IMG/VR virus record: IMGVR_UViG_3300044638_001853
Coordinates: 1 to 48,826 of that record
From: a virus
Length of the DNA stretch: 48,826 nucleotides
Direction: 5' to 3' (one strand)
Made by a program: the position numbers and the translations under genes. Under the pieces are notes generated by a model, which was given only the letters and a program-made list of their open reading frames with translations, was not told the DNA's origin and searched no databases. Below are positions 1-48,826 of the stretch, piece after piece. How positions within the stretch are numbered: the first letter of the stretch is position 1; every line of letters begins with the position of its first letter.

Positions 1-1123
1 CGCGCAAACCGATGCCGCTATCAGTGAGCCACGTCCCGGTTGTATCTCCGGCAATGGCAATAGACTTTTGCTCCCATGTGTTCGCAACGGATATGGCGTA
101 TGTAAATGGATATCCACGGTTAAACGCACTGTTAGAAAATGCACCAGAGAATGTCCCGGTTAGAGACGACCTTACCCAGAAAGAAATCGTGACGGTCTTC
201 GCGGTTGCTGCCCCAAACTGAAAATCTTGCAAATTATTTCCCTCTATTTGGTGCCGGAAATTATAAACCGAACCCGCAGCCGGAGACGCGTCGGCTGTGG
301 TCGTCGTGATTCGAGTAAAGTTGGTGAAGCCTGCTGGTGGTGTGCTTGTGCTTCGTTGCAGAGAAAACACGCCTGCCGCTGCTGTTCCCTGTCCGTTCCA
401 CCTATCAACACCATAAGGCTGTGCCCCAGTGGACACCGAAACGCTTGCCCCCTCGTTTCTCTGATCAATCCGCATATCGCCGTTAATGACGCGATTGCGG
501 AAGCCGAGACCGCCGATTACGCTCGGAGCAGAATTCGTAAACGTGGACGCGCCTGAAGCGGAGAGCGTAGTCGCGGCTACTGTGCTCGGCGTCGTCGCGC
601 CCACCGTCCCATTGATGTTGATCGACGCGGTTCCCGTCAGATTCGTGACTGTGCCCGAAGCAGGAGTGCCGAGCGCAGGCGTTACCAGCGTCGGGCTGTT
701 GGCAAACACAAGCGCACCTGTGCCGGTCTCGTCGCTGATTACTCCAGCCAGCTCGGCGGAAGTTGTCGCGGCGAGCGCACTCAGTTTGTCCGTTGTGACC
801 ACAAGGGTCTTGCTTGCTGGAATTGTCGTGCCGTTGAGCGTCGTCGTGCTGCTGCTGCCGAGCGTGGTAAACGCGCCCGCCGCCGCCGTGCTGCCACCGA
901 TAGCCGTCGCGTCAATCGTACCGCCGTCAATGTCCGCCGTGTCGGCCACAAGCGAATCAATGTTCGCCGTGCCGTCGATGTTCAGGTTGCGCCACTCATG
1001 CCCGGTCACGCCGAGGTCGTAGGTGTTGTCGGTTGACGGATTGATGTCAGACGCTACGCGAGCGTTGAAATTGACTGTGTCCGAGTTGCTGCTGCCGAGG
1101 GTTGTGTTGTCGTTGACCGTGAG
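1..1123. repeat. Diverged direct repeat, copy 1 (fibre 3' region)
   Basis: This stretch aligns without gaps to 36423-37545. A manual count over the first 600 bases gives about 35 mismatches, roughly 94% identity. The first six mismatches (positions 77, 158, 167, 179, 188, 203) all fall at third codon positions of the fibre frame, so both copies have evolved as coding sequence. Similarity stops abruptly at 1123. Confidence 0.95.
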
Positions 1124-1615
1124 CGAGGTAGCGGTCGCCGCTCCCAGAGTCGGAGTGACCAGCGTTGGGCTGCTGGCGAACACCAGAGCACCCGTGCCGG
1201 TCTCGTCCGTAACTGCCGCCGCCAGATTAGCCGATGAAGGCGTACCAAGGAACGTTGCAACACCAGACCCCAAACTTGTAATCCCCGTGCCGCCATTGGC
1301 AACCGCCAAGGTGCCAGCCAAGGTAACTGTGCCAGAGGACGTAATTGGTCCACCGCTGGTAGTCAGGCCAGTCGTACCACCGGAAACGTCCACGCTTGTA
1401 ACCGTTCCCGCCCCATTGGTTGTCCACTCAACATCTGTAGCTCCCGCATTAACGGTAAGCACCTTGCCCACATTACCCGTGTAATCGGGCAATAGGTTGT
1501 CTCGCGCCCCAGCCGCGCTAGTCGCGCCCGTGCCGCCGTTGACAATTTGCAACGTGCCCGTAATCGCATTAAGCGAGTCAGGCGTGTCCAGCAGCAGAGT
1601 TTTGAAGACGTCCAT
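1..1615 (-). CDS. Tail fibre protein, 3' end cut by window edge
   Basis: The gene starts at the ATG complementary to 1613-1615 and stays open to base 1, so the C-terminus is missing. The N-terminus MDVFKTLLLDTPDSLNAITG is short and has no coiled coil. It is followed by Gly/Thr/Ser-rich fibre repeats: NGGTGATS near residue 26, and DETGTGALVFA twice. Near residue 370 comes GFRNRVINGDMRIDQRNEG followed by GVDRW, a pattern common in receptor-binding ends of phage fibres. Bases 1-1123 match 36423-37545 at about 94% identity without indels. Joining base 1 to 36422 gives an in-frame gene of 721 codons ending at 35875. It is the last of a run of minus-strand head and tail genes. The fibre role is well supported; the receptor is unknown. 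Confidence 0.85.
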   Translation of the reverse strand, partial: MDVFKTLLLDTPDSLNAITGTLQIVNGGTGATSAAGARDNLLPDYTGNVGKVLTVNAGATDVEWTTNGAGTVTSVDVSGGTTGLTTSGGPITSSGTVTLAGTLAVANGGTGITSLGSGVATFLGTPSSANLAAAVTDETGTGALVFASSPTLVTPTLGAATATSLTVNDNTTLGSSNSDTVNFNARVASDINPSTDNTYDLGVTGHEWRNLNIDGTANIDSLVADTADIDGGTIDATAIGGSTAAAGAFTTLGSSSTTTLNGTTIPASKTLVVTTDKLSALAATTSAELAGVISDETGTGALVFANSPTLVTPALGTPASGTVTNLTGTASININGTVGATTPSTVAATTLSASGASTFTNSAPSVIGGLGFRNRVINGDMRIDQRNEGASVSVSTGAQPYGVDRWNGQGTAAAGVFSLQRSTSTPPAGFTNFTRITTTTADASPAAGSVYNFRHQIEGNNLQDFQFGAATAKTVTISFWVRSSLTGTFSGAFSNSAFNRGYPFTYAISVANTWEQKSIAIAGDTTGTWLTDSGIGLR

Positions 1616-1616
1616 T

Positions 1617-1943
1617 TTACAGGTAGTTAAGCTCTTGTGCCTCGATTACGGCATCTGTTGATGCCTCACGAATGGCCTTTGCTGTTGTAACCATTTGCCG
1701 CGTCCAATACGCCGAACTTCCAGAAGGCATACGGAAACCAATGCTCGCCGTTGGGTCAGTCACTCCGTCAAAGGTAACACGAACATCCGCCCCACCAATC
1801 TGAACAAGAACATGGGTTGTGCCGCTATTTAGCGACCAATTAAGTACGTTCTCCGCAGCAGCTCCAATTGTGTTTTGCCTGTGAATGGTACCGTTCTGGG
1901 CAATCGCCTGAGACGGTGTATTTACGATGCGTGCGTTAGCCAT
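1617..1943 (-). CDS. Small putative virion protein, paralogue of the gene at 1949-2263
   Basis: This 108-residue protein has no family I recognise. Its second half (GGADVRVTFDGVTDPTASIG, then SSAYWTRQ and AKAIREASTDA) aligns with the neighbouring upstream protein, which has QGADIMVTFDGSTPTSTNG, NDFWSARR and AKMIRAASTDA. The two genes are therefore a tandem duplication. It lies five bases after that paralogue and one base before the tail fibre start. A structural or fibre-attachment role fits the position but is inferred from context only. Confidence 0.75.
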   Translation of the reverse strand: MANARIVNTPSQAIAQNGTIHRQNTIGAAAENVLNWSLNSGTTHVLVQIGGADVRVTFDGVTDPTASIGFRMPSGSSAYWTRQMVTTAKAIREASTDAVIEAQELNYL

Positions 1944-1948
1944 GATCT

Positions 1949-2263
1949 TTAGACGGTAAAGGGTGAAGCCTGAACAGCAGCATCTGTGCTGGCAGCGCGG
2001 ATCATCTTAGCCGCATCAGCCCGACGGGCAGACCAGAAGTCGTTGTAGCCGCTCTTGAGCATGTGCCCATTAGTGGACGTTGGCGTGGAGCCATCAAACG
2101 TAACCATAATGTCGGCACCCTGGACATCAACAAAAACAAACTTGGTGTTCTCGTTGTAGAACGTGGACGCAAAGCTCACGGCAGCAGTTGACACCGTAAG
2201 CCGCTGGTCGGTCTCTCCCGGCGTTGGGACTGGGTAAAGATTAACTGAAAATGTGTTAGCCAT
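1949..2263 (-). CDS. Small putative virion protein, paralogue of the gene at 1617-1943
   Basis: This 104-residue protein is predicted to be mainly beta-strand, with the shared core VDVQGADIMVTFDG and the C-terminal motif AAKMIRAASTDA. The divergent N-terminus (MANTFSVNLYPVPTPGETDQ) compared with its paralogue suggests the two copies have specialised. It sits three bases downstream of a putative head-tail adaptor gene in the late operon. No function is recognised; decoration, tail or fibre-base roles are all possible. Confidence 0.75.
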   Translation of the reverse strand: MANTFSVNLYPVPTPGETDQRLTVSTAAVSFASTFYNENTKFVFVDVQGADIMVTFDGSTPTSTNGHMLKSGYNDFWSARRADAAKMIRAASTDAAVQASPFTV

Positions 2264-2266
2264 AAA

Positions 2267-3124
2267 TTAACGTGATTGACGTGAGATGTATGTTGAAATG
2301 CGCCGGTAAAGCGAGTTGTTGTTCCTCTGTGTCTCTGCCTTTTCCAATTCTATCATTAGGTATTGCTGGGCAACCTGCTCCTCCGCCATAGCCTTTTCAA
2401 TCTGTCCATCCATCCGCAGGAAGTCGGCGTAAGCCGCATGCGCCACATACTGGAAATACTCGTCTGGGATGTCCGTGGAGTTTACCGTAAATGGCACGCC
2501 AGAAGCCTTAATAAACCCAACCCAGAAGCCGTCAAGGCTACTGTAATTGTTAATGACGTGCGCCCCATCGAAGTCCACATAGAACTCGTACTCGTTCGCG
2601 GAAACGATGTTTAGGGGATTGTTTGCCCAAATGCGGTTAAAGGACTCAATATCCGGGATGGCCACCGCAATAACCGTACCGCTGCCTGTGTACGTCTCGC
2701 TGCCTGTCCCCGTAGTCAGCTCGTATGTAAACGTGTCATTGGCCACCGTTGTCGTGTCAACGCCCGTAACCTGAAACGTACCATTAGGCGTAACCGTTCC
2801 AGACAACCCAGCAACCGTAACATACATCCCATCAACGAAGTCCACCGCAGTAGAGCACACAGCCGTAACCGTTGTGCCGCTCCGTAACGCTGATGTAATC
2901 GACTTGCTTGACGGGGTAAAGGTTCTAGAAATCACCCCATCGACCGCAGGACGCGCCTGCGCCCCGATGATGTAACGAGGCCACACCTGACTAGACCCGT
3001 AAGCCTGCCGAATACGGCGGTTTACGAAGTTCAGGATGCTGGTCTGCTCGTTGCTCGTAAAGTTTGAAACGCCGCAAAGCGACCTAATCAAACTAAACAG
3101 GTCAGTGTAGGTTCTATTGGTCAC
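2267..3124 (-). CDS. Putative head-tail adaptor / connector protein
   Basis: This 285-residue protein has a helical N-terminus (TYTDLFSLIRSLCGVSNFTS, then ILNFVNRRIRQAYG) followed by a Thr/Val-rich beta insert (about residues 75-150) and a helical C-terminus. The pattern of a short helical start with VNRRIRQAY and WPRYI resembles small adaptor or tail-tube proteins placed after the capsid gene in podovirus-like genomes. Its stop overlaps the start of the upstream gene by four bases (3121-3124), so the two are translationally coupled. Function is inferred from position and shape; I see no diagnostic motif. Confidence 0.5.
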   Translation of the reverse strand: MTNRTYTDLFSLIRSLCGVSNFTSNEQTSILNFVNRRIRQAYGSSQVWPRYIIGAQARPAVDGVISRTFTPSSKSITSALRSGTTVTAVCSTAVDFVDGMYVTVAGLSGTVTPNGTFQVTGVDTTTVANDTFTYELTTGTGSETYTGSGTVIAVAIPDIESFNRIWANNPLNIVSANEYEFYVDFDGAHVINNYSSLDGFWVGFIKASGVPFTVNSTDIPDEYFQYVAHAAYADFLRMDGQIEKAMAEEQVAQQYLMIELEKAETQRNNNSLYRRISTYISRQSR

Positions 3125-3462
3125 AGTTTATTGGGCGAAAGATGGGGAAACTTCTTCTGGAAATACTGCATAAACTCGCGGGAATGGAGTTCCTTGTGGC
3201 CGTACTTCTGCTGCATGCGGAAAAACTCCCACTCAGGGATAACGCCAATGCAACGACCCAAACCGGGCAAATCCTTCTTCTGGACACGCTCCCGAGCCTG
3301 TTCCGCAGCCTGTGCCTCCTTAGCCTTCTCCATCTCCTTCTTTAGCTGCATGCCAGTCTTAATCTCACGAATCAAGGCATCATGAATCTGCCCGTCGTGG
3401 TACTTGGGAAACGATGTAATTAACTCCATAAAAAAGGGGCCACCCGTATAGGTGGCCCCCAT
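3121..3462 (-). CDS. Hypothetical charged helical late protein
   Basis: The protein is about 102-113 residues and strongly charged, with a likely coiled coil (LKKEMEKAKEAQAAEQARER) and a conserved-looking end (WEFFRMQQKYGHKELHSREF). Two starts are possible. ATG at 3462 has AGGAG nine bases upstream. ATG at 3429 (MELITSFPKYHDGQ) lies just after a terminator-like hairpin that would otherwise encode the first eleven residues. Neighbouring genes do not use Shine-Dalgarno signals, so the 3429 start is a serious alternative. It is coupled to the adaptor gene by a four-base overlap. No function is recognised. Confidence 0.6.
   Translation of the reverse strand: MGATYTGGPFFMELITSFPKYHDGQIHDALIREIKTGMQLKKEMEKAKEAQAAEQARERVQKKDLPGLGRCIGVIPEWEFFRMQQKYGHKELHSREFMQYFQKKFPHLSPNKL
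3430..3459 (-). terminator. Rho-independent terminator-like hairpin after the capsid genes
   Basis: On the minus strand a perfect 9-bp stem (3451-3459 with 3436-3444) closes a six-base loop and is followed by six T residues (3435-3430). This is the textbook shape of an intrinsic terminator. It lies directly downstream of the capsid and its small partner and overlaps the possible 5' end of the next open reading frame, so it could reduce transcription of the downstream tail genes relative to the capsid. Confidence 0.8.
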
Positions 3463-3482
3463 TATAACAGACTCCTGATTCC

Positions 3483-3935
3483 TTAGACGCGGGAGAAGTC
3501 GATCACCTGAAGGGCGATCACAATCTCACCAGCGGTAATGGAAGCAATCGCCGCATCATTAACCTCAATGACAACATTTGTCGCTGTGGAAACCAGCTTA
3601 ACTGGTAAAACGCCACCCGCGATGGTCGTTGTGCCAGCGGCCTGAACGAACAGATCGCCAGTGTTGGCGACAGGAGCGGTCATGGCGTCAACGTCCAGAG
3701 CATCAATGAACTCGTCCGGGTCGGCCAGCGTTGTGCCAACGTCGATCACAAGAGAAGTCGAGCCAACAATGGCTGTCTTCTCCCAGACTACGCAGGACAG
3801 AACACCGGAACCAGCCGGGAGCTTGAACAGGTTCTTCTGACCACCGTTGCCGATGGCCTGAAGATCCGTGAAGGACAGCTTAGCAACATAGTTGATAAGC
3901 GTACCAGCGGACTCATTAACTGTGAGTTGGGGCAT
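3483..3935 (-). CDS. Putative capsid-associated (decoration-like) protein
   Basis: This 150-residue protein is rich in Val, Ala and Thr and predicted to be all beta (for example SLVIDVGTTLADPDEFIDAL and IASITAGEIVIALQVIDFSR). It is encoded immediately after the major capsid protein, eight bases away, and before a strong terminator-like hairpin. High expression with the capsid and a beta-rich sequence suit a head decoration or stabilising protein. No family-specific motif is recognised, so the role is inference. Confidence 0.55.
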   Translation of the reverse strand: MPQLTVNESAGTLINYVAKLSFTDLQAIGNGGQKNLFKLPAGSGVLSCVVWEKTAIVGSTSLVIDVGTTLADPDEFIDALDVDAMTAPVANTGDLFVQAAGTTTIAGGVLPVKLVSTATNVVIEVNDAAIASITAGEIVIALQVIDFSRV

Positions 3936-3943
3936 TTGATTTA

Positions 3944-4927
3944 TTAGCTGAGGACTGTGATCTTGCCGTGGGCACCGGGATGGTTGACCAGCAGCGTGAG
4001 GGTCGTGTCAACGTAGCCACGCTCGCCACCACCGAGGTTTGGCAGGCGGGTAGAACCGAGGCCGATCAGCTCCGCCACACCGTAGTAGTCGGGGTTGACC
4101 AGATAGCCACTGTCCTTGTTCACCGTGTCTGGAGCGCAGTCAGGGTTCATGTTGACGATGCTGACCATACCATGGTCAGACTCGTACATCTCGACCGCCA
4201 GCTTGATGGTCTTGCTGTCAGCCGACTGCGTGACCTGACGGTACACCGTGTTGGTGCTACCAGAGGTACGCGCATAGTCAGCAATGACCCGGCGGAGAGC
4301 CGTGTCAGCAACAAGCGTCAGGTTGTTGGTCGTGCCAGTCACGCGATAGATCGACGTGATGAGGTCATTGAACGCGCTCTCGGTCAGGGAACCAGAGCTA
4401 TGGATCGAGGCAGCAGGAGTGCGGTAAGCCGCCGGAACGTCCGATGGGCCAGCCGAATCAATCCAGTCGCCAAGGCCACGCAGACCGTAAACGGTGCCAG
4501 CACCGTCTTCAGCCGAGCGGTCATTGGTCGAGCACAGCGTCGCTTCCACGTCACGCTTGATCTCGCGGACAGCCTTGGCCTCAGCCTGGGCAATCTTGGC
4601 GGGACCAACGGACTCCACGGCGTTCTGAAGATCAGAAACCATGAAGTCGCGGCGGAACTTCTGGACGTAATTGCCCAGACGAGCGCGACCGCTGAACTTG
4701 TCGGTAAAGGAGGTGACGTCAGCACCCTCCGCAACGCCGGTCGTAACCGGAGCCGAGAGGCTGTCAACTGTCCACTCAACGAATGTCGCACTCGCCTTGC
4801 TCTTTGGAGCAGACGAAAGGACGGGTGTTTCCTCGGGGGCGAGGATTGTCAGGATGTCCGTGAGGTCTTCACGGTTGGAGACACCAGAACCGGGATTGGT
4901 TGTGTCGAATGTATTAGAAAAAGCCAT
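3944..4927 (-). CDS. Major capsid protein, DUF5309/SU10 type
   Basis: This 327-residue protein starts with MAFSNTFDTTNPGSGVSNRE, then DILTILAPEETPVLSSAPKS and FVEWTVDSLSAP. This opening (early Pro-rich segment, EW.TDSL-like strand, then an acidic EGAD stretch) is typical of the DUF5309 major capsid family known from SU10-like podoviruses. A central helix-rich region (AKIAQAEAKAVREIKRDVEA) would match the spine helix of the HK97 fold. It lies between the scaffold and a beta-rich small protein, the usual order. The size is normal for the family. It would form the icosahedral shell of Part A. Confidence 0.85.
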   Translation of the reverse strand: MAFSNTFDTTNPGSGVSNREDLTDILTILAPEETPVLSSAPKSKASATFVEWTVDSLSAPVTTGVAEGADVTSFTDKFSGRARLGNYVQKFRRDFMVSDLQNAVESVGPAKIAQAEAKAVREIKRDVEATLCSTNDRSAEDGAGTVYGLRGLGDWIDSAGPSDVPAAYRTPAASIHSSGSLTESAFNDLITSIYRVTGTTNNLTLVADTALRRVIADYARTSGSTNTVYRQVTQSADSKTIKLAVEMYESDHGMVSIVNMNPDCAPDTVNKDSGYLVNPDYYGVAELIGLGSTRLPNLGGGERGYVDTTLTLLVNHPGAHGKITVLS

Positions 4928-4936
4928 GATGAATAA

Positions 4937-6085
4937 TTATTTACGTTTAGAATGCTGTAGGGCGCGGAGAGCAATGAAGTCCGTCGTAGCACCAGATGAG
5001 CTAAACCGTTGCTGAATGTCTTTCACGGCCTTGACGACTCGTGTCTCAGGCTGCTCGCTCTGGGCTGAGCTGCTTGCCTGCATCGAAGGAGGACTAAGAC
5101 GCGCAGACGGCTTTGACTCGACGATAGGCCTACGCCCGTAAATCGAGTTTGCTGCGTGGGCCACCATGTATTCCATGTATGGCTCCAAATCGGGAACAGA
5201 CTTCATTGCCTGCTTAAGAAGAGGACTCTCCTTCAGGATTTCGTACTGTTTCCGCACATCGTTGTCATCGCCCTGCATCCAGTTAAGCTCTGTCTTAATC
5301 GCTTCCGTAAACTGCTGCTTAACAGCAACGCGATTCTGACGGGCATTAACCTCTGCAAGTTGAGCCGGGAGAAAGTCCTTGCGAGCCTTTTGGGAGTCTC
5401 GCATAACCTTACGCACCTGAGCCTTGGTGTAGTCCTGACCATTGATTGTGGTTACAATGTCTTCGGCACCGAGGTGCTCGTTGACCCACAGAATATCTTC
5501 TGCCCACTCAATGGCCTCGTCTACTTCTTTGGCTTTAGCTTGAAGTTTCTCCACCGTATCAATGTCGCCAAAAGGATTGTTTTCAATCTTCTTGGTTTCC
5601 AGTGGATCCTTCTGCGTATCCCGCTTAACTAGTTCCTGCTTCAGAGCATTAAGCTGTTCCTCGGCTTGCCTACGTTTTGCGGTAAGCTCACCGTATCGGG
5701 CTACTGCGCGACTGCCCAGCTTTTCAGCTAGTTCGCGCAAATCCTGCTCTGACATGGACTCTAGGTCGATTTCCTTACTTGACTTTGAAAGAACATCCGA
5801 CTCCTCTGCGGGCTGTTGTTCGGACTCGTTAACGCTCTCCGCCTTCGGCGCGTTACTGGTCTCGTTCTTAGGAGCTTCCTGTGAACGATTTTCCTCAACC
5901 TCCTGCTGAGTTACCGGCTGTATAACCTTAGCGTTAATTACCTCGGAGCTAATCTTAGGCTCCCCAATAACTCCCGCCTTGGCCGCTTTGCGCTGGTGTG
6001 CGTACATACCGAACGCAAGGTTATCTGACTGTTCCACTGCATTTTTGACACCCGCAGCGTTGGGTGATTGGACTTCATTAGACAT
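4937..6085 (-). CDS. Capsid scaffolding protein
   Basis: This 382-residue, highly charged protein lacks a clear globular core in its first 150 residues (Glu, Asn, Ser and Pro rich). It then has a long coiled coil (LRELAEKLGSRAVARYGELT, continuing through KRRQAEEQLNALKQEL), and ends in a short basic tail (RALQHSKRK). A basic C-terminal end that docks onto the capsid shell is typical of scaffolding proteins. Its place just upstream of the capsid gene, nine bases away, supports this. No protease motif is visible. Confidence 0.7.
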   Translation of the reverse strand: MSNEVQSPNAAGVKNAVEQSDNLAFGMYAHQRKAAKAGVIGEPKISSEVINAKVIQPVTQQEVEENRSQEAPKNETSNAPKAESVNESEQQPAEESDVLSKSSKEIDLESMSEQDLRELAEKLGSRAVARYGELTAKRRQAEEQLNALKQELVKRDTQKDPLETKKIENNPFGDIDTVEKLQAKAKEVDEAIEWAEDILWVNEHLGAEDIVTTINGQDYTKAQVRKVMRDSQKARKDFLPAQLAEVNARQNRVAVKQQFTEAIKTELNWMQGDDNDVRKQYEILKESPLLKQAMKSVPDLEPYMEYMVAHAANSIYGRRPIVESKPSARLSPPSMQASSSAQSEQPETRVVKAVKDIQQRFSSSGATTDFIALRALQHSKRK

Positions 6086-6161
6086 AGTTCGCGCTCTCTA
6101 TTCGCCGGAGCGGTTGCGATGGGACATTATAACGCACCTTTTTGGTGCATTAAAAAATAGC

Positions 6162-6383
6162 CTATTGCATGCTCTGACGCTTCCTGAACAGGACGTCTTC
6201 CGCTTTGCACATCTTCAGGATTTGGTCGTATACCAATATCTGGCCTGAAATTTGTTGCATCTTTTCAGTTGGAGCATCGAACAGAGCGGATATGCAGGCT
6301 TCACGCTCTTCGTTAATTGATTGCAAAAAGTCCGCAAACTGCGAAACGTGAGACAAATAATCCAACGATTTTTCTAGTGACAT
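6162..6383 (-). CDS. Hypothetical small helical protein between portal and scaffold
   Basis: This 73-residue protein is predicted to be helical almost throughout (SLEKSLDYLSHVSQFADFLQ and QQISGQILVYDQILKMCKAE). It begins six bases after the portal stop codon. No domain is recognised. Its position suggests a head assembly accessory. The following 76 bases (6086-6161) up to the scaffold start are non-coding; I see no strong hairpin there. Confidence 0.6.
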   Translation of the reverse strand: MSLEKSLDYLSHVSQFADFLQSINEEREACISALFDAPTEKMQQISGQILVYDQILKMCKAEDVLFRKRQSMQ

Positions 6384-6389
6384 AATTTA

Positions 6390-8480
6390 CTACTGAGGCA
6401 TTGCCTGTGTGTTCACATTGCCCATAGCCGCTGGCTGGGTTCCAATGCGACCAATCTGGGCGTTCTGGGACTGCTGCATCTGGAACGTGTACTGCGCGGC
6501 GTACTTCTCGATACGGCCACGGAAGGACTCGTCCTGCTGCAAACGCTGTGCAACATCAGGCTGCTGGGCGTACTGCTGGAGGATTTGCAGTGCAATTTGC
6601 GCCCCGTTAGGACGGGCAGGCATTTCAATGCCAGCAAAGATCTTGGTAAGGTCATCCGTAACGCTCTTAACCACCTGCTGCTGCGCCTGCTCCACCGGCT
6701 GAAGAATCGAATCAGCAGCAATTGGATCAATGGCGTTAGCGGACATTTCGATCAGGGTGTCTGGGTTGATGCGCCCATTGCGATCAAGCTGCATTAGGCT
6801 TACAAGCTGGTTCAGCTTGGACTCCTGCGTTTCTGGATCGGAGTTCAGAACGTCGTAAGCAATAACGATGTCGAAGTTCTCGTCAGGGTTGCCCTTGTCG
6901 AATCGCATTGGATCGGGCACGCCGGTAACGCGGAAGAACACCTGATCGGGACCAAACCGCTGGAAGCATTGGAAGGTCATCTTAATCACGTCTTGAACGT
7001 GGCTAAGGAACTTATCCAAAATGAACTGACGCTTAATCCCAGACAAAGGATCATTTGCGCTGAGACCAACCAGCCGGTCAGCCACGTCGATAAGCGTGCG
7101 CTCCATTTCAACGGAGCCGGGATTGTATTGCGGCGTAGGGCCAAACTGGAACTCACCGCCACGGCGGTATGGCACAAAGCGGCCCGGTCCCCAATCGCTG
7201 GGGGCGTTGCCCACAGGGTGCATGATCGGAGGCAGGGTAGCCATCGAGTTGCGGTCAATGCGGCTATCGCGCTCCACCTTAACCTGCCACTGGATGCCGC
7301 GCAGCATGTCGGACATGCTCTGCACATCGTACACGCGCTTGGAAGCCTCGCTAAGACGAGTAACCACCACCGGGTAGTCCTCGTATCCGTTCATTAGCTC
7401 AAACTTGGCATAGGGCTTAACGTCGCCCATCTTGGCCGAAAGCTCCCGGTGGAACACCGTGCAGTAGATGCCCTCAGAATTGTCGATTGGGTCAATCAAA
7501 CGCTGGTAGCCATAGACCACCTCAATCAGTTCGTCCGCCTCGTAAACAACGTCATCCCATAGCAGGGTCTTCCGCGTGTTGTTCTCCTGACCAATGGTGT
7601 CCACGTTAACGCCCTTGTAGTGCTCAATAACGTAGTCCACCCACTCCTCATTCCAACCCTCAGTGGCAACCTTGTTCTTCAGCTCCTGGGCGGTGAAATA
7701 GGTGCGCCAAAAGCAGAACGGGGCACGCTGCGGATCAGCAACGTAGGAGGGGAAAAAGAAGTCGCCATCAGGGGTAAGAGCCTGAACTAGCGGCGCATCC
7801 ACCTGCCGACGGCTTACTGGAATCTCGGCAACACCAGTCTTCCGCAAATCCTTCAACGCCTGTTTTGCCCGCTTGTCGTTTACCGTTGGGTAAACAGACT
7901 TCAGCATCTGGATCATCTGGTCATCAGCCAGACCCTCTACAACCGCAGTAGCAAGTGCAGGGTCAACTTGGGCAAGCTGGTTAAGGTCAAGCCGCTGGAG
8001 GAACGTGCGGTCCTCGCGCTGCCAGCCAACGTAGGTAATGGCAATGCCACGCTCAAGCAGATGGTTGCACGAAGCCTCCATCTCCTTCTTGAAGCGGGGA
8101 ATGTAGCTGCTGACCATCCACTTCAGGAACGAGCTGATAACACGGGCACGGCCCATGTCCCCCATCTCCACGGGGTAAGCACGGATGTTTGCCCGCTGCA
8201 TAGACGACATCAGCAATGCCACATAGCTGTTAATGCGCTCATCAATGACGTGCGCCTCAGAGTCAGACGCGCCCTCCCACGGGAAGGCATCCGAGCCATG
8301 CTTGCGAAGATCCCGAGTCTTACCCGGCCAGATGTTGTTGCGGTCATCGTAGCTCTGGCGGCACTGCTGGAAGTAAGGCTCTAGGTCAGCAAGCGTGTTC
8401 TCGTATGCACGACGCAGAGCGTTTACGTTCGGCTCTTTCTCTACATACGTCAGGGATTTCTCGTCGTTGTCGGGAATCAT
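6390..8480 (-). CDS. Portal protein (Part A)
   Basis: This 696-residue protein has the composition and layout of podovirus portal proteins. Helical N-terminal segments carry NNIWPGKTRDLRKHGSDAFPWEGASDSEAH. A clip/stem region contains FDIVIAYDVLNSDPETQESK. The Gln-rich helical C-terminus (LQILQQYAQQPDVAQRLQQD) would form a barrel inside the head. The motif of aromatic and acidic residues around FPWEGASD is common near the N-terminus of SU10- and P22-like portals. It lies downstream of the large terminase and upstream of the scaffold, as expected. It forms the dodecameric DNA channel. A second, unrelated portal lies at 40744-43491. Confidence 0.85.
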   Translation of the reverse strand: MIPDNDEKSLTYVEKEPNVNALRRAYENTLADLEPYFQQCRQSYDDRNNIWPGKTRDLRKHGSDAFPWEGASDSEAHVIDERINSYVALLMSSMQRANIRAYPVEMGDMGRARVISSFLKWMVSSYIPRFKKEMEASCNHLLERGIAITYVGWQREDRTFLQRLDLNQLAQVDPALATAVVEGLADDQMIQMLKSVYPTVNDKRAKQALKDLRKTGVAEIPVSRRQVDAPLVQALTPDGDFFFPSYVADPQRAPFCFWRTYFTAQELKNKVATEGWNEEWVDYVIEHYKGVNVDTIGQENNTRKTLLWDDVVYEADELIEVVYGYQRLIDPIDNSEGIYCTVFHRELSAKMGDVKPYAKFELMNGYEDYPVVVTRLSEASKRVYDVQSMSDMLRGIQWQVKVERDSRIDRNSMATLPPIMHPVGNAPSDWGPGRFVPYRRGGEFQFGPTPQYNPGSVEMERTLIDVADRLVGLSANDPLSGIKRQFILDKFLSHVQDVIKMTFQCFQRFGPDQVFFRVTGVPDPMRFDKGNPDENFDIVIAYDVLNSDPETQESKLNQLVSLMQLDRNGRINPDTLIEMSANAIDPIAADSILQPVEQAQQQVVKSVTDDLTKIFAGIEMPARPNGAQIALQILQQYAQQPDVAQRLQQDESFRGRIEKYAAQYTFQMQQSQNAQIGRIGTQPAAMGNVNTQAMPQ

Positions 8481-8719
8481 AGGTTTTTAAACTTGTCGAT
8501 AAACTGGCCAACGGCCCTGTGCGTGAAGGTAGGGTGTACCCCAATCTTCTCACAAATGGTACGCGGCTTTAAATTGTCTGGGTTGCCGGTAAGCTCTCTG
8601 TAAAGAATCTCGAAACCCAACAGGCGATCCACATGGGCATCAATCCAGTCATCATCGCACGTCTCATCCCATGAGGGATGCGTGGCGGTAGGTCGTTCCT
8701 GTATTGTCTGTAATGGCAT
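8477..8719 (-). CDS. Hypothetical small protein with helix-turn-helix-like end
   Basis: About 80 residues from the ATG at 8719; a GTG at 8752 would add eleven. The C-terminus (PRTICEKIGVHPTFTHRAVG) has the spacing of a helix-turn-helix, with IGV at the turn. It overlaps the portal start by four bases and the upstream gene by 56 bases from the ATG. Location between large terminase and portal could mean a packaging accessory, but no function can be assigned. Confidence 0.5.
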   Translation of the reverse strand: MPLQTIQERPTATHPSWDETCDDDWIDAHVDRLLGFEILYRELTGNPDNLKPRTICEKIGVHPTFTHRAVGQFIDKFKNL

Positions 8720-9041
8720 GAACCGGGAATTTCTTGTTCTTGAGTTTACCACGCAGCTTTGGTGGAATTAGAATGGCACGTTTACCACCAACGCCTTGTA
8801 TGTTTCCATAAATCCAGCGCGGGTTCGGAGCATCGTGAACGTAGTCCGCTTGCAGGACATCTGGAGAAAACTCCGGGATGTCCATAGCCAGCCTAATTTT
8901 TAAAACAGCACTTTCGGTGAACCATGTGTTCTTCCCGTGTCCCGTGTAGTCGTCAGGCGTAAGTTTCTTTGCCTTGAGCAGCATGAGATCGTTGACGTTA
9001 ACCCCAAGCTCCTCCGCTAGTTCTGTAATTTTAACTTTCAT
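8664..9041 (-). CDS. Hypothetical protein with IF2-N-like N-terminal helix pair
   Basis: This 125-residue protein starts with MKVKITELAEELGVNVNDLM, which resembles the small helical IF2-N domain and related nucleic-acid-binding helix-turn-helix folds. The second half is basic (KRAILIPPKLRGKLKNKKFP) and beta-rich. It shares one base with the large terminase stop (9041) and is part of the packaging cluster. A DNA- or RNA-binding role is plausible; no specific function is known to me. Confidence 0.55.
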   Translation of the reverse strand: MKVKITELAEELGVNVNDLMLLKAKKLTPDDYTGHGKNTWFTESAVLKIRLAMDIPEFSPDVLQADYVHDAPNPRWIYGNIQGVGGKRAILIPPKLRGKLKNKKFPVHAITDNTGTTYRHASLMG

Positions 9042-10645
9042 TAGTAACCTCGTTTTTTCCCTGTTGTCTTCATGCCCGTTGGGTCAATGTAAACGCAAGG
9101 AGTTGTTGCCGCGTATCTTAAACAATCAATAGGATCTTTCCACGCTTCCTCTGGACCTGCTGCGCCCGTGTACTCCTTCAGCGAAGCAATCGTGTTTACA
9201 CAACGATCAGAAATGTAGAAGTGCGGATGGTTCGCTGAATCAACCGGAACCTTTGCGTTGTATGCCATCTTCGTCTGTATTGCCTGAATGCCGTCCTCAA
9301 TCTCAAGCCCCGGCGCAGGGACAAACAGCAGACCAGCATCCTCCAGCTCCTCGATAATGCTGCTGGCTCCAGTGAGCCCTGGGCGTTTAGCGGCACCGGC
9401 TCTCGGGTCAATCAGTCTCTCAAAGATTTGCTCGTTCTCCTCAGACCGCGTAATAAGGTCAACGTAGTCCCTGATACCATAGCCAAGCCCCTTAGCCCCA
9501 TCGCCATAGGACCACTTGCGTCCAGCCCACGTCGCCCAGTCTCCCACGTTGACATCCGGCCACTCACGGTAAACCCAGAACGTCCCATCCTCATCCACGG
9601 CTATCCATAGCATGAACCAGTTCTTGGAACCGGCAGGATCGAGAATTAGGTACCGCGTCACTCCCTTTCTGGGGATTAGATCATGGCTGACCACATTGAT
9701 GCTGGGGTTAAACAACGGGAACTTTGTGGCCATGCTCTTAGTCGGGATACCGTACAAACGGCATAGCACCCATTGCTCGTCTCCCTTAGCCAAAGCCTCC
9801 TTGGCCACCCGCTCATACCCCGAGAACGGATTGTCCTTTGTGTGCAGGTAAATGATGGCTGCGTCCTGCTTGGCACACCGCTGCACATACGGAACCATCT
9901 TGTTGTTCAGAAGCTCCGCTGGCTTCTCCTCAATGGTCTTAGCCCCCTCAAGGTACTGCCGCACCGTTTCCGTGTACCCATCAATCGGCGTAAAGGTTAG
10001 GAGCATCTTGGCGTTACGGGTAGCCAACCGAAAGGACAGGGTGTTAATCAGGTCGGGGCCACCCAGGTACTCGTCGCACCACGCTCCAAGGTTGGGCACC
10101 GTAGGCGCATAGCATCCAAGCTCCAACCCCTCTAGCACCGTCTGGTTCTGCTGAAACTGGCTGTACGTCTTAAACAGGATGCGGCTACCGTTGGCAAAGA
10201 TGACGCTGTTCCCGGCAAAGCCATTCTGTTTCGTATACGATACATACTCTTCCTGACCAAGCTGCTTACGCTTCAGCTCAACCGGCAGATGGTGGAATAC
10301 AGCCGTCTGCTGAACCAACACCGAAAGCTCAGCGTTCTGGGCAAAGCAAACAATTAAAGACTGCGGGTTGTTCATGCACGCCTTCACCACCATCCACGCC
10401 CCAAGCTGCGTCTTAGCCGCACGGTTGCCACCCAAAGCCAGCACTGTGTCCACCTTGCCCAGCCACTCCTGAACCACATTCCAATTGGGCAGAACAAACC
10501 CATACCTATACGGATCGCCCTCAGAATTGCTGATAGCTTCGTGGTAAACCTTATGCAGCCGGATTAAGTCTTTCGGCTCCATCACAGCCATCTCCTCCAC
10601 CGTAGGAGGCTTCAGGATGGCATGGTTACGCCACTTAAGAGCCAT
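9041..10645 (-). CDS. terL: Terminase large subunit (Part A)
   Basis: This is a 534-residue packaging motor starting at MALKWRNHAILKPPTVEEM. The ATG at 10645 overlaps the small terminase stop by 11 bases; a longer start upstream would only read through that gene. Walker A is LGGNRAAKT at residues 71-79. The Walker B region is LGAWCDEYLG with Asp191-Glu192. The nuclease half begins with the acidic strand YLILDPAGS (Asp336), and later acidic residues lie around RLIDPRAGAAKRPG. ATPase followed by nuclease is the standard order. It would pump Part A DNA through the portal at 6390-8480. The GpA-type terminase at 43771-45558 is unrelated in sequence. Confidence 0.92.
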   Translation of the reverse strand: MALKWRNHAILKPPTVEEMAVMEPKDLIRLHKVYHEAISNSEGDPYRYGFVLPNWNVVQEWLGKVDTVLALGGNRAAKTQLGAWMVVKACMNNPQSLIVCFAQNAELSVLVQQTAVFHHLPVELKRKQLGQEEYVSYTKQNGFAGNSVIFANGSRILFKTYSQFQQNQTVLEGLELGCYAPTVPNLGAWCDEYLGGPDLINTLSFRLATRNAKMLLTFTPIDGYTETVRQYLEGAKTIEEKPAELLNNKMVPYVQRCAKQDAAIIYLHTKDNPFSGYERVAKEALAKGDEQWVLCRLYGIPTKSMATKFPLFNPSINVVSHDLIPRKGVTRYLILDPAGSKNWFMLWIAVDEDGTFWVYREWPDVNVGDWATWAGRKWSYGDGAKGLGYGIRDYVDLITRSEENEQIFERLIDPRAGAAKRPGLTGASSIIEELEDAGLLFVPAPGLEIEDGIQAIQTKMAYNAKVPVDSANHPHFYISDRCVNTIASLKEYTGAAGPEEAWKDPIDCLRYAATTPCVYIDPTGMKTTGKKRGY

Positions 10646-11150
10646 TGGTCTCCGTAACGTTAATCGGGATGGCGTCAGCCTGGAGCTTAGCCTTAGCCGC
10701 CGCAATCTCCTTCATGGCATCCTCAAGGGTAATCCCCACCACGCTGTGCTGCACCCGTATGGTGTTCTCACCCATAGCAGACATAGCCTTATCCTGATAG
10801 ATGCCGTACATCAGCGCAGCATCCCTAGCATTGAGCTTTCTAAGCTCCTCTGGGTCCGCCGCCAATTGATCCATCTTTGCATTAGCAATGAGCCGTGCCT
10901 TCTCCGCCAGCTCCACCCCATCCTCCGCAAACCGCTCACGGTGAAACTCAATGGTCTGCTTGTGCCGCTTCCGCAGCGCAGCTATCTGCCCAAAGGACAA
11001 CCCCGTTGTCTTCATGATGCAGTTGGGGCTATCCCCACGCCCCATCATCTCCAACGCCTGTGCCGACTCCTTGGGCTTCTGCACCTCAGTACTTTGCGGG
11101 TTGCTCACCTTTGCCACCGACGCAGCTACACTTGCTCCTACTAATGCCAT
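10635..11150 (-). CDS. terS: Terminase small subunit (Part A)
   Basis: This 171-residue protein runs from the ATG at 11150. A helix-turn-helix-like stretch (NCIMKTTGLSFGQIAALRKR, about residues 43-62) is followed by long helices (VELAEKARLIANAKMDQL) and a short C-terminal tail. DNA recognition followed by an oligomerisation coil is the usual small terminase layout. It overlaps the large terminase by 11 bases. The role follows from that synteny and from the domain pattern; primary sequence conservation in this family is always weak. Confidence 0.7.
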   Translation of the reverse strand: MALVGASVAASVAKVSNPQSTEVQKPKESAQALEMMGRGDSPNCIMKTTGLSFGQIAALRKRHKQTIEFHRERFAEDGVELAEKARLIANAKMDQLAADPEELRKLNARDAALMYGIYQDKAMSAMGENTIRVQHSVVGITLEDAMKEIAAAKAKLQADAIPINVTETNGS

Positions 11151-11151
11151 A

Positions 11152-11385
11152 TCAAATGTACTTGTGGCCGAACTTGCGGCTACTCGTACTCCAAGGCATA
11201 ACAAGCGTTACGTCCATAGCGAATGGACCAATGCACACGCAAATCATTGCCTCATCCTTATGGCAACGGCCATTTCGTGCGTAGTTTACGTTACCACCAA
11301 TCGCAATACGGTCAATGTCGTAGTCAATGGACAGTAACCCAAAGCCAACCCACACCGACCAGTATCTGTGCGTTCTCATCCACAC
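11152..11385 (-). CDS. Hypothetical small beta-rich protein, first gene of late arm
   Basis: This open frame encodes 77 residues ending one base before the small terminase start. The sequence alternates hydrophobic strands and turns (YWSVWVGFGLLSIDYDIDRI and AMICVCIGPFAMDVTLVMPW). The IGPF motif resembles small phage proteins of unknown role, which favours a real gene over chance. No function can be given. If real, it is the first gene of the minus-strand late operon. Confidence 0.45.
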   Translation of the reverse strand: MWMRTHRYWSVWVGFGLLSIDYDIDRIAIGGNVNYARNGRCHKDEAMICVCIGPFAMDVTLVMPWSTSSRKFGHKYI

Positions 11386-12174
11386 ACCGCATCAAACTTG
11401 CAAATGGTTGTCAAGCGTTGTGTAATGTCCGATAGATCAAACGCCATTGCACCAACACCTCTCTTTTGAAACAAACAGCACATAGCCTTTGTTTCCAAAG
11501 ATGAGCCCATCTGGCAACTACCCCGCCACATTGCGCCTCACTTTGGCCTGACAGAACTGACACAATACCCCACCCCCTTAAGTTTGCTTGACACACTTTC
11601 ACTAAACCCCTTAAAACCCCGTTAGGGGCGCACAACGTGCGATCCGAGGCTCGGTGGCCTCGGGCTACTGCGTGTGGCGCCACAGCCACGAATGCGCCAT
11701 TTAGCCTTTTTTTTAGGGACGGGCGGATGAATTAGTACATCAGCAGCGCGGCGCAGGTCGAACCCCCTCCCCCCGGTCGGCGGTCGGTCGGCGTACCCGC
11801 AAAGCAAGTGCGTTGCAGGAGCCTGGCAGGCGGTAGGCTCGCGTGTGCGAGGGGTACGAGGTGGGGAGGATGCATCCGGGGAGCCTCCTGACATCCGGGG
11901 AGACATCCGGGGAGCATCTCTCCTGTGCATCCGGGGAGCCTCTGCTGCGGCATGCGGGCTGATCCTGCGGCATTACGCGGCCGGGGAATGGCTAGGGTAT
12001 GGGCGCGCATTTAATGGGCGCAAACGGGCACGGATTGCGCGAGCTTTTGCGTGAGCGCGAAACTATTTGTCATAGGAGGAAATGCGATTTCTGAAAATAG
12101 TTCTCGACCAAATCAATAGAACCTGATCTATTAATGGCATGGGAGCAAAACGCTCCCGGCAAAAACAAACACAC
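11386..12174. promoter_or_regulatory. Divergent intergenic control region, origin candidate
   Basis: About 790 bases separate the minus-strand late arm from the plus-strand early arm and hold no convincing gene. The region contains a plus-strand promoter-like TTGACA (11588-11593) followed 17 bases later by TTAAAA. A perfect 7-bp inverted repeat lies at 11644-11650/11657-11663 and a perfect 12-bp palindrome at 11673-11684. An eight-T run lies at 11707-11714, and four copies of CATCCGGGGAG at 11873-11938. AT-rich sequence follows at 12080-12135 with the inverted repeat AATAGA/TCTATT. A hairpin GGGAGC-AAAAC-GCTCCC lies at 12141-12157. This is where a replication origin and divergent promoters would be expected. 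Confidence 0.6.
11873..11938. repeat. Four direct copies of CATCCGGGGAG
   Basis: The 11-base unit occurs exactly at 11873-11883, 11892-11902, 11904-11914 and 11928-11938, with starts 19, 12 and 24 bases apart. Short, irregularly spaced direct repeats in a divergent intergenic region resemble iterons or repressor sites. Which protein would bind them is unknown. Confidence 0.85.
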
Positions 12175-12396
12175 ATGAAATCTCACATCCTAGTTCACGG
12201 CCCTGCTGAGTATGTTTTCAACCAGCGTAGAACCTATAAACAAGACTTCGCTGCCATTCGTTCGTTTAAGTTTCAATCTTTGGTGGTTTCTTTCCGGGAT
12301 CAGAGCAACCACACCAAGGAGCCTTCCTTTGATGAAATGCGCGATTTCTGGTCTTGCGCGTCCATGTTTGCCGAGTCTCATCTCTCCTCCCATTGA
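12175..12396 (+). CDS. Hypothetical early protein
   Basis: A protein of 73 residues from the ATG at 12175 (MKSHILVHGPAEYVFNQRR). An upstream ATG at 12139 would place a strong hairpin (12141-12157) inside the coding region, so I prefer the later start, which has the A/C-rich leader typical of this operon. The sequence looks soluble and alpha/beta. It is the first early gene on the plus strand. No function is recognised. Confidence 0.55.
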   Translation: MKSHILVHGPAEYVFNQRRTYKQDFAAIRSFKFQSLVVSFRDQSNHTKEPSFDEMRDFWSCASMFAESHLSSH

Positions 12397-12419
12397 TAGC
12401 CTAAAAACAAATAACCACC

Positions 12420-12752
12420 ATGAAACAGACACTCACTAGCTACGATTTTGTAAACCGATTCACCGAAATCCGCCCGGACAATTTCTCACGGGCTGCGCTG
12501 TTCGCGCTCTTTGATTACTATGGAGAATTGGAGAGAGAGGCACAGGCCGAAACTGAGTTTGACCCCATCGCCATCTGCTGCGATTGGACCGAGTACGCAT
12601 CGGCCACGGAGGCAGCCGAGGCCCACGGATGGGAGTGCCCAGAATCAGAGGATGAAAAAAACGACACGTCCGAACGCGAGGCCATGCAATACCTCCACGA
12701 CGAAACGACTGTTTTGGAGTTATCTAGCGGGCTCCTTGTCCTGAACCACTGA
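12420..12752 (+). CDS. Hypothetical acidic early protein
   Basis: This 110-residue acidic protein (MKQTLTSYDFVNRFTEIRPD at the start, then FDPIAICCDWTEYASATEAA and ECPESEDEKNDTSEREAM) has the FSRAALFALFDYY helix. Similar small acidic proteins with a DWTEY-like segment occur among phage and plasmid hypothetical proteins. It begins behind the leader ACCACCATG without a Shine-Dalgarno sequence. No function is known; a counter-defence or DNA-mimic role would be speculation. Confidence 0.7.
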   Translation: MKQTLTSYDFVNRFTEIRPDNFSRAALFALFDYYGELEREAQAETEFDPIAICCDWTEYASATEAAEAHGWECPESEDEKNDTSEREAMQYLHDETTVLELSSGLLVLNH

Positions 12753-12852
12753 TCCAACCACAACCACAACCCCTTGCCCTGCTCCCGGTTCGCCGGGGCG
12801 GGGTTTCGGGGTGCCAGGGTGGCAACGTGCCGCCCACAACCACAAAAACACA

Positions 12853-13272
12853 ATGATCACGAACCTGCAAAAACTCACGGGGTCCGCACCCCTATATCGC
12901 CGCTACCCTTCACAGAGCAACCCCCAGGATGCTTTCGTCGAAATCGACTCGGCCGGGGCCGTTTGGTATTACAGCAACCCGGAGATTGGCAACGGTGTGC
13001 CGTCCGACGTATTCCACGGCACCGCCCGACGCTGGCGCATCCCTCACGTCCTCACGGCGCAGGGGTATGAGAGCCTGCACAGGGACATCGAGGACATGCT
13101 CCAACGCATCGCCGACGGCATGGAAACCTATTGGGATGGACAAAACACGGCGGGTCGGCTCACGGAGGACGCATCCGACGCCAGCGACGAGCTGGAGCAG
13201 TTTTTGTCCAATTGCTGGCAAAACGATTATCTGAGCGACGAGGAATATCTCGCCGAGCTAGAGTCCGCCTGA
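12853..13272 (+). CDS. Hypothetical early protein
   Basis: This 139-residue protein starts at MITNLQKLTGSAPLYRRYPS. The upstream ATG at 12811 lacks the usual leader, whereas 12853 follows CACAAAAACACA. The N-terminal half is beta-rich (DAFVEIDSAGAVWYYSNPEI) and ends in RRWRIPHVLTAQGYESLHRD; the C-terminal half is helical and acidic. No recognised domain. The 100 bases upstream (12753-12852) are C/G-rich, with a short inverted repeat but no gene. Confidence 0.7.
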   Translation: MITNLQKLTGSAPLYRRYPSQSNPQDAFVEIDSAGAVWYYSNPEIGNGVPSDVFHGTARRWRIPHVLTAQGYESLHRDIEDMLQRIADGMETYWDGQNTAGRLTEDASDASDELEQFLSNCWQNDYLSDEEYLAELESA

Positions 13273-13281
13273 TCCAACCCC

Positions 13282-13479
13282 ATGAAAAACATCAAACTAT
13301 TCGCCCGAAACGGTGCATGGATCGCCCGCACCGATGACGCCGAGGCCATCCGGTTATTCGGAACGCCCGATCTGCCAACGGCTTTCACCGACCGGACAGA
13401 CGCCGATCAGGTGCTGTCCGCAATCCAGCGTCTGAATCCCGGCGCGCACGTCTCGATCATCCCCAACCCCATCCCATGA
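13282..13479 (+). CDS. Hypothetical small early protein
   Basis: This 65-residue protein (MKNIKLFARNGAWIARTDDA, then FGTPDLPTAFTDRTDADQVL) looks like a small alpha/beta protein. Its stop codon overlaps the start of the following membrane protein gene by four bases (ATGA), so the two are probably co-translated. Function unknown. Confidence 0.65.
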   Translation: MKNIKLFARNGAWIARTDDAEAIRLFGTPDLPTAFTDRTDADQVLSAIQRLNPGAHVSIIPNPIP

Positions 13480-13571
13480 ACTCCAAAGCCGTCCTGAAAT
13501 TCATCTTCGAAACCCTCGTTTGTATGGCCGTTGGCCTAGCGATTGCCATTCTGTTCTATAACGCACTTTAG
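13476..13571 (+). CDS. Tiny single-span membrane protein
   Basis: A 31-residue protein (MNSKAVLKFIFETLVCMAVG, then LAIAILFYNAL) is encoded by an ATG that overlaps the previous stop. Residues 10-29 form one hydrophobic transmembrane segment preceded by two Lys residues. The four-base coupling and the clean hydrophobic profile argue it is translated. It could be a small lysis or envelope-modulating protein; there is no direct evidence for either. Confidence 0.6.
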   Translation: MNSKAVLKFIFETLVCMAVGLAIAILFYNAL

Positions 13572-13586
13572 CAAACACCCTGCAAT

Positions 13587-13880
13587 ATGACCACACAAAC
13601 AAAGCACACGCCCAGCCCTTGGACTCACTCTCCCGGCCAAGACACAATTTGGGCACGGGACGGCAACCTGCTAATCGCCCGCACCGATTATGCGCGGGGG
13701 GAAATGGCCGTAAACGAGGACGAATTTAACGCCCGCCTAATCGCGGCCAGCCCGGACCTTTTGGCCGCCTGTGAATCCGCCCTTGCGTTGCTCACTGACC
13801 CCAACGCGGAGCCCGGAGACGCGGACGCCGTGACGGCAATGCTTAAAACCGCACTAGCCAAAGCCAAGGGAGAGGCTTAA
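13587..13880 (+). CDS. Conserved hypothetical phage protein
   Basis: This 97-residue protein begins MTTQTKHTPSPWTHSPGQDT and contains EFNARLIAASPDLLAACESA. The N-terminal HTPSPW and the NARLIAA-P-LL pattern are widespread in small phage and bacterial proteins of unknown function. It is soluble, with a beta-rich first half and helical second half. The 104 bases after it (13881-13984) hold AT/GC-mixed repeats of TTTAA and GGC motifs but no gene. Confidence 0.75.
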   Translation: MTTQTKHTPSPWTHSPGQDTIWARDGNLLIARTDYARGEMAVNEDEFNARLIAASPDLLAACESALALLTDPNAEPGDADAVTAMLKTALAKAKGEA

Positions 13881-13984
13881 GCACCCATGTAGGTCCGTTT
13901 AAGGCCACTTAAGAGGCATTTAACAGGCAATCCATACCAACACCCGCACCAACCAACAAACAAGCCTAAAGGCCAAAGAAACCA

Positions 13985-14608
13985 ATGAAAACACAATTAC
14001 TAAAGCTAAACCCGGTCCAGTTTTGCAAAGAAACCCATGCGTGCGCCGGCGGCGAGGATTTTGCCGCTAAACACAAAACAATGGCGGAGGTTTGGGACAA
14101 CTGCCCCAGGGTTGATTGGCTAACCTGGATTTTGGACGCCATTGACGCGCCGCACGACGAGAAGGCAATGCGTCTTTTTGCCTGCTGGTGCGTCCGCAAC
14201 ACCCCACTGGAAGACGGTCGAAAGGTTTGGGATTTGCTCACAGATGATCGGTCGCGCAATGCCGTCGCAGTCGCAGAACGGTTCGCAAACAGCGAAGCAA
14301 CGGGAAGCGAATTGCATGCGGCAGGGGCTGCAGCAGGGGATGCGGCACGGGATGCGGCATGGGCTGCGGCAGGGGCGGCATGGGCTGTGGCATGGGCTGC
14401 GGCAGGGGTGGCAGGGGCTGCGGCACGGGATGTGGCATGGGCTGCGGCACGGGATGCGGCATGGGCTGCGGCAGGGGTGACAGGGGCTGCGGCACGGGAT
14501 GCGGCGGGGGATGTGGCATGGGCTGCGGCACGGGATGCGGCATGGGATGCGGCAGGGGCGGCCCAAGTCCGAGAACTTCGCCGCGTTGTCCCAAACCCAT
14601 TCCTCTAA
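13985..14608 (+). CDS. Protein with Ala-rich tandem repeat domain (repeat set 1)
   Basis: This 207-residue protein has a normal N-terminal domain ([20 protein letters not shown] and [20 protein letters not shown], about residues 1-105), then about 85 residues of tandem repeats built from [13 protein letters not shown]-type units, and a short end ([12 protein letters not shown]). The repeats have Asp/Arg/Trp at fixed spacing within Ala, compatible with an amphipathic helical array. Proteins with this architecture are frequent in phages and bacteria but have no assigned role. Frame-shifted and antisense open frames across the repeat are artefacts. Confidence 0.75.
14318..14560 (+). repeat. Low-complexity tandem DNA repeat within Ala-rich gene
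   Basis: Degenerate 12- to 24-base units made of GCGGCA, CGGGAT and TGGGCT blocks run in tandem and encode the Ala-rich repeats. The array keeps the reading frame. Such repeats are prone to slippage, so length variation between isolates would be expected. Confidence 0.9.
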
Positions 14609-14649
14609 TGGGACCCAACCCATTAAAAGGGCCGCAATCCATTACGCAA

Positions 14650-14859
14650 ATGACACACAATATAACAATATACCGGGACCATGAGCCCCTGTCCCTGATC
14701 ATCCGCGCCACGATTACGAAAAACCACGACGCTCCAGGCTCTTTTCTCGGTGAAGGTGACTGGATTATTGACCTCGATTCCGTAACCGACGACGCGGGCA
14801 ACCACATCGAACTGACGGAGGAGGAGGAGCAGGAGGTTGTTGACAGGATTGTAAGGTAA
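14650..14859 (+). CDS. Hypothetical acidic early protein
   Basis: This 69-residue protein starts at the ATG at 14650 ([20 protein letters not shown]) and ends [20 protein letters not shown] plus three residues. The longer open frame upstream is only the shadow of the Ala-rich repeat. The pattern of two beta-strands and a Glu-rich helix resembles small conserved phage proteins of unknown role, with [14 protein letters not shown] as the most recognisable part. Confidence 0.7.
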
Positions 14860-14960
14860 ACCGAGATGCGGCTAGTCGGCAGGCCTTTTCCGTGAAGTTT
14901 CGCCAGATTAACAGTGAGAATGGTGAAGTTTTGACAGATTAGGCCAGAGTCTAAGATGAC

Positions 14961-14991
14961 TTGACAGACCACGAAAAAACTGTGCTATACT
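14961..14991 (+). promoter_or_regulatory. Sigma70-like promoter for small RNA
   Basis: A perfect -35 box TTGACA (14961-14966) is followed after 19 bases by an extended -10, TG-C-TATACT (14983-14991). The spacing is one or two bases longer than ideal; the extended -10 would compensate. A second TTGACA lies 30 bases upstream at 14931-14936. Transcription would begin near 14998. Confidence 0.65.
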
Positions 14992-14997
14992 GCCTTT

Positions 14998-15095
14998 GTT
15001 GGGAATGCGGCCTGCACAGCCGATCGAATTTACTGGGTTTGGTGTTTTGCCCAGTGAGCCCCGGAAGCTGTGCAGGCTTGCCGGGGCTTTTTCTT
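14998..15095 (+). ncRNA. Putative structured small RNA / attenuator, about 95 nt
   Basis: Between the promoter and an intrinsic terminator lie no codons of any recognised gene but three complementary pairs. Pair 1 is GCCTGCACAGC (15010-15020) with GCTGTGCAGGC (15067-15077), 11 bp, perfect. Pair 2 is ACTGGG (15032-15037) with CCCAGT (15050-15055). Pair 3 is AGCCCCGG (15057-15064) with CCGGGGCT (15081-15088), extended inward by AAGC/GCTT. The 3' arm of pair 1 lies within the terminator hairpin, so pairing 1 and pairing 3 compete or form a pseudoknot. A free small RNA or a conditional terminator are both possible. Confidence 0.6.
15057..15095 (+). terminator. Rho-independent terminator
   Basis: The stem AGCCCCGGAAGC / GCTT-G-CCGGGGCT (12 bp with one bulged G at 15080) closes the seven-base loop TGTGCAG and is followed by TTTTTCTT (15088-15095). 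This is a strong intrinsic terminator. Its loop is complementary to the 5' segment at 15012-15018, which gives a way to control it. Confidence 0.85.
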
Positions 15096-15596
15096 GCCCT
15101 GATCCTAACCGTTGGTTCCGGCAACGTATCAGCACCATTGCACCGGACGGTTTAAACGCTGTTAAAGTTAGCTGCTAGGTATCACGACAAGTCCTTGCCC
15201 CAACTTAGGGAGATTCGAGGGAGCAAGGCATGGAACTAGCCTCACGGGCTCAGTCAGGGGAGGAAGTGGTACTGAAACGGGGATGGAAGAACCTTTCCCG
15301 GAATGCAGTAGGCAAATAGGAGACATACGCCCACCTGGCGCATGGAATCTCCCTCATGGCTAGTCGGGGAGACTTGACTAACAAGATCACCTTGGACTAC
15401 CGAACGCATTGCCTTTCCCCAGCTTTCAAAGAAAGCGATTGGTTCCGATGGACTACCGATTACAAAAGAGACATCACGAATTAGCTTGTGCTCTCGAAAG
15501 CGAGGTTTCAGTGTGGGGATAGTTTCAGCAACTAATGAAAACGCAACCTCGGATAATTTCAATCTTCTCCGAGGTATTGTAAACCAAAAACAACCA
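15096..15596 (+). other. Non-coding segment with long-range complementarities
   Basis: No convincing gene lies in these 500 bases. Complementary segments are frequent. AGGGAGATTC (15207-15216) pairs with GAATCTCCCT (15345-15354). ACTAGCC (15235-15241) pairs with GGCTAGT (15358-15364), and the two helices would be pseudoknotted. GCTTTC-AAA-GAAAGC forms a hairpin at 15422-15436. The 11-mer TGGACTACCGA is repeated at 15393-15403 and 15449-15459. ACCTCGG/CCGAGGT (15546-15552/15569-15575) lies just upstream of the next gene. A structured RNA is possible; it matches no class I recognise. Confidence 0.4.
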
Positions 15597-16367
15597 ATGA
15601 AAAACGAAATTACGTTAGATCAGGCCCGCAAGGTTTTGGAGGTAGTTGATGTCGGCCTTTGTGGAGGGATCGGGAATCCGGTTCCGGGAGAAATGTGCGT
15701 TGAGGCTGCGGTTTGCTACGCTCTGGGACAGCCGCACGGGGACGACCCGGAATGCGTAAATGCCGCCGTGCGCCGGTTCAAAATTGAGCTCAACGACGCT
15801 AGGTGGTCCAGTAATCAGGCCCGCAGCGCGGGCATGCGAAAGTTGGCGATTGCCCAGCTAGGCACCAATGATAAGTTTTTCGACGAAAAGAAGTTTGTTG
15901 AGGTGCTAATTGAGCAGACAATACGCAAGATTGTGCCGTACGCGCTGCGCTTAGCGGTCAAAACGGCTAAAGATGAGCGCAAGCAGACGCTGGAAGAGGC
16001 TGCATTACGTTGCGAGCGGGACGGTGATAGGGCGGCAGCGTGGAATGCGCAAGAAGCCTCCTACGCCGCCTACACCGCCTCCTACGCCGCCTACGCCGCC
16101 TCCTACGCCGCCATCTACGCCTCCGCCTACGCCGCCAACGCCGCCTACGCCGCCAACGCCGCCAACGCCGCCAACGCCGCCGCCGACGCCGCCGACGCCT
16201 ACGCCGCCGCCGCCGCCTGCGCCGACGCCGCCCACGCCGCCGCCTGCGCCGACGCCGCCGCCAACGACGACATTGCTCTTAAGATGTCAGCCGACATCGG
16301 TGTGCAAGCACTCCGTGCCGCTGGAGCCCACGGCATTAAGCTCATGGATCAACTAATCCCAGAATGA
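15597..16367 (+). CDS. Protein with Ala/Tyr-rich tandem repeat domain (repeat set 2)
   Basis: This 256-residue protein starts at the ATG at 15597, behind the leader AAAAACAACCA. It has a normal N-terminal domain (MKNEITLDQARKVLEVVDVG; EMCVEAAVCYALGQPHGDDP; then NQARSAGMRKLAIAQLGTND, to about residue 150), followed by a repeat region of AAY, AAN, AAS and AAD units, and the end QALRAAGAHGIKLMDQLIPE. The domain layout parallels the gene at 13985 although the sequences differ. Its stop overlaps the endolysin start. Function unknown. Confidence 0.7.
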   Translation: MKNEITLDQARKVLEVVDVGLCGGIGNPVPGEMCVEAAVCYALGQPHGDDPECVNAAVRRFKIELNDARWSSNQARSAGMRKLAIAQLGTNDKFFDEKKFVEVLIEQTIRKIVPYALRLAVKTAKDERKQTLEEAALRCERDGDRAAAWNAQEASYAAYTASYAAYAASYAAIYASAYAANAAYAANAANAANAAADAADAYAAAAACADAAHAAACADAAANDDIALKMSADIGVQALRAAGAHGIKLMDQLIPE

Positions 16368-16753
16368 AAACACTACTCGCGCTAATCGCGCTATCAGGGT
16401 CAGCATTCGCAGCCCCACCAGAGGCTTTCTGGAGGGCTTTGCATCAGGTAGAGACCGGCGGGCGGTTTGGAGCCATCAAGGGAGATGGAGGCGCAGCCCT
16501 TGGACCCCTGCAACTTCACAGGGGCTTCCACAGGGACAGTGCCGTGCCTGGACCATTTGAGCGGGTGGCCGATTTGAGCTACGCCCGTAGGGTGGCGACT
16601 GCGTATTATAAGCGGTACGCTCCTGAGGCATGGGAGCGCGGGGACGTTGTTGTGTTGGCCCGCATCCACAATGGAGGCCCGAGGGGGCACCAGAAGGCCG
16701 CCACCCTAGCCTATTCCCGCAAGGTCGTGGCCGCGATGGGGGGTAAGCGATGA
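16364..16753 (+). CDS. Exported endolysin, lysozyme/transglycosylase (SLT) type
   Basis: This 129-residue protein carries a Sec-type signal peptide (MKTLLALIALSGSAFAAPP). The catalytic domain follows: FWRALHQVETGGRFGAIKGD with the probable catalytic Glu in QVETGG, then GAALGPLQLHRGFHRDS and, near the end, ARIHNGGPRGHQKAATLAYS. The GPLQ and NGGP motifs are typical of lytic transglycosylase-like phage lysins. It would cut peptidoglycan glycan strands after export. It overlaps the preceding gene by four bases. A signal-peptide lysin needs the holin mainly to trigger membrane collapse. Confidence 0.8.
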   Translation: MKTLLALIALSGSAFAAPPEAFWRALHQVETGGRFGAIKGDGGAALGPLQLHRGFHRDSAVPGPFERVADLSYARRVATAYYKRYAPEAWERGDVVVLARIHNGGPRGHQKAATLAYSRKVVAAMGGKR

Positions 16754-17121
16754 GCACCACCAACGACCAGCCCGCCGCCGACTACGCCACGCTGCGAACG
16801 CTTGCCGACAACCAAGCTGAGGACATTGAGCGGCTGCACGCCAAGATCGCGAACCAAGCCGAGCGCATCCGGCACCTCGAAGGCGCGACCAATCACGCGA
16901 CGGGCACGCCGCTGTCGCAAGCACAGGCCAAGATTGTTGCCCTCGAAAGCCAGCTTGAGGCCCACGCATGGACGATCAGCCCCGCCATGGCGCAGGCGCA
17001 GATTGACGCGCTAAACGCCCAGATTTATCGGCTGAGAGCCGCGCTGATAAAAATTGCTTACATGACGCGACACGAATGGTCGGCAAATGTTGCCGTAGAA
17101 GCGTTGGAGGGCCAGCCATGA
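16750..17121 (+). CDS. Coiled-coil protein downstream of endolysin (Rz-like position)
   Basis: This 123-residue protein has heptad-like helices (LADNQAEDIERLHAKIANQA, followed by ERIRHLEG, and IVALESQLEAHAWTISPAMA). There is no signal peptide or membrane span. It overlaps both neighbours by four bases. Its place between the endolysin and a small membrane protein recalls a spanin pair, but lack of a lipobox or N-terminal anchor argues against an o-spanin. Function unknown. Confidence 0.65.
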   Translation: MSTTNDQPAADYATLRTLADNQAEDIERLHAKIANQAERIRHLEGATNHATGTPLSQAQAKIVALESQLEAHAWTISPAMAQAQIDALNAQIYRLRAALIKIAYMTRHEWSANVAVEALEGQP

Positions 17122-17264
17122 ATATGCACCCCTACGTGACGGCACTAGTCATCTTCTCACTAGTGGTCGTCCTCCTGGGCATCGCCGTTGTTGCGGTGAT
17201 GATGTCCGGCAGCGACCGGCTATATCCGCCAGACGACAGGGAGGACGACGACGATGAGGACTAG
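17118..17264 (+). CDS. Small single-span membrane protein with acidic tail
   Basis: This 48-residue protein starts at the ATGA overlap at 17118. Residues 6-30 are one transmembrane helix (VTALVIFSLVVVLLGIAVVA), followed by a strongly acidic tail (PPDDREDDDDED). It lies two genes after the endolysin, so a lysis role (antiholin or inner-membrane partner) is possible but only inferred. Its last four bases overlap the stop of a small gene on the opposite strand. Confidence 0.65.
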   Translation: MNMHPYVTALVIFSLVVVLLGIAVVAVMMSGSDRLYPPDDREDDDDED

Positions 17265-17425
17265 CGGTTGAGGATGGTCGTAAATGTCGGGCTCTCGCGA
17301 ATTACGACGTAGGGCCGCATCACACCATCCCAGCAAGCAAGCTCAACTTTCTTTACCGGCTTCTCCGATTTTACTTGAGGCCGTTCAACAAAAATAGGAT
17401 TACCAAACAAATCAATTTCCGGCAT
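17261..17425 (-). CDS. Small protein gene on the opposite strand within early operon
   Basis: ATG complementary to 17423-17425, stop complementary to 17261-17263. The 54-residue product starts MPEIDLFGNPIFVERPQVKS and ends YVVIRESPTFTTILNR. The composition and the IDLFGNPI motif look like real small phage proteins rather than random translation, and it fills the only gap between plus-strand genes here. It is the one minus-strand gene inside the early region. Function unknown. Confidence 0.55.
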   Translation of the reverse strand: MPEIDLFGNPIFVERPQVKSEKPVKKVELACWDGVMRPYVVIRESPTFTTILNR

Positions 17426-17473
17426 AGAGAAAACATAAACAACCCAAAAAAACAGTCAATAACAACGAGACAA

Positions 17474-17692
17474 ATGGCACTAATTCACCACGCCGCCGCG
17501 ATCCCCGTAGATGGGGAGCAGTGGAGGCTTCGTATGGAAATGTGGATGGAGGCATCGAGGCCCGAACCGCTTTCCGAAATCATCAGAGGGCTAGACGACA
17601 TGCGGATCGACTACGATTTGAGCCGCTGCGTCGTTTACACGTCGCCACTTATCCCAGATGAGGACGATGACTTCCGGGAGGCACGCGCATGA
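17474..17692 (+). CDS. Hypothetical small early protein
   Basis: This 72-residue protein starts at MALIHHAAAIPVDGEQWRLR, a more likely start than the upstream ATG at 17375 because the upstream part covers the opposite-strand gene. It contains MEMWMEASRPEPLSEIIRGL and an acidic end. It overlaps the next gene by four bases. No domain is recognised. Confidence 0.6.
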   Translation: MALIHHAAAIPVDGEQWRLRMEMWMEASRPEPLSEIIRGLDDMRIDYDLSRCVVYTSPLIPDEDDDFREARA

Positions 17693-17913
17693 GCACCATA
17701 ATCAATGACGGAGGATCGGCGTTTCCGTATGGGCAAAAGAACTTCACCGAACGCTCAAGCGAAGGCATGTCCCTACGCGACTACTTCGCGGGGCAGGCTT
17801 TGGCTGGCATGATGGCTAACAAAAATGCTCAGGATTGGACGCTCTCGGAGGTGGCTACCGATTGTTACCTATATGCCGACGCGCTGCTTAAACATAGGAT
17901 GGCACGCCGATGA
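17689..17913 (+). CDS. Conserved hypothetical phage protein
   Basis: This 74-residue protein contains INDGGSAFPYGQKN and GMSLRDYFAGQALAGMMANK. This pair of motifs (GGSAFP followed by GMSLRDYFA-QAL) recurs in many phage and prophage proteins of unknown function. The C-terminal half is helical, with a Tyr-rich YLYADALLKHR end. It is coupled to both neighbours by ATGA overlaps. Confidence 0.8.
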   Translation: MSTIINDGGSAFPYGQKNFTERSSEGMSLRDYFAGQALAGMMANKNAQDWTLSEVATDCYLYADALLKHRMARR

Positions 17914-18158
17914 TCAAGGAACAGCTACCCATGATCACCGCCGAACACGACGTAGAGGCATACAAGGAAGTCCTCGACATCATGGCCGCCCGCATCAAGC
18001 GGGCAGAGCAACACAACAGCTATCTAAGCGAAGCGCTTTTCGAGTGCCAGAAACGTGTGGAACGACTTAATGCAGAGCTTGAGCAATATGCGAGGAAATC
18101 AATCCCTGCATTGGCACCAAACACCCCGAGCAATGACCTTCCGAACGATAACCCATGA
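17910..18158 (+). CDS. Hypothetical coiled-coil protein
   Basis: This 82-residue protein is mostly helical (DVEAYKEVLDIMAARIKRAE and EALFECQKRVERLNAELEQY), with a disordered Pro/Asn-rich tail. It is translationally coupled on both sides. No function recognised. Confidence 0.6.
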   Translation: MIKEQLPMITAEHDVEAYKEVLDIMAARIKRAEQHNSYLSEALFECQKRVERLNAELEQYARKSIPALAPNTPSNDLPNDNP

Positions 18159-18421
18159 CGACTGGATCCGAAGCATTAGACACGCCCGCAAGTGGCGCAC
18201 CGCGAGAGCGCAAGCTCAGGCTCAGGCGCGGGCCGAAGCCAGAGAACGGCATTTGCCGGGTGCGCTTGTTGAAGTGCGGGCCATTCGTGAGGCAGGAGAC
18301 GGAGGACATCCTCATGGCGTGGAAGAAGATTTACGGGATCACTCCCGGCAGAGCCATTGACCAAGTGATTGCCTACGTTTCGCGGGATCCTCGCTTTCAG
18401 CTCAACACCAAAAACCAATGA
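18155..18421 (+). CDS. Hypothetical basic protein
   Basis: This 88-residue protein has a basic N-terminus (PRERKLRLRRGPKPENGICR) and a helical second half (RQETEDILMAWKKIYGITPG, then RAIDQVIAYV). The shape suggests a nucleic-acid-binding or ribbon-helix-helix-like regulator, though the match is not specific. It is coupled by four-base overlaps within the run of small genes. Confidence 0.6.
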   Translation: MTTGSEALDTPASGAPRERKLRLRRGPKPENGICRVRLLKCGPFVRQETEDILMAWKKIYGITPGRAIDQVIAYVSRDPRFQLNTKNQ

Positions 18422-18735
18422 CCCAAGCCCAAGCACAAACCACCAACGAAAACGCCGTCTCATCACTCTTTGCGACCATATCCAGGCTGTCCCCGCAGTA
18501 CCACATTCTCGTCAATGCCAACGCCGAAAAGGTGGAGTCCGTACTAGACGAATCGCGGAGACGGGAGCAGCTGAGAGAAAAAGACATTGCCAAGATATTT
18601 AGCTTGAAATACAACGGGGGTTGCCCCAATACCCAGATTGCCCGCGTGATGAACATCAGCGACGTAACGGTGTACAACATTTTGCGTAGAAAACATAAAC
18701 TATCGGCCAACTGGCCAAAACACGAAAAAGAATGA
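18418..18735 (+). CDS. Putative helix-turn-helix regulator
   Basis: This 105-residue protein has a helix-turn-helix near its C-terminus: GGCPNTQIARVMNISDVTVY followed by NILRRK (about residues 68-93). The N-terminal part is helical (RREQLREKDIAKIFSLKYNG). It lies just before the nucleotide and recombination genes, so it may regulate the early operon. The fold call is moderately secure; target and partner are unknown. Confidence 0.6.
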   Translation: MTQAQAQTTNENAVSSLFATISRLSPQYHILVNANAEKVESVLDESRRREQLREKDIAKIFSLKYNGGCPNTQIARVMNISDVTVYNILRRKHKLSANWPKHEKE

Positions 18736-19262
18736 GCCTAGAATTAGACAGCAACAATAGCCGCCGCTTAGGCGTTGGGGAACGTATTAACGCGGGTGTG
18801 TTCGCACGCCCTTGGTGTAGTGGCCTAGACTGGGCAATGGTCGGACCAGACGATCACGTTTGCGGTAGCTACGTCCCGGATGACTGTGACCTAGAGTACC
18901 GAGAGTATCTCATGGTTGAGGGAGCCGAGGACACGCCAGAGGAAGAAGATCCGTCCGAGCCAAACGTGGATCACATTGTGGAGATGCTTGGGATTAGGAC
19001 CGAGATGGGCAAGAAAGCCCTCGCCCTTGCGCTCAGGAACGTGCAGGTGCTGGACAGCAAGCAACTCGATTACGGTTCCGCCAACATCGCAGACTTCGGG
19101 GAGTACGGTGTTCTGGTGCGCGCCAACGATAAGGTTGCTCGCCTGAAGAACTTGCTAACCAACGTAGCATCACCACGCAACGAGTCCATTGAAGACTCTT
19201 GGCTTGATCTCAGCAACTACAGCATAATTGCCGTCCTCTGCCGTCGCGGAGACTGGCGTTAA
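18732..19262 (+). CDS. DUF1599-like protein (nucleotide-modification-associated domain)
   Basis: This 176-residue protein carries in its second half QVLDSKQLDYGSANIADFGE, then ARLKNLLTNVASPRNESIED and SWLDLSNYSIIAVLC. A (K/D)YG-S motif, the RLKNLL helix and NESIEDSWLDL(I/S)NY-II are the signature of DUF1599, also called nucleotide modification associated domain 1. Members occur in phages next to DNA-modification and replication genes. The N-terminal 75 residues are variable. The catalytic role is not established. Confidence 0.75.
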   Translation: MSLELDSNNSRRLGVGERINAGVFARPWCSGLDWAMVGPDDHVCGSYVPDDCDLEYREYLMVEGAEDTPEEEDPSEPNVDHIVEMLGIRTEMGKKALALALRNVQVLDSKQLDYGSANIADFGEYGVLVRANDKVARLKNLLTNVASPRNESIEDSWLDLSNYSIIAVLCRRGDWR

Positions 19263-19266
19263 TACC

Positions 19267-19806
19267 ATGGAAACCACGAATCACTTCGCCGCCCTCGCGG
19301 CTATCAACGTAAACGACAAGACCGAGAAAAAGAACGGGCTAACCTATTTGTCTTGGGCTTGGGCTGTTGACCAGCTCATGCGGAGAGATCCCAGCGCAAG
19401 CTGGGTGTTCGGTGAGCCCGTGCGGTGGAACGAGACCGTGATGGTGTCATGCACCGTCACAGCCTTTGGCAAGCCCATGACCGCGCACCTTCCGGTGATG
19501 GACCACCGCAACAAGGCCATCCCTAACCCAGACGCCTTCCAGGCTAACGTTGCCATGCAGAGATGTCTTGTGAAGGCCATCGCTCTCCACGGTCTCGGGC
19601 TGTACATCTACGCTGGCGAAGACCTGCCAGAAGGCGAGCCAGAGCCAAAGATCAGCGAGCAGACCCGCGCAAAGCTGACCGAGCTTGCCACAACAAAAGA
19701 AATTGCAACGAAGATTGATTTAGCTCTTGCAAAGAAGGGACGTAGCTCCCTTGATGACCTTACCGAGGACGAAGCACAGAAGCTCATCCTTTGGCTCAAC
19801 CGCTAA
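19267..19806 (+). CDS. Single-strand annealing protein, DUF1071/Sak3 family
   Basis: This 179-residue protein runs from the ATG at 19267. NGLTYLSWAWAVDQLMRRDP near the N-terminus, the central AHLPVMDHRNKAI and QRCLVKAIALHGLGLYIYAG followed by EDLPEG are hallmarks of DUF1071 (Sak3-type) annealing proteins. These bind single-stranded DNA and pair complementary strands in phage recombination, usually together with a nuclease. Here an SSB-like protein and a PD-(D/E)XK exonuclease follow in the same operon, which fits a Red-like system. The C-terminal helical tail (residues 125-179) is typical. Confidence 0.88.
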   Translation: METTNHFAALAAINVNDKTEKKNGLTYLSWAWAVDQLMRRDPSASWVFGEPVRWNETVMVSCTVTAFGKPMTAHLPVMDHRNKAIPNPDAFQANVAMQRCLVKAIALHGLGLYIYAGEDLPEGEPEPKISEQTRAKLTELATTKEIATKIDLALAKKGRSSLDDLTEDEAQKLILWLNR

Positions 19807-19811
19807 TCCAC

Positions 19812-20084
19812 ATGAACTATACCGCAAAGATTGACGTTAAGAAGATTGACAAGGCCCACCTCTACAAGGGTCAGTACCTTGACCTTGTGATTTGGGAGAA
19901 CCGCGACGGTCCCGGTCAGTACGGGGACACCCACATGATCGTCCAGAGCGTATCCAAGGAAGACCGCCAAGCAGGGAAGAAGGGTCCCATTGTCGGCAAC
20001 CTGCGCCCGATGGAGAGCAAGGGTGAGGTTAAGTCCAAGCCTGCCTTCAAGCAGGAGGAGAACAACGAGGACATCCCGTTTTAA
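19812..20084 (+). CDS. SSB-like single-stranded DNA-binding protein
   Basis: This 90-residue protein starts at MNYTAKIDVKKIDKAHLYKG. Beta-strands (QYLDLVIWENRDGPGQYGDT, then HMIVQSVS) fit a small OB fold. The C-terminus EENNEDIPF matches the acidic DDIPF-type tail through which SSBs recruit replication partners. It lies directly between the annealing protein and the exonuclease. The fold assignment is by inference from the tail and context. Confidence 0.65.
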   Translation: MNYTAKIDVKKIDKAHLYKGQYLDLVIWENRDGPGQYGDTHMIVQSVSKEDRQAGKKGPIVGNLRPMESKGEVKSKPAFKQEENNEDIPF

Positions 20085-20114
20085 CCAGCAACCCAACAGT
20101 CAAAAAAACACCAC

Positions 20115-20315
20115 ATGACAGCGAACATCACAACAGAGGTCACGACCATAGTTGACCACTACGCCAATCTGGCGAACTCATACGCCTCAAAGGCGGGGCA
20201 GCTCTACGGCATGCTGGAGATCCTGCCAATTATCACCCAGGGCCTGAGCCAAGAGGAACTCCACAAGTCCATCAGGACGGCCTCAGAGAGGGCCAAGGAG
20301 ATCATGTCCACATGA
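20115..20315 (+). CDS. Hypothetical small helical protein
   Basis: This 66-residue protein is all helical (VTTIVDHYANLANSYASKAG and ILPIITQGLSQEELHKSIRT). It overlaps the exonuclease start by four bases. It may be an accessory of the recombination module, but nothing in the sequence shows that. Confidence 0.6.
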   Translation: MTANITTEVTTIVDHYANLANSYASKAGQLYGMLEILPIITQGLSQEELHKSIRTASERAKEIMST

Positions 20316-21112
20316 GCCACTGGTACACCAGAGACGGCTTGACCTGCCACAAGCAGCGCAGCAAGAAGAACGGGGAGGAGCGCGACACGACCCTTCATGA
20401 CGCAAAGAGGCTGTTGCTTCTCCCCTCAGTCACCGCCATCACCGCGATCATGGCCAACAATGGCCTAGATTTCTACAAGAAACAGTCGGTGGCCAAGGCG
20501 GCCTATGCGTGCCCTGCGTCTTCCTTTGAGACCGAGGACGAGTACATCTCGCACGTTCTCAAGAAGGCGGACGAGCCAATGCAATTGGCCCAAGACTTTG
20601 GCACCCTCATCCACGCCCGACTAGATAGCATTCTGGGCGATAACGGCTCCGTTGCAGAGGGTGAGATGGTCATGCTCCCAGAAGGCCGGGAAGTGCCATT
20701 AGTCTCGATCATTGACCCTGCGCTTGATGTCATCCGTGGCCTGAACCTGGAGTTTCAATCAACGGAGCGCATCCTGACGTCTCGCCTTGGCTATGCCGGT
20801 ACGTCGGACGTACTGGCGATGAAGAACGGGCTGCCCATCATTGTGGACTATAAGACCAAAAAGACCACAGAGGGCGAGCCCATTGCCCCCTACCCTGAAC
20901 AAAAAATGCAGATTGCCGCCTATTGGCATGCGGCCTTCCCCCCATGGGTTGATTCTCCCATGGGTGGTTGCAACATCTTCATAAGCTCTACGGAGCCGGG
21001 GCGGGTGGAGGCCCACTGGTATGAAAGCGAGGAGCTAGAGCATGCTTGGGAAACCTTCAAGGCTTGCCTTGCCCTCTGGAAGCAGGCCAAGAAATACGAG
21101 AGCGGCTGGTAG
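20312..21112 (+). CDS. PD-(D/E)XK exonuclease, RecB/Cas4-like
   Basis: This 266-residue protein has a helical N-terminal region (DFGTLIHARLDSILGD with the conserved His) and the nuclease core. GYAGTSDVLAMKNG supplies the first Asp, LPIIVDYKTKK is the DxK motif, and YPEQKMQIAAYWHA is the Q-x3-Y motif typical of RecB-family nucleases. It probably resects double-stranded DNA ends so that the annealing protein at 19267 can act. It is followed by a terminator hairpin. The catalytic residues look intact. Confidence 0.85.
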   Translation: MSHWYTRDGLTCHKQRSKKNGEERDTTLHDAKRLLLLPSVTAITAIMANNGLDFYKKQSVAKAAYACPASSFETEDEYISHVLKKADEPMQLAQDFGTLIHARLDSILGDNGSVAEGEMVMLPEGREVPLVSIIDPALDVIRGLNLEFQSTERILTSRLGYAGTSDVLAMKNGLPIIVDYKTKKTTEGEPIAPYPEQKMQIAAYWHAAFPPWVDSPMGGCNIFISSTEPGRVEAHWYESEELEHAWETFKACLALWKQAKKYESGW

Positions 21113-21130
21113 TCCACCCCGTCCATGAAT

Positions 21131-21154
21131 ATCGGGAGCCCCACTCCCGATTTT
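21131..21154 (+). terminator. Rho-independent terminator after exonuclease
   Basis: The perfect 8-bp stem ATCGGGAG/CTCCCGAT with five-base loop CCCCA is followed by TTTTCTTGGTTCTT. The T tract is interrupted, so termination may be partial. It would separate the recombination genes from the replication genes. Confidence 0.7.
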
Positions 21155-21178
21155 CTTGGTTCTTACACCTAAACAAAC

Positions 21179-21811
21179 ATGCAGCTAGACGGCATCATTT
21201 TCATGGAATCCAGCGGCGTTATCCGCGAGGCGTTCCGGGCTCGGGGGCTCAACGTGTATTCCTGCGATCTTTTCGCGGCGGACGATGGGTCCCCGCACCA
21301 TTTCCAAGGGGACGCCCGGCAAGTGATTCGTGAACACCCAGCCCCGTTCTACGGATTCCACCCTTCATGCACCTACCTTTGCGGTTCGGGCATTCACTGG
21401 AATAATCGTGGCCGAGGCTGGGAGAAAACAGATCAGGCGTTGGGCTTCATCCTGTGGTGCATGTCGCACACCGATACGCCGTATTATTTGGAGAACCCAC
21501 GGGGCATTATCTCTACGATGATTCGACGGCCAGACCAAGAGGTTCAGCCGTACCAATTCGGGGACGACGCCAGCAAACTGACGGGGCTGTGGCTAAATCG
21601 CCTTCCACGCTTGCGGATAGATGGAGCTAAGCGTTTACCGGGTCGCATGGTCATGCACAAAGGCAAGCTGGTTGAACGCTGGAGCAACCAGACCGATTCC
21701 GGCCAGAACCGACTTCCGCCGAGTGCGGATAGGTGGAAGGCCCGTAGCAGATCTTACCCAGGGATTGCGGCGGCGATGGCTGAACAATGGGGACAACCCA
21801 AACTCCTATGA
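21179..21811 (+). CDS. DNA cytosine methyltransferase-like protein
   Basis: This 210-residue protein resembles a compact phage family usually annotated as DNA cytosine methyltransferase. The SAM-site-like start is MESSGVIREAFRARGLNVYS followed by CDLF. FHPSCTYLCGSGIHWNN is the expected catalytic-loop position. YYLENPRGI, then QPYQFGDDASKLTGLWLNRL, and RSRSYPGIAAAMAEQWG at the end complete the match. The usual His-Pro-Pro-Cys is His-Pro-Ser-Cys here. It lacks a separate target-recognition domain. It overlaps the helicase start by four bases. Activity on DNA is assumed from the family, not shown. Confidence 0.75.
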   Translation: MQLDGIIFMESSGVIREAFRARGLNVYSCDLFAADDGSPHHFQGDARQVIREHPAPFYGFHPSCTYLCGSGIHWNNRGRGWEKTDQALGFILWCMSHTDTPYYLENPRGIISTMIRRPDQEVQPYQFGDDASKLTGLWLNRLPRLRIDGAKRLPGRMVMHKGKLVERWSNQTDSGQNRLPPSADRWKARSRSYPGIAAAMAEQWGQPKLL

Positions 21812-23145
21812 CAAACACCGACCTTCCGCACACCCTTGACGGTGAACGCGCCATCCTCTCCTGCATCCTTCTAGATGGTGCCGCCTCCCTGTCCAAAGCA
21901 TTGGATGCCAAGATCGGTGAGGAAGCCTTCTTTGACCCCATCCACCGCAAGGTTTGGCGAGCAATCCTCTGGCTACACAAGAACAACCAAGCCATTGACA
22001 TCACCATCTTAGCTGACGAACTAAACAAAAAGGGAAAGCTGGAGGAGATTGGGGGGATCGAAGGCTTAATGCAGGCAACCAAAGGCGTTGCCACAACCAT
22101 CCAGTTTGACCATTGGCTTGAGCGCGTCCGCGATGCGTACATCAACCGCAAGCTGATCGAGACCTGCGACCGCATGGCCGAGAAGGCCCGCGCCAACTCC
22201 GGCTCCGTAGAGGACTTCGTTCAAGCAACACACGACATCCTCTCTGTTCGCCACGCCACGCAGACCATCCAGACCCTCTCCCAAGCCTCAGACGAGGCTA
22301 TCGTTCGCGCTGAAAGCATCCTAGCCGGGACAGAGAAGCCAGAGGAGCGTGGCCTTAGCTGGCCTTGGGCAGACTGGAACACCCGCTTTGGCCCAGCCAC
22401 CGCTGGGGAACTAGTCATCATTGGGGCACGCCCCGGCATAGGTAAAAGCTCCAGCGCACGCCAATGCTGCCTCTCATGGGCAGAGGGCGGGGAAGTGCTG
22501 CTGTTCAGCCGGGAAATGCCCATTGGCGGGCTTCCGTACCTGTTTGCCCAGCAAATCTCAGGCATCTCATGGAAGGAGTTCCGTGACCGCAAGCTGCACA
22601 AAAGCGACGAAGCGGACTTCATCGAAGCCCTGAAGGCTATCCGCGCCATGAAGCGACTGCACATCTTTGACCGCGACCGCACACTCTCCCAGGTTACGGC
22701 CCGCATCCGTGCATTCTCACAAGTCAAGAAGGTCAAGGCTATAGCCATTGACTACCTTCAGCGATACGATCCACAGCAAGACAAGGGCGAGACCCGAGAC
22801 GTAGCCCTTGGCCGCATGAGCATGGCTTTTAAGGACATGGCTGTTGATCTAGGCGTGCCCGTCCTGCTGCTGGCACAAGTCTCTCGCGGCGTTGAAAGAG
22901 AGGCCAGAGAGCCACGCATAAGCGACCTCCGCGAGTCCGGCAATCTGGAGCAGGATGCCGACCGTATTATCTTCTTGCACGCCCCCGCACAAACCCCTAG
23001 CGGTATGTCCAATGATCCAACTGATCGCTCACTAACCAACCTTTACACAGAAGCCATTCAGGCAAAGGGACGCGGAGAAGGACAGGACCGCGCACCCCTT
23101 AACTTCCACCGTCCGACAACCCGTTTCCTAAGCATCCAATCATGA
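21808..23145 (+). CDS. dnaB: Replicative DNA helicase, DnaB family
   Basis: This 445-residue helicase starts at the ATGA overlap at 21808. Residues 1-150 form the helical N-terminal domain (DGERAILSCILLDGAA and HRKVWRAILWLHKNNQ). Walker A is GARPGIGKS (206-214), with FSREMP after it as the usual motif H1a region. Walker B is AIAIDYLQRY, and the downstream LLLAQVSRGVE and ISDLRESGNLEQDAD are canonical DnaB motifs. It unwinds the phage replication fork as a hexamer. No primase, loader or DNA polymerase is visible in the window, so the phage would recruit those of the host. Confidence 0.95.
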   Translation: MTNTDLPHTLDGERAILSCILLDGAASLSKALDAKIGEEAFFDPIHRKVWRAILWLHKNNQAIDITILADELNKKGKLEEIGGIEGLMQATKGVATTIQFDHWLERVRDAYINRKLIETCDRMAEKARANSGSVEDFVQATHDILSVRHATQTIQTLSQASDEAIVRAESILAGTEKPEERGLSWPWADWNTRFGPATAGELVIIGARPGIGKSSSARQCCLSWAEGGEVLLFSREMPIGGLPYLFAQQISGISWKEFRDRKLHKSDEADFIEALKAIRAMKRLHIFDRDRTLSQVTARIRAFSQVKKVKAIAIDYLQRYDPQQDKGETRDVALGRMSMAFKDMAVDLGVPVLLLAQVSRGVEREAREPRISDLRESGNLEQDADRIIFLHAPAQTPSGMSNDPTDRSLTNLYTEAIQAKGRGEGQDRAPLNFHRPTTRFLSIQS

Positions 23146-23333
23146 CCACCGAAGAACTAGAAGCAGCAGGCTTTGCCCCACTCACAGACCCCTATGAAAT
23201 GCCAAGGGAGGAGGAGGAGCTTGAACGCTGCAAGAAGCAGCTAGAGAACGGCAAGGCTGGCCCCATCCCCTATCGGATGCGCTGGATTGACCATGAGTTC
23301 GTAGAAATTTGGGCTAAACCACGGGTCAAATGA
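23142..23333 (+). CDS. Hypothetical acidic small protein
   Basis: This 63-residue protein (MTTEELEAAGFAPLTDPYEM, then ERCKKQLENGKAGPIPYRMR) overlaps the helicase stop and the next start by four bases each. The acidic N-terminal helix and C-terminal strand (WIDHEFVEIWAK) give no family match. Confidence 0.65.
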   Translation: MTTEELEAAGFAPLTDPYEMPREEEELERCKKQLENGKAGPIPYRMRWIDHEFVEIWAKPRVK

Positions 23334-23533
23334 ACGGTAAAGGCGACTCCCCACGGAACTGCTTTAGCGAAGACTTCCGCTCCAACTATGACCGCATCTT
23401 CCGCAAAGCCAGAAAAGCCCTTCAACGGCGGTCAGTGGACGGCAGCCAGAAAACAGTCGTTCATCATGTCGGCTCTTCGCCGCGCCCAATGGCCGCAGAA
23501 GTACGCCTCGATCAGCAGCGCATACGTGCGTGA
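23330..23533 (+). CDS. Hypothetical small basic protein overlapping the HNH gene
   Basis: This 67-residue open frame starts MNGKGDSPRNCFSEDFRSNY. That N-terminus resembles small phage proteins beginning with MNGKGD-PR. Its last two-thirds overlap the HNH nuclease gene in another frame (from 23388), so only the first 20 to 30 residues may be conserved. It overlaps the upstream stop by four bases, which supports translation. Confidence 0.5.
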   Translation: MNGKGDSPRNCFSEDFRSNYDRIFRKARKALQRRSVDGSQKTVVHHVGSSPRPMAAEVRLDQQRIRA

Positions 23534-23786
23534 CGGGATTAACCCAGCCACCGGCAAACCCTGCAAGCTCCACCGCTGCCCGCTCTGCAAGAAGCTCCAC
23601 CCCAAGGGCATGATGCAAGCCGACCACACAATCCCAGTCATACCCCTGTCAGGCTTCGACTCTTGGGATGGTGTAATCTCTCGGCTCTACTGCGAAAAGG
23701 ATGGCTTCCAACCCATCTGTAAGCCCTGCCACAAGGGCAAGACTCTCCTAGAAAACCAACAACGCAAAGCACTCAAGAAGCCATGA
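23388..23786 (+). CDS. HNH endonuclease
   Basis: This 132-residue protein has a zinc-finger HNH core: HRCPLCKKLHPKGMMQADHT with the first Cys pair and the Asp-His, then LYCEKDGFQPICKPCHKGKT with the second Cys pair and final His. The N-terminal half (GGQWTAARKQSFIMSALRRA) is typical of a stand-alone phage HNH family found near replication genes. It is possibly involved in packaging or genome processing, or a free-standing mobile nuclease. The catalytic residues appear complete. Confidence 0.85.
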   Translation: MTASSAKPEKPFNGGQWTAARKQSFIMSALRRAQWPQKYASISSAYVRDGINPATGKPCKLHRCPLCKKLHPKGMMQADHTIPVIPLSGFDSWDGVISRLYCEKDGFQPICKPCHKGKTLLENQQRKALKKP

Positions 23787-24526
23787 AAAACGCCAAGAGG
23801 TTTGTCATATGTTCCGACATCCACGGGGACGAACAAGACGAGAAAGCAACCGCCAGCTTGCTGGACTTCTGCAAGGACTTTAAGCCCCATATCCGCGTCC
23901 TGAACGGTGATCTTTGGGACTTCCGCAACCTCCGCAAAGGCGCATCTGACGACGAGAAGGCGCATAGCCTAGAGGACGACTGGCAGGCCGGGATGGAGTT
24001 TGCCAGCGCCTATTTCAAGGCTTCGCCCTCGGCCAATTTCTTCCTGCGCGGGAACCATGACGAACGGCTATGGGAGTTTGCTAACTCCGCATCCGGGCTC
24101 CTTCGGGACTACGCCACCGACGGGATTAAGCGCGTAGAACAGGCTGCGCGGGTATGGAAGGCAACGATGCTGCCGTATGACAGTCGCAAGGGCGTTTTGC
24201 AGCTTGGGAAGCTCAGGGTTATTCACGGATACCATGCAGGAGCCGGGGCAGCGCAAGCGCACGCCCGCGTCTATGGCAACTGTGTCTTTGGGCATACGCA
24301 TAGCGTAGAAGTAAACGCCATCGCCAGCCTGGAGCCCGAGGAAGCGCGGGGAATTGGGTGCCTGTGCAAGCAAGACATGGGTTACGTCAACTTTAAGACA
24401 GGGAAGCTCAGGTGGGCGCAGGGTTGGGGATACGGACTGCTCCATGAAGATGGCACTTATCACCTTAACCAAGCCAGAAAGATTAACGGAAAGTTCGTTT
24501 GCTCATCACGTTTTACAGATTACTGA
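23783..24526 (+). CDS. Calcineurin-like metallophosphoesterase
   Basis: This 247-residue protein carries all metal-binding motifs of the family in order: SDIHGD (11-16), NGDLWD (41-46), GNHDE (90-94), HGYH (148-151) and GHTH (170-173). It would hydrolyse phosphomonoesters or phosphodiesters using two metal ions. The substrate is unknown; nucleic acid or cyclic nucleotides are options for phage members. The last 21 residues (HLNQARKINGKFVCSSRFTD plus Tyr) reappear in recoded form at the end of the next gene, an HNH nuclease. Confidence 0.88.
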   Translation: MKNAKRFVICSDIHGDEQDEKATASLLDFCKDFKPHIRVLNGDLWDFRNLRKGASDDEKAHSLEDDWQAGMEFASAYFKASPSANFFLRGNHDERLWEFANSASGLLRDYATDGIKRVEQAARVWKATMLPYDSRKGVLQLGKLRVIHGYHAGAGAAQAHARVYGNCVFGHTHSVEVNAIASLEPEEARGIGCLCKQDMGYVNFKTGKLRWAQGWGYGLLHEDGTYHLNQARKINGKFVCSSRFTDY

Positions 24527-24528
24527 AA

Positions 24529-25074
24529 ATGCTTACAAAGGAATATCTTAACGAGGTTTTGGACTACTGCCCAACAAGCGGTGTTTTTACGTGGAAAAAG
24601 CGAATCAGTCGCAGGGGCGTTGTCGGTAGCGTGGCGGGAGCGCCGGACCCAGTGAAACCGTACTGGCGCATAAAGATTGCCGGAAAGCAGTACATGGCAC
24701 ACCGGCTGGCGTGGCTGTCTGTTTATGGGTCATGGCCGAAAGACCAAATAGACCACATCAACGGGATGAAAGGGGACAATCGAATTTCCAACCTCCGTCA
24801 ATGCACGCCGCTTCAAAATGCAATCAACCGGGCGGGATTGAGCGCCCTTGGTCACAAGGGAGTTTCTCCATCAGGAAGCGGGTTCCGGGCAAGAATCACA
24901 GTTGGAAAGCAAAGGCTTAACTTGGGTTGGTTTGCCACCGCCAAGGATGCGGGCGCTGCGTATCAGGCCAAGAGCCGCCAACTACACGGAGAGTTTGCCA
25001 CAGACAGGCACTTGCAGCAGGCGCGCAAGATTGGGGACACCTTCATCTGCGCCGACAACTTCAAAGCCTACTGA
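24529..25074 (+). CDS. HNH homing endonuclease with AP2 domain and captured tail
   Basis: This 181-residue protein starts at MLTKEYLNEVLDYCPTSGVF, two bases after the phosphoesterase stop. The HNH core is YMAHRLAWLSVYG, DQIDHINGMKGDNRISNLRQ and CTPLQNAINR. The AP2-type DNA-binding domain covers GVSPSGSGFRARITVGKQRL to AAYQAKSRQLHGEFA. The last 21 residues (HLQQARKIGDTFICADNFKA plus Tyr) are not part of such nucleases; they match the tail of the upstream phosphoesterase at about 12 of 21 positions while the codons differ widely. This looks like a mobile endonuclease inserted into the 3' end of that gene. Confidence 0.85.
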   Translation: MLTKEYLNEVLDYCPTSGVFTWKKRISRRGVVGSVAGAPDPVKPYWRIKIAGKQYMAHRLAWLSVYGSWPKDQIDHINGMKGDNRISNLRQCTPLQNAINRAGLSALGHKGVSPSGSGFRARITVGKQRLNLGWFATAKDAGAAYQAKSRQLHGEFATDRHLQQARKIGDTFICADNFKAY

Positions 25075-25076
25075 CC

Positions 25077-25310
25077 ATGAAAAGCTGGGCAACACTACTA
25101 CAGCAGGAGACCCAGAAGCAGGTGCGGGAGCCAGAGGGCAAGGGGTGGCAGACCTTCAATGAAATCCACAAATCCCTTGGGCAAGGCGAAGGCAGGACTC
25201 GCCGCGTGATAAAAGAATCAGCACACTCCGGTAAGTGTGAGGTCTTTAGGGGAACGCAAAAGACTGCGGACGGTCGCTTCAGCATGCAGGTCTGGTATCG
25301 TCTGAAGTGA
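25077..25310 (+). CDS. Hypothetical small protein, winged-helix-like
   Basis: This 77-residue protein (MKSWATLLQQETQKQVREPE, then GWQTFNEIHKSLGQGEGRTR and GRFSMQVWYRLK) has the helix-helix-strand order of a small winged helix. It is the last gene of the early operon. No function is recognised. It is followed by 60 non-coding bases with the inverted repeat GGTTGT/ACAACC before the tRNA. Confidence 0.65.
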   Translation: MKSWATLLQQETQKQVREPEGKGWQTFNEIHKSLGQGEGRTRRVIKESAHSGKCEVFRGTQKTADGRFSMQVWYRLK

Positions 25311-25370
25311 CGAGACAGACAGCATTTGGCTGGTTGTTCGTCAAAGCTGGCGACTAGCCACAACCTTTAC

Positions 25371-25445
25371 GCCCCCATAGTTTAATGGTTAAAACGGAAG
25401 TTTTGTAAACTTCAAATCACGGTTCGATTCCGTGTGGGGGCTCCA
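25371..25445 (+). tRNA. tRNA-Thr (anticodon TGT), CCA encoded
   Basis: The acceptor stem GCCCCCA (25371-25377) pairs with TGGGGGC (25435-25441), followed by discriminator T and encoded CCA. The anticodon arm is GAAGT-TTTGTAA-ACTTC, giving anticodon TGT, which reads ACA (Thr). The T arm is CACGG-TTCGATT-CCGTG. G1-C72 and C2-G71 are the usual Thr identity pairs. It sits between the converging early and late arms, two bases from the stop of the last late gene. Confidence 0.93.
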
Positions 25446-25446
25446 G

Positions 25447-27108
25447 TTACTGTCGCTGATCGCTAGGAGGCGCATTGCGTCCCGCCGTAGATGCAGAAAG
25501 ACGCATAAGCTCGTCCGCAAACGTCGGGACTACCTGTGTCCTAAATGGTTTGTATGGTGAAGGCAGCGCGTTCTCCAACTGATACTCGGGACTAAGAATC
25601 ATATTCCTGAGAGATCCAGTCATGGGTGAGGCGGCAACAGAAACTGCACCGCTGCGAACTCCCGCGCCTTGTAATCCCATTGGACGCGCCTTGCTTGCGC
25701 CCTTGGCATAGTTGTCTGCTGTATTGGCAAACTTCGCAATCTTGGCCGCATTGCCATCAAGAGGCACTCCATTATCCATTTGCGAGGCAAGATTCCTCAT
25801 GTCAATTTCACCGCGTTGAGCATTGAGGGCGGAGTCATACGCGTACATTTTGGCCAAATACTTACGCGCCGCTTTGAGTCGTGTTACCAAATCCTTCTGA
25901 CCAGACTTTTCCGCAAGACTCTCAAGAGTATTTTCAAGAGAATCGACTTCATCCTTAACAGCTCTAGCCCGTTCAAGGTACTCGGTTCTTTTGCCAGAAT
26001 CGCCATTTGCTAATCCGTAAAGATTCTTAATGCTCTCGCGTTTTTTCTTGATTTCAGAAACAAGCTCTTCCCCGCCCATGAGCTGGCTTTCGGGAATTAA
26101 AGCTCTTATTTCAGGTTCAAGAAGCGATGCGGGACCCCTTTTGCTCGGAAGAAATTTTGTCGCATCCTCGTATGGGGCATATGCCAATTCGATCTGGGAC
26201 GATAGAAAATTGCTATTTAGCTCAGGACTTGGACGGGGCATCCCGTCTTTAACTAGATCGCTATCATATTTGGGATTGATCCCCTTTGGAATAACAATTT
26301 CCTCACCCACCAGCCTGTTGGCATTAACCTGATTGTTTATAATCTGCATGTTTGCCAACTCATCCCGACCAGCCAACATCTCAAGCGCAGAATTCTTAAA
26401 TTTGCGCTGCTCAACAGATGGAATAAAAACAAATCCATCATTGATGGAGTTGGTCATGCTATCAACGAGCTGCTTTCTGTTGGTTATATTGATTCCAGCC
26501 TGAGCCGCCGCAAGCTCTGCACTGGTGCGGTTCATGGACCTAATCGCCATAGGAAGCTCTCCTGCAGAACCGCCCGCAGCGGCAATTGTAAGACCTTCCA
26601 CTGTGATGTCTCGACCAGCAATCAACGCTTGGGCCGCATCGGCGGCAGTGTTCATCCCAGCCCCGGCAATCAATCGCTTTAAACCAGCCTGAATGAAGCC
26701 GGGGAGGGAAACGGCACCGCCGGGAAAGGCACCAAGGGCTTCACGAACATTGAAGGACTCCTGTTGTCCTTGAGACATGCGCCGAAGCTGTGCTGCGCTC
26801 TGGCCAGCCATCGCCCCAACTCCACCACCAATAAACGCTCCGGGCGGTCCCGCAAGAGATCCGACAAGTTTCCCGACGCCTGCGCCGCCAGCCTCAAGGC
26901 CAACATCGGCAGCAAACTGACCAACCTCACGAATGCTCGGAGACTGAACATTGGACAGGTTTGGCATGAAGCCAGACGCCGCCATTGGTGCCTGACCACG
27001 GGGTGCAGCGGCCTGTGGGATTGGCTCAGGCTGTGGTGCGCCCGCTTTACGCTTTCTCAGCTCAAGCTCAAGTTCAAGGCGGCGGCGTCTTTCTTCGTTG
27101 GTAGCCAT
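25447..27108 (-). CDS. Putative internal virion / DNA-ejection protein C
   Basis: This 553-residue protein starts in a charged coil (ERRRRLELELELRKRKAGAP) and has a Gly/Ala-rich, glycine-zipper-like segment (about residues 75-110: GGAGVGKLVGSLAGPPGAFI and GGGVGAMAG), followed by a long, mostly helical region with coiled coil (EYLERARAVKDEVDSLENTL). A membrane-active hydrophobic segment in a large helical late protein next to two similar genes fits the ejection proteins of podoviruses. No lytic motif is visible. It overlaps the upstream gene by one base. It is the last gene of the late operon. Confidence 0.5.
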   Translation of the reverse strand: MATNEERRRRLELELELRKRKAGAPQPEPIPQAAAPRGQAPMAASGFMPNLSNVQSPSIREVGQFAADVGLEAGGAGVGKLVGSLAGPPGAFIGGGVGAMAGQSAAQLRRMSQGQQESFNVREALGAFPGGAVSLPGFIQAGLKRLIAGAGMNTAADAAQALIAGRDITVEGLTIAAAGGSAGELPMAIRSMNRTSAELAAAQAGINITNRKQLVDSMTNSINDGFVFIPSVEQRKFKNSALEMLAGRDELANMQIINNQVNANRLVGEEIVIPKGINPKYDSDLVKDGMPRPSPELNSNFLSSQIELAYAPYEDATKFLPSKRGPASLLEPEIRALIPESQLMGGEELVSEIKKKRESIKNLYGLANGDSGKRTEYLERARAVKDEVDSLENTLESLAEKSGQKDLVTRLKAARKYLAKMYAYDSALNAQRGEIDMRNLASQMDNGVPLDGNAAKIAKFANTADNYAKGASKARPMGLQGAGVRSGAVSVAASPMTGSLRNMILSPEYQLENALPSPYKPFRTQVVPTFADELMRLSASTAGRNAPPSDQRQ

Positions 27109-28535
27109 TATCGAAGCCTTTCAAGTTCTGCTCTTATTTCCGCATCTGTCATTTCGCCTATGGGTTTAACATTTGGGGCACCGCTTTTATCAGCGCGAGA
27201 AATCTGTTTTCTTTGGCCATATCCCGTTGCACTATATCTACCAACAACGTGTTGATTGTATATGTTTAACTTCTGATTATAGGAGTCTTCCTTTTCGTCA
27301 AGAAGATCGGAAACAACTTGCGACACAATCTCTGGGTTGGTGAAAATTGATTGAATGTCTCCGCCAATTGCATCAAGAATGCGTTGAGCATCAATTTCTG
27401 TAAGAACCCCAGGCCCAAGAATTGTCGTTCTAAGGGCACCAAGAAGTCTTTGCTGCCTAGCCGCCTCAACACCAAGGGTTTTTTCAGAATCAGAAAGTGG
27501 TTTGTCAAGAATCGTCTTGATTGACTTGCTTAACCTATCAATTCCCCTTTTGATTCCTGTATCTAACCCTTGGGTGCCTTGTAGGTATTTATTTAAAGTT
27601 TGGATTGATTTCCCCTCCAGCACTACCTCGTCAGATAGTTTAGCCATAGCTGCTGGATCAAGAAATGCGTTTGCGTCACTAAGGGTGCTGGGCTTGAATC
27701 TTGCGGGAAGGGGTGTGAATTTACCTTTGTCGTCAAAGGTTCCAATCATTCCATTATTAAAAACTGCAGTAACAATTTTACTTGGATTGTCTACATCAAC
27801 ATATGTTCCAGCCCTCTCAACACGAGGATTTGAACCACCCGCAGCCAATAAAGCAGCCTTTCTTGCGGGTACGTCTTTTGCAGTTAATGTTCCGGCTTCA
27901 AGTTCCAATCCAATAATGGCGTTGGTATTTTGCTGTGCCGCTGTTAGGTCTTGAGGGCTAGGTGTTGCAAGTTTTTCAACCTGCGCTTTATTTTCTGCAA
28001 TTTGAGACTCAGTTAAGGCATCTCGCAAATAGGCACCACGTCCCTGCTCAAGCGCGATAGGATCAAAAGATCCCGGATTGACCATAGAAGGAAGCGTGCC
28101 GCGTCCTTGTGTATAAAGTCCAGAAATGCGAGCAGCCTGTTCAGCGCGAGTTCGTTCCTGTTCACCCTGTTGCATCTGGACAAGCGAATTGGATATGGCG
28201 ATTGCGGCAGCGGGACCGCCAACACCAGTAACAAAGGCTTTTGCCGCACCTCTATCCTTTGGATCAAAACCTAGGCTTTGGGCAATAATGGGATTTGTGC
28301 TGGCAACATTCTGGAAGCTAGTGATAGCCGCATCTTCTTGAGCTTTCTTTTCTTTCTTCTCTTGGTACTTCTGGATACCCTGAACACCGCTGGCAATCCC
28401 TTGAGCAAGACCCTGGGCAATGGCAGCACCGCCCTGCGCCTGCATCTGGGCACCAGAGAGCGCACCTTGCAAGTAGCCGGAGTAATTGGTTGCCCCTAGC
28501 TGGGGGTTAACTGTGTTGCCAAATCCGTATGCCAT
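27108..28535 (-). CDS. Putative internal virion / DNA-ejection protein B
   Basis: This 475-residue protein starts MAYGFGNTVNPQLGATNYSG and is Gly/Ala/Gln-rich up to residue 60 (GAAIAQGLAQGIASGVQGIQ), followed by coiled coil (KYQEKKEKKAQEDA) and mostly helical sequence. The arrangement of three adjacent large Ala/Gly-rich genes downstream of the tail nozzle corresponds to the internal core or ejection proteins in T7- and P22-like viruses. The specific role is inferred from order and composition. Confidence 0.5.
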   Translation of the reverse strand: MAYGFGNTVNPQLGATNYSGYLQGALSGAQMQAQGGAAIAQGLAQGIASGVQGIQKYQEKKEKKAQEDAAITSFQNVASTNPIIAQSLGFDPKDRGAAKAFVTGVGGPAAAIAISNSLVQMQQGEQERTRAEQAARISGLYTQGRGTLPSMVNPGSFDPIALEQGRGAYLRDALTESQIAENKAQVEKLATPSPQDLTAAQQNTNAIIGLELEAGTLTAKDVPARKAALLAAGGSNPRVERAGTYVDVDNPSKIVTAVFNNGMIGTFDDKGKFTPLPARFKPSTLSDANAFLDPAAMAKLSDEVVLEGKSIQTLNKYLQGTQGLDTGIKRGIDRLSKSIKTILDKPLSDSEKTLGVEAARQQRLLGALRTTILGPGVLTEIDAQRILDAIGGDIQSIFTNPEIVSQVVSDLLDEKEDSYNQKLNIYNQHVVGRYSATGYGQRKQISRADKSGAPNVKPIGEMTDAEIRAELERLR

Positions 28536-28546
28536 GAGATTATTTA

Positions 28547-30157
28547 TTATCTGCCAGCCAAATATCCGCCGGTTAAAGAACCAAGACCACCGAGAAGTCC
28601 ACCAACCAAAGCACTTCGGGACTGAGCCCTAGCTCCTTCAAGGGCAGCTTGCGATCCGTAAATGCTGCTGTCGTAGTTGCTCTTGTTGGCCTGATTCTGG
28701 AGGGCAAGGTTAATGCCAGCGTTTGGATCAAAGAGGTTAGGCCCAGACGGCTGGCCAGCCGTGTTAGCCGTAAACCTTGTAGCAGCCGCACCCCTATCGC
28801 CTGCGCCTGACTCACGCCCCAGGATGGCGGCAAACGGGTCAGAAGACGTGCGCTGGCGTGCATTAACTAGGTCCAGAGAAAAAGCACGATCACCTTGCGT
28901 CCGAGACTGCCCAAGCTGTCCAAGACCAAGCAATGCCTGCAAATCCAAACCACGGCCAGTCGTTGATGCTTGTAGGTTCGCAAGATTAGACTGCTGACGC
29001 ATTTCAGCATTAGACTGATCCCTTCTCAAATCCCTGTCATAAATCGAGCCAGCCGTGCTAACGCGCTGTTGGCCCATGTCAAACTCTCGACCAAGAAGTT
29101 GTGCGCCCGTCCCGAGACGTTGCTGCCCCATCGCAAACCTCTGAGTAAGAAGATCGGCTATTGTTCCGGTGCGCTTCTGGCCCATATCGAACTCTTGACC
29201 AAGAAACCGAGCCCCTGTGTTCATGCGCTGCTGTCCAATATCGAACCCTTGACCAAGAAGCTGGGAACCCAAGCCAACATTCTGACGCTCAAGGTTCATT
29301 TCCTCGGCAAAACGTGCCGCCATCTCGCTTGCAAGCCCACTCTGGTCGCCCACACGCCCCCGCGCTTGAGACCCCGCACGCGACTGCTGAAGAACATTCC
29401 GAAGCTGGGTTGGGCTTAGGTTACCACCACGGGAAAGAAAATCAAGGCCAGACTGAGTAATCTGCTGCTCGCCTGGGGCGGCCTGTCGGAACTGATTCAT
29501 CCCAGCCCGACCAAGCTGCATTTCACCGGCAGTCCGCTGAAGTTGGCCCGTAATGGTTTGGGCAAGTAACGCTTCTTCGTCACTGCTTCTGAACTGATCC
29601 ATGCCAGCCCGCATAAGCCTATCCTCTGCTGCGGTGCCTCTAAGCTGGTCCAAACCGGCTTGACTTAATTGACCCCCAAGCTGCGACTGTGCAATTTGTG
29701 CCGCCTGCGATTGTGGCACGCCCTGCGCCATGAGACGGCGAATGTCAGCATCCACCGACATGCCGCTTTCGCGAAGGCCCTCTGCCTGCGTTAAGGACCG
29801 AGCAAGTTCTGGGTTGGCATTAAGGAAAGCCTGAGAAGCCCGTGTCCCCAACTGCTCAACATCTCTAATGTCTGCCCTTCGCTGTAAACTATTTAAGTCT
29901 GCTTGGCTTTGCTGAAGCTTTCCAGCAGCATATTGCTCCTGCTCAAGCAACCCAATTTGACCGTCGCCACCACGAAGCAGCGTGTTAATGTCCGCAAGCT
30001 CAAGCTTGTTATACTCTGGACGGTACTGCCTCTCTGATGCAAGCAACTGGCTCTGTAGCTCAGGATTGGACATTGCATTAATAAAATCAAGCGCCGACCG
30101 TCCCGGATCAACTGGTTGCGGGGGAGGTGGTGGCGGGGGCGTTCTTTTAGAGCACAT
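28547..30157 (-). CDS. Putative internal virion / DNA-ejection protein A with 18-residue repeats
   Basis: This 536-residue protein begins with a Pro-rich end (MCSKRTPPPPPPPQPVDPGR). A Gln-rich helical region contains degenerate AG(L/M)(D/N)QFR units. Four tandem 18-residue repeats follow, of the type LGQEFDMGQKRTGTIADL (about residues 296-372). It ends in a glycine-zipper membrane segment (ALVGGLLGGLGSLTGGYLAG). A terminal glycine zipper and Gln-rich coil fit a protein ejected from the capsid into the cell envelope. Position next to two other such genes supports this. No enzyme domain is seen. Confidence 0.55.
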   Translation of the reverse strand: MCSKRTPPPPPPPQPVDPGRSALDFINAMSNPELQSQLLASERQYRPEYNKLELADINTLLRGGDGQIGLLEQEQYAAGKLQQSQADLNSLQRRADIRDVEQLGTRASQAFLNANPELARSLTQAEGLRESGMSVDADIRRLMAQGVPQSQAAQIAQSQLGGQLSQAGLDQLRGTAAEDRLMRAGMDQFRSSDEEALLAQTITGQLQRTAGEMQLGRAGMNQFRQAAPGEQQITQSGLDFLSRGGNLSPTQLRNVLQQSRAGSQARGRVGDQSGLASEMAARFAEEMNLERQNVGLGSQLLGQGFDIGQQRMNTGARFLGQEFDMGQKRTGTIADLLTQRFAMGQQRLGTGAQLLGREFDMGQQRVSTAGSIYDRDLRRDQSNAEMRQQSNLANLQASTTGRGLDLQALLGLGQLGQSRTQGDRAFSLDLVNARQRTSSDPFAAILGRESGAGDRGAAATRFTANTAGQPSGPNLFDPNAGINLALQNQANKSNYDSSIYGSQAALEGARAQSRSALVGGLLGGLGSLTGGYLAGR

Positions 30158-30161
30158 TTCG

Positions 30162-30530
30162 TTAAAGAGTTATATTGTTGGTAAATACTTCTGTTTCCCA
30201 CACGGATTCATAACCCAGCCTTTTCATGTGCTGATTATAGGGGCTGTTTTTATTGCACAGGATAATGTAGCTATTTATGCCCTTTTCCTCCATAATGGAG
30301 TCATAAGTGTTCTTTAGTTGCATGGACTCCTTGGGGCCAATCTTTTTGGAATGATGCCACACCATTAAAACCGGCACAAGCGCAATGGAGGCGCAACCAA
30401 CAAGCTCGTCATTCTTTTCAATAACATGAGTTGGTAAAGAACATCCATCGTTATCTTCTCTAGCCAAAGCCAAAACATCCGACAACTCCTCTACGCTGCG
30501 TATGCGTCTAACTTTAGGAACAAAACTCAT
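30162..30530 (-). CDS. GNAT-like protein in the tail/core gene cluster
   Basis: This 122-residue protein starts at MSFVPKVRRIRSVEELSDVL. The upstream ATGs lie inside the previous gene in another frame and are disregarded. LVGCASIALVPVLMVWHHSK is the central strand pair, and NKNSPYNQHMKRLGYESVWE at the end is the GNAT signature in which an Asn precedes a short helix and a Gly-Tyr turn. T7-like phages carry a comparable small protein (gp13) before the core proteins. Whether it binds acetyl-CoA is unclear; the pyrophosphate loop is not obvious. Confidence 0.65.
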   Translation of the reverse strand: MSFVPKVRRIRSVEELSDVLALAREDNDGCSLPTHVIEKNDELVGCASIALVPVLMVWHHSKKIGPKESMQLKNTYDSIMEEKGINSYIILCNKNSPYNQHMKRLGYESVWETEVFTNNITL

Positions 30531-30531
30531 A

Positions 30532-31095
30532 TTACAAAGATGAGACGGCGTAAACGTCGCTGAGGCTTGTGCCGTAGGAATAGAGGACAAAAACCATCGC
30601 CTGACCGGCGGTGAGCGTTGCCGGGAAGGAGCCACCAGCGGTCTGCCAGGCGGGCCACGTCGTCGTGATGCTGCCACCCGTGTTGTTCTTAAGGGCAAAG
30701 ATGTTCACCGTGCCAGCAGCCTGACCAGCAACCGTAAAGGTAGAGTTACCGGCAAGCAGGATGCGGGCATTGCTTGCAACAGACAGGTTCAGCGCAATCG
30801 TACCAGAGGTCGTGTAGCCCGTTTCTGGCGTAAGGCGCAGCAGCGCAGCCGTAATAATGCTTGTGGCAAGTGCCGAGGTAGCGGTCAGGGAGCCCACCGT
30901 GTAAGACGCTGTGGAGTCAATCTTCTGCGGGGAAATGCCGCTATCCTTCACAATGATGGAACCGCTTGAGAGCTGGGTGGTAACGCCATCAACCGCACCA
31001 GATGCGAATGTCGCGCTGTTAACAGCGGCGTTAAGATTGGTCGATGTAACCTGATCGTTAGCGGCGTATGTGTTACCTGTTACAAGAATTGGCAT
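30532..31095 (-). CDS. Putative tail-associated beta-rich structural protein
   Basis: This 187-residue protein is rich in Thr, Ser and Ala and low in charge (MPILVTGNTYAANDQVTSTN; GNSTFTVAGQAAGTVNIFAL; FVLYSYGTSLSDVYAVSS). The N-terminal Y-AND-VTSTNLNA motif occurs at the start of several phage tail-fibre or tail-spike-associated proteins, and the second half looks like a beta-sandwich. It lies between the nozzle protein and the GNAT-like gene. A fibre or structural role is likely; the exact place in the virion is unknown. Confidence 0.6.
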   Translation of the reverse strand: MPILVTGNTYAANDQVTSTNLNAAVNSATFASGAVDGVTTQLSSGSIIVKDSGISPQKIDSTASYTVGSLTATSALATSIITAALLRLTPETGYTTSGTIALNLSVASNARILLAGNSTFTVAGQAAGTVNIFALKNNTGGSITTTWPAWQTAGGSFPATLTAGQAMVFVLYSYGTSLSDVYAVSSL

Positions 31096-31113
31096 TGTCG
31101 TATTTTACCACGT

Positions 31114-33288
31114 TTACTGCTTAGAACTAATCGTAAGATCGGTGAGCTGAGAGGTTAGCTTAAGTGCCCTAATCTTGGGCCTGCCCTGGATGGGCGAGAT
31201 GGTAAACTGTGCCCCGTACCCGCGCACGTTATTGCACCGTCCTCGTATCGACGCATCTTCCGCCACAGCCAGCTTCTCCCCCAGAAGGGTGCTAACCGAG
31301 TCAAGGGCTTCAACCGAGTCCGGGTTCTCCGTCTCAAGGCTAATGGTTGCGTCGGACTCGTTACTCTCGGAGCTTTCAAGCTGAAGCTCAAAGGAGTTGT
31401 AACGCTTGCGGTCCATTGTCCCAGCGGTGTATTGCCGGGTGGTAACGTAGGAAACAATGTCGTGCGGGGTAGCTGGAAAGCTCACCTGATTGATAATCAC
31501 GTCGTTGTCGTCATCGCGGTCATCAATGACGTGGATGCCCCCAAAAGAGTTCACGGCGTACAGCTTGTTCAAAGAATCGGCTCCAGCACGGATAAGGTTA
31601 CGCACATTCCAGTTCGGTGTGTCAACCGTATCAACAGACTCCCACCCTTGGGTCAGGAAGTTGTAAACAAGAATGGCGTTGTTTTCCGTGGAGGAACCAA
31701 TTGGAACCGAGAGGTAGTAACGGTTGTCGTGGTAGATGGCTACGGCGTTCTTGGCGTACTCTGGGTTAATCTGCTTGATGATCGGGTTAATTGATTCGGA
31801 CAGCGGAATTGATGCACCGCGCAGGTTGTATAAGTCTTCAAATGTCATGGCGTAAACGCCGTTGTCCGAAAGGAAAAGAATCTGGTTGCCCACCTGCACA
31901 ACCGACTTGCGGGCCAAGCAGCCCACTTCACGGGTAATCTCCTGCACCACAGTTGCAGCTAGGTCTCCACTGACGCCGCGTACAAGGTGGATGGTGTTCC
32001 GATTGAAGATGACGAGGTTATCCTCGGTGAAGGGCTGGATGGCCACCACGAAGTCTGCGCCGCCCGACGCAATGCGGTAGTTGGCGTAAATTTGGTCGTA
32101 GGTGTTGGTATCTAGGATGTCGGACGCAATAATCTCGTCCGTAATCCCACGGTTTGTAATCGTTGGGGAGCCAGAGCTTCCAGCCATCGTGTACAGGTAC
32201 GGCATCCACAGACGCCGCTGGTGGTAAATGGCAAACGGCGGGGCAGGCATGTGGCTAAACCCGGTGCCCGTAGAAATCCTGCGGCTGAAAATTACCTTGT
32301 TTGCGGCAAGGTCATCAACGGCAGCAAAGAAAGTAAAGCTGTTTGCGTTTGGAACCGTAGCAACAACATATCCCGCGCCATTCTCCACCAACTCAGAAGA
32401 CCCCTTGTCAATGACGTAAACACGCTCTCCAACAGTAACCCCATGCGCCGTCTCGCTGACGGTTACGAGACCGTCTGAAATTACGGTATTGCTGTTTGCA
32501 TCCAAATACGCGGGTTGCGCGTATGCGCCGTTTTCGACTAGGACAAAGGCGGGGGTTCCAGTAAGAACCCCGTTCCATTGCAAGGCAGTTAACCCATCCC
32601 GGAAGATAAAAACCTTATCAAACGCCTGAAGCATCCCAACGTCAGCCGAAATGCTTACGCCAGCGGGGTAGTCAACTTGAGTGGATGTTCCATCGGACAA
32701 CTTGATTGCGTAAGCAAACCCATTTGTGGCAATGACGATGTACTCCGTGTTGTTCGTGTTTGGATCGGAAAAGAGGCAGGAACCGTAAACAGCGTTAATC
32801 GCGTCATCCTCAAGACGGGGGGCTCCAACAACCGCTGTTCCGGCAATGCTGCCAGAAAGACCCACAACGGTAATTGTAATTTGGGTCGAGGTAACTACCG
32901 TAATCGGGCGGTTCCCGTTTGGATCGGGCGTAAGGCCAGTAATGCCAGAAATACGCGCAAGGGTAGCCGTTACAAACGGATGCGCGGTAGCAAAGTTAAT
33001 GGTAATCACATTTCCGGCTCGGCTAATCGAGCTGGCGGTCGTATTGGTATACAGATAGAACGGCAGTCGCAGCGCAGCCGTATTAGTCGTAATTGCCGTA
33101 TCAAAGTTGGTGATGCCCTTGCGGGGTTGCCATGCCCCACCAAGATCCATGCGCCCATTGGACGAGTACGCTATCTCTCCAGGCTGAAGCTGGTCTGGAC
33201 GAAGCCGCGCATTTACGCGATTAAACGCGACATCCCCCTCGTCAACCATAACGTTGTCAAGGGAACCATAGTTGCTGTACCTCGGCAT
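31114..33288 (-). CDS. Tail nozzle / tail tubular protein B-like
   Basis: This 724-residue protein is almost all beta, with repeating blade-like units: AVYGSCLFSDPNTNNTEYIV, RLWMPYLY, FLSDNGVYAMTFEDLYNLRG, AIYHDNRYYLSVPIG, VYNFLTQGWESVD and LNKLYAVNSFGGIHVIDDRD. This beta-propeller pattern, with YY-S-P and W-S-D blade motifs, is shared by nozzle proteins such as T7 gp12 and P22 gp10. It would form the distal end of the short tail tube. The length is close to T7 gp12. The upstream gene cluster of small basic proteins is separated by 40 bases. Confidence 0.75.
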   Translation of the reverse strand: MPRYSNYGSLDNVMVDEGDVAFNRVNARLRPDQLQPGEIAYSSNGRMDLGGAWQPRKGITNFDTAITTNTAALRLPFYLYTNTTASSISRAGNVITINFATAHPFVTATLARISGITGLTPDPNGNRPITVVTSTQITITVVGLSGSIAGTAVVGAPRLEDDAINAVYGSCLFSDPNTNNTEYIVIATNGFAYAIKLSDGTSTQVDYPAGVSISADVGMLQAFDKVFIFRDGLTALQWNGVLTGTPAFVLVENGAYAQPAYLDANSNTVISDGLVTVSETAHGVTVGERVYVIDKGSSELVENGAGYVVATVPNANSFTFFAAVDDLAANKVIFSRRISTGTGFSHMPAPPFAIYHQRRLWMPYLYTMAGSSGSPTITNRGITDEIIASDILDTNTYDQIYANYRIASGGADFVVAIQPFTEDNLVIFNRNTIHLVRGVSGDLAATVVQEITREVGCLARKSVVQVGNQILFLSDNGVYAMTFEDLYNLRGASIPLSESINPIIKQINPEYAKNAVAIYHDNRYYLSVPIGSSTENNAILVYNFLTQGWESVDTVDTPNWNVRNLIRAGADSLNKLYAVNSFGGIHVIDDRDDDNDVIINQVSFPATPHDIVSYVTTRQYTAGTMDRKRYNSFELQLESSESNESDATISLETENPDSVEALDSVSTLLGEKLAVAEDASIRGRCNNVRGYGAQFTISPIQGRPKIRALKLTSQLTDLTISSKQ

Positions 33289-33328
33289 GTTTTTAGTATA
33301 GCCTAAGAATTAGCTTCACCGTGGCAGA

Positions 33329-33562
33329 TTACCGATACCTCGCTGTTTTCTTGGCAATGGCTTTAGGCTGCGGAACAAACTGCTTACCAGCCTTCATCCC
33401 CTTGCGCTTGGCTCGGTTGGTTGCGCTCTTTTCAGCGGCAGTCATGGACTTCCACGCCGCGTCTGGGAGGTAGCGTTCGCCAGTTTTGAGGCTCGGTTTG
33501 CCCGAGTTGGTACGCCATGCCTGCCTAGACCAGTCTCGTAGGCTACGCTGTTGGGGTTTCAT
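33329..33562 (-). CDS. Small basic protein, DUF5872-like
   Basis: This 77-residue very basic protein (MKPQQRSLRDWSRQAWRTNS; GERYLPDAAWKSMTAAEKSA; KQFVPQPKAIAKKTARYR) resembles small phage proteins placed in DUF5872. They are probably packaged or DNA-associated. Its first 17 bases plus upstream sequence are duplicated in tandem, so a second ATGAAACCC start lies 22 bases upstream, overlapping the stop of the endonuclease VII-like gene. Confidence 0.65.
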   Translation of the reverse strand: MKPQQRSLRDWSRQAWRTNSGKPSLKTGERYLPDAAWKSMTAAEKSATNRAKRKGMKAGKQFVPQPKAIAKKTARYR

Positions 33563-33586
33563 TTAGACGCTGTTGGGGTTTCATTT
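33545..33586. repeat. Tandem 20-base repeat, period 22
   Basis: ACGCTGTTGGGGTTTCATTT occurs at 33545-33564 and exactly again at 33567-33586. The first copy contains the start codon of the DUF5872-like gene. The second lies at the stop of the endonuclease VII-like gene. It looks like a short target duplication or slippage product at the junction of the two genes. Confidence 0.95.
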
Positions 33587-34060
33587 GGACGTAGTGTGGG
33601 TTAAGGCGTTATCATCTTGGCTATTGTAGCTGCCAAAGGCTTCAAGATATTCTACTGCATTAAGTAACACCTTGGTGCTATCTTGAAACATGCCCAGTGC
33701 ACGATTGCACAGTTTACAGAGCACGCCTCTAAATTCACCTGTTGCATGGTTATGATCTATGGCGCTGTTCTCTAAAAGAATTTCCGTTTTGCAAATAGCG
33801 CAGCACCTTTCTTGCCTTTCGTATCTATCGGCAAGTTGTTCTGGTGCAATGCCATATCTAGCGCATCGTTTAGTTAACGTCCAAACGTCTTTTTCTCGAT
33901 AACCAGCAACACGATCTGGGTTTTCTTTAATCCACCCATTATGCTCTTTGTAACGACATTTCTTGCAATGACTTTTAAGCAAATGGGCCTGCTTGCCACC
34001 TCTGTTGGGATATTCTGACAGGGGTTTCTCAACTTTGCATTTTGTGCAAATTTTAGTCAT
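33581..34060 (-). CDS. Endonuclease VII-like HNH nuclease
   Basis: This 159-residue protein has two Cys clusters. The N-terminal zinc site is KICTKCKVEKPLSEYP and HCKKCRY. The endonuclease VII core is CCAICKTEILLENSAIDHNH, ATGEFRGVLCKLCNRALGMF and LNAVEYLEAFG. The DHNH and C-x2-CN motifs match T4 endonuclease VII, a Holliday-junction-resolving nuclease; many phage copies are free-standing mobile nucleases. Its start overlaps the upstream gene by four bases and its stop lies in the tandem repeat. It interrupts a run of small basic virion genes, which suggests insertion. Confidence 0.88.
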   Translation of the reverse strand: MTKICTKCKVEKPLSEYPNRGGKQAHLLKSHCKKCRYKEHNGWIKENPDRVAGYREKDVWTLTKRCARYGIAPEQLADRYERQERCCAICKTEILLENSAIDHNHATGEFRGVLCKLCNRALGMFQDSTKVLLNAVEYLEAFGSYNSQDDNALTHTTSK

Positions 34061-34242
34061 TGCTTAGGGGTAGTATAACCTCCACCACTTGCCTTATATC
34101 GTCTAGCTAAAAGTTGACTTTTTCTAGCCGACCATTGGCCGGGGCGACCGCCCTTTGATCCCGACTTGACGGCTTGGAACAGCCGCTTACGCATGGTAGG
34201 CTTCGTGTAAACGCCCGCCGAGTTGACGGTAGAGCGTTTCAC
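34057..34242 (-). CDS. Small basic phage protein
   Basis: This protein of about 61 residues starts at the GTG at 34242, which overlaps the previous stop as GTGA; a GTG at 34248 is also possible. VKRSTVNSAGVYTKPTMRKR and AVKSGSKGGRPGQWSARKSQ, ending in KASGGGYTTPKQ, match a recurrent type of small basic phage protein with a GGRPGQWSARK core. Probably virion- or DNA-associated; role unknown. Confidence 0.65.
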   Translation of the reverse strand: MKRSTVNSAGVYTKPTMRKRLFQAVKSGSKGGRPGQWSARKSQLLARRYKASGGGYTTPKQ

Positions 34243-34334
34243 TTGCACTTCTTGCGCTTGCCGCCATTCTCGTAGCGCATCTTCTGCTTAGCAGACTTGT
34301 AGTTTCCTTTGCCTTCAGTTTTACCGTATTTCAT
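34239..34334 (-). CDS. Tiny basic protein
   Basis: A 31-residue protein (MKYGKTEGKGNYKSAKQKMR, then YENGGKRKKCK) is encoded between two recognised small genes, one base from the upstream stop and coupled to the next gene by a four-base overlap. The high Lys content and tight spacing favour a real gene. Small Lys-rich proteins of this kind occur in podovirus late operons; function unknown. Confidence 0.6.
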   Translation of the reverse strand: MKYGKTEGKGNYKSAKQKMRYENGGKRKKCK

Positions 34335-34335
34335 A

Positions 34336-34584
34336 TTAACAGTTCCAAGCCTTTCGGCTCCAGTAGTTTGCGCTAAGTTTGTTGCTTGTTCCCTTAATCC
34401 CGCCAGATCTAGCGCAGTAACTTTTCTTGCGGGCAGGGATTGATTTCTTGATGGTCATGTTAGCATCACCAAACCGGACGACGCGCTCCTGACCCCCTTG
34501 GCAACCCTTCACCACAAACTTCTTGCCACCCTTAACGTCCCGTCTGGGGCTATTACAGGGCAGATTGCGGGGGTTTAGGGGCAT
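34336..34584 (-). CDS. Conserved small virion-type protein
   Basis: This 82-residue Lys/Arg-rich protein has KKFVVKGCQGGQERVVRFGD, ANMTIKKSIPARKKSYCARS and an end YWSRKAWNC. The VVRFGD-NM-IKK and ARKKS-CARSG motifs recur in small proteins of marine and freshwater phages, where they are found among virion genes. Role unknown. Upstream, 34585-34672 is non-coding, with GGGC/TTTAA-rich repeats including TTTAATGGGCG at 34620-34630, also found at 12010-12020. Confidence 0.65.
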   Translation of the reverse strand: MPLNPRNLPCNSPRRDVKGGKKFVVKGCQGGQERVVRFGDANMTIKKSIPARKKSYCARSGGIKGTSNKLSANYWSRKAWNC

Positions 34585-34672
34585 GGTAGCGGTTTGAGGA
34601 GAAAACCTCTTAAAAGGGCTTTAATGGGCGTTTAAAGGGCAACGGGCGGGTTTAGGGCTCAATGTTGGTTCC

Positions 34673-34900
34673 TTACAAATTGGCGTCTTCTTCTGGTTCC
34701 TTGCTTTCCTTCTGCCGAATCCTGTCCAAGTTGTTGGCCTGCTTGATAATCCACCAGCAGGAGACCACGCTAACCGCCAAAGACGCTACAAGCGCGAAGA
34801 TGTGCAGTACATCCGTAACCATCTGCATACTGGCAAGCGTCGTAGACCAGCTAAACAAATTAGCGGCAAGGATTTTCATTGGCTGTAAATTGTCGTTCAT
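34673..34900 (-). CDS. Holin candidate (small membrane protein)
   Basis: This 75-residue protein has one or two transmembrane segments (VTDVLHIFALVASLAVSVVS followed by CWWIIKQ) and a charged C-terminal tail (RQKESKEPEEDANL). It is coupled by a four-base overlap to a larger membrane protein. Small size, membrane span and charged end are usual for holins or antiholins. Which of the two membrane proteins forms the lethal hole cannot be told from sequence. Confidence 0.55.
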   Translation of the reverse strand: MNDNLQPMKILAANLFSWSTTLASMQMVTDVLHIFALVASLAVSVVSCWWIIKQANNLDRIRQKESKEPEEDANL

Positions 34901-35343
34901 TTGGTAGAAACGGTCTTAGGCCGTGATCCAAACCACCATGTGAGCGCAGTCGCAGCGGTAAACACCAGATCGGACACTAGGGCGGCGCGGGTCACGGGGT
35001 CCAGATTACCACGAAACGCGAGAAGCGAAATGACGACAGCAAGTGCCCATGTTAGAGCTGGGCGCGTAAACCGGCGGAACGAATCAACCACCACGGCAAG
35101 ATTTGCCGCCCAAGGTGCTGCCTGCGCCGGGATGCCCACGGAATCCTCGTTGGCCGACTGCTGTGAAGTCGTAAACGCCTTTAGCTCTTCCTCCTTGATC
35201 TTCAGCTCTGACAACGCCTTCGCCTTCAGGATGTCCACCTCGGTGTTCTTGCGGTGCGTGTAGCTCTCAAACCACTTGTCCCCAAAGCTCAGAACCTTTC
35301 CGAGAATCGTGCCGCCGAGTGCAGATGAAAGGAAGCCGAGCAT
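34897..35343 (-). CDS. Holin, 3-TM type candidate
   Basis: This 148-residue protein has a Gly-rich hydrophobic N-terminus (MLGFLSSALGGTILGKVLSF), a central charged coil (ILKAKALSELKIKEEELKAF), and two C-terminal spans (RPALTWALAVVISLLAF and LVSDLVFTAATALTWWFGSR). This layout (short N-terminal membrane segment, coil, RPALT span, WWFGSR end) is that of the 3-TM holin family known from gene-transfer-agent release and phages. It lies two bases after the beta-rich gene. GC content here already resembles Part B, so its parent phage is uncertain. Confidence 0.65.
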   Translation of the reverse strand: MLGFLSSALGGTILGKVLSFGDKWFESYTHRKNTEVDILKAKALSELKIKEEELKAFTTSQQSANEDSVGIPAQAAPWAANLAVVVDSFRRFTRPALTWALAVVISLLAFRGNLDPVTRAALVSDLVFTAATALTWWFGSRPKTVSTK

Positions 35344-35344
35344 A

Positions 35345-35875
35345 TCAACCCTTGCGCGTCGTCAAATAACGCCAGCAGAAGTAGGGGAACCAAATGATCC
35401 ACGGGATTTGCCGAATCTTCACTTTGCTGGCGATAACCTCCGGCTTGTCCGCATTCCAGCAGGTCACGCGGATGGGTGAGCCGTCCTCCGACACGCATGC
35501 CTTGATCAGCCCGCTCCGCGTCGGCTTGCGCCCCGGCGTCCAATAGTTGTCGAACTGACCCAGCTCAATCTCGGTCTGCTTCCCGCGTCCAATGGTGCAG
35601 CCAATGAACCGCCAGCCTTCGATAGACCCCTTGATCGTCGCAGCGGACACGCCTGCGCCTGACGCCAGCGAGCACGCCCGCCACTCGTAGTTCGACCCGC
35701 GCACCGCATCAACGCAGTTCTCTGTGCCAGCGGCGACTTCCTTGCCGGTAACGAGCACGTTCGTGCAGTCCGAAAACTTCAGGATGTCGTCGTAGTCCTG
35801 CGGATTCGGCGGATTCACAAAGCCCGACGTGTCGGGGTTGTCGCCGTAGTAGGATCGCCAGTTGGTGTCAGACAT
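35345..35875 (-). CDS. Putative beta-helical tail-associated protein
   Basis: This 176-residue protein starts at MSDTNWRSYYGDNPDTSGFV; its ATG overlaps the fibre stop as TGATG. Repeating short strands with Cys and Asn (DDILKFSDCTNVLVTGKEVA; GSNYEWRACSLASGAGVSAA; GWRFIGCTIGRGKQTEIELG) suggest a small right-handed beta-helix of the kind found in tail-associated proteins. The C-terminus has a hydrophobic stretch (IPWIIWFPYFCWRYL) that may be membrane-associated. A fibre chaperone, cell-wall-binding protein or lysis-linked role are all possible; I cannot choose. Confidence 0.6.
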   Translation of the reverse strand: MSDTNWRSYYGDNPDTSGFVNPPNPQDYDDILKFSDCTNVLVTGKEVAAGTENCVDAVRGSNYEWRACSLASGAGVSAATIKGSIEGWRFIGCTIGRGKQTEIELGQFDNYWTPGRKPTRSGLIKACVSEDGSPIRVTCWNADKPEVIASKVKIRQIPWIIWFPYFCWRYLTTRKG

Positions 35876-38800
35876 CAGAGTTCTGCGCTTAGGAGTGCCC
35901 ATTTTCCGGTGCCGGTGTTGACCTTCAGCATATAGGTTTGTCCCGAGGTCAGTCCCGCCGCGACGGCCGCCTGAATGAACACAGAACCCGAGTCGGTGGT
36001 GAACCCTCCGTAAATACCGACAGAGGTGAGCGCGGCGGCAGAGCCGGATGTGTCGAGCGACAGGTCGGCAGTCGCGGAGACGGTAAGCGCGGGAACGATT
36101 CGCATGGTCACCGGAATGTGGACCGGCCCATATCCGCCAGTCGTCGCGTTTGCCAAAACGTATCCCGGCAGAATGCAGGCGTTGCCCGCATCGGATCGGA
36201 AGATTCGGGCGTACCGCTGACACAAAGAAAGTTCAAACCCGTACGGTCTGCGCTCAAACTCGGTCGCGGCGTTGCCGACTTCGAGCTGGACGCCGGTGAG
36301 ATCGAAGGTCGCGGAAAGTGTAGAGATAACGCGAACAGCAGAAGTAGCGCCGATAAGGCCGGAAGCTGCCCACGCTCCAGCGGTACCTCGATAAGTTGAG
36401 CCAGAGCCGAGGTCAAAATATACGCGCAAACCGATGCCGCTATCAGTGAGCCACGTCCCGGTTGTATCTCCGGCAATGGCAATAGACTTTTGCTCCCACG
36501 TGTTCGCAACGGATATGGCGTATGTAAATGGATATCCACGGTTAAACGCACTGTTAGAAAATGCACCAGAGAATGTCCCTGTTAGAGATGACCTTACCCA
36601 AAAAGAAATTGTGACGGTCTTCGCTGTTGCTGCCCCAAACTGAAAATCTTGCAAATTATTTCCCTCTATTTGGTGCCGAAAATTATAAACCGAACCCGCA
36701 GCTGGAGACGCGTCGGCTGTCGTGGTCGTGATTCGAGTAAAGTTAGTGAATCCCTCTGGTGGTGTGCTTGTGCTTCGTTGCAGAGAGAATACGCCTGCCG
36801 CTGCTGTTCCCTGTCCGTTCCACCTATCAACACCATAAGGCTGTGCCCCAGTGGACACCGAAACGCTTGCCCCCTCGTTCCGCTGGTCAATCCGCATGTC
36901 GCCGTTGATGATGCGATTTCGGAAACCGAGACCGCCGATTACGCTCGGCGCAGAGTTCGTGAACGTGGACGCGCCTGAAGCGGAGAGCGTGGTTGCAGCC
37001 ACCGTGCTCGGGGTCGTTGCCCCCACCGTGCCGTTGATGTTGATGCTCGCGGTTCCCGTCAGATTCGTAACAACGCCAGAAGCAGGCGTGCCGAGCGCAG
37101 GCGTCACAAGCGTCGGGCTGTTGGCAAACACAAGCGCACCTGTGCCGGTCTCATCGCTGATTACTCCAGCCAGCTCGGCGGAAGTTGTCGCGGCGAGCGC
37201 ACTTAGTTTGTCTGTCGTGACCACAAGGGTCTTGCTTGCCGGGATCGTCGTCCCGTTGAGCGTCGTTGTGCTGCTGCTGCCGAGCGTGGTAAACGCGCCC
37301 GCCGCTGCCGTGCTGCCACCGATGGCCGTCGCGTCAATCGTCCCGCCGTCGATGTCCGCCGTGTCCGCCACGAGCGAATCAATGTTCGCGGTGCCGTCTA
37401 TCGCCAGATTGCGCCACTCGTGGCCCGTCACGCCGAGGTCGTAGGTGTTGTCAGCCGACGGGTTGAGGTCGGACGCTACCCGAGCGTTGAAATTGACCGT
37501 GTCCGAGTTGCTGCTGCCGAGGGTTGTGTTGTCGTTTACCGTGAGGTCGGTCGTGGTCAGCAGATTTGCATCGCTGATCGTTACGCCGGAGTTTTGCACG
37601 AGCTTGCCCGTCGTGCTGTCGAATCGCACGATTGCGTTGTCGGTCGAGGACGCAGGACCGACGACATCGCCGGTCCCAGTCACGGTATTGGTGACTGTAA
37701 AATTCGGATACGTTCCGGTCACGCTGATGCCGGTCCCAGCCGTCAGCACTACCGTTTGATCCGGCGCTGTGTTCGTTACCGTGATGCTGCCGGACGACGT
37801 AATCGGCCCACCTGTGACGCTGATCCCCGTACCTGCCGAGAGATCGACGCTGGTGACGGTGCCGGTTGGCTTCGCGACCCACTCGACGTCGGTTGCTCCA
37901 GCGTTCAGCGCAAGTATCTTCGTGCCGTTCGCCGTGTAGCTCGGGAGCAGGTTTACTCGTGCGTCGCTCGCGGTCGATGCGCCCGTGCCACCGTCAGCCA
38001 CGGCAATGTCGGTGATCCCCGTGATGCTGCCGCCGGTGATCGAGACCGATGACGAGTCCTGCGTCGCGATGGTTCCGAGCGCAAGATTGCTGCGCGACGT
38101 GGTAACGCTCGCGAGATCGGAGAGGTTATTCGCCGCCTGAAGGAAGTAGGTGTCGGCCTGAGTTGCGGCAGAGCCGAGTCCGAGATTGGTCCGAGCGGTT
38201 GAATTCGAGACGAGATCCGAAAGGTTCGACGCTTTCGCGAGCTTGTCCCCGTCCAGCTCGTTAATCGCTGCCTGCACTTCGGTCGCGACGATATCACCAG
38301 CCGGGACGTTCGTGATGTTGCTCGCCGTGTAATCACCGTTCGTCGCGGTGACCGTGCCCGTGCGACCGAACACAGATGCGACGTTGTCGGTGTTGTCCAC
38401 CTTTGACCAGCCATCGGCTCCGCCCGAGATGATCCAGTCACCGATTGCGAATGTGATCGTCGCAAACGTGCCGCCCGTGCTGACGATGTAGAAGTCACCG
38501 AGAGTCGAACTCGCCGGAGGATCGGCAAGCGTCGGCGTATTAGTCGCCGCGTTCCACGTCCCCTTGTAGCTGACTTGACCGATGATCGAGTCGGGAAGCT
38601 GGCTTGTCGGAATCTTGCCGCCGCTGTCGAGAGTCGCCACGCCGGAGTTCGCGCCCTTTTCGGTCGCCGGAATCTTTGCCGCGAGATCGGTCGTCAGGTT
38701 TGTGACCTGCGACTGTGCGATCAGGATGTTTGGCGCGGTGATCGACGTGACGCGGCCCTTCGAGTCTACCGTGACCACGACGGAACTCGACGCGCTGCCG

Positions 38801-40737
38801 TAGCCGCCAGAAGAAACGCCGGAGACCGTAAGGCTCGGGTTTGGATAGGTGCCCGTCAGATCGCCGCCAGCCGGTCCGGTAGGCGTCCGCGCGTCGCTGA
38901 ATCGAGAGTCATCGCCAGCTGCGACCGTGCCCGCGGTCGTGCCGACGTTGAGCGTCGCAGAATTCCCGAGCCCGCTGATGTCTGCAGTTGAAAGCGTGAT
39001 GACGCCGGTCCTTCCGGCCACCGAGGAGACCGGGTAAGTGATGCTGACGTTCGATGCTGCGGTCAGTCTGCCCTTCGCGTCCACCGTAAACGTTCCGACA
39101 GCCGTGCCGCTGCCGTAGGAGCCAGCCGTGACCGAGGTATTCGCAAGCGCGACCGTGATCGTGCCTGATGTCGTGATCGGTGATCCGGTGATGCTGATGT
39201 TGGCGTCGCTGTCGATTGCCACGCTCGTCACGCTGCCGACCGCTGCGGTAACCCACTCCGTGTCAGTCGCGCCGCCGTTAAGCGCGAGCACCTTGCCACC
39301 GTTCCCCGTGTAGGTCGGCAAGAGATTGACGCGAGCATCTGCGGAGGTGCTCGCACCTGTCCCGCCGTCCGCGACTGCGAGATCGGTGATGCCGGAAATC
39401 GAGCCTCCGGTGATCGTCACGCTGCTCGCGTTTTGCAGAGCCATCGACCCGAGACCGAGCGAGGATCTCGCAAGCGCAACGCTGGCGACGTCCGAGAGAT
39501 TGTTGGCGACCTGAAGGAATGTGGTCGCGCTTTCGACCGCAGCCGATCCGAGACCGAGATTTGTGCGGGAGGTCGTGACGCTCGCGACGTCGGATAGGTT
39601 TGCAGACTTCGCCATCTTCTCTGAGTCGAGTTCGTTGATTGCCGCCTGTGCGTCCGTGGCAGCGATCCCGCCTGCTGGCGTGTTCGTGATCAGAGACGCG
39701 CTGTAGTCGCCTGAAGTGGCTGTTACCACTCCGACCCGACCAAACACGCTTGCGACCTTGTCCGTGTTATCGACCTTCGTCCACGTCGTCGCGCCGAAGA
39801 TCGCCCAGTCACCGACTTCCCAGTCCGTGATGCCGTTGAGGTTCGTCGTCCCGGCGACGCTTACGATGTAAAAGTGCCCGGTAGTCCCGACGCTGCTCGC
39901 GAGTGTCGGCGTGTTCGTCGCTGCGTCCCATGATCCCTGAAACGCGACGCCGCCCGTCGCTGAAACCGTGATCGACCCAGCGCCGTTGCTGATCGCGATG
40001 CCCGTTCCGGCGGTCAAAGTTGCTTCGACGAATCCGCTCCCGTTACCGATCAGCAGTTCTCCTTCGTTCGGAACTGGAACGAGATCGGTAAGCGTTGTCG
40101 CGCCTCCGCCTCCACCGCCGTTGCCGCGCGCCGCGTTGAGAGTCCAGTCCGCCGCGCTGCGGCTCGGGCGCTCGCGATTGCCATCGATGTTCGAGACGAA
40201 CGAATCGCCGTTGATCGTCACGAGATCCAGCCGCTGATACGTCTCGCCGGGCGACCACTTGCCGCGCGGGTTTAGTCCCTTCGGCTCGGCAAATTCTTTC
40301 CGAAGCTGGTCGATCTCGGCAGCGCGAGGGAAGCGAGAGAGTTCGCCGGTCACCAGATCCTTGACCGCTTCAGGTAGAGCGGAAGCAGCGGCCGCAATCT
40401 TCGCCTCGGCCTGCGCGAGCAGGTCGTCATTTTTGGCGCGTTCCGACATAAGCACCGAGTACCGCGCTGCTGTCGTATCTTCGAGCTGGACCGCAAGCTC
40501 CGCGATCTTCTGCTTCAGAACGTTCCCGAGTTTCGCGTGCTCCGCTTGCGAGCTGTACAGCAGGTAGGTCTGCAATTCCTCGCGCAGCAACGGCTCGATC
40601 TCGTTCAGGTTGCGCTCGATCTCAACCGACAAATGCGCGCGAAGTTCCGGCAGCGACTCGACGAGCTTCTTCAGCTCCACGCGCTGAATGATTGCGAGTT
40701 CGATCAGGTTGTCGATTTGGGTCTGCGTGTGAATCAT
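35875..40737 (-). CDS. Long tail fibre protein (Part B)
   Basis: This 1,620-residue fibre has an N-terminal coiled coil of about 140 residues (LRAHLSVEIERNLNEIEPLL; AEHAKLGNVLKQKIAELAVQ), then PKGLNPRGKWSPGETYQRLD, a carbohydrate-binding-like module, and a Gly linker. Two homologous blocks of about 230 residues follow (265-497 and 722-955), sharing DNTD-VASVFGR, QAAINELD, ADGGTGAS and ARVNLLP. The C-terminal part has GLGFRNRIINGDMRIDQRNE, VDRW and a beta-rich receptor-binding end. Bases 36423-37545 match the fibre at the left window edge. It follows the long portal gene by six bases. The gene may be a hybrid of two phages. Confidence 0.85.
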   Translation of the reverse strand: MIHTQTQIDNLIELAIIQRVELKKLVESLPELRAHLSVEIERNLNEIEPLLREELQTYLLYSSQAEHAKLGNVLKQKIAELAVQLEDTTAARYSVLMSERAKNDDLLAQAEAKIAAAASALPEAVKDLVTGELSRFPRAAEIDQLRKEFAEPKGLNPRGKWSPGETYQRLDLVTINGDSFVSNIDGNRERPSRSAADWTLNAARGNGGGGGGATTLTDLVPVPNEGELLIGNGSGFVEATLTAGTGIAISNGAGSITVSATGGVAFQGSWDAATNTPTLASSVGTTGHFYIVSVAGTTNLNGITDWEVGDWAIFGATTWTKVDNTDKVASVFGRVGVVTATSGDYSASLITNTPAGGIAATDAQAAINELDSEKMAKSANLSDVASVTTSRTNLGLGSAAVESATTFLQVANNLSDVASVALARSSLGLGSMALQNASSVTITGGSISGITDLAVADGGTGASTSADARVNLLPTYTGNGGKVLALNGGATDTEWVTAAVGSVTSVAIDSDANISITGSPITTSGTITVALANTSVTAGSYGSGTAVGTFTVDAKGRLTAASNVSITYPVSSVAGRTGVITLSTADISGLGNSATLNVGTTAGTVAAGDDSRFSDARTPTGPAGGDLTGTYPNPSLTVSGVSSGGYGSASSSVVVTVDSKGRVTSITAPNILIAQSQVTNLTTDLAAKIPATEKGANSGVATLDSGGKIPTSQLPDSIIGQVSYKGTWNAATNTPTLADPPASSTLGDFYIVSTGGTFATITFAIGDWIISGGADGWSKVDNTDNVASVFGRTGTVTATNGDYTASNITNVPAGDIVATEVQAAINELDGDKLAKASNLSDLVSNSTARTNLGLGSAATQADTYFLQAANNLSDLASVTTSRSNLALGTIATQDSSSVSITGGSITGITDIAVADGGTGASTASDARVNLLPSYTANGTKILALNAGATDVEWVAKPTGTVTSVDLSAGTGISVTGGPITSSGSITVTNTAPDQTVVLTAGTGISVTGTYPNFTVTNTVTGTGDVVGPASSTDNAIVRFDSTTGKLVQNSGVTISDANLLTTTDLTVNDNTTLGSSNSDTVNFNARVASDLNPSADNTYDLGVTGHEWRNLAIDGTANIDSLVADTADIDGGTIDATAIGGSTAAAGAFTTLGSSSTTTLNGTTIPASKTLVVTTDKLSALAATTSAELAGVISDETGTGALVFANSPTLVTPALGTPASGVVTNLTGTASININGTVGATTPSTVAATTLSASGASTFTNSAPSVIGGLGFRNRIINGDMRIDQRNEGASVSVSTGAQPYGVDRWNGQGTAAAGVFSLQRSTSTPPEGFTNFTRITTTTADASPAAGSVYNFRHQIEGNNLQDFQFGAATAKTVTISFWVRSSLTGTFSGAFSNSAFNRGYPFTYAISVANTWEQKSIAIAGDTTGTWLTDSGIGLRVYFDLGSGSTYRGTAGAWAASGLIGATSAVRVISTLSATFDLTGVQLEVGNAATEFERRPYGFELSLCQRYARIFRSDAGNACILPGYVLANATTGGYGPVHIPVTMRIVPALTVSATADLSLDTSGSAAALTSVGIYGGFTTDSGSVFIQAAVAAGLTSGQTYMLKVNTGTGKWALLSAEL
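36423..37545. repeat. Diverged direct repeat, copy 2 (fibre 3' region)
   Basis: This stretch aligns without gaps to 1-1123 at about 94% identity over the 600 bases I counted. Within the fibre it covers roughly residues 1065-1438, which includes DNTTLGSSNSDTVNFNARVA and the GLGFRNRIINGDM region. Beyond 37545 the two genes are unrelated at the DNA level, apart from generic fibre repeats. Confidence 0.95.
37873..38574 (-). repeat. Fibre internal repeat, block 2
   Basis: This block encodes fibre residues about 722-955 and is homologous to 39247-39945. Shared protein motifs in order are KGTWNAATNTPTLA, FYIVS, KVDNTDNVASVFGR, VQAAINELDGDKLAK, NLGLGSAA, AVADGGTGAST and ARVNLLPSYTANG. DNA identity is clearly lower than protein similarity, so the duplication is old. 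Confidence 0.85.
39247..39945 (-). repeat. Fibre internal repeat, block 1
   Basis: This block encodes fibre residues about 265-497 and is homologous to 37873-38574. Shared motifs in order are QGSWDAATNTPTLA, FYIVS, KVDNTDKVASVFGR, AQAAINELDSEKMAK, NLGLGSAA, AVADGGTGAST and ARVNLLPTYTGNG. It is one of two modules that lengthen the fibre shaft. Confidence 0.85.
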
Positions 40738-40743
40738 GGGAGT

Positions 40744-43491
40744 TTATTTGCTGCTCTTCGGATGCTCAGCTGGAAGGAGATCGTTGTCAGTCGTGTACTT
40801 CGGATTCTCGGGTCGTCCGTTTTTCAACAGGTAGAGGAACGCGTTGACGCGAGCGAAGGCCCACTGCGACGCAGAGGTCACTCGCGGCGAACTCGACGTG
40901 TTGAACGCACCGAGACCGCGCTGAAACACCGACTTAAGTGCGCCGAGGGTCGCGCGTCCGTTGCGCGTGTTTGAGTCCTTTTCGTTGAAGTCGTCCGCTT
41001 TCTTTTGAAGCGTCGCCTCTTGTTCTGCCGTGACCTCCGCGCCGCGCGTGGTCGAAGCGTCGCCCCTTGCGGTGCCCTCGCCCTTTGGGTCGGGATTCGG
41101 CGTGTCGGACTTTGGTGCCTTGTCCGATCCGACGATTGCTCCGCGCTCTCCGACCTTCGCGAACATACCCTCGTGCTGCCTCATGCAAACAGCCGTGCGC
41201 TGCTCCGCGTCTGGAAACTCGGCCACCGACACCGGATCAGCCATGCAGCGCGACATAAACTCGTCGTGCGTTTCTTTGGCGGTCGGCGTCGGTAATTCGT
41301 ACTGCTTCTTGCTCAGTTGCACGACCGTGCGATCTCCGAGGATCGACTGCTTGATCTGATCGACGCGCGCGTTCTGTTTTTCGCGGAACTTCTGAACGGC
41401 GTCCAGCCACTCTTCTGGCTCCGGCGGTTGGATTGCGGCGAAGGTTTGCCTGACCTCGGTCGAGGCTGCTCGTAATTCCTTTGAATCCGCCTGCTTGTTA
41501 ATGCGCTCGACGATGGCGGTTGACCACGAGTAGCCCTCATCGCCACCCCACCCGTTCCACGCCTGCCAGCCCTTACCCTGCTCGTCCCACGTCTCGCCCT
41601 GCTTGTCTACCTCATGGCGGTCAAAGAAAGCCTTCATGCGGCGCACGGTGTCCTCGGACATTGGACGCTTGTTGATCAGGTCGCGGGCGCGAGCGATGCC
41701 GACGCTGGTCATGCCGCGCTGCGATGCTGGCTTCTTCTCGCGCACGTCGAGCGCGCGGCGAGCGTTCTCGGCCATCGCGTTGGTCGGAATGTAGCTGCCG
41801 GTCTCAAGATTGATCGTGATCAGGTTAGAGTCGTCGAACGCGTTGCCGGGCACGATCTCCTCGCCGGGAGCCTGCCCGCCGACTGATTCCGGCCCGCCGG
41901 TCTGCGGCATGACGCTCGCGGCTTGCGCGTCCGCTGCTGCCTTGCCTACGGCATCGCCCGAGGCTGCGGCTGCGGTCGGCGTGCTCGGGAGCGACTGCGT
42001 CGTCAGGCGGATAGCCGTCTCCGGCACGCCGTACTTCTCCGCAAGCTCCTTCACGAATCCGGCCTCGATTGCAATCTGCTCGAGACGAGCGAACGCGTCC
42101 GTGCCCTCCTCAGCGGCGATCTCTTGAAGCGACTTCGCGCCCTGCCGGTTCTCGTTCATGTTCGCGGCGGACTCGCGCCCGACGTCGATTGAGAGCTTCG
42201 CCGGGAATCGCCATTCGCCACGGGTCGCCCGGCGCAGAGCCTGCACCATCGTCTCGCCGGCCAGAAGCGTCGGCGGCGGAATCTCGCTCCGCGCAATCGC
42301 GTCGAGGATCACGGCGTCCTTGATCGGATCGAGCACCTTGTCGGTCAGCACGCCCTGATGCTTCGAGAACACTCGGTCAGCGGCTGCGAACTCTGCGCGG
42401 ACGCTCGGTCCCTTGTAATCTTGCGTGCCGAACAAGACACCCTCGGGCACGCCGACGCCGAGAGCGATCTCGTGCATAAGATGCTGGACGAAGCCGGTGA
42501 ACGCCTGTGACGGGCGCGCTGGCATGACCTCGACGCGATCGCTGTTTGAAAAGTATCGAATCATGCCGACCTCGGTCAGCTCGTTCTTCTGCTGCTGCCC
42601 GCTCGGGAGCGAGAGCGCCGGGTTCGGCTGGAACAGGTTGCGCGGATTCGCCGCTCCGCGCTCGTTGAAGATCAGCGCGGCCTGCTGCGAGGAGAAGCGA
42701 ACGCCCGCCTTCTCTGCCTGCAAGATGTCGTGAAGCATCCGCGCGGTCTGGATCGCGGCGTGCAGGTCTGTGATCCCTCGGTACTGATCGACTCGGAATG
42801 GATCGAAGTAGTGGCAGAACTGGTTTGCCGGAATGTCCTCCGCGCCAAAGTAAACGCCGTTCCGGTCAACGCGGAAAATCCGGTACGCGACCGGCTGGCC
42901 GAAGTCGTTCGTGATGATGCCCTGATAATAGTTGTCGGACTCAACCGCCGACATGTTCGGATTTCCGATGCGAGTCGCCGGAACGAGCTGGAGCTTGAGC
43001 CCGTCGGTCGTGCGCCGGATGACGAAGCCGCAGTCGCCATCGACCGGGCGCTCCTCGGCGGCGAGCTGCACGAGCTTCTTAAAAGAGTGCCGATTCGTGA
43101 CGTCGCAGTTCTTGCACCACGCGTGAAAGTATTCGCTGATCGTCTGATTGTATCCCCGGTCGCCGGTCGTCGGCGAGTACTCGTGCGGCGTCAGGTAGTT
43201 GCCAAACTTGCGCGAGATTTCGCGCGCCTCGGGAAAGTTCTCAACGAGGTCACGCGCTTCCCACATCATCACCACGCGGTCGCGCTGGTTCTGCGTGGAC
43301 TCCGCCGGTTGCCCGTACTGCTTCGGAGCGTAGAGCCGATTCGTGCGCGCCGCGTTGTACTCGAACAGATGCCTCTGCACGCGAGATTCGAGACGCCGGA
43401 GCGCCCACGTCGGCGCAACGTTCTCCAGAGCGCGGTCCACCCACGGCTTGTTTTTGACGATTGCGGCTGCGTCGAAATGCTCGGTGTCCAT
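40744..43491 (-). CDS. Lambda-type portal protein with long C-terminal fusion (Part B)
   Basis: This 915-residue protein is far longer than ordinary lambda-family portals (about 500-550). Residues 1-480 are the portal: FEYNAARTNRLYAPKQYGQP, RDLVENFPEAREISRKFGNY, HYFDPFRVDQYRGITDLHAA, FSSQQAALIFNE and EGVLFGTQDYKGPSVRAEFA. After an Ala/Gly/Pro linker come three extra modules. One spans about 590-655 (ARARDLINKRPMSEDTVRRM, GKGWQAWNGWGGDEGYSW). The second is Cys-rich, at about 745-775 (FMSRCMADPVSVAEFPDAEQ). The third is the end segment FLYLLKNGRPENPKYTTDND. Such modules usually occur in other phage head proteins. The function of the extension is unknown. Confidence 0.85.
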   Translation of the reverse strand: MDTEHFDAAAIVKNKPWVDRALENVAPTWALRRLESRVQRHLFEYNAARTNRLYAPKQYGQPAESTQNQRDRVVMMWEARDLVENFPEAREISRKFGNYLTPHEYSPTTGDRGYNQTISEYFHAWCKNCDVTNRHSFKKLVQLAAEERPVDGDCGFVIRRTTDGLKLQLVPATRIGNPNMSAVESDNYYQGIITNDFGQPVAYRIFRVDRNGVYFGAEDIPANQFCHYFDPFRVDQYRGITDLHAAIQTARMLHDILQAEKAGVRFSSQQAALIFNERGAANPRNLFQPNPALSLPSGQQQKNELTEVGMIRYFSNSDRVEVMPARPSQAFTGFVQHLMHEIALGVGVPEGVLFGTQDYKGPSVRAEFAAADRVFSKHQGVLTDKVLDPIKDAVILDAIARSEIPPPTLLAGETMVQALRRATRGEWRFPAKLSIDVGRESAANMNENRQGAKSLQEIAAEEGTDAFARLEQIAIEAGFVKELAEKYGVPETAIRLTTQSLPSTPTAAAASGDAVGKAAADAQAASVMPQTGGPESVGGQAPGEEIVPGNAFDDSNLITINLETGSYIPTNAMAENARRALDVREKKPASQRGMTSVGIARARDLINKRPMSEDTVRRMKAFFDRHEVDKQGETWDEQGKGWQAWNGWGGDEGYSWSTAIVERINKQADSKELRAASTEVRQTFAAIQPPEPEEWLDAVQKFREKQNARVDQIKQSILGDRTVVQLSKKQYELPTPTAKETHDEFMSRCMADPVSVAEFPDAEQRTAVCMRQHEGMFAKVGERGAIVGSDKAPKSDTPNPDPKGEGTARGDASTTRGAEVTAEQEATLQKKADDFNEKDSNTRNGRATLGALKSVFQRGLGAFNTSSSPRVTSASQWAFARVNAFLYLLKNGRPENPKYTTDNDLLPAEHPKSSK

Positions 43492-43505
43492 GTGCTTTTT
43501 TGTGA

Positions 43506-43742
43506 TCAGTTACCCGTAAACGAGATGAAAGTCGTGTCGGTCGTCTCTCCGTTACCATACGCCTGCGCGTCAACAATCTGCCCGAGCATTTGATTGAGCG
43601 CAGAGAGGTCGGCACGCGAGACGCTTTTTCCGTTAAGCGAGTAACTTTGATTGAGCAGCACTGCCTGAATCGCGTCGAGTGCCTTCGTTTTCAGGATCGC
43701 GAGCGTCGCGGCGTCGAGGCCGAGAAATGGGTTGTCGAGCAT
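43506..43742 (-). CDS. gpW-like head-tail joining protein
   Basis: This 78-residue protein (LDAATLAILKTKALDAIQAV, then SYSLNGKSVSRADLSALNQM) has the helix-beta hairpin-helix order of lambda gpW and the same place in the cluster, between large terminase and portal. gpW joins the head to the tail adaptor and is needed for DNA retention. Sequence similarity is weak, so the call leans on synteny and size. Confidence 0.7.
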   Translation of the reverse strand: MLDNPFLGLDAATLAILKTKALDAIQAVLLNQSYSLNGKSVSRADLSALNQMLGQIVDAQAYGNGETTDTTFISFTGN

Positions 43743-43770
43743 TTGCCAATGCCCGATTTGTCAAAAGCCG

Positions 43771-45558
43771 CTAGTCTTTAGGCGCTGTGTACCGGATCAC
43801 GTTCGCGATGGTCGCCATGCACAAGATCATCGCCGAGGTGTCGAGACCGTGATTCGGCGCGTTGCTTTTAACCTCCTGCCACGCCCAGACGCCGGTGCGG
43901 ATCTCGACCTTCGACTCGCCCTTGAGGTGTTCGAGGTAGAGCGGGTTCACGTCTGCCGGCAGAAGCCATTTGAGGTCGCCTCGATCTTCGAGCGCGTTTG
44001 CCAGCAGGTCTTTGAAGTAGTCGCCCGACCAATCGTAGTAGTATACGTCGCCGCCTCGGTAGTCGCTGATCCGAGGTTCCGAGAACGGGAAGTTGACCAG
44101 CGTGTCGCTGTGGTCGTCGCGCATCGTCCACGTCTTGCGCGCGTGCCCTCGCATACCTCGCCAGCCGAAGTCCGCGCAGTCCCGATCTACGTCGGCGGGT
44201 CGGTAGCCCTTGTCCTGCGCGACGCAGGCGTCCGGCACCTTGTACCGCTGCTGGAGATGCCGGAGCTGGTCGCGGGTCTCCACGCGGCCGAAGTAAAGTT
44301 GCTTATAGGTCGTCCCGGTCGCGGAGGCGAACGCGCCGATCTCGACCCACCAGTGATCCTTCTGCCGGTCGATTGCCATGAGCCGGATCACCTCGTTCTC
44401 GATCTGCTGCCCAGCGGCGAATGTCGCGACCGAGTAGTCGCTCGTTCGCACGAACAGGTTGACGACCTTTTTCTCGACGATCCACGGGCGCGCCTCCCGC
44501 TTCGTGCGAAACTCGATCAGCATTTTGTCGTCACCCTGCTTGATCCGGTGGTTCTGCGCTTCGCAGAACTCTTCGACCAGCAGGCGCATTGGACGCGAGA
44601 CGAGCGACTCGACGCGGAAGGATGCGAACTCGGCGGGCGCGTCCGGGCGCAGAGGAACGTAACGCCCGGTCTTTTTCCACGCGTTGCGGGTCGCGTCGCT
44701 GTCCGGCGTCTCGTGGCCGCAATGGCAACGAAACCGGCAAGACTCGACCGCGCGCGCGACGTCAATCGTGTCGTCGTCCCGCTTCGCCTCGATGTCCCAG
44801 ACGACGCCGGCGCGGATCTTTGTCTCCTCGTTCCGCCCGAGCGAGAACGCGACCGGATGAACCTTGCGGCACGACGGACACTCGGCGGACCACTCCTGTT
44901 GATTGCCCTGCCGGAAAGACGTGTCCTCCACGTTGCCGGTCTCGATGTCCATGACCGGAGCCTGCGACGTGTTGTAGATTTTCGAGCGCCCCACCTCCTC
45001 GAAGCGCGAGACGCGAGCGACGGCGTGACCGTACACGTCCTGCCACTTCGGGAGCCAGATCTCGTCGTTGATCTTGTACCGGATCGACTGCGACTGCTGC
45101 GACGAAAGGTTCGCCGGGTTGAGGATGAAAAAGAATCCGCCGAAGTAGATCTCGGTGGTCGTGCGCTGCGGTCCTGTCCTCGGTAGCATCCGAGCGACCG
45201 GCTTGCACCCCTCGAAGATCGGATTCAGCCGAGACTTCGCGTGCCGGTCGATCATCTCGTCGGTCTGCATCGTCCACGAGATCGGTCCCGCGTCGTTGCA
45301 GATCAGCCACGGAACCCAAATGTCGGCGACGAGCGTTCCGCCGATTTGCACCGCTTTTCGGAAATGGACTCGCCGGATCAGCGGATTCTGAAGCGCGTCG
45401 AAGATCGGGACGAGCCACGGCGAGATGCGAACATTGAACGGTCCCGGCGTCGCGTACGAGTCGGGCAAGACGATGTTCCGCCGCGCCCACTCGTAAATTG
45501 GCGAGCGGTCGCGCTTCGGAGAACGGAAGTCGGCGAGGCGTCGTTCGGTCTCGGTCAC
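43771..45558 (-). CDS. Terminase large subunit, GpA family (Part B)
   Basis: This 595-residue GpA-type terminase has SPIYEWARRNIVLPDSYATP near its start. A deviant Walker A at about residue 68 (FRKAVQIGGTLVADIWVPWL) has the Lys at the beginning, as in lambda gpA. The Walker B region is YKINDEIWLP, and a zinc-finger-like Cys cluster (CPSCRKVH and CHCGH) follows. The nuclease half carries LFVRTSDYSVATFAAGQQIE and CVAQDKGYRPADVD. It overlaps the upstream methyltransferase gene by four bases. Together with TerS it would package Part B DNA. It is unrelated to the terminase at 9041-10645. Confidence 0.92.
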   Translation of the reverse strand: MTETERRLADFRSPKRDRSPIYEWARRNIVLPDSYATPGPFNVRISPWLVPIFDALQNPLIRRVHFRKAVQIGGTLVADIWVPWLICNDAGPISWTMQTDEMIDRHAKSRLNPIFEGCKPVARMLPRTGPQRTTTEIYFGGFFFILNPANLSSQQSQSIRYKINDEIWLPKWQDVYGHAVARVSRFEEVGRSKIYNTSQAPVMDIETGNVEDTSFRQGNQQEWSAECPSCRKVHPVAFSLGRNEETKIRAGVVWDIEAKRDDDTIDVARAVESCRFRCHCGHETPDSDATRNAWKKTGRYVPLRPDAPAEFASFRVESLVSRPMRLLVEEFCEAQNHRIKQGDDKMLIEFRTKREARPWIVEKKVVNLFVRTSDYSVATFAAGQQIENEVIRLMAIDRQKDHWWVEIGAFASATGTTYKQLYFGRVETRDQLRHLQQRYKVPDACVAQDKGYRPADVDRDCADFGWRGMRGHARKTWTMRDDHSDTLVNFPFSEPRISDYRGGDVYYYDWSGDYFKDLLANALEDRGDLKWLLPADVNPLYLEHLKGESKVEIRTGVWAWQEVKSNAPNHGLDTSAMILCMATIANVIRYTAPKD

Positions 45559-46184
45559 TTTCGAATCACCCAGAAGTTGTTACGTACGACGCTGAACTCA
45601 AGATTCCGCTCCATCGTGAAGCGGATCACGGCAGGACCGACACCGGGAAAGCCAACGTCGTCGCCGAACATGATTCCGCCGAGAGCGACGAGCGGCCAAA
45701 AAGCGCACAGGTCGTCATGCACGTCCGCGTATTCGTGCGAGCCGTCGATGTACACTAGTTCGGCGCAAATCTTGTGGTGCTGCAAGATCCTCGCCCCGTT
45801 AATGCTGGTATTCTGGATCGGATAAATGCGCTGCGCGTGCGGCGAGTCCTTGATGTTGCGGATAAACTGATGATAGAGCCTCGGGCATCCGACCGAGTCG
45901 AGGAGCCGGTCGTTCTCCGATCCGCTTGAAAGAACGTGATCAATTCCTCCGAGCCATGTGTCCACGCAAACAATGTCGCTCGCGAAGCGCTCGGTCGCCT
46001 TCGCGAAGTGAATTGCGCTCCGGCCCTTCCACGAACCGACTTCAATGATCGTTTTCGGTGCGAGCAGTTCGACAAGTTCGTCGAAGATCGGGTCGTCGCT
46101 GTTCCAGCCGCGAATGTCCTCGTGTTTGGGAAGCTGGCTTGTGTCGCCTGATGTGAGCTGCGCGATTGATGGGAATGGTTTCAT
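45555..46184 (-). CDS. SAM-dependent methyltransferase, Methyltransf_24-like
   Basis: This 209-residue protein has the class I methyltransferase signature TIIEVGSWKGRSAIHFAKAT (motif I), VCVDTWLGGID (motif II) and LVYIDGSHEYADVHDDLCAF, the YIDG-H-Y-V--D pattern typical of the Methyltransf_24 group. These often modify sugars or small molecules rather than DNA. It stands between the glycosyltransferase and the large terminase, an unusual site. It may act with that glycosyltransferase on a surface glycan or on modified DNA bases. Confidence 0.8.
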   Translation of the reverse strand: MKPFPSIAQLTSGDTSQLPKHEDIRGWNSDDPIFDELVELLAPKTIIEVGSWKGRSAIHFAKATERFASDIVCVDTWLGGIDHVLSSGSENDRLLDSVGCPRLYHQFIRNIKDSPHAQRIYPIQNTSINGARILQHHKICAELVYIDGSHEYADVHDDLCAFWPLVALGGIMFGDDVGFPGVGPAVIRFTMERNLEFSVVRNNFWVIRK

Positions 46185-46193
46185 GTTTTTAAT

Positions 46194-46946
46194 TCAGAAT
46201 GATATGATCTGCGGACAGTTGCGACGCGATTCGCAGAGCGCGAGAATTTGTTCCTCTGTCACGCGGTGGTGCTGGATGCCGTAGCCCCCGCGCAGGTTCA
46301 CCTTGCTCTGCCGGTCCCGCCGGTCGCGCGTCCGCCGGGTTACCGCAAACGACGGGTCAGCGTTTTGCCAGTGCGTGCCCTCGAACCAGAACGCGTGATC
46401 GAAGGTGCCGCCGCATTGCCGGTGATTCCCGAGGTCGAGACAGATGCCCCGGTCGGCGCGGATCACGATGGGCTTCTGGTAGAGGATGTTCTCTGGCGAG
46501 CGGTAGTCAGGATCGCCGAAGCGACGCTGCGGGACCGGAGGCTGATCGAGGTCGAGGTCGCGCTCCGAGTGATGTCGGAACACGTTCCGCATCCGAGCCT
46601 CGATCACCGTGACGGTCTCGGGAACGCTCGCGAGGTACTCTTGCGGATTCCCGCAGCGGCTCGGCCAAATGAATTCATCCGCGTCCACGACAATCTTCCA
46701 CGCGGACGCAGACGGCTCGGCGAGCAACGCGTTGACCTTGTCCGTCTTCATGCGGTCGTCCATGCCAGCCGGGAACTCAAAGTCGATCACGCGCACATTG
46801 CGCGCAGCTTCGAGGACTTCGCGGGTGCGGTCGCTGGATCGCGAAACGACCGCGAGGATCTCGTCGGCCCACGCGTAGTGCTGGACGAACAGGCGCGCCA
46901 GCGTCTCTTCGTTATAGAAAAAGCAAATGACTTGAACGTGGGTCAT
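46194..46946 (-). CDS. Glycosyltransferase family 2-like protein
   Basis: This 250-residue protein starts at MTHVQVICFFYNEETLARLF; its ATG overlaps the TerS stop as ATGA. FFYNEE at the N-terminus, WADEILAVVSRSSDRTREVL and IVVDADEFIW (the DxD motif that binds the nucleotide-sugar metal) are typical of family 2 transferases. HRQCGGTFDHAFWFEGTHWQ and the basic C-terminus (RRTRDRRDRQSKVNLRGG) follow. It could glycosylate modified phage DNA, a virion protein or a host glycan. Its place inside the terminase operon is unusual. Confidence 0.8.
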   Translation of the reverse strand: MTHVQVICFFYNEETLARLFVQHYAWADEILAVVSRSSDRTREVLEAARNVRVIDFEFPAGMDDRMKTDKVNALLAEPSASAWKIVVDADEFIWPSRCGNPQEYLASVPETVTVIEARMRNVFRHHSERDLDLDQPPVPQRRFGDPDYRSPENILYQKPIVIRADRGICLDLGNHRQCGGTFDHAFWFEGTHWQNADPSFAVTRRTRDRRDRQSKVNLRGGYGIQHHRVTEEQILALCESRRNCPQIISF

Positions 46947-47590
46947 GGCTCGTCGTCCGAGACCCGCGCGCTCGTTGCAACCATCCCGCCCTGATAGAGA
47001 GCGATGTTCGAGTTGATCACCTCGCGGATCTCGTCGAGGATTACCCCGCCCTCGACGTTGACCTCGGCTGCGTTCTTCCCGATCACGCGCTGCCCGAGTT
47101 CGACTTCGAGCTTGAGCCTCAGGAGCAGGTCGAGCTTCTGCGACAAGGTTGCGAGCATGTCGTCCACGACTTCCTTCGCGATGACTTCCCCGGCCTCGCG
47201 CTCGTTCTTCGCGCGGGCGAGCCGGATCTGCTCGCGCATCAACTCGGCTTTGAGTTCGGCGAGGTTCTTCGTCGCCGTGTCCTTGCCGATCACGTTCTCC
47301 GCGCAGAACTGCTGCCACGCGACGAGGTTCTCCCGGCGACCGTCCTCATGCTTCGCGGGCGCGTTTGGGAAGCGGGCGCGCGCGTCGTAAACTGCCTGAC
47401 GCGAGAGACCGAGTTCCTTCGCAAGCGTCGTCGTGTCCTTGACCCAGCCGTCCGACTGCTCGGACTGAAACTCGATCATCGCCTTGCGATCCGCAGCCGT
47501 CATGGTCTTGCCCGCCTTCAGCTTTGAGGCGATGTTCGCGAGGTTTTTCCGCGCGAGGAGTTCGGAAGGTGACTGCGGCGTGTCGGTCAC
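46943..47590 (-). CDS. terS: Terminase small subunit (Part B)
   Basis: This 215-residue protein uses a GTG start at 47590 that overlaps the methyltransferase stop as GTGA. The helix-turn-helix is KDTTTLAKELGLSRQAVYDA, close to the Nu1-type DNA-binding domain. After it come charged coils (LKAELMREQIRLARAKNERE) and KLDLLLRLKLEVELGQRVIG. Paired with a GpA-type large terminase, this is the expected small subunit, although the two are separated by the glycosyltransferase and methyltransferase genes. Confidence 0.75.
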   Translation of the reverse strand: MTDTPQSPSELLARKNLANIASKLKAGKTMTAADRKAMIEFQSEQSDGWVKDTTTLAKELGLSRQAVYDARARFPNAPAKHEDGRRENLVAWQQFCAENVIGKDTATKNLAELKAELMREQIRLARAKNEREAGEVIAKEVVDDMLATLSQKLDLLLRLKLEVELGQRVIGKNAAEVNVEGGVILDEIREVINSNIALYQGGMVATSARVSDDEP

Positions 47591-48771
47591 AGCTTGATTG
47601 GCGTCTTGCCGGTTGCATCCGCCCAGCGTTGAAGCGCGACGGCGACGTAGTTTGGACTGATCTCGATGGCGCGCGCTTTGCGCCCGAGCTGCTCGCACGC
47701 CATGATCGTCGTGCCACTGCCACTAAATGGCTCGTAAACCACGTCGGCGGATTTCGTGTGATTGCCGATTGCGTACACCCACATCTCGACCGGCTTCATG
47801 GTTGGATGCTCGCGGGAAGCCTTTGGCCGGTCGAAGTCCCAAACCGTCGTCTTCGTCCGGTCGCTGTTCTTTAGCCGGTCGCCGGGTTTCCATCCGAACA
47901 GGATCGGCTCGTGTTTGTAGTGGTACTCCGAGTGCCCCATTACCATCGAGTCCTTGTTCCAGACCATGACCTGCCGTAGATATCCACGCCCCTTCCAGTC
48001 GTTGAAAAATACGCCGTGCAGCGGACCCGCCGGGACCGTTGCGACCCAGTAGGCTCCGGCACGCGAAACGGCGTCTGCCGCGTCGAACCACTGCTTGCAC
48101 ATCTTCGCCAGAGTCTCCTCGTCCACATCGTCGTTCTCGACCTTGAGCGCGTCCTTCGTCTTGCCGACGTAGGCGACGCCGTAGGGTGGGTCAGTGATGA
48201 CCATGTCAGCGAGCCCCCCCCCAATCACGCGGCGGGCGTCATCGAGCTTCGACGAGTCGCCGCACAGTAGCCGGTGCTCGCCTAGTTGCCAAAGCTGCCC
48301 CGGCTCCACGCCCCACTTCGCCCGAAGCTCGTCGGCCTTGTCGATCTGCGGCTCCGCATCGACCTCGGAGTCCCCGACAAGGTCGGAGGAAATCTTTGCC
48401 AGCTCCTGCTCGGTAAAGCCGAGATCCGCGAGGTCTTGACCGGCGTCGAGGAGCGACTTTAGCACCTCGTCCAGCTTTTCGTCCCACTCCGCCAGCTCCG
48501 CCGTCCGGTTGTCCGCGATGGCGAACGCGGTCGCCTCCACGCCGGTCAGCTCGGTCCTCGTCGCGCTGATCTCGGTCCAGCCGAGTTCCTGTGCTGCCGT
48601 GAGCGTGCCGTTGCCGGCGAGAACGATTCCCTTTGCGTCGATGACGATTGGCTTTTGCTGACCAAACTTCCGGAGCGACGCCTTGATCGCGTCGAGGTTT
48701 CTGCGCGAGTGTTTGCGCACGTTCGACGGGTCGAGGGACAGGTCCGCGACCTTGATGCTTTCGATTTTCAT
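47587..48771 (-). CDS. ParB-like nuclease domain fused to DNA methyltransferase
   Basis: This 394-residue fusion has a ParB/Sulfiredoxin-like domain (residues 5-100: LSLDPSNVRKHSRRNLDAIK; IVLAGNGTLTAAQELGW) and a DNA methyltransferase (about 150-394). The catalytic motif is DPPY (194-197, in VITDPPYGVAYVG) and the SAM motif is FSGSG (349-353, in YEPFSGSGTTIMACEQLGRK). DPPY before FxGxG marks a beta-class amino-methyltransferase, which methylates N6 of adenine or N4 of cytosine. This fusion is common in phages next to terminase genes. It probably protects phage DNA; the target site is unknown. Confidence 0.9.
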   Translation of the reverse strand: MKIESIKVADLSLDPSNVRKHSRRNLDAIKASLRKFGQQKPIVIDAKGIVLAGNGTLTAAQELGWTEISATRTELTGVEATAFAIADNRTAELAEWDEKLDEVLKSLLDAGQDLADLGFTEQELAKISSDLVGDSEVDAEPQIDKADELRAKWGVEPGQLWQLGEHRLLCGDSSKLDDARRVIGGGLADMVITDPPYGVAYVGKTKDALKVENDDVDEETLAKMCKQWFDAADAVSRAGAYWVATVPAGPLHGVFFNDWKGRGYLRQVMVWNKDSMVMGHSEYHYKHEPILFGWKPGDRLKNSDRTKTTVWDFDRPKASREHPTMKPVEMWVYAIGNHTKSADVVYEPFSGSGTTIMACEQLGRKARAIEISPNYVAVALQRWADATGKTPIKL

Positions 48772-48826
48772 TTGTAAAGATTTGTAAAAAAGTGAAACGC
48801 GTTTTTTTACGCTAGGTCGCTTAACC
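48772..48826 (-). promoter_or_regulatory. Leader of the ParB-methyltransferase gene
   Basis: The 55 bases before the gene hold two direct copies of TTTGTAAA (48776-48788) and the perfect palindrome AAACGCGTTT (48795-48804), followed by a T tract on the plus strand. There is no Shine-Dalgarno sequence at the ATG. An operator or promoter is plausible. The upstream gene lies beyond the window. Confidence 0.35.

Follow-up and report, generated by a model that had tools for sequence, protein, structure and literature searches.

In the 48,826-base stretch of viral DNA analyzed here (the window), a gene for a free-standing HNH endonuclease lies directly 3′ of a metallophosphoesterase (MPE) gene, and the two genes end in similar tails of 21 codons. 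Comparison with relatives that lack the nuclease at this site indicates that the nuclease bears the native 3′ end of the MPE gene, in its ancestral position, and that the MPE gene of the window ends in another allele. We consider it likely that a free-standing HNH homing nuclease gene entered near the MPE 3′ end, and that homing from a diverged donor brought in the 3′ part of the donor MPE together with the nuclease, to which the native tail then stayed joined in frame.

Gene Layout and Identity of the Nuclease

The features of the locus are listed in Table 1. The interval 24461–25074 extends from the first codon of the MPE tail to the HNH stop codon. The MPE residues that are invariant in the family alignment (D12, H14, G42, D43, N91, H92, H148, H171 and H173) are intact, and because of these intact motifs the function of the MPE is probably retained.

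Table 1. Features of the MPE locus in the window; L016 is the closest uninterrupted relative.
Feature	Position	Strand	Evidence or comparison
Window	48,826 bases		IMG/VR virus record IMGVR_UViG_3300044638_001853
HNH-like gene upstream of MPE, intact in window	23388..23786	+	phrog_3106 E=4e-15
Metallophosphoesterase (MPE), target gene, 247 aa	23783..24526	+	Pfam Metallophos E=5e-7; phrog_221 E=3e-15
MPE codons 126–226, body left of insertion	24158..24460	+	third positions vs L016 44/101
Substitute MPE tail, 21 codons + stop	24461..24526	+	52% aa, 57% nt identity to L016 tail
Free-standing HNH endonuclease, 181 aa, phrog_99	24529..25074	+	HNH_3 E=8e-16; phrog_99 E=3e-58
Displaced native MPE tail, 21 codons + stop, in frame on nuclease end	25009..25074	+	L016 match E=1e-15
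Small gene, 77 aa	25077..25310	+	vs L016, 61/77 aa; 84% nt identity in right flank

The HNH_3 domain of the nuclease corresponds to PF13392, and the phrog_99 match spans residues 1–165. No Pfam match to an AP2 domain was obtained at E ≤ 0.1; several phage homologues, aligned over residues 1–157, are annotated as "AP2 domain protein". A search of Rfam over positions 23000–26000 returned tRNA-Thr alone and no intron family around the nuclease, and the MPE has its own stop codon before the HNH start. In line with the initial annotation, a group I or group II intron or an intein is rejected, since Rfam shows no intron RNA in this region and the nuclease does not lie in frame inside one host protein.

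Early in the HNH coding sequence, at 24565–24583, there is a terminator-like hairpin followed by TTTTT, but with 6 such sites versus 3.3 ± 2.1 their number is not clearly above chance. Terminators in the 5′ coding part have been reported for T4 mobE and segF (PMC2988022).

The Two Tails of the Window

The MPE of the window ends in HLNQARKINGKFVCSSRFTDY and the HNH protein in HLQQARKIGDTFICADNFKAY, each followed by a stop codon. Their likeness, on which the initial annotation was built, was confirmed: 11 of the 21 residues are common, and the local alignment score of 62 compares with a maximum of 38 in 100 shuffles. At the codon level, 6/21 are identical and 15 differ, and 10 of these 15 differences are amino-acid changes. 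It is therefore correct that most codons of the tail are changed, and calling the tail "recoded" overstates the case, because two thirds of the changed codons (10/15) alter the amino acid.

The tail is foreign to this nuclease family, as had been claimed, since the alignments of relatives mostly end before it. HNH matches in 2776 phage records mostly end near residue 157 of 181, just before the tail, and 138 of 177 sampled related HNH genes in viral contigs terminate no more than 10 residues from the point at residue ~157.

The Native Tail Resides on the Nuclease

The closest uninterrupted relative of the MPE (73% aa identity) is found in IMGVR_UViG_3300020042_006311 (L016), which has no nuclease at the MPE. 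Its MPE ends in HLEQARKIGDTFICADNFKSY and a stop codon, and the downstream gene, with a product beginning MKSWATLL, starts 1 nt later. This tail matches the tail of the window nuclease in 19/21 residues and in 90.3% of 62 nt (E=1e-15). The only hits were L016 and L178, a duplicate of the same L016 sequence. The small 77-aa gene that directly follows the MPE in L016 follows the nuclease tail in the window. More generally, the uninterrupted MPE relatives in viral contigs have such a tail and then directly the downstream sequence, without a nuclease.

Because the L016 tail matches the nuclease tail and the same downstream gene comes next, the tail on the nuclease is identified as the native one. 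The core of the initial annotation is borne out by this comparison, which it had itself suggested as a check: the relatives' MPE tail adjoins the same downstream gene, with the nuclease-fused version present in the closest of them; the nuclease landed at the MPE 3′ end, where the MPE received a substitute tail; and the original tail remains in frame on the nuclease. Its title, in which the nuclease carries a recoded copy, has the direction wrong, as it is the native copy that sits on the nuclease.

The window and L016 are mosaic siblings. Their DNA identity is 88% over 9 kb (1323–10338) and ~63–90% in other blocks, as seen across the whole L016 contig (L176/L177). In the replicative helicase region upstream of 23138, the window has no match to L016.

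Origin of the Substitute Tail

We compared third codon positions between the window and L016 on both sides of the nuclease. Identity was 44/101 (44%) in MPE codons 126–226 and 9/21 (43%) in the substitute tail (p=1.0), and it rose to 72/98 (73%) in the displaced tail and downstream gene (p=3e-5). At identical residues, the same codon was used in 37/87 cases left of the nuclease and in 63/80 right of it (p=2e-6). The amino-acid identity of 52% between the tails is ordinary, because across the family MPEs that are 81–92% identical to L016 in codons 201–226 have tails that are ~33–57% identical.

The description of the tail as recoded is therefore not supported: 10/21 residues differ, and divergence from L016 is no higher in the tail than in the adjacent MPE body. 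A special synonymous recoding is rejected on the amino-acid changes together with the body-level divergence. Since the 101 codons next to the tail differ from L016 to the same degree, a donor allele acquired through co-conversion suffices. The substitute tail has the appearance of a natural 3′ end, belonging to a diverged MPE allele that arrived with the nuclease, and not of recoded cargo; MPE codons 126–226 are probably co-converted donor sequence.

The model of the initial annotation can be stated more strictly, with a mobile unit consisting of the nuclease and a pre-assembled substitute tail that is recoded to evade cleavage. This unit would have entered at codon 226/227 of the MPE that the recipient already had, so that the body on the left is the recipient's. 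Such an insertion would give the same final anatomy, and fungal mitochondrial mORFs bear inserted C-termini of this kind (PMC3630166). However, body and tail of the MPE show equal divergence from L016, unlike the right flank, and with half of its residues different the tail is not a synonymous rewrite. We therefore regard this model as unlikely.

Further to the left, in MPE codons 76–125 (24008–24157), identity between the window and L016 is 45%, and the window reaches up to 67% aa identity with other MPEs; by this comparison, the odd allele in these codons belongs to L016 and not to the window. A donor of the substitute tail or of the MPE allele was not found in the viral contigs. The genome contigs yielded only four MPE relatives, all distant, and the phage records yielded none.

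Proposed Mechanism

In the homing account, the donor would have been another phage infecting the same cell, equipped with the nuclease and a diverged MPE. The nuclease would have cut the recipient MPE near codons 226–227, and double-strand-break repair would have copied the donor MPE 3′ part and the nuclease in an asymmetric co-conversion reaching at least ~300–370 bp leftwards. With the right junction at the nuclease 3′ end, the nuclease stop codon would have been lost and the recipient tail retained. As with the WHO elements of yeasts, the new MPE 3′ end would both replace the old one functionally and be resistant to the nuclease. Phage homing nucleases are documented to cause asymmetric co-conversion (PMC2988022), and 3′-end replacement with asymmetric conversion tracts is documented for WHO elements (PMC7282813).

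The putative self-immunity requires a target that either straddles codons 226/227 or lies in the diverged body. This limit exists because the native tail itself persists in the genome, and a target wholly within the 63-nt tail would remain. It counts against the homing account that no donor phage with the MPE allele of the window turned up, that the genomes are mosaic, so that the divergence step could have other causes (in codons 76–125 the unusual allele is that of L016), and that only one clear 3′ case was found.

A Partial Counterpart in L016

L016 has a phrog_99 nuclease of its own (L016:1565-2218), which occupies the 5′ end of the phrog_3106 gene that precedes the MPE (region L016:1565-2504). 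This nuclease starts with MTKSSAKVKPPK, and the intact phrog_3106 gene of the window starts with MTASSAKPEKPF. The host gene in L016 restarts at MKKKSLRILANRPHNGG, overlapping the nuclease 3′ end, and the nuclease runs out of frame into the host gene. Here too, a divergence step was found relative to the window, with 49/63 before the nuclease and 14/47 after it (p=7e-7). A captured host-gene end lies on the conserved side of the L016 nuclease and a diverged host-gene body on the other side. The case is not an exact mirror of the window, since nuclease sequence encodes part of the new N-terminus.

This second locus bears on the possibility that homing played no part and that the arrangement arose by mosaic recombination. 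One lineage would then have supplied the MPE, its own tail and the nuclease, the displaced tail and downstream gene would be L016-like, and an illegitimate join inside the tail would have left the nuclease as a bystander. Phage genomes are indeed mosaic, and the identity of the window and L016 varies between blocks from ~63% to 90%. However, both nucleases of this pair lie exactly at divergence steps, and phage nuclease genes have been reported at genetic-exchange boundaries (PMC10448857). Recombination with the nuclease as a bystander is thus quite improbable. An assembly chimera of two related phages is very improbable. The contig is metagenome-derived and the arrangement was found in a single copy, but the sequences that precede the tail in the window nuclease and in the L016 MPE do not visibly match, and an assembler would thus have lacked a common stretch at this point. 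Moreover, the fusion keeps the reading frame up to the native stop codon, and similarity to L016 is back on both outer flanks (84–88%).

Comparison with Known Systems

The homing account has counterparts in fungi. In the WHO elements of Torulaspora and Lachancea, each integration replaces the 3′ end of FBA1 and pushes the previous end downstream, the unit being the nuclease with a resistant 3′ end upstream of it (PMC7282813). The window resembles them in that the nuclease is directly 3′ of the target gene, the displaced target 3′ end comes after the nuclease, no splicing is involved, and the current target 3′ end is a different allele (52% aa identity between the tails). However, the WHO nuclease is a eukaryotic intein-like protein with a zinc finger that targets FBA1, whereas the window has an HNH_3 nuclease beside a phage MPE. 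The displaced FBA1 fragments are ~400 bp long and are not reported to be fused to the nuclease, whereas the displaced end in the window is 66 bp long and fused in frame. The window element is also a single copy and does not form a cluster.

Endonuclease ORFs (mORFs) with inserted C-termini have been described in fungal mitochondria, in atp6, atp9, cox2 and nad3 of Glomus and in atp6 of Allomyces (PMC3630166). In Glomus atp6, the native C-terminus has 91% DNA identity to that of a relative and the inserted one ~64% (PMC3630166). The order is the same as in the window, namely a gene body with a foreign C-terminus, an endonuclease ORF and the native C-terminus, and in both systems it is the native copy that agrees with close relatives, the inserted one being diverged. 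The mORFs differ in encoding LAGLIDADG or GIY-YIG enzymes in mitochondria, whereas the window has an HNH enzyme in a virus record. Their inserted C-termini are mostly synonymous variants (91% aa identity for atp6), unlike the tail of the window at 52%.

Among phages, the free-standing nucleases of T4-like genomes (segF, mobE and mobA; PMC2988022) are likewise intronless, lie beside or inside a functional phage gene and show co-conversion of flanks. However, mobE in Aeh1 nrdA and mobA in T4 gene 60 split the host gene into working pieces, whereas here a new 3′ end keeps the gene whole, and the nuclease bears the severed one. The phrog_99 HNH-AP2-type phage endonucleases belong to the same family as the window nuclease by HMM and BLAST, and the other sampled members do not have the tail of the upstream gene at their C-terminus.

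The window element works like the WHO elements and the mORFs and is a member of neither; what it adds to their layout is that the severed end is fused in frame to the nuclease. No description of the same layout in phages was found in the literature searched (open-licence texts).

Generality and Further Loci

Among 97 distinct MPEs, a second tail downstream of the gene was seen in the window only, and the other MPE loci examined have no nuclease there either. The initial annotation had proposed to look for further HNH genes ending in the tail of the upstream gene. If tandem HNH pairs (L125, L096) are set aside, none turned up in viral contigs among 177 related HNH genes, nor at the 7 tested of 8 annotated phage loci. 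At present there is one clear 3′ example and one partial 5′ counterpart.

Tentatively, homing elements with neither intron nor intein might form a general class in phages. In these, the end of the target would be replaced by a cleavage-resistant allele, and the severed native end, fused in frame to the nuclease, would also provide the right homology arm when the element next homes; 5′ versions, as in L016, would capture the start codon too. We think this possible, though doubtful. The homing account of the window locus would itself extend the 3′-end-replacing homing of yeast WHO elements and fungal mitochondria to phages and to HNH nucleases, and it offers homing nucleases a way to occupy gene ends in which the gene is not destroyed. 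It also predicts that past homing has left footprints in the form of some odd terminal extensions on phage nucleases. L016 offers a natural empty-site allele, so that allele-specificity is directly testable.

In two different viral contigs (L121 and L169), HNH genes follow an upstream frame of 618 residues and have the common C-terminal residues KINDVTP. In Shigella phage Henu12 (L333:1450-3001), an exodeoxyribonuclease gene overlaps the annotated HNH start by ~59 nt. The C-terminus of this exodeoxyribonuclease may be encoded by nuclease-side sequence, which would make it another possible terminal replacement.
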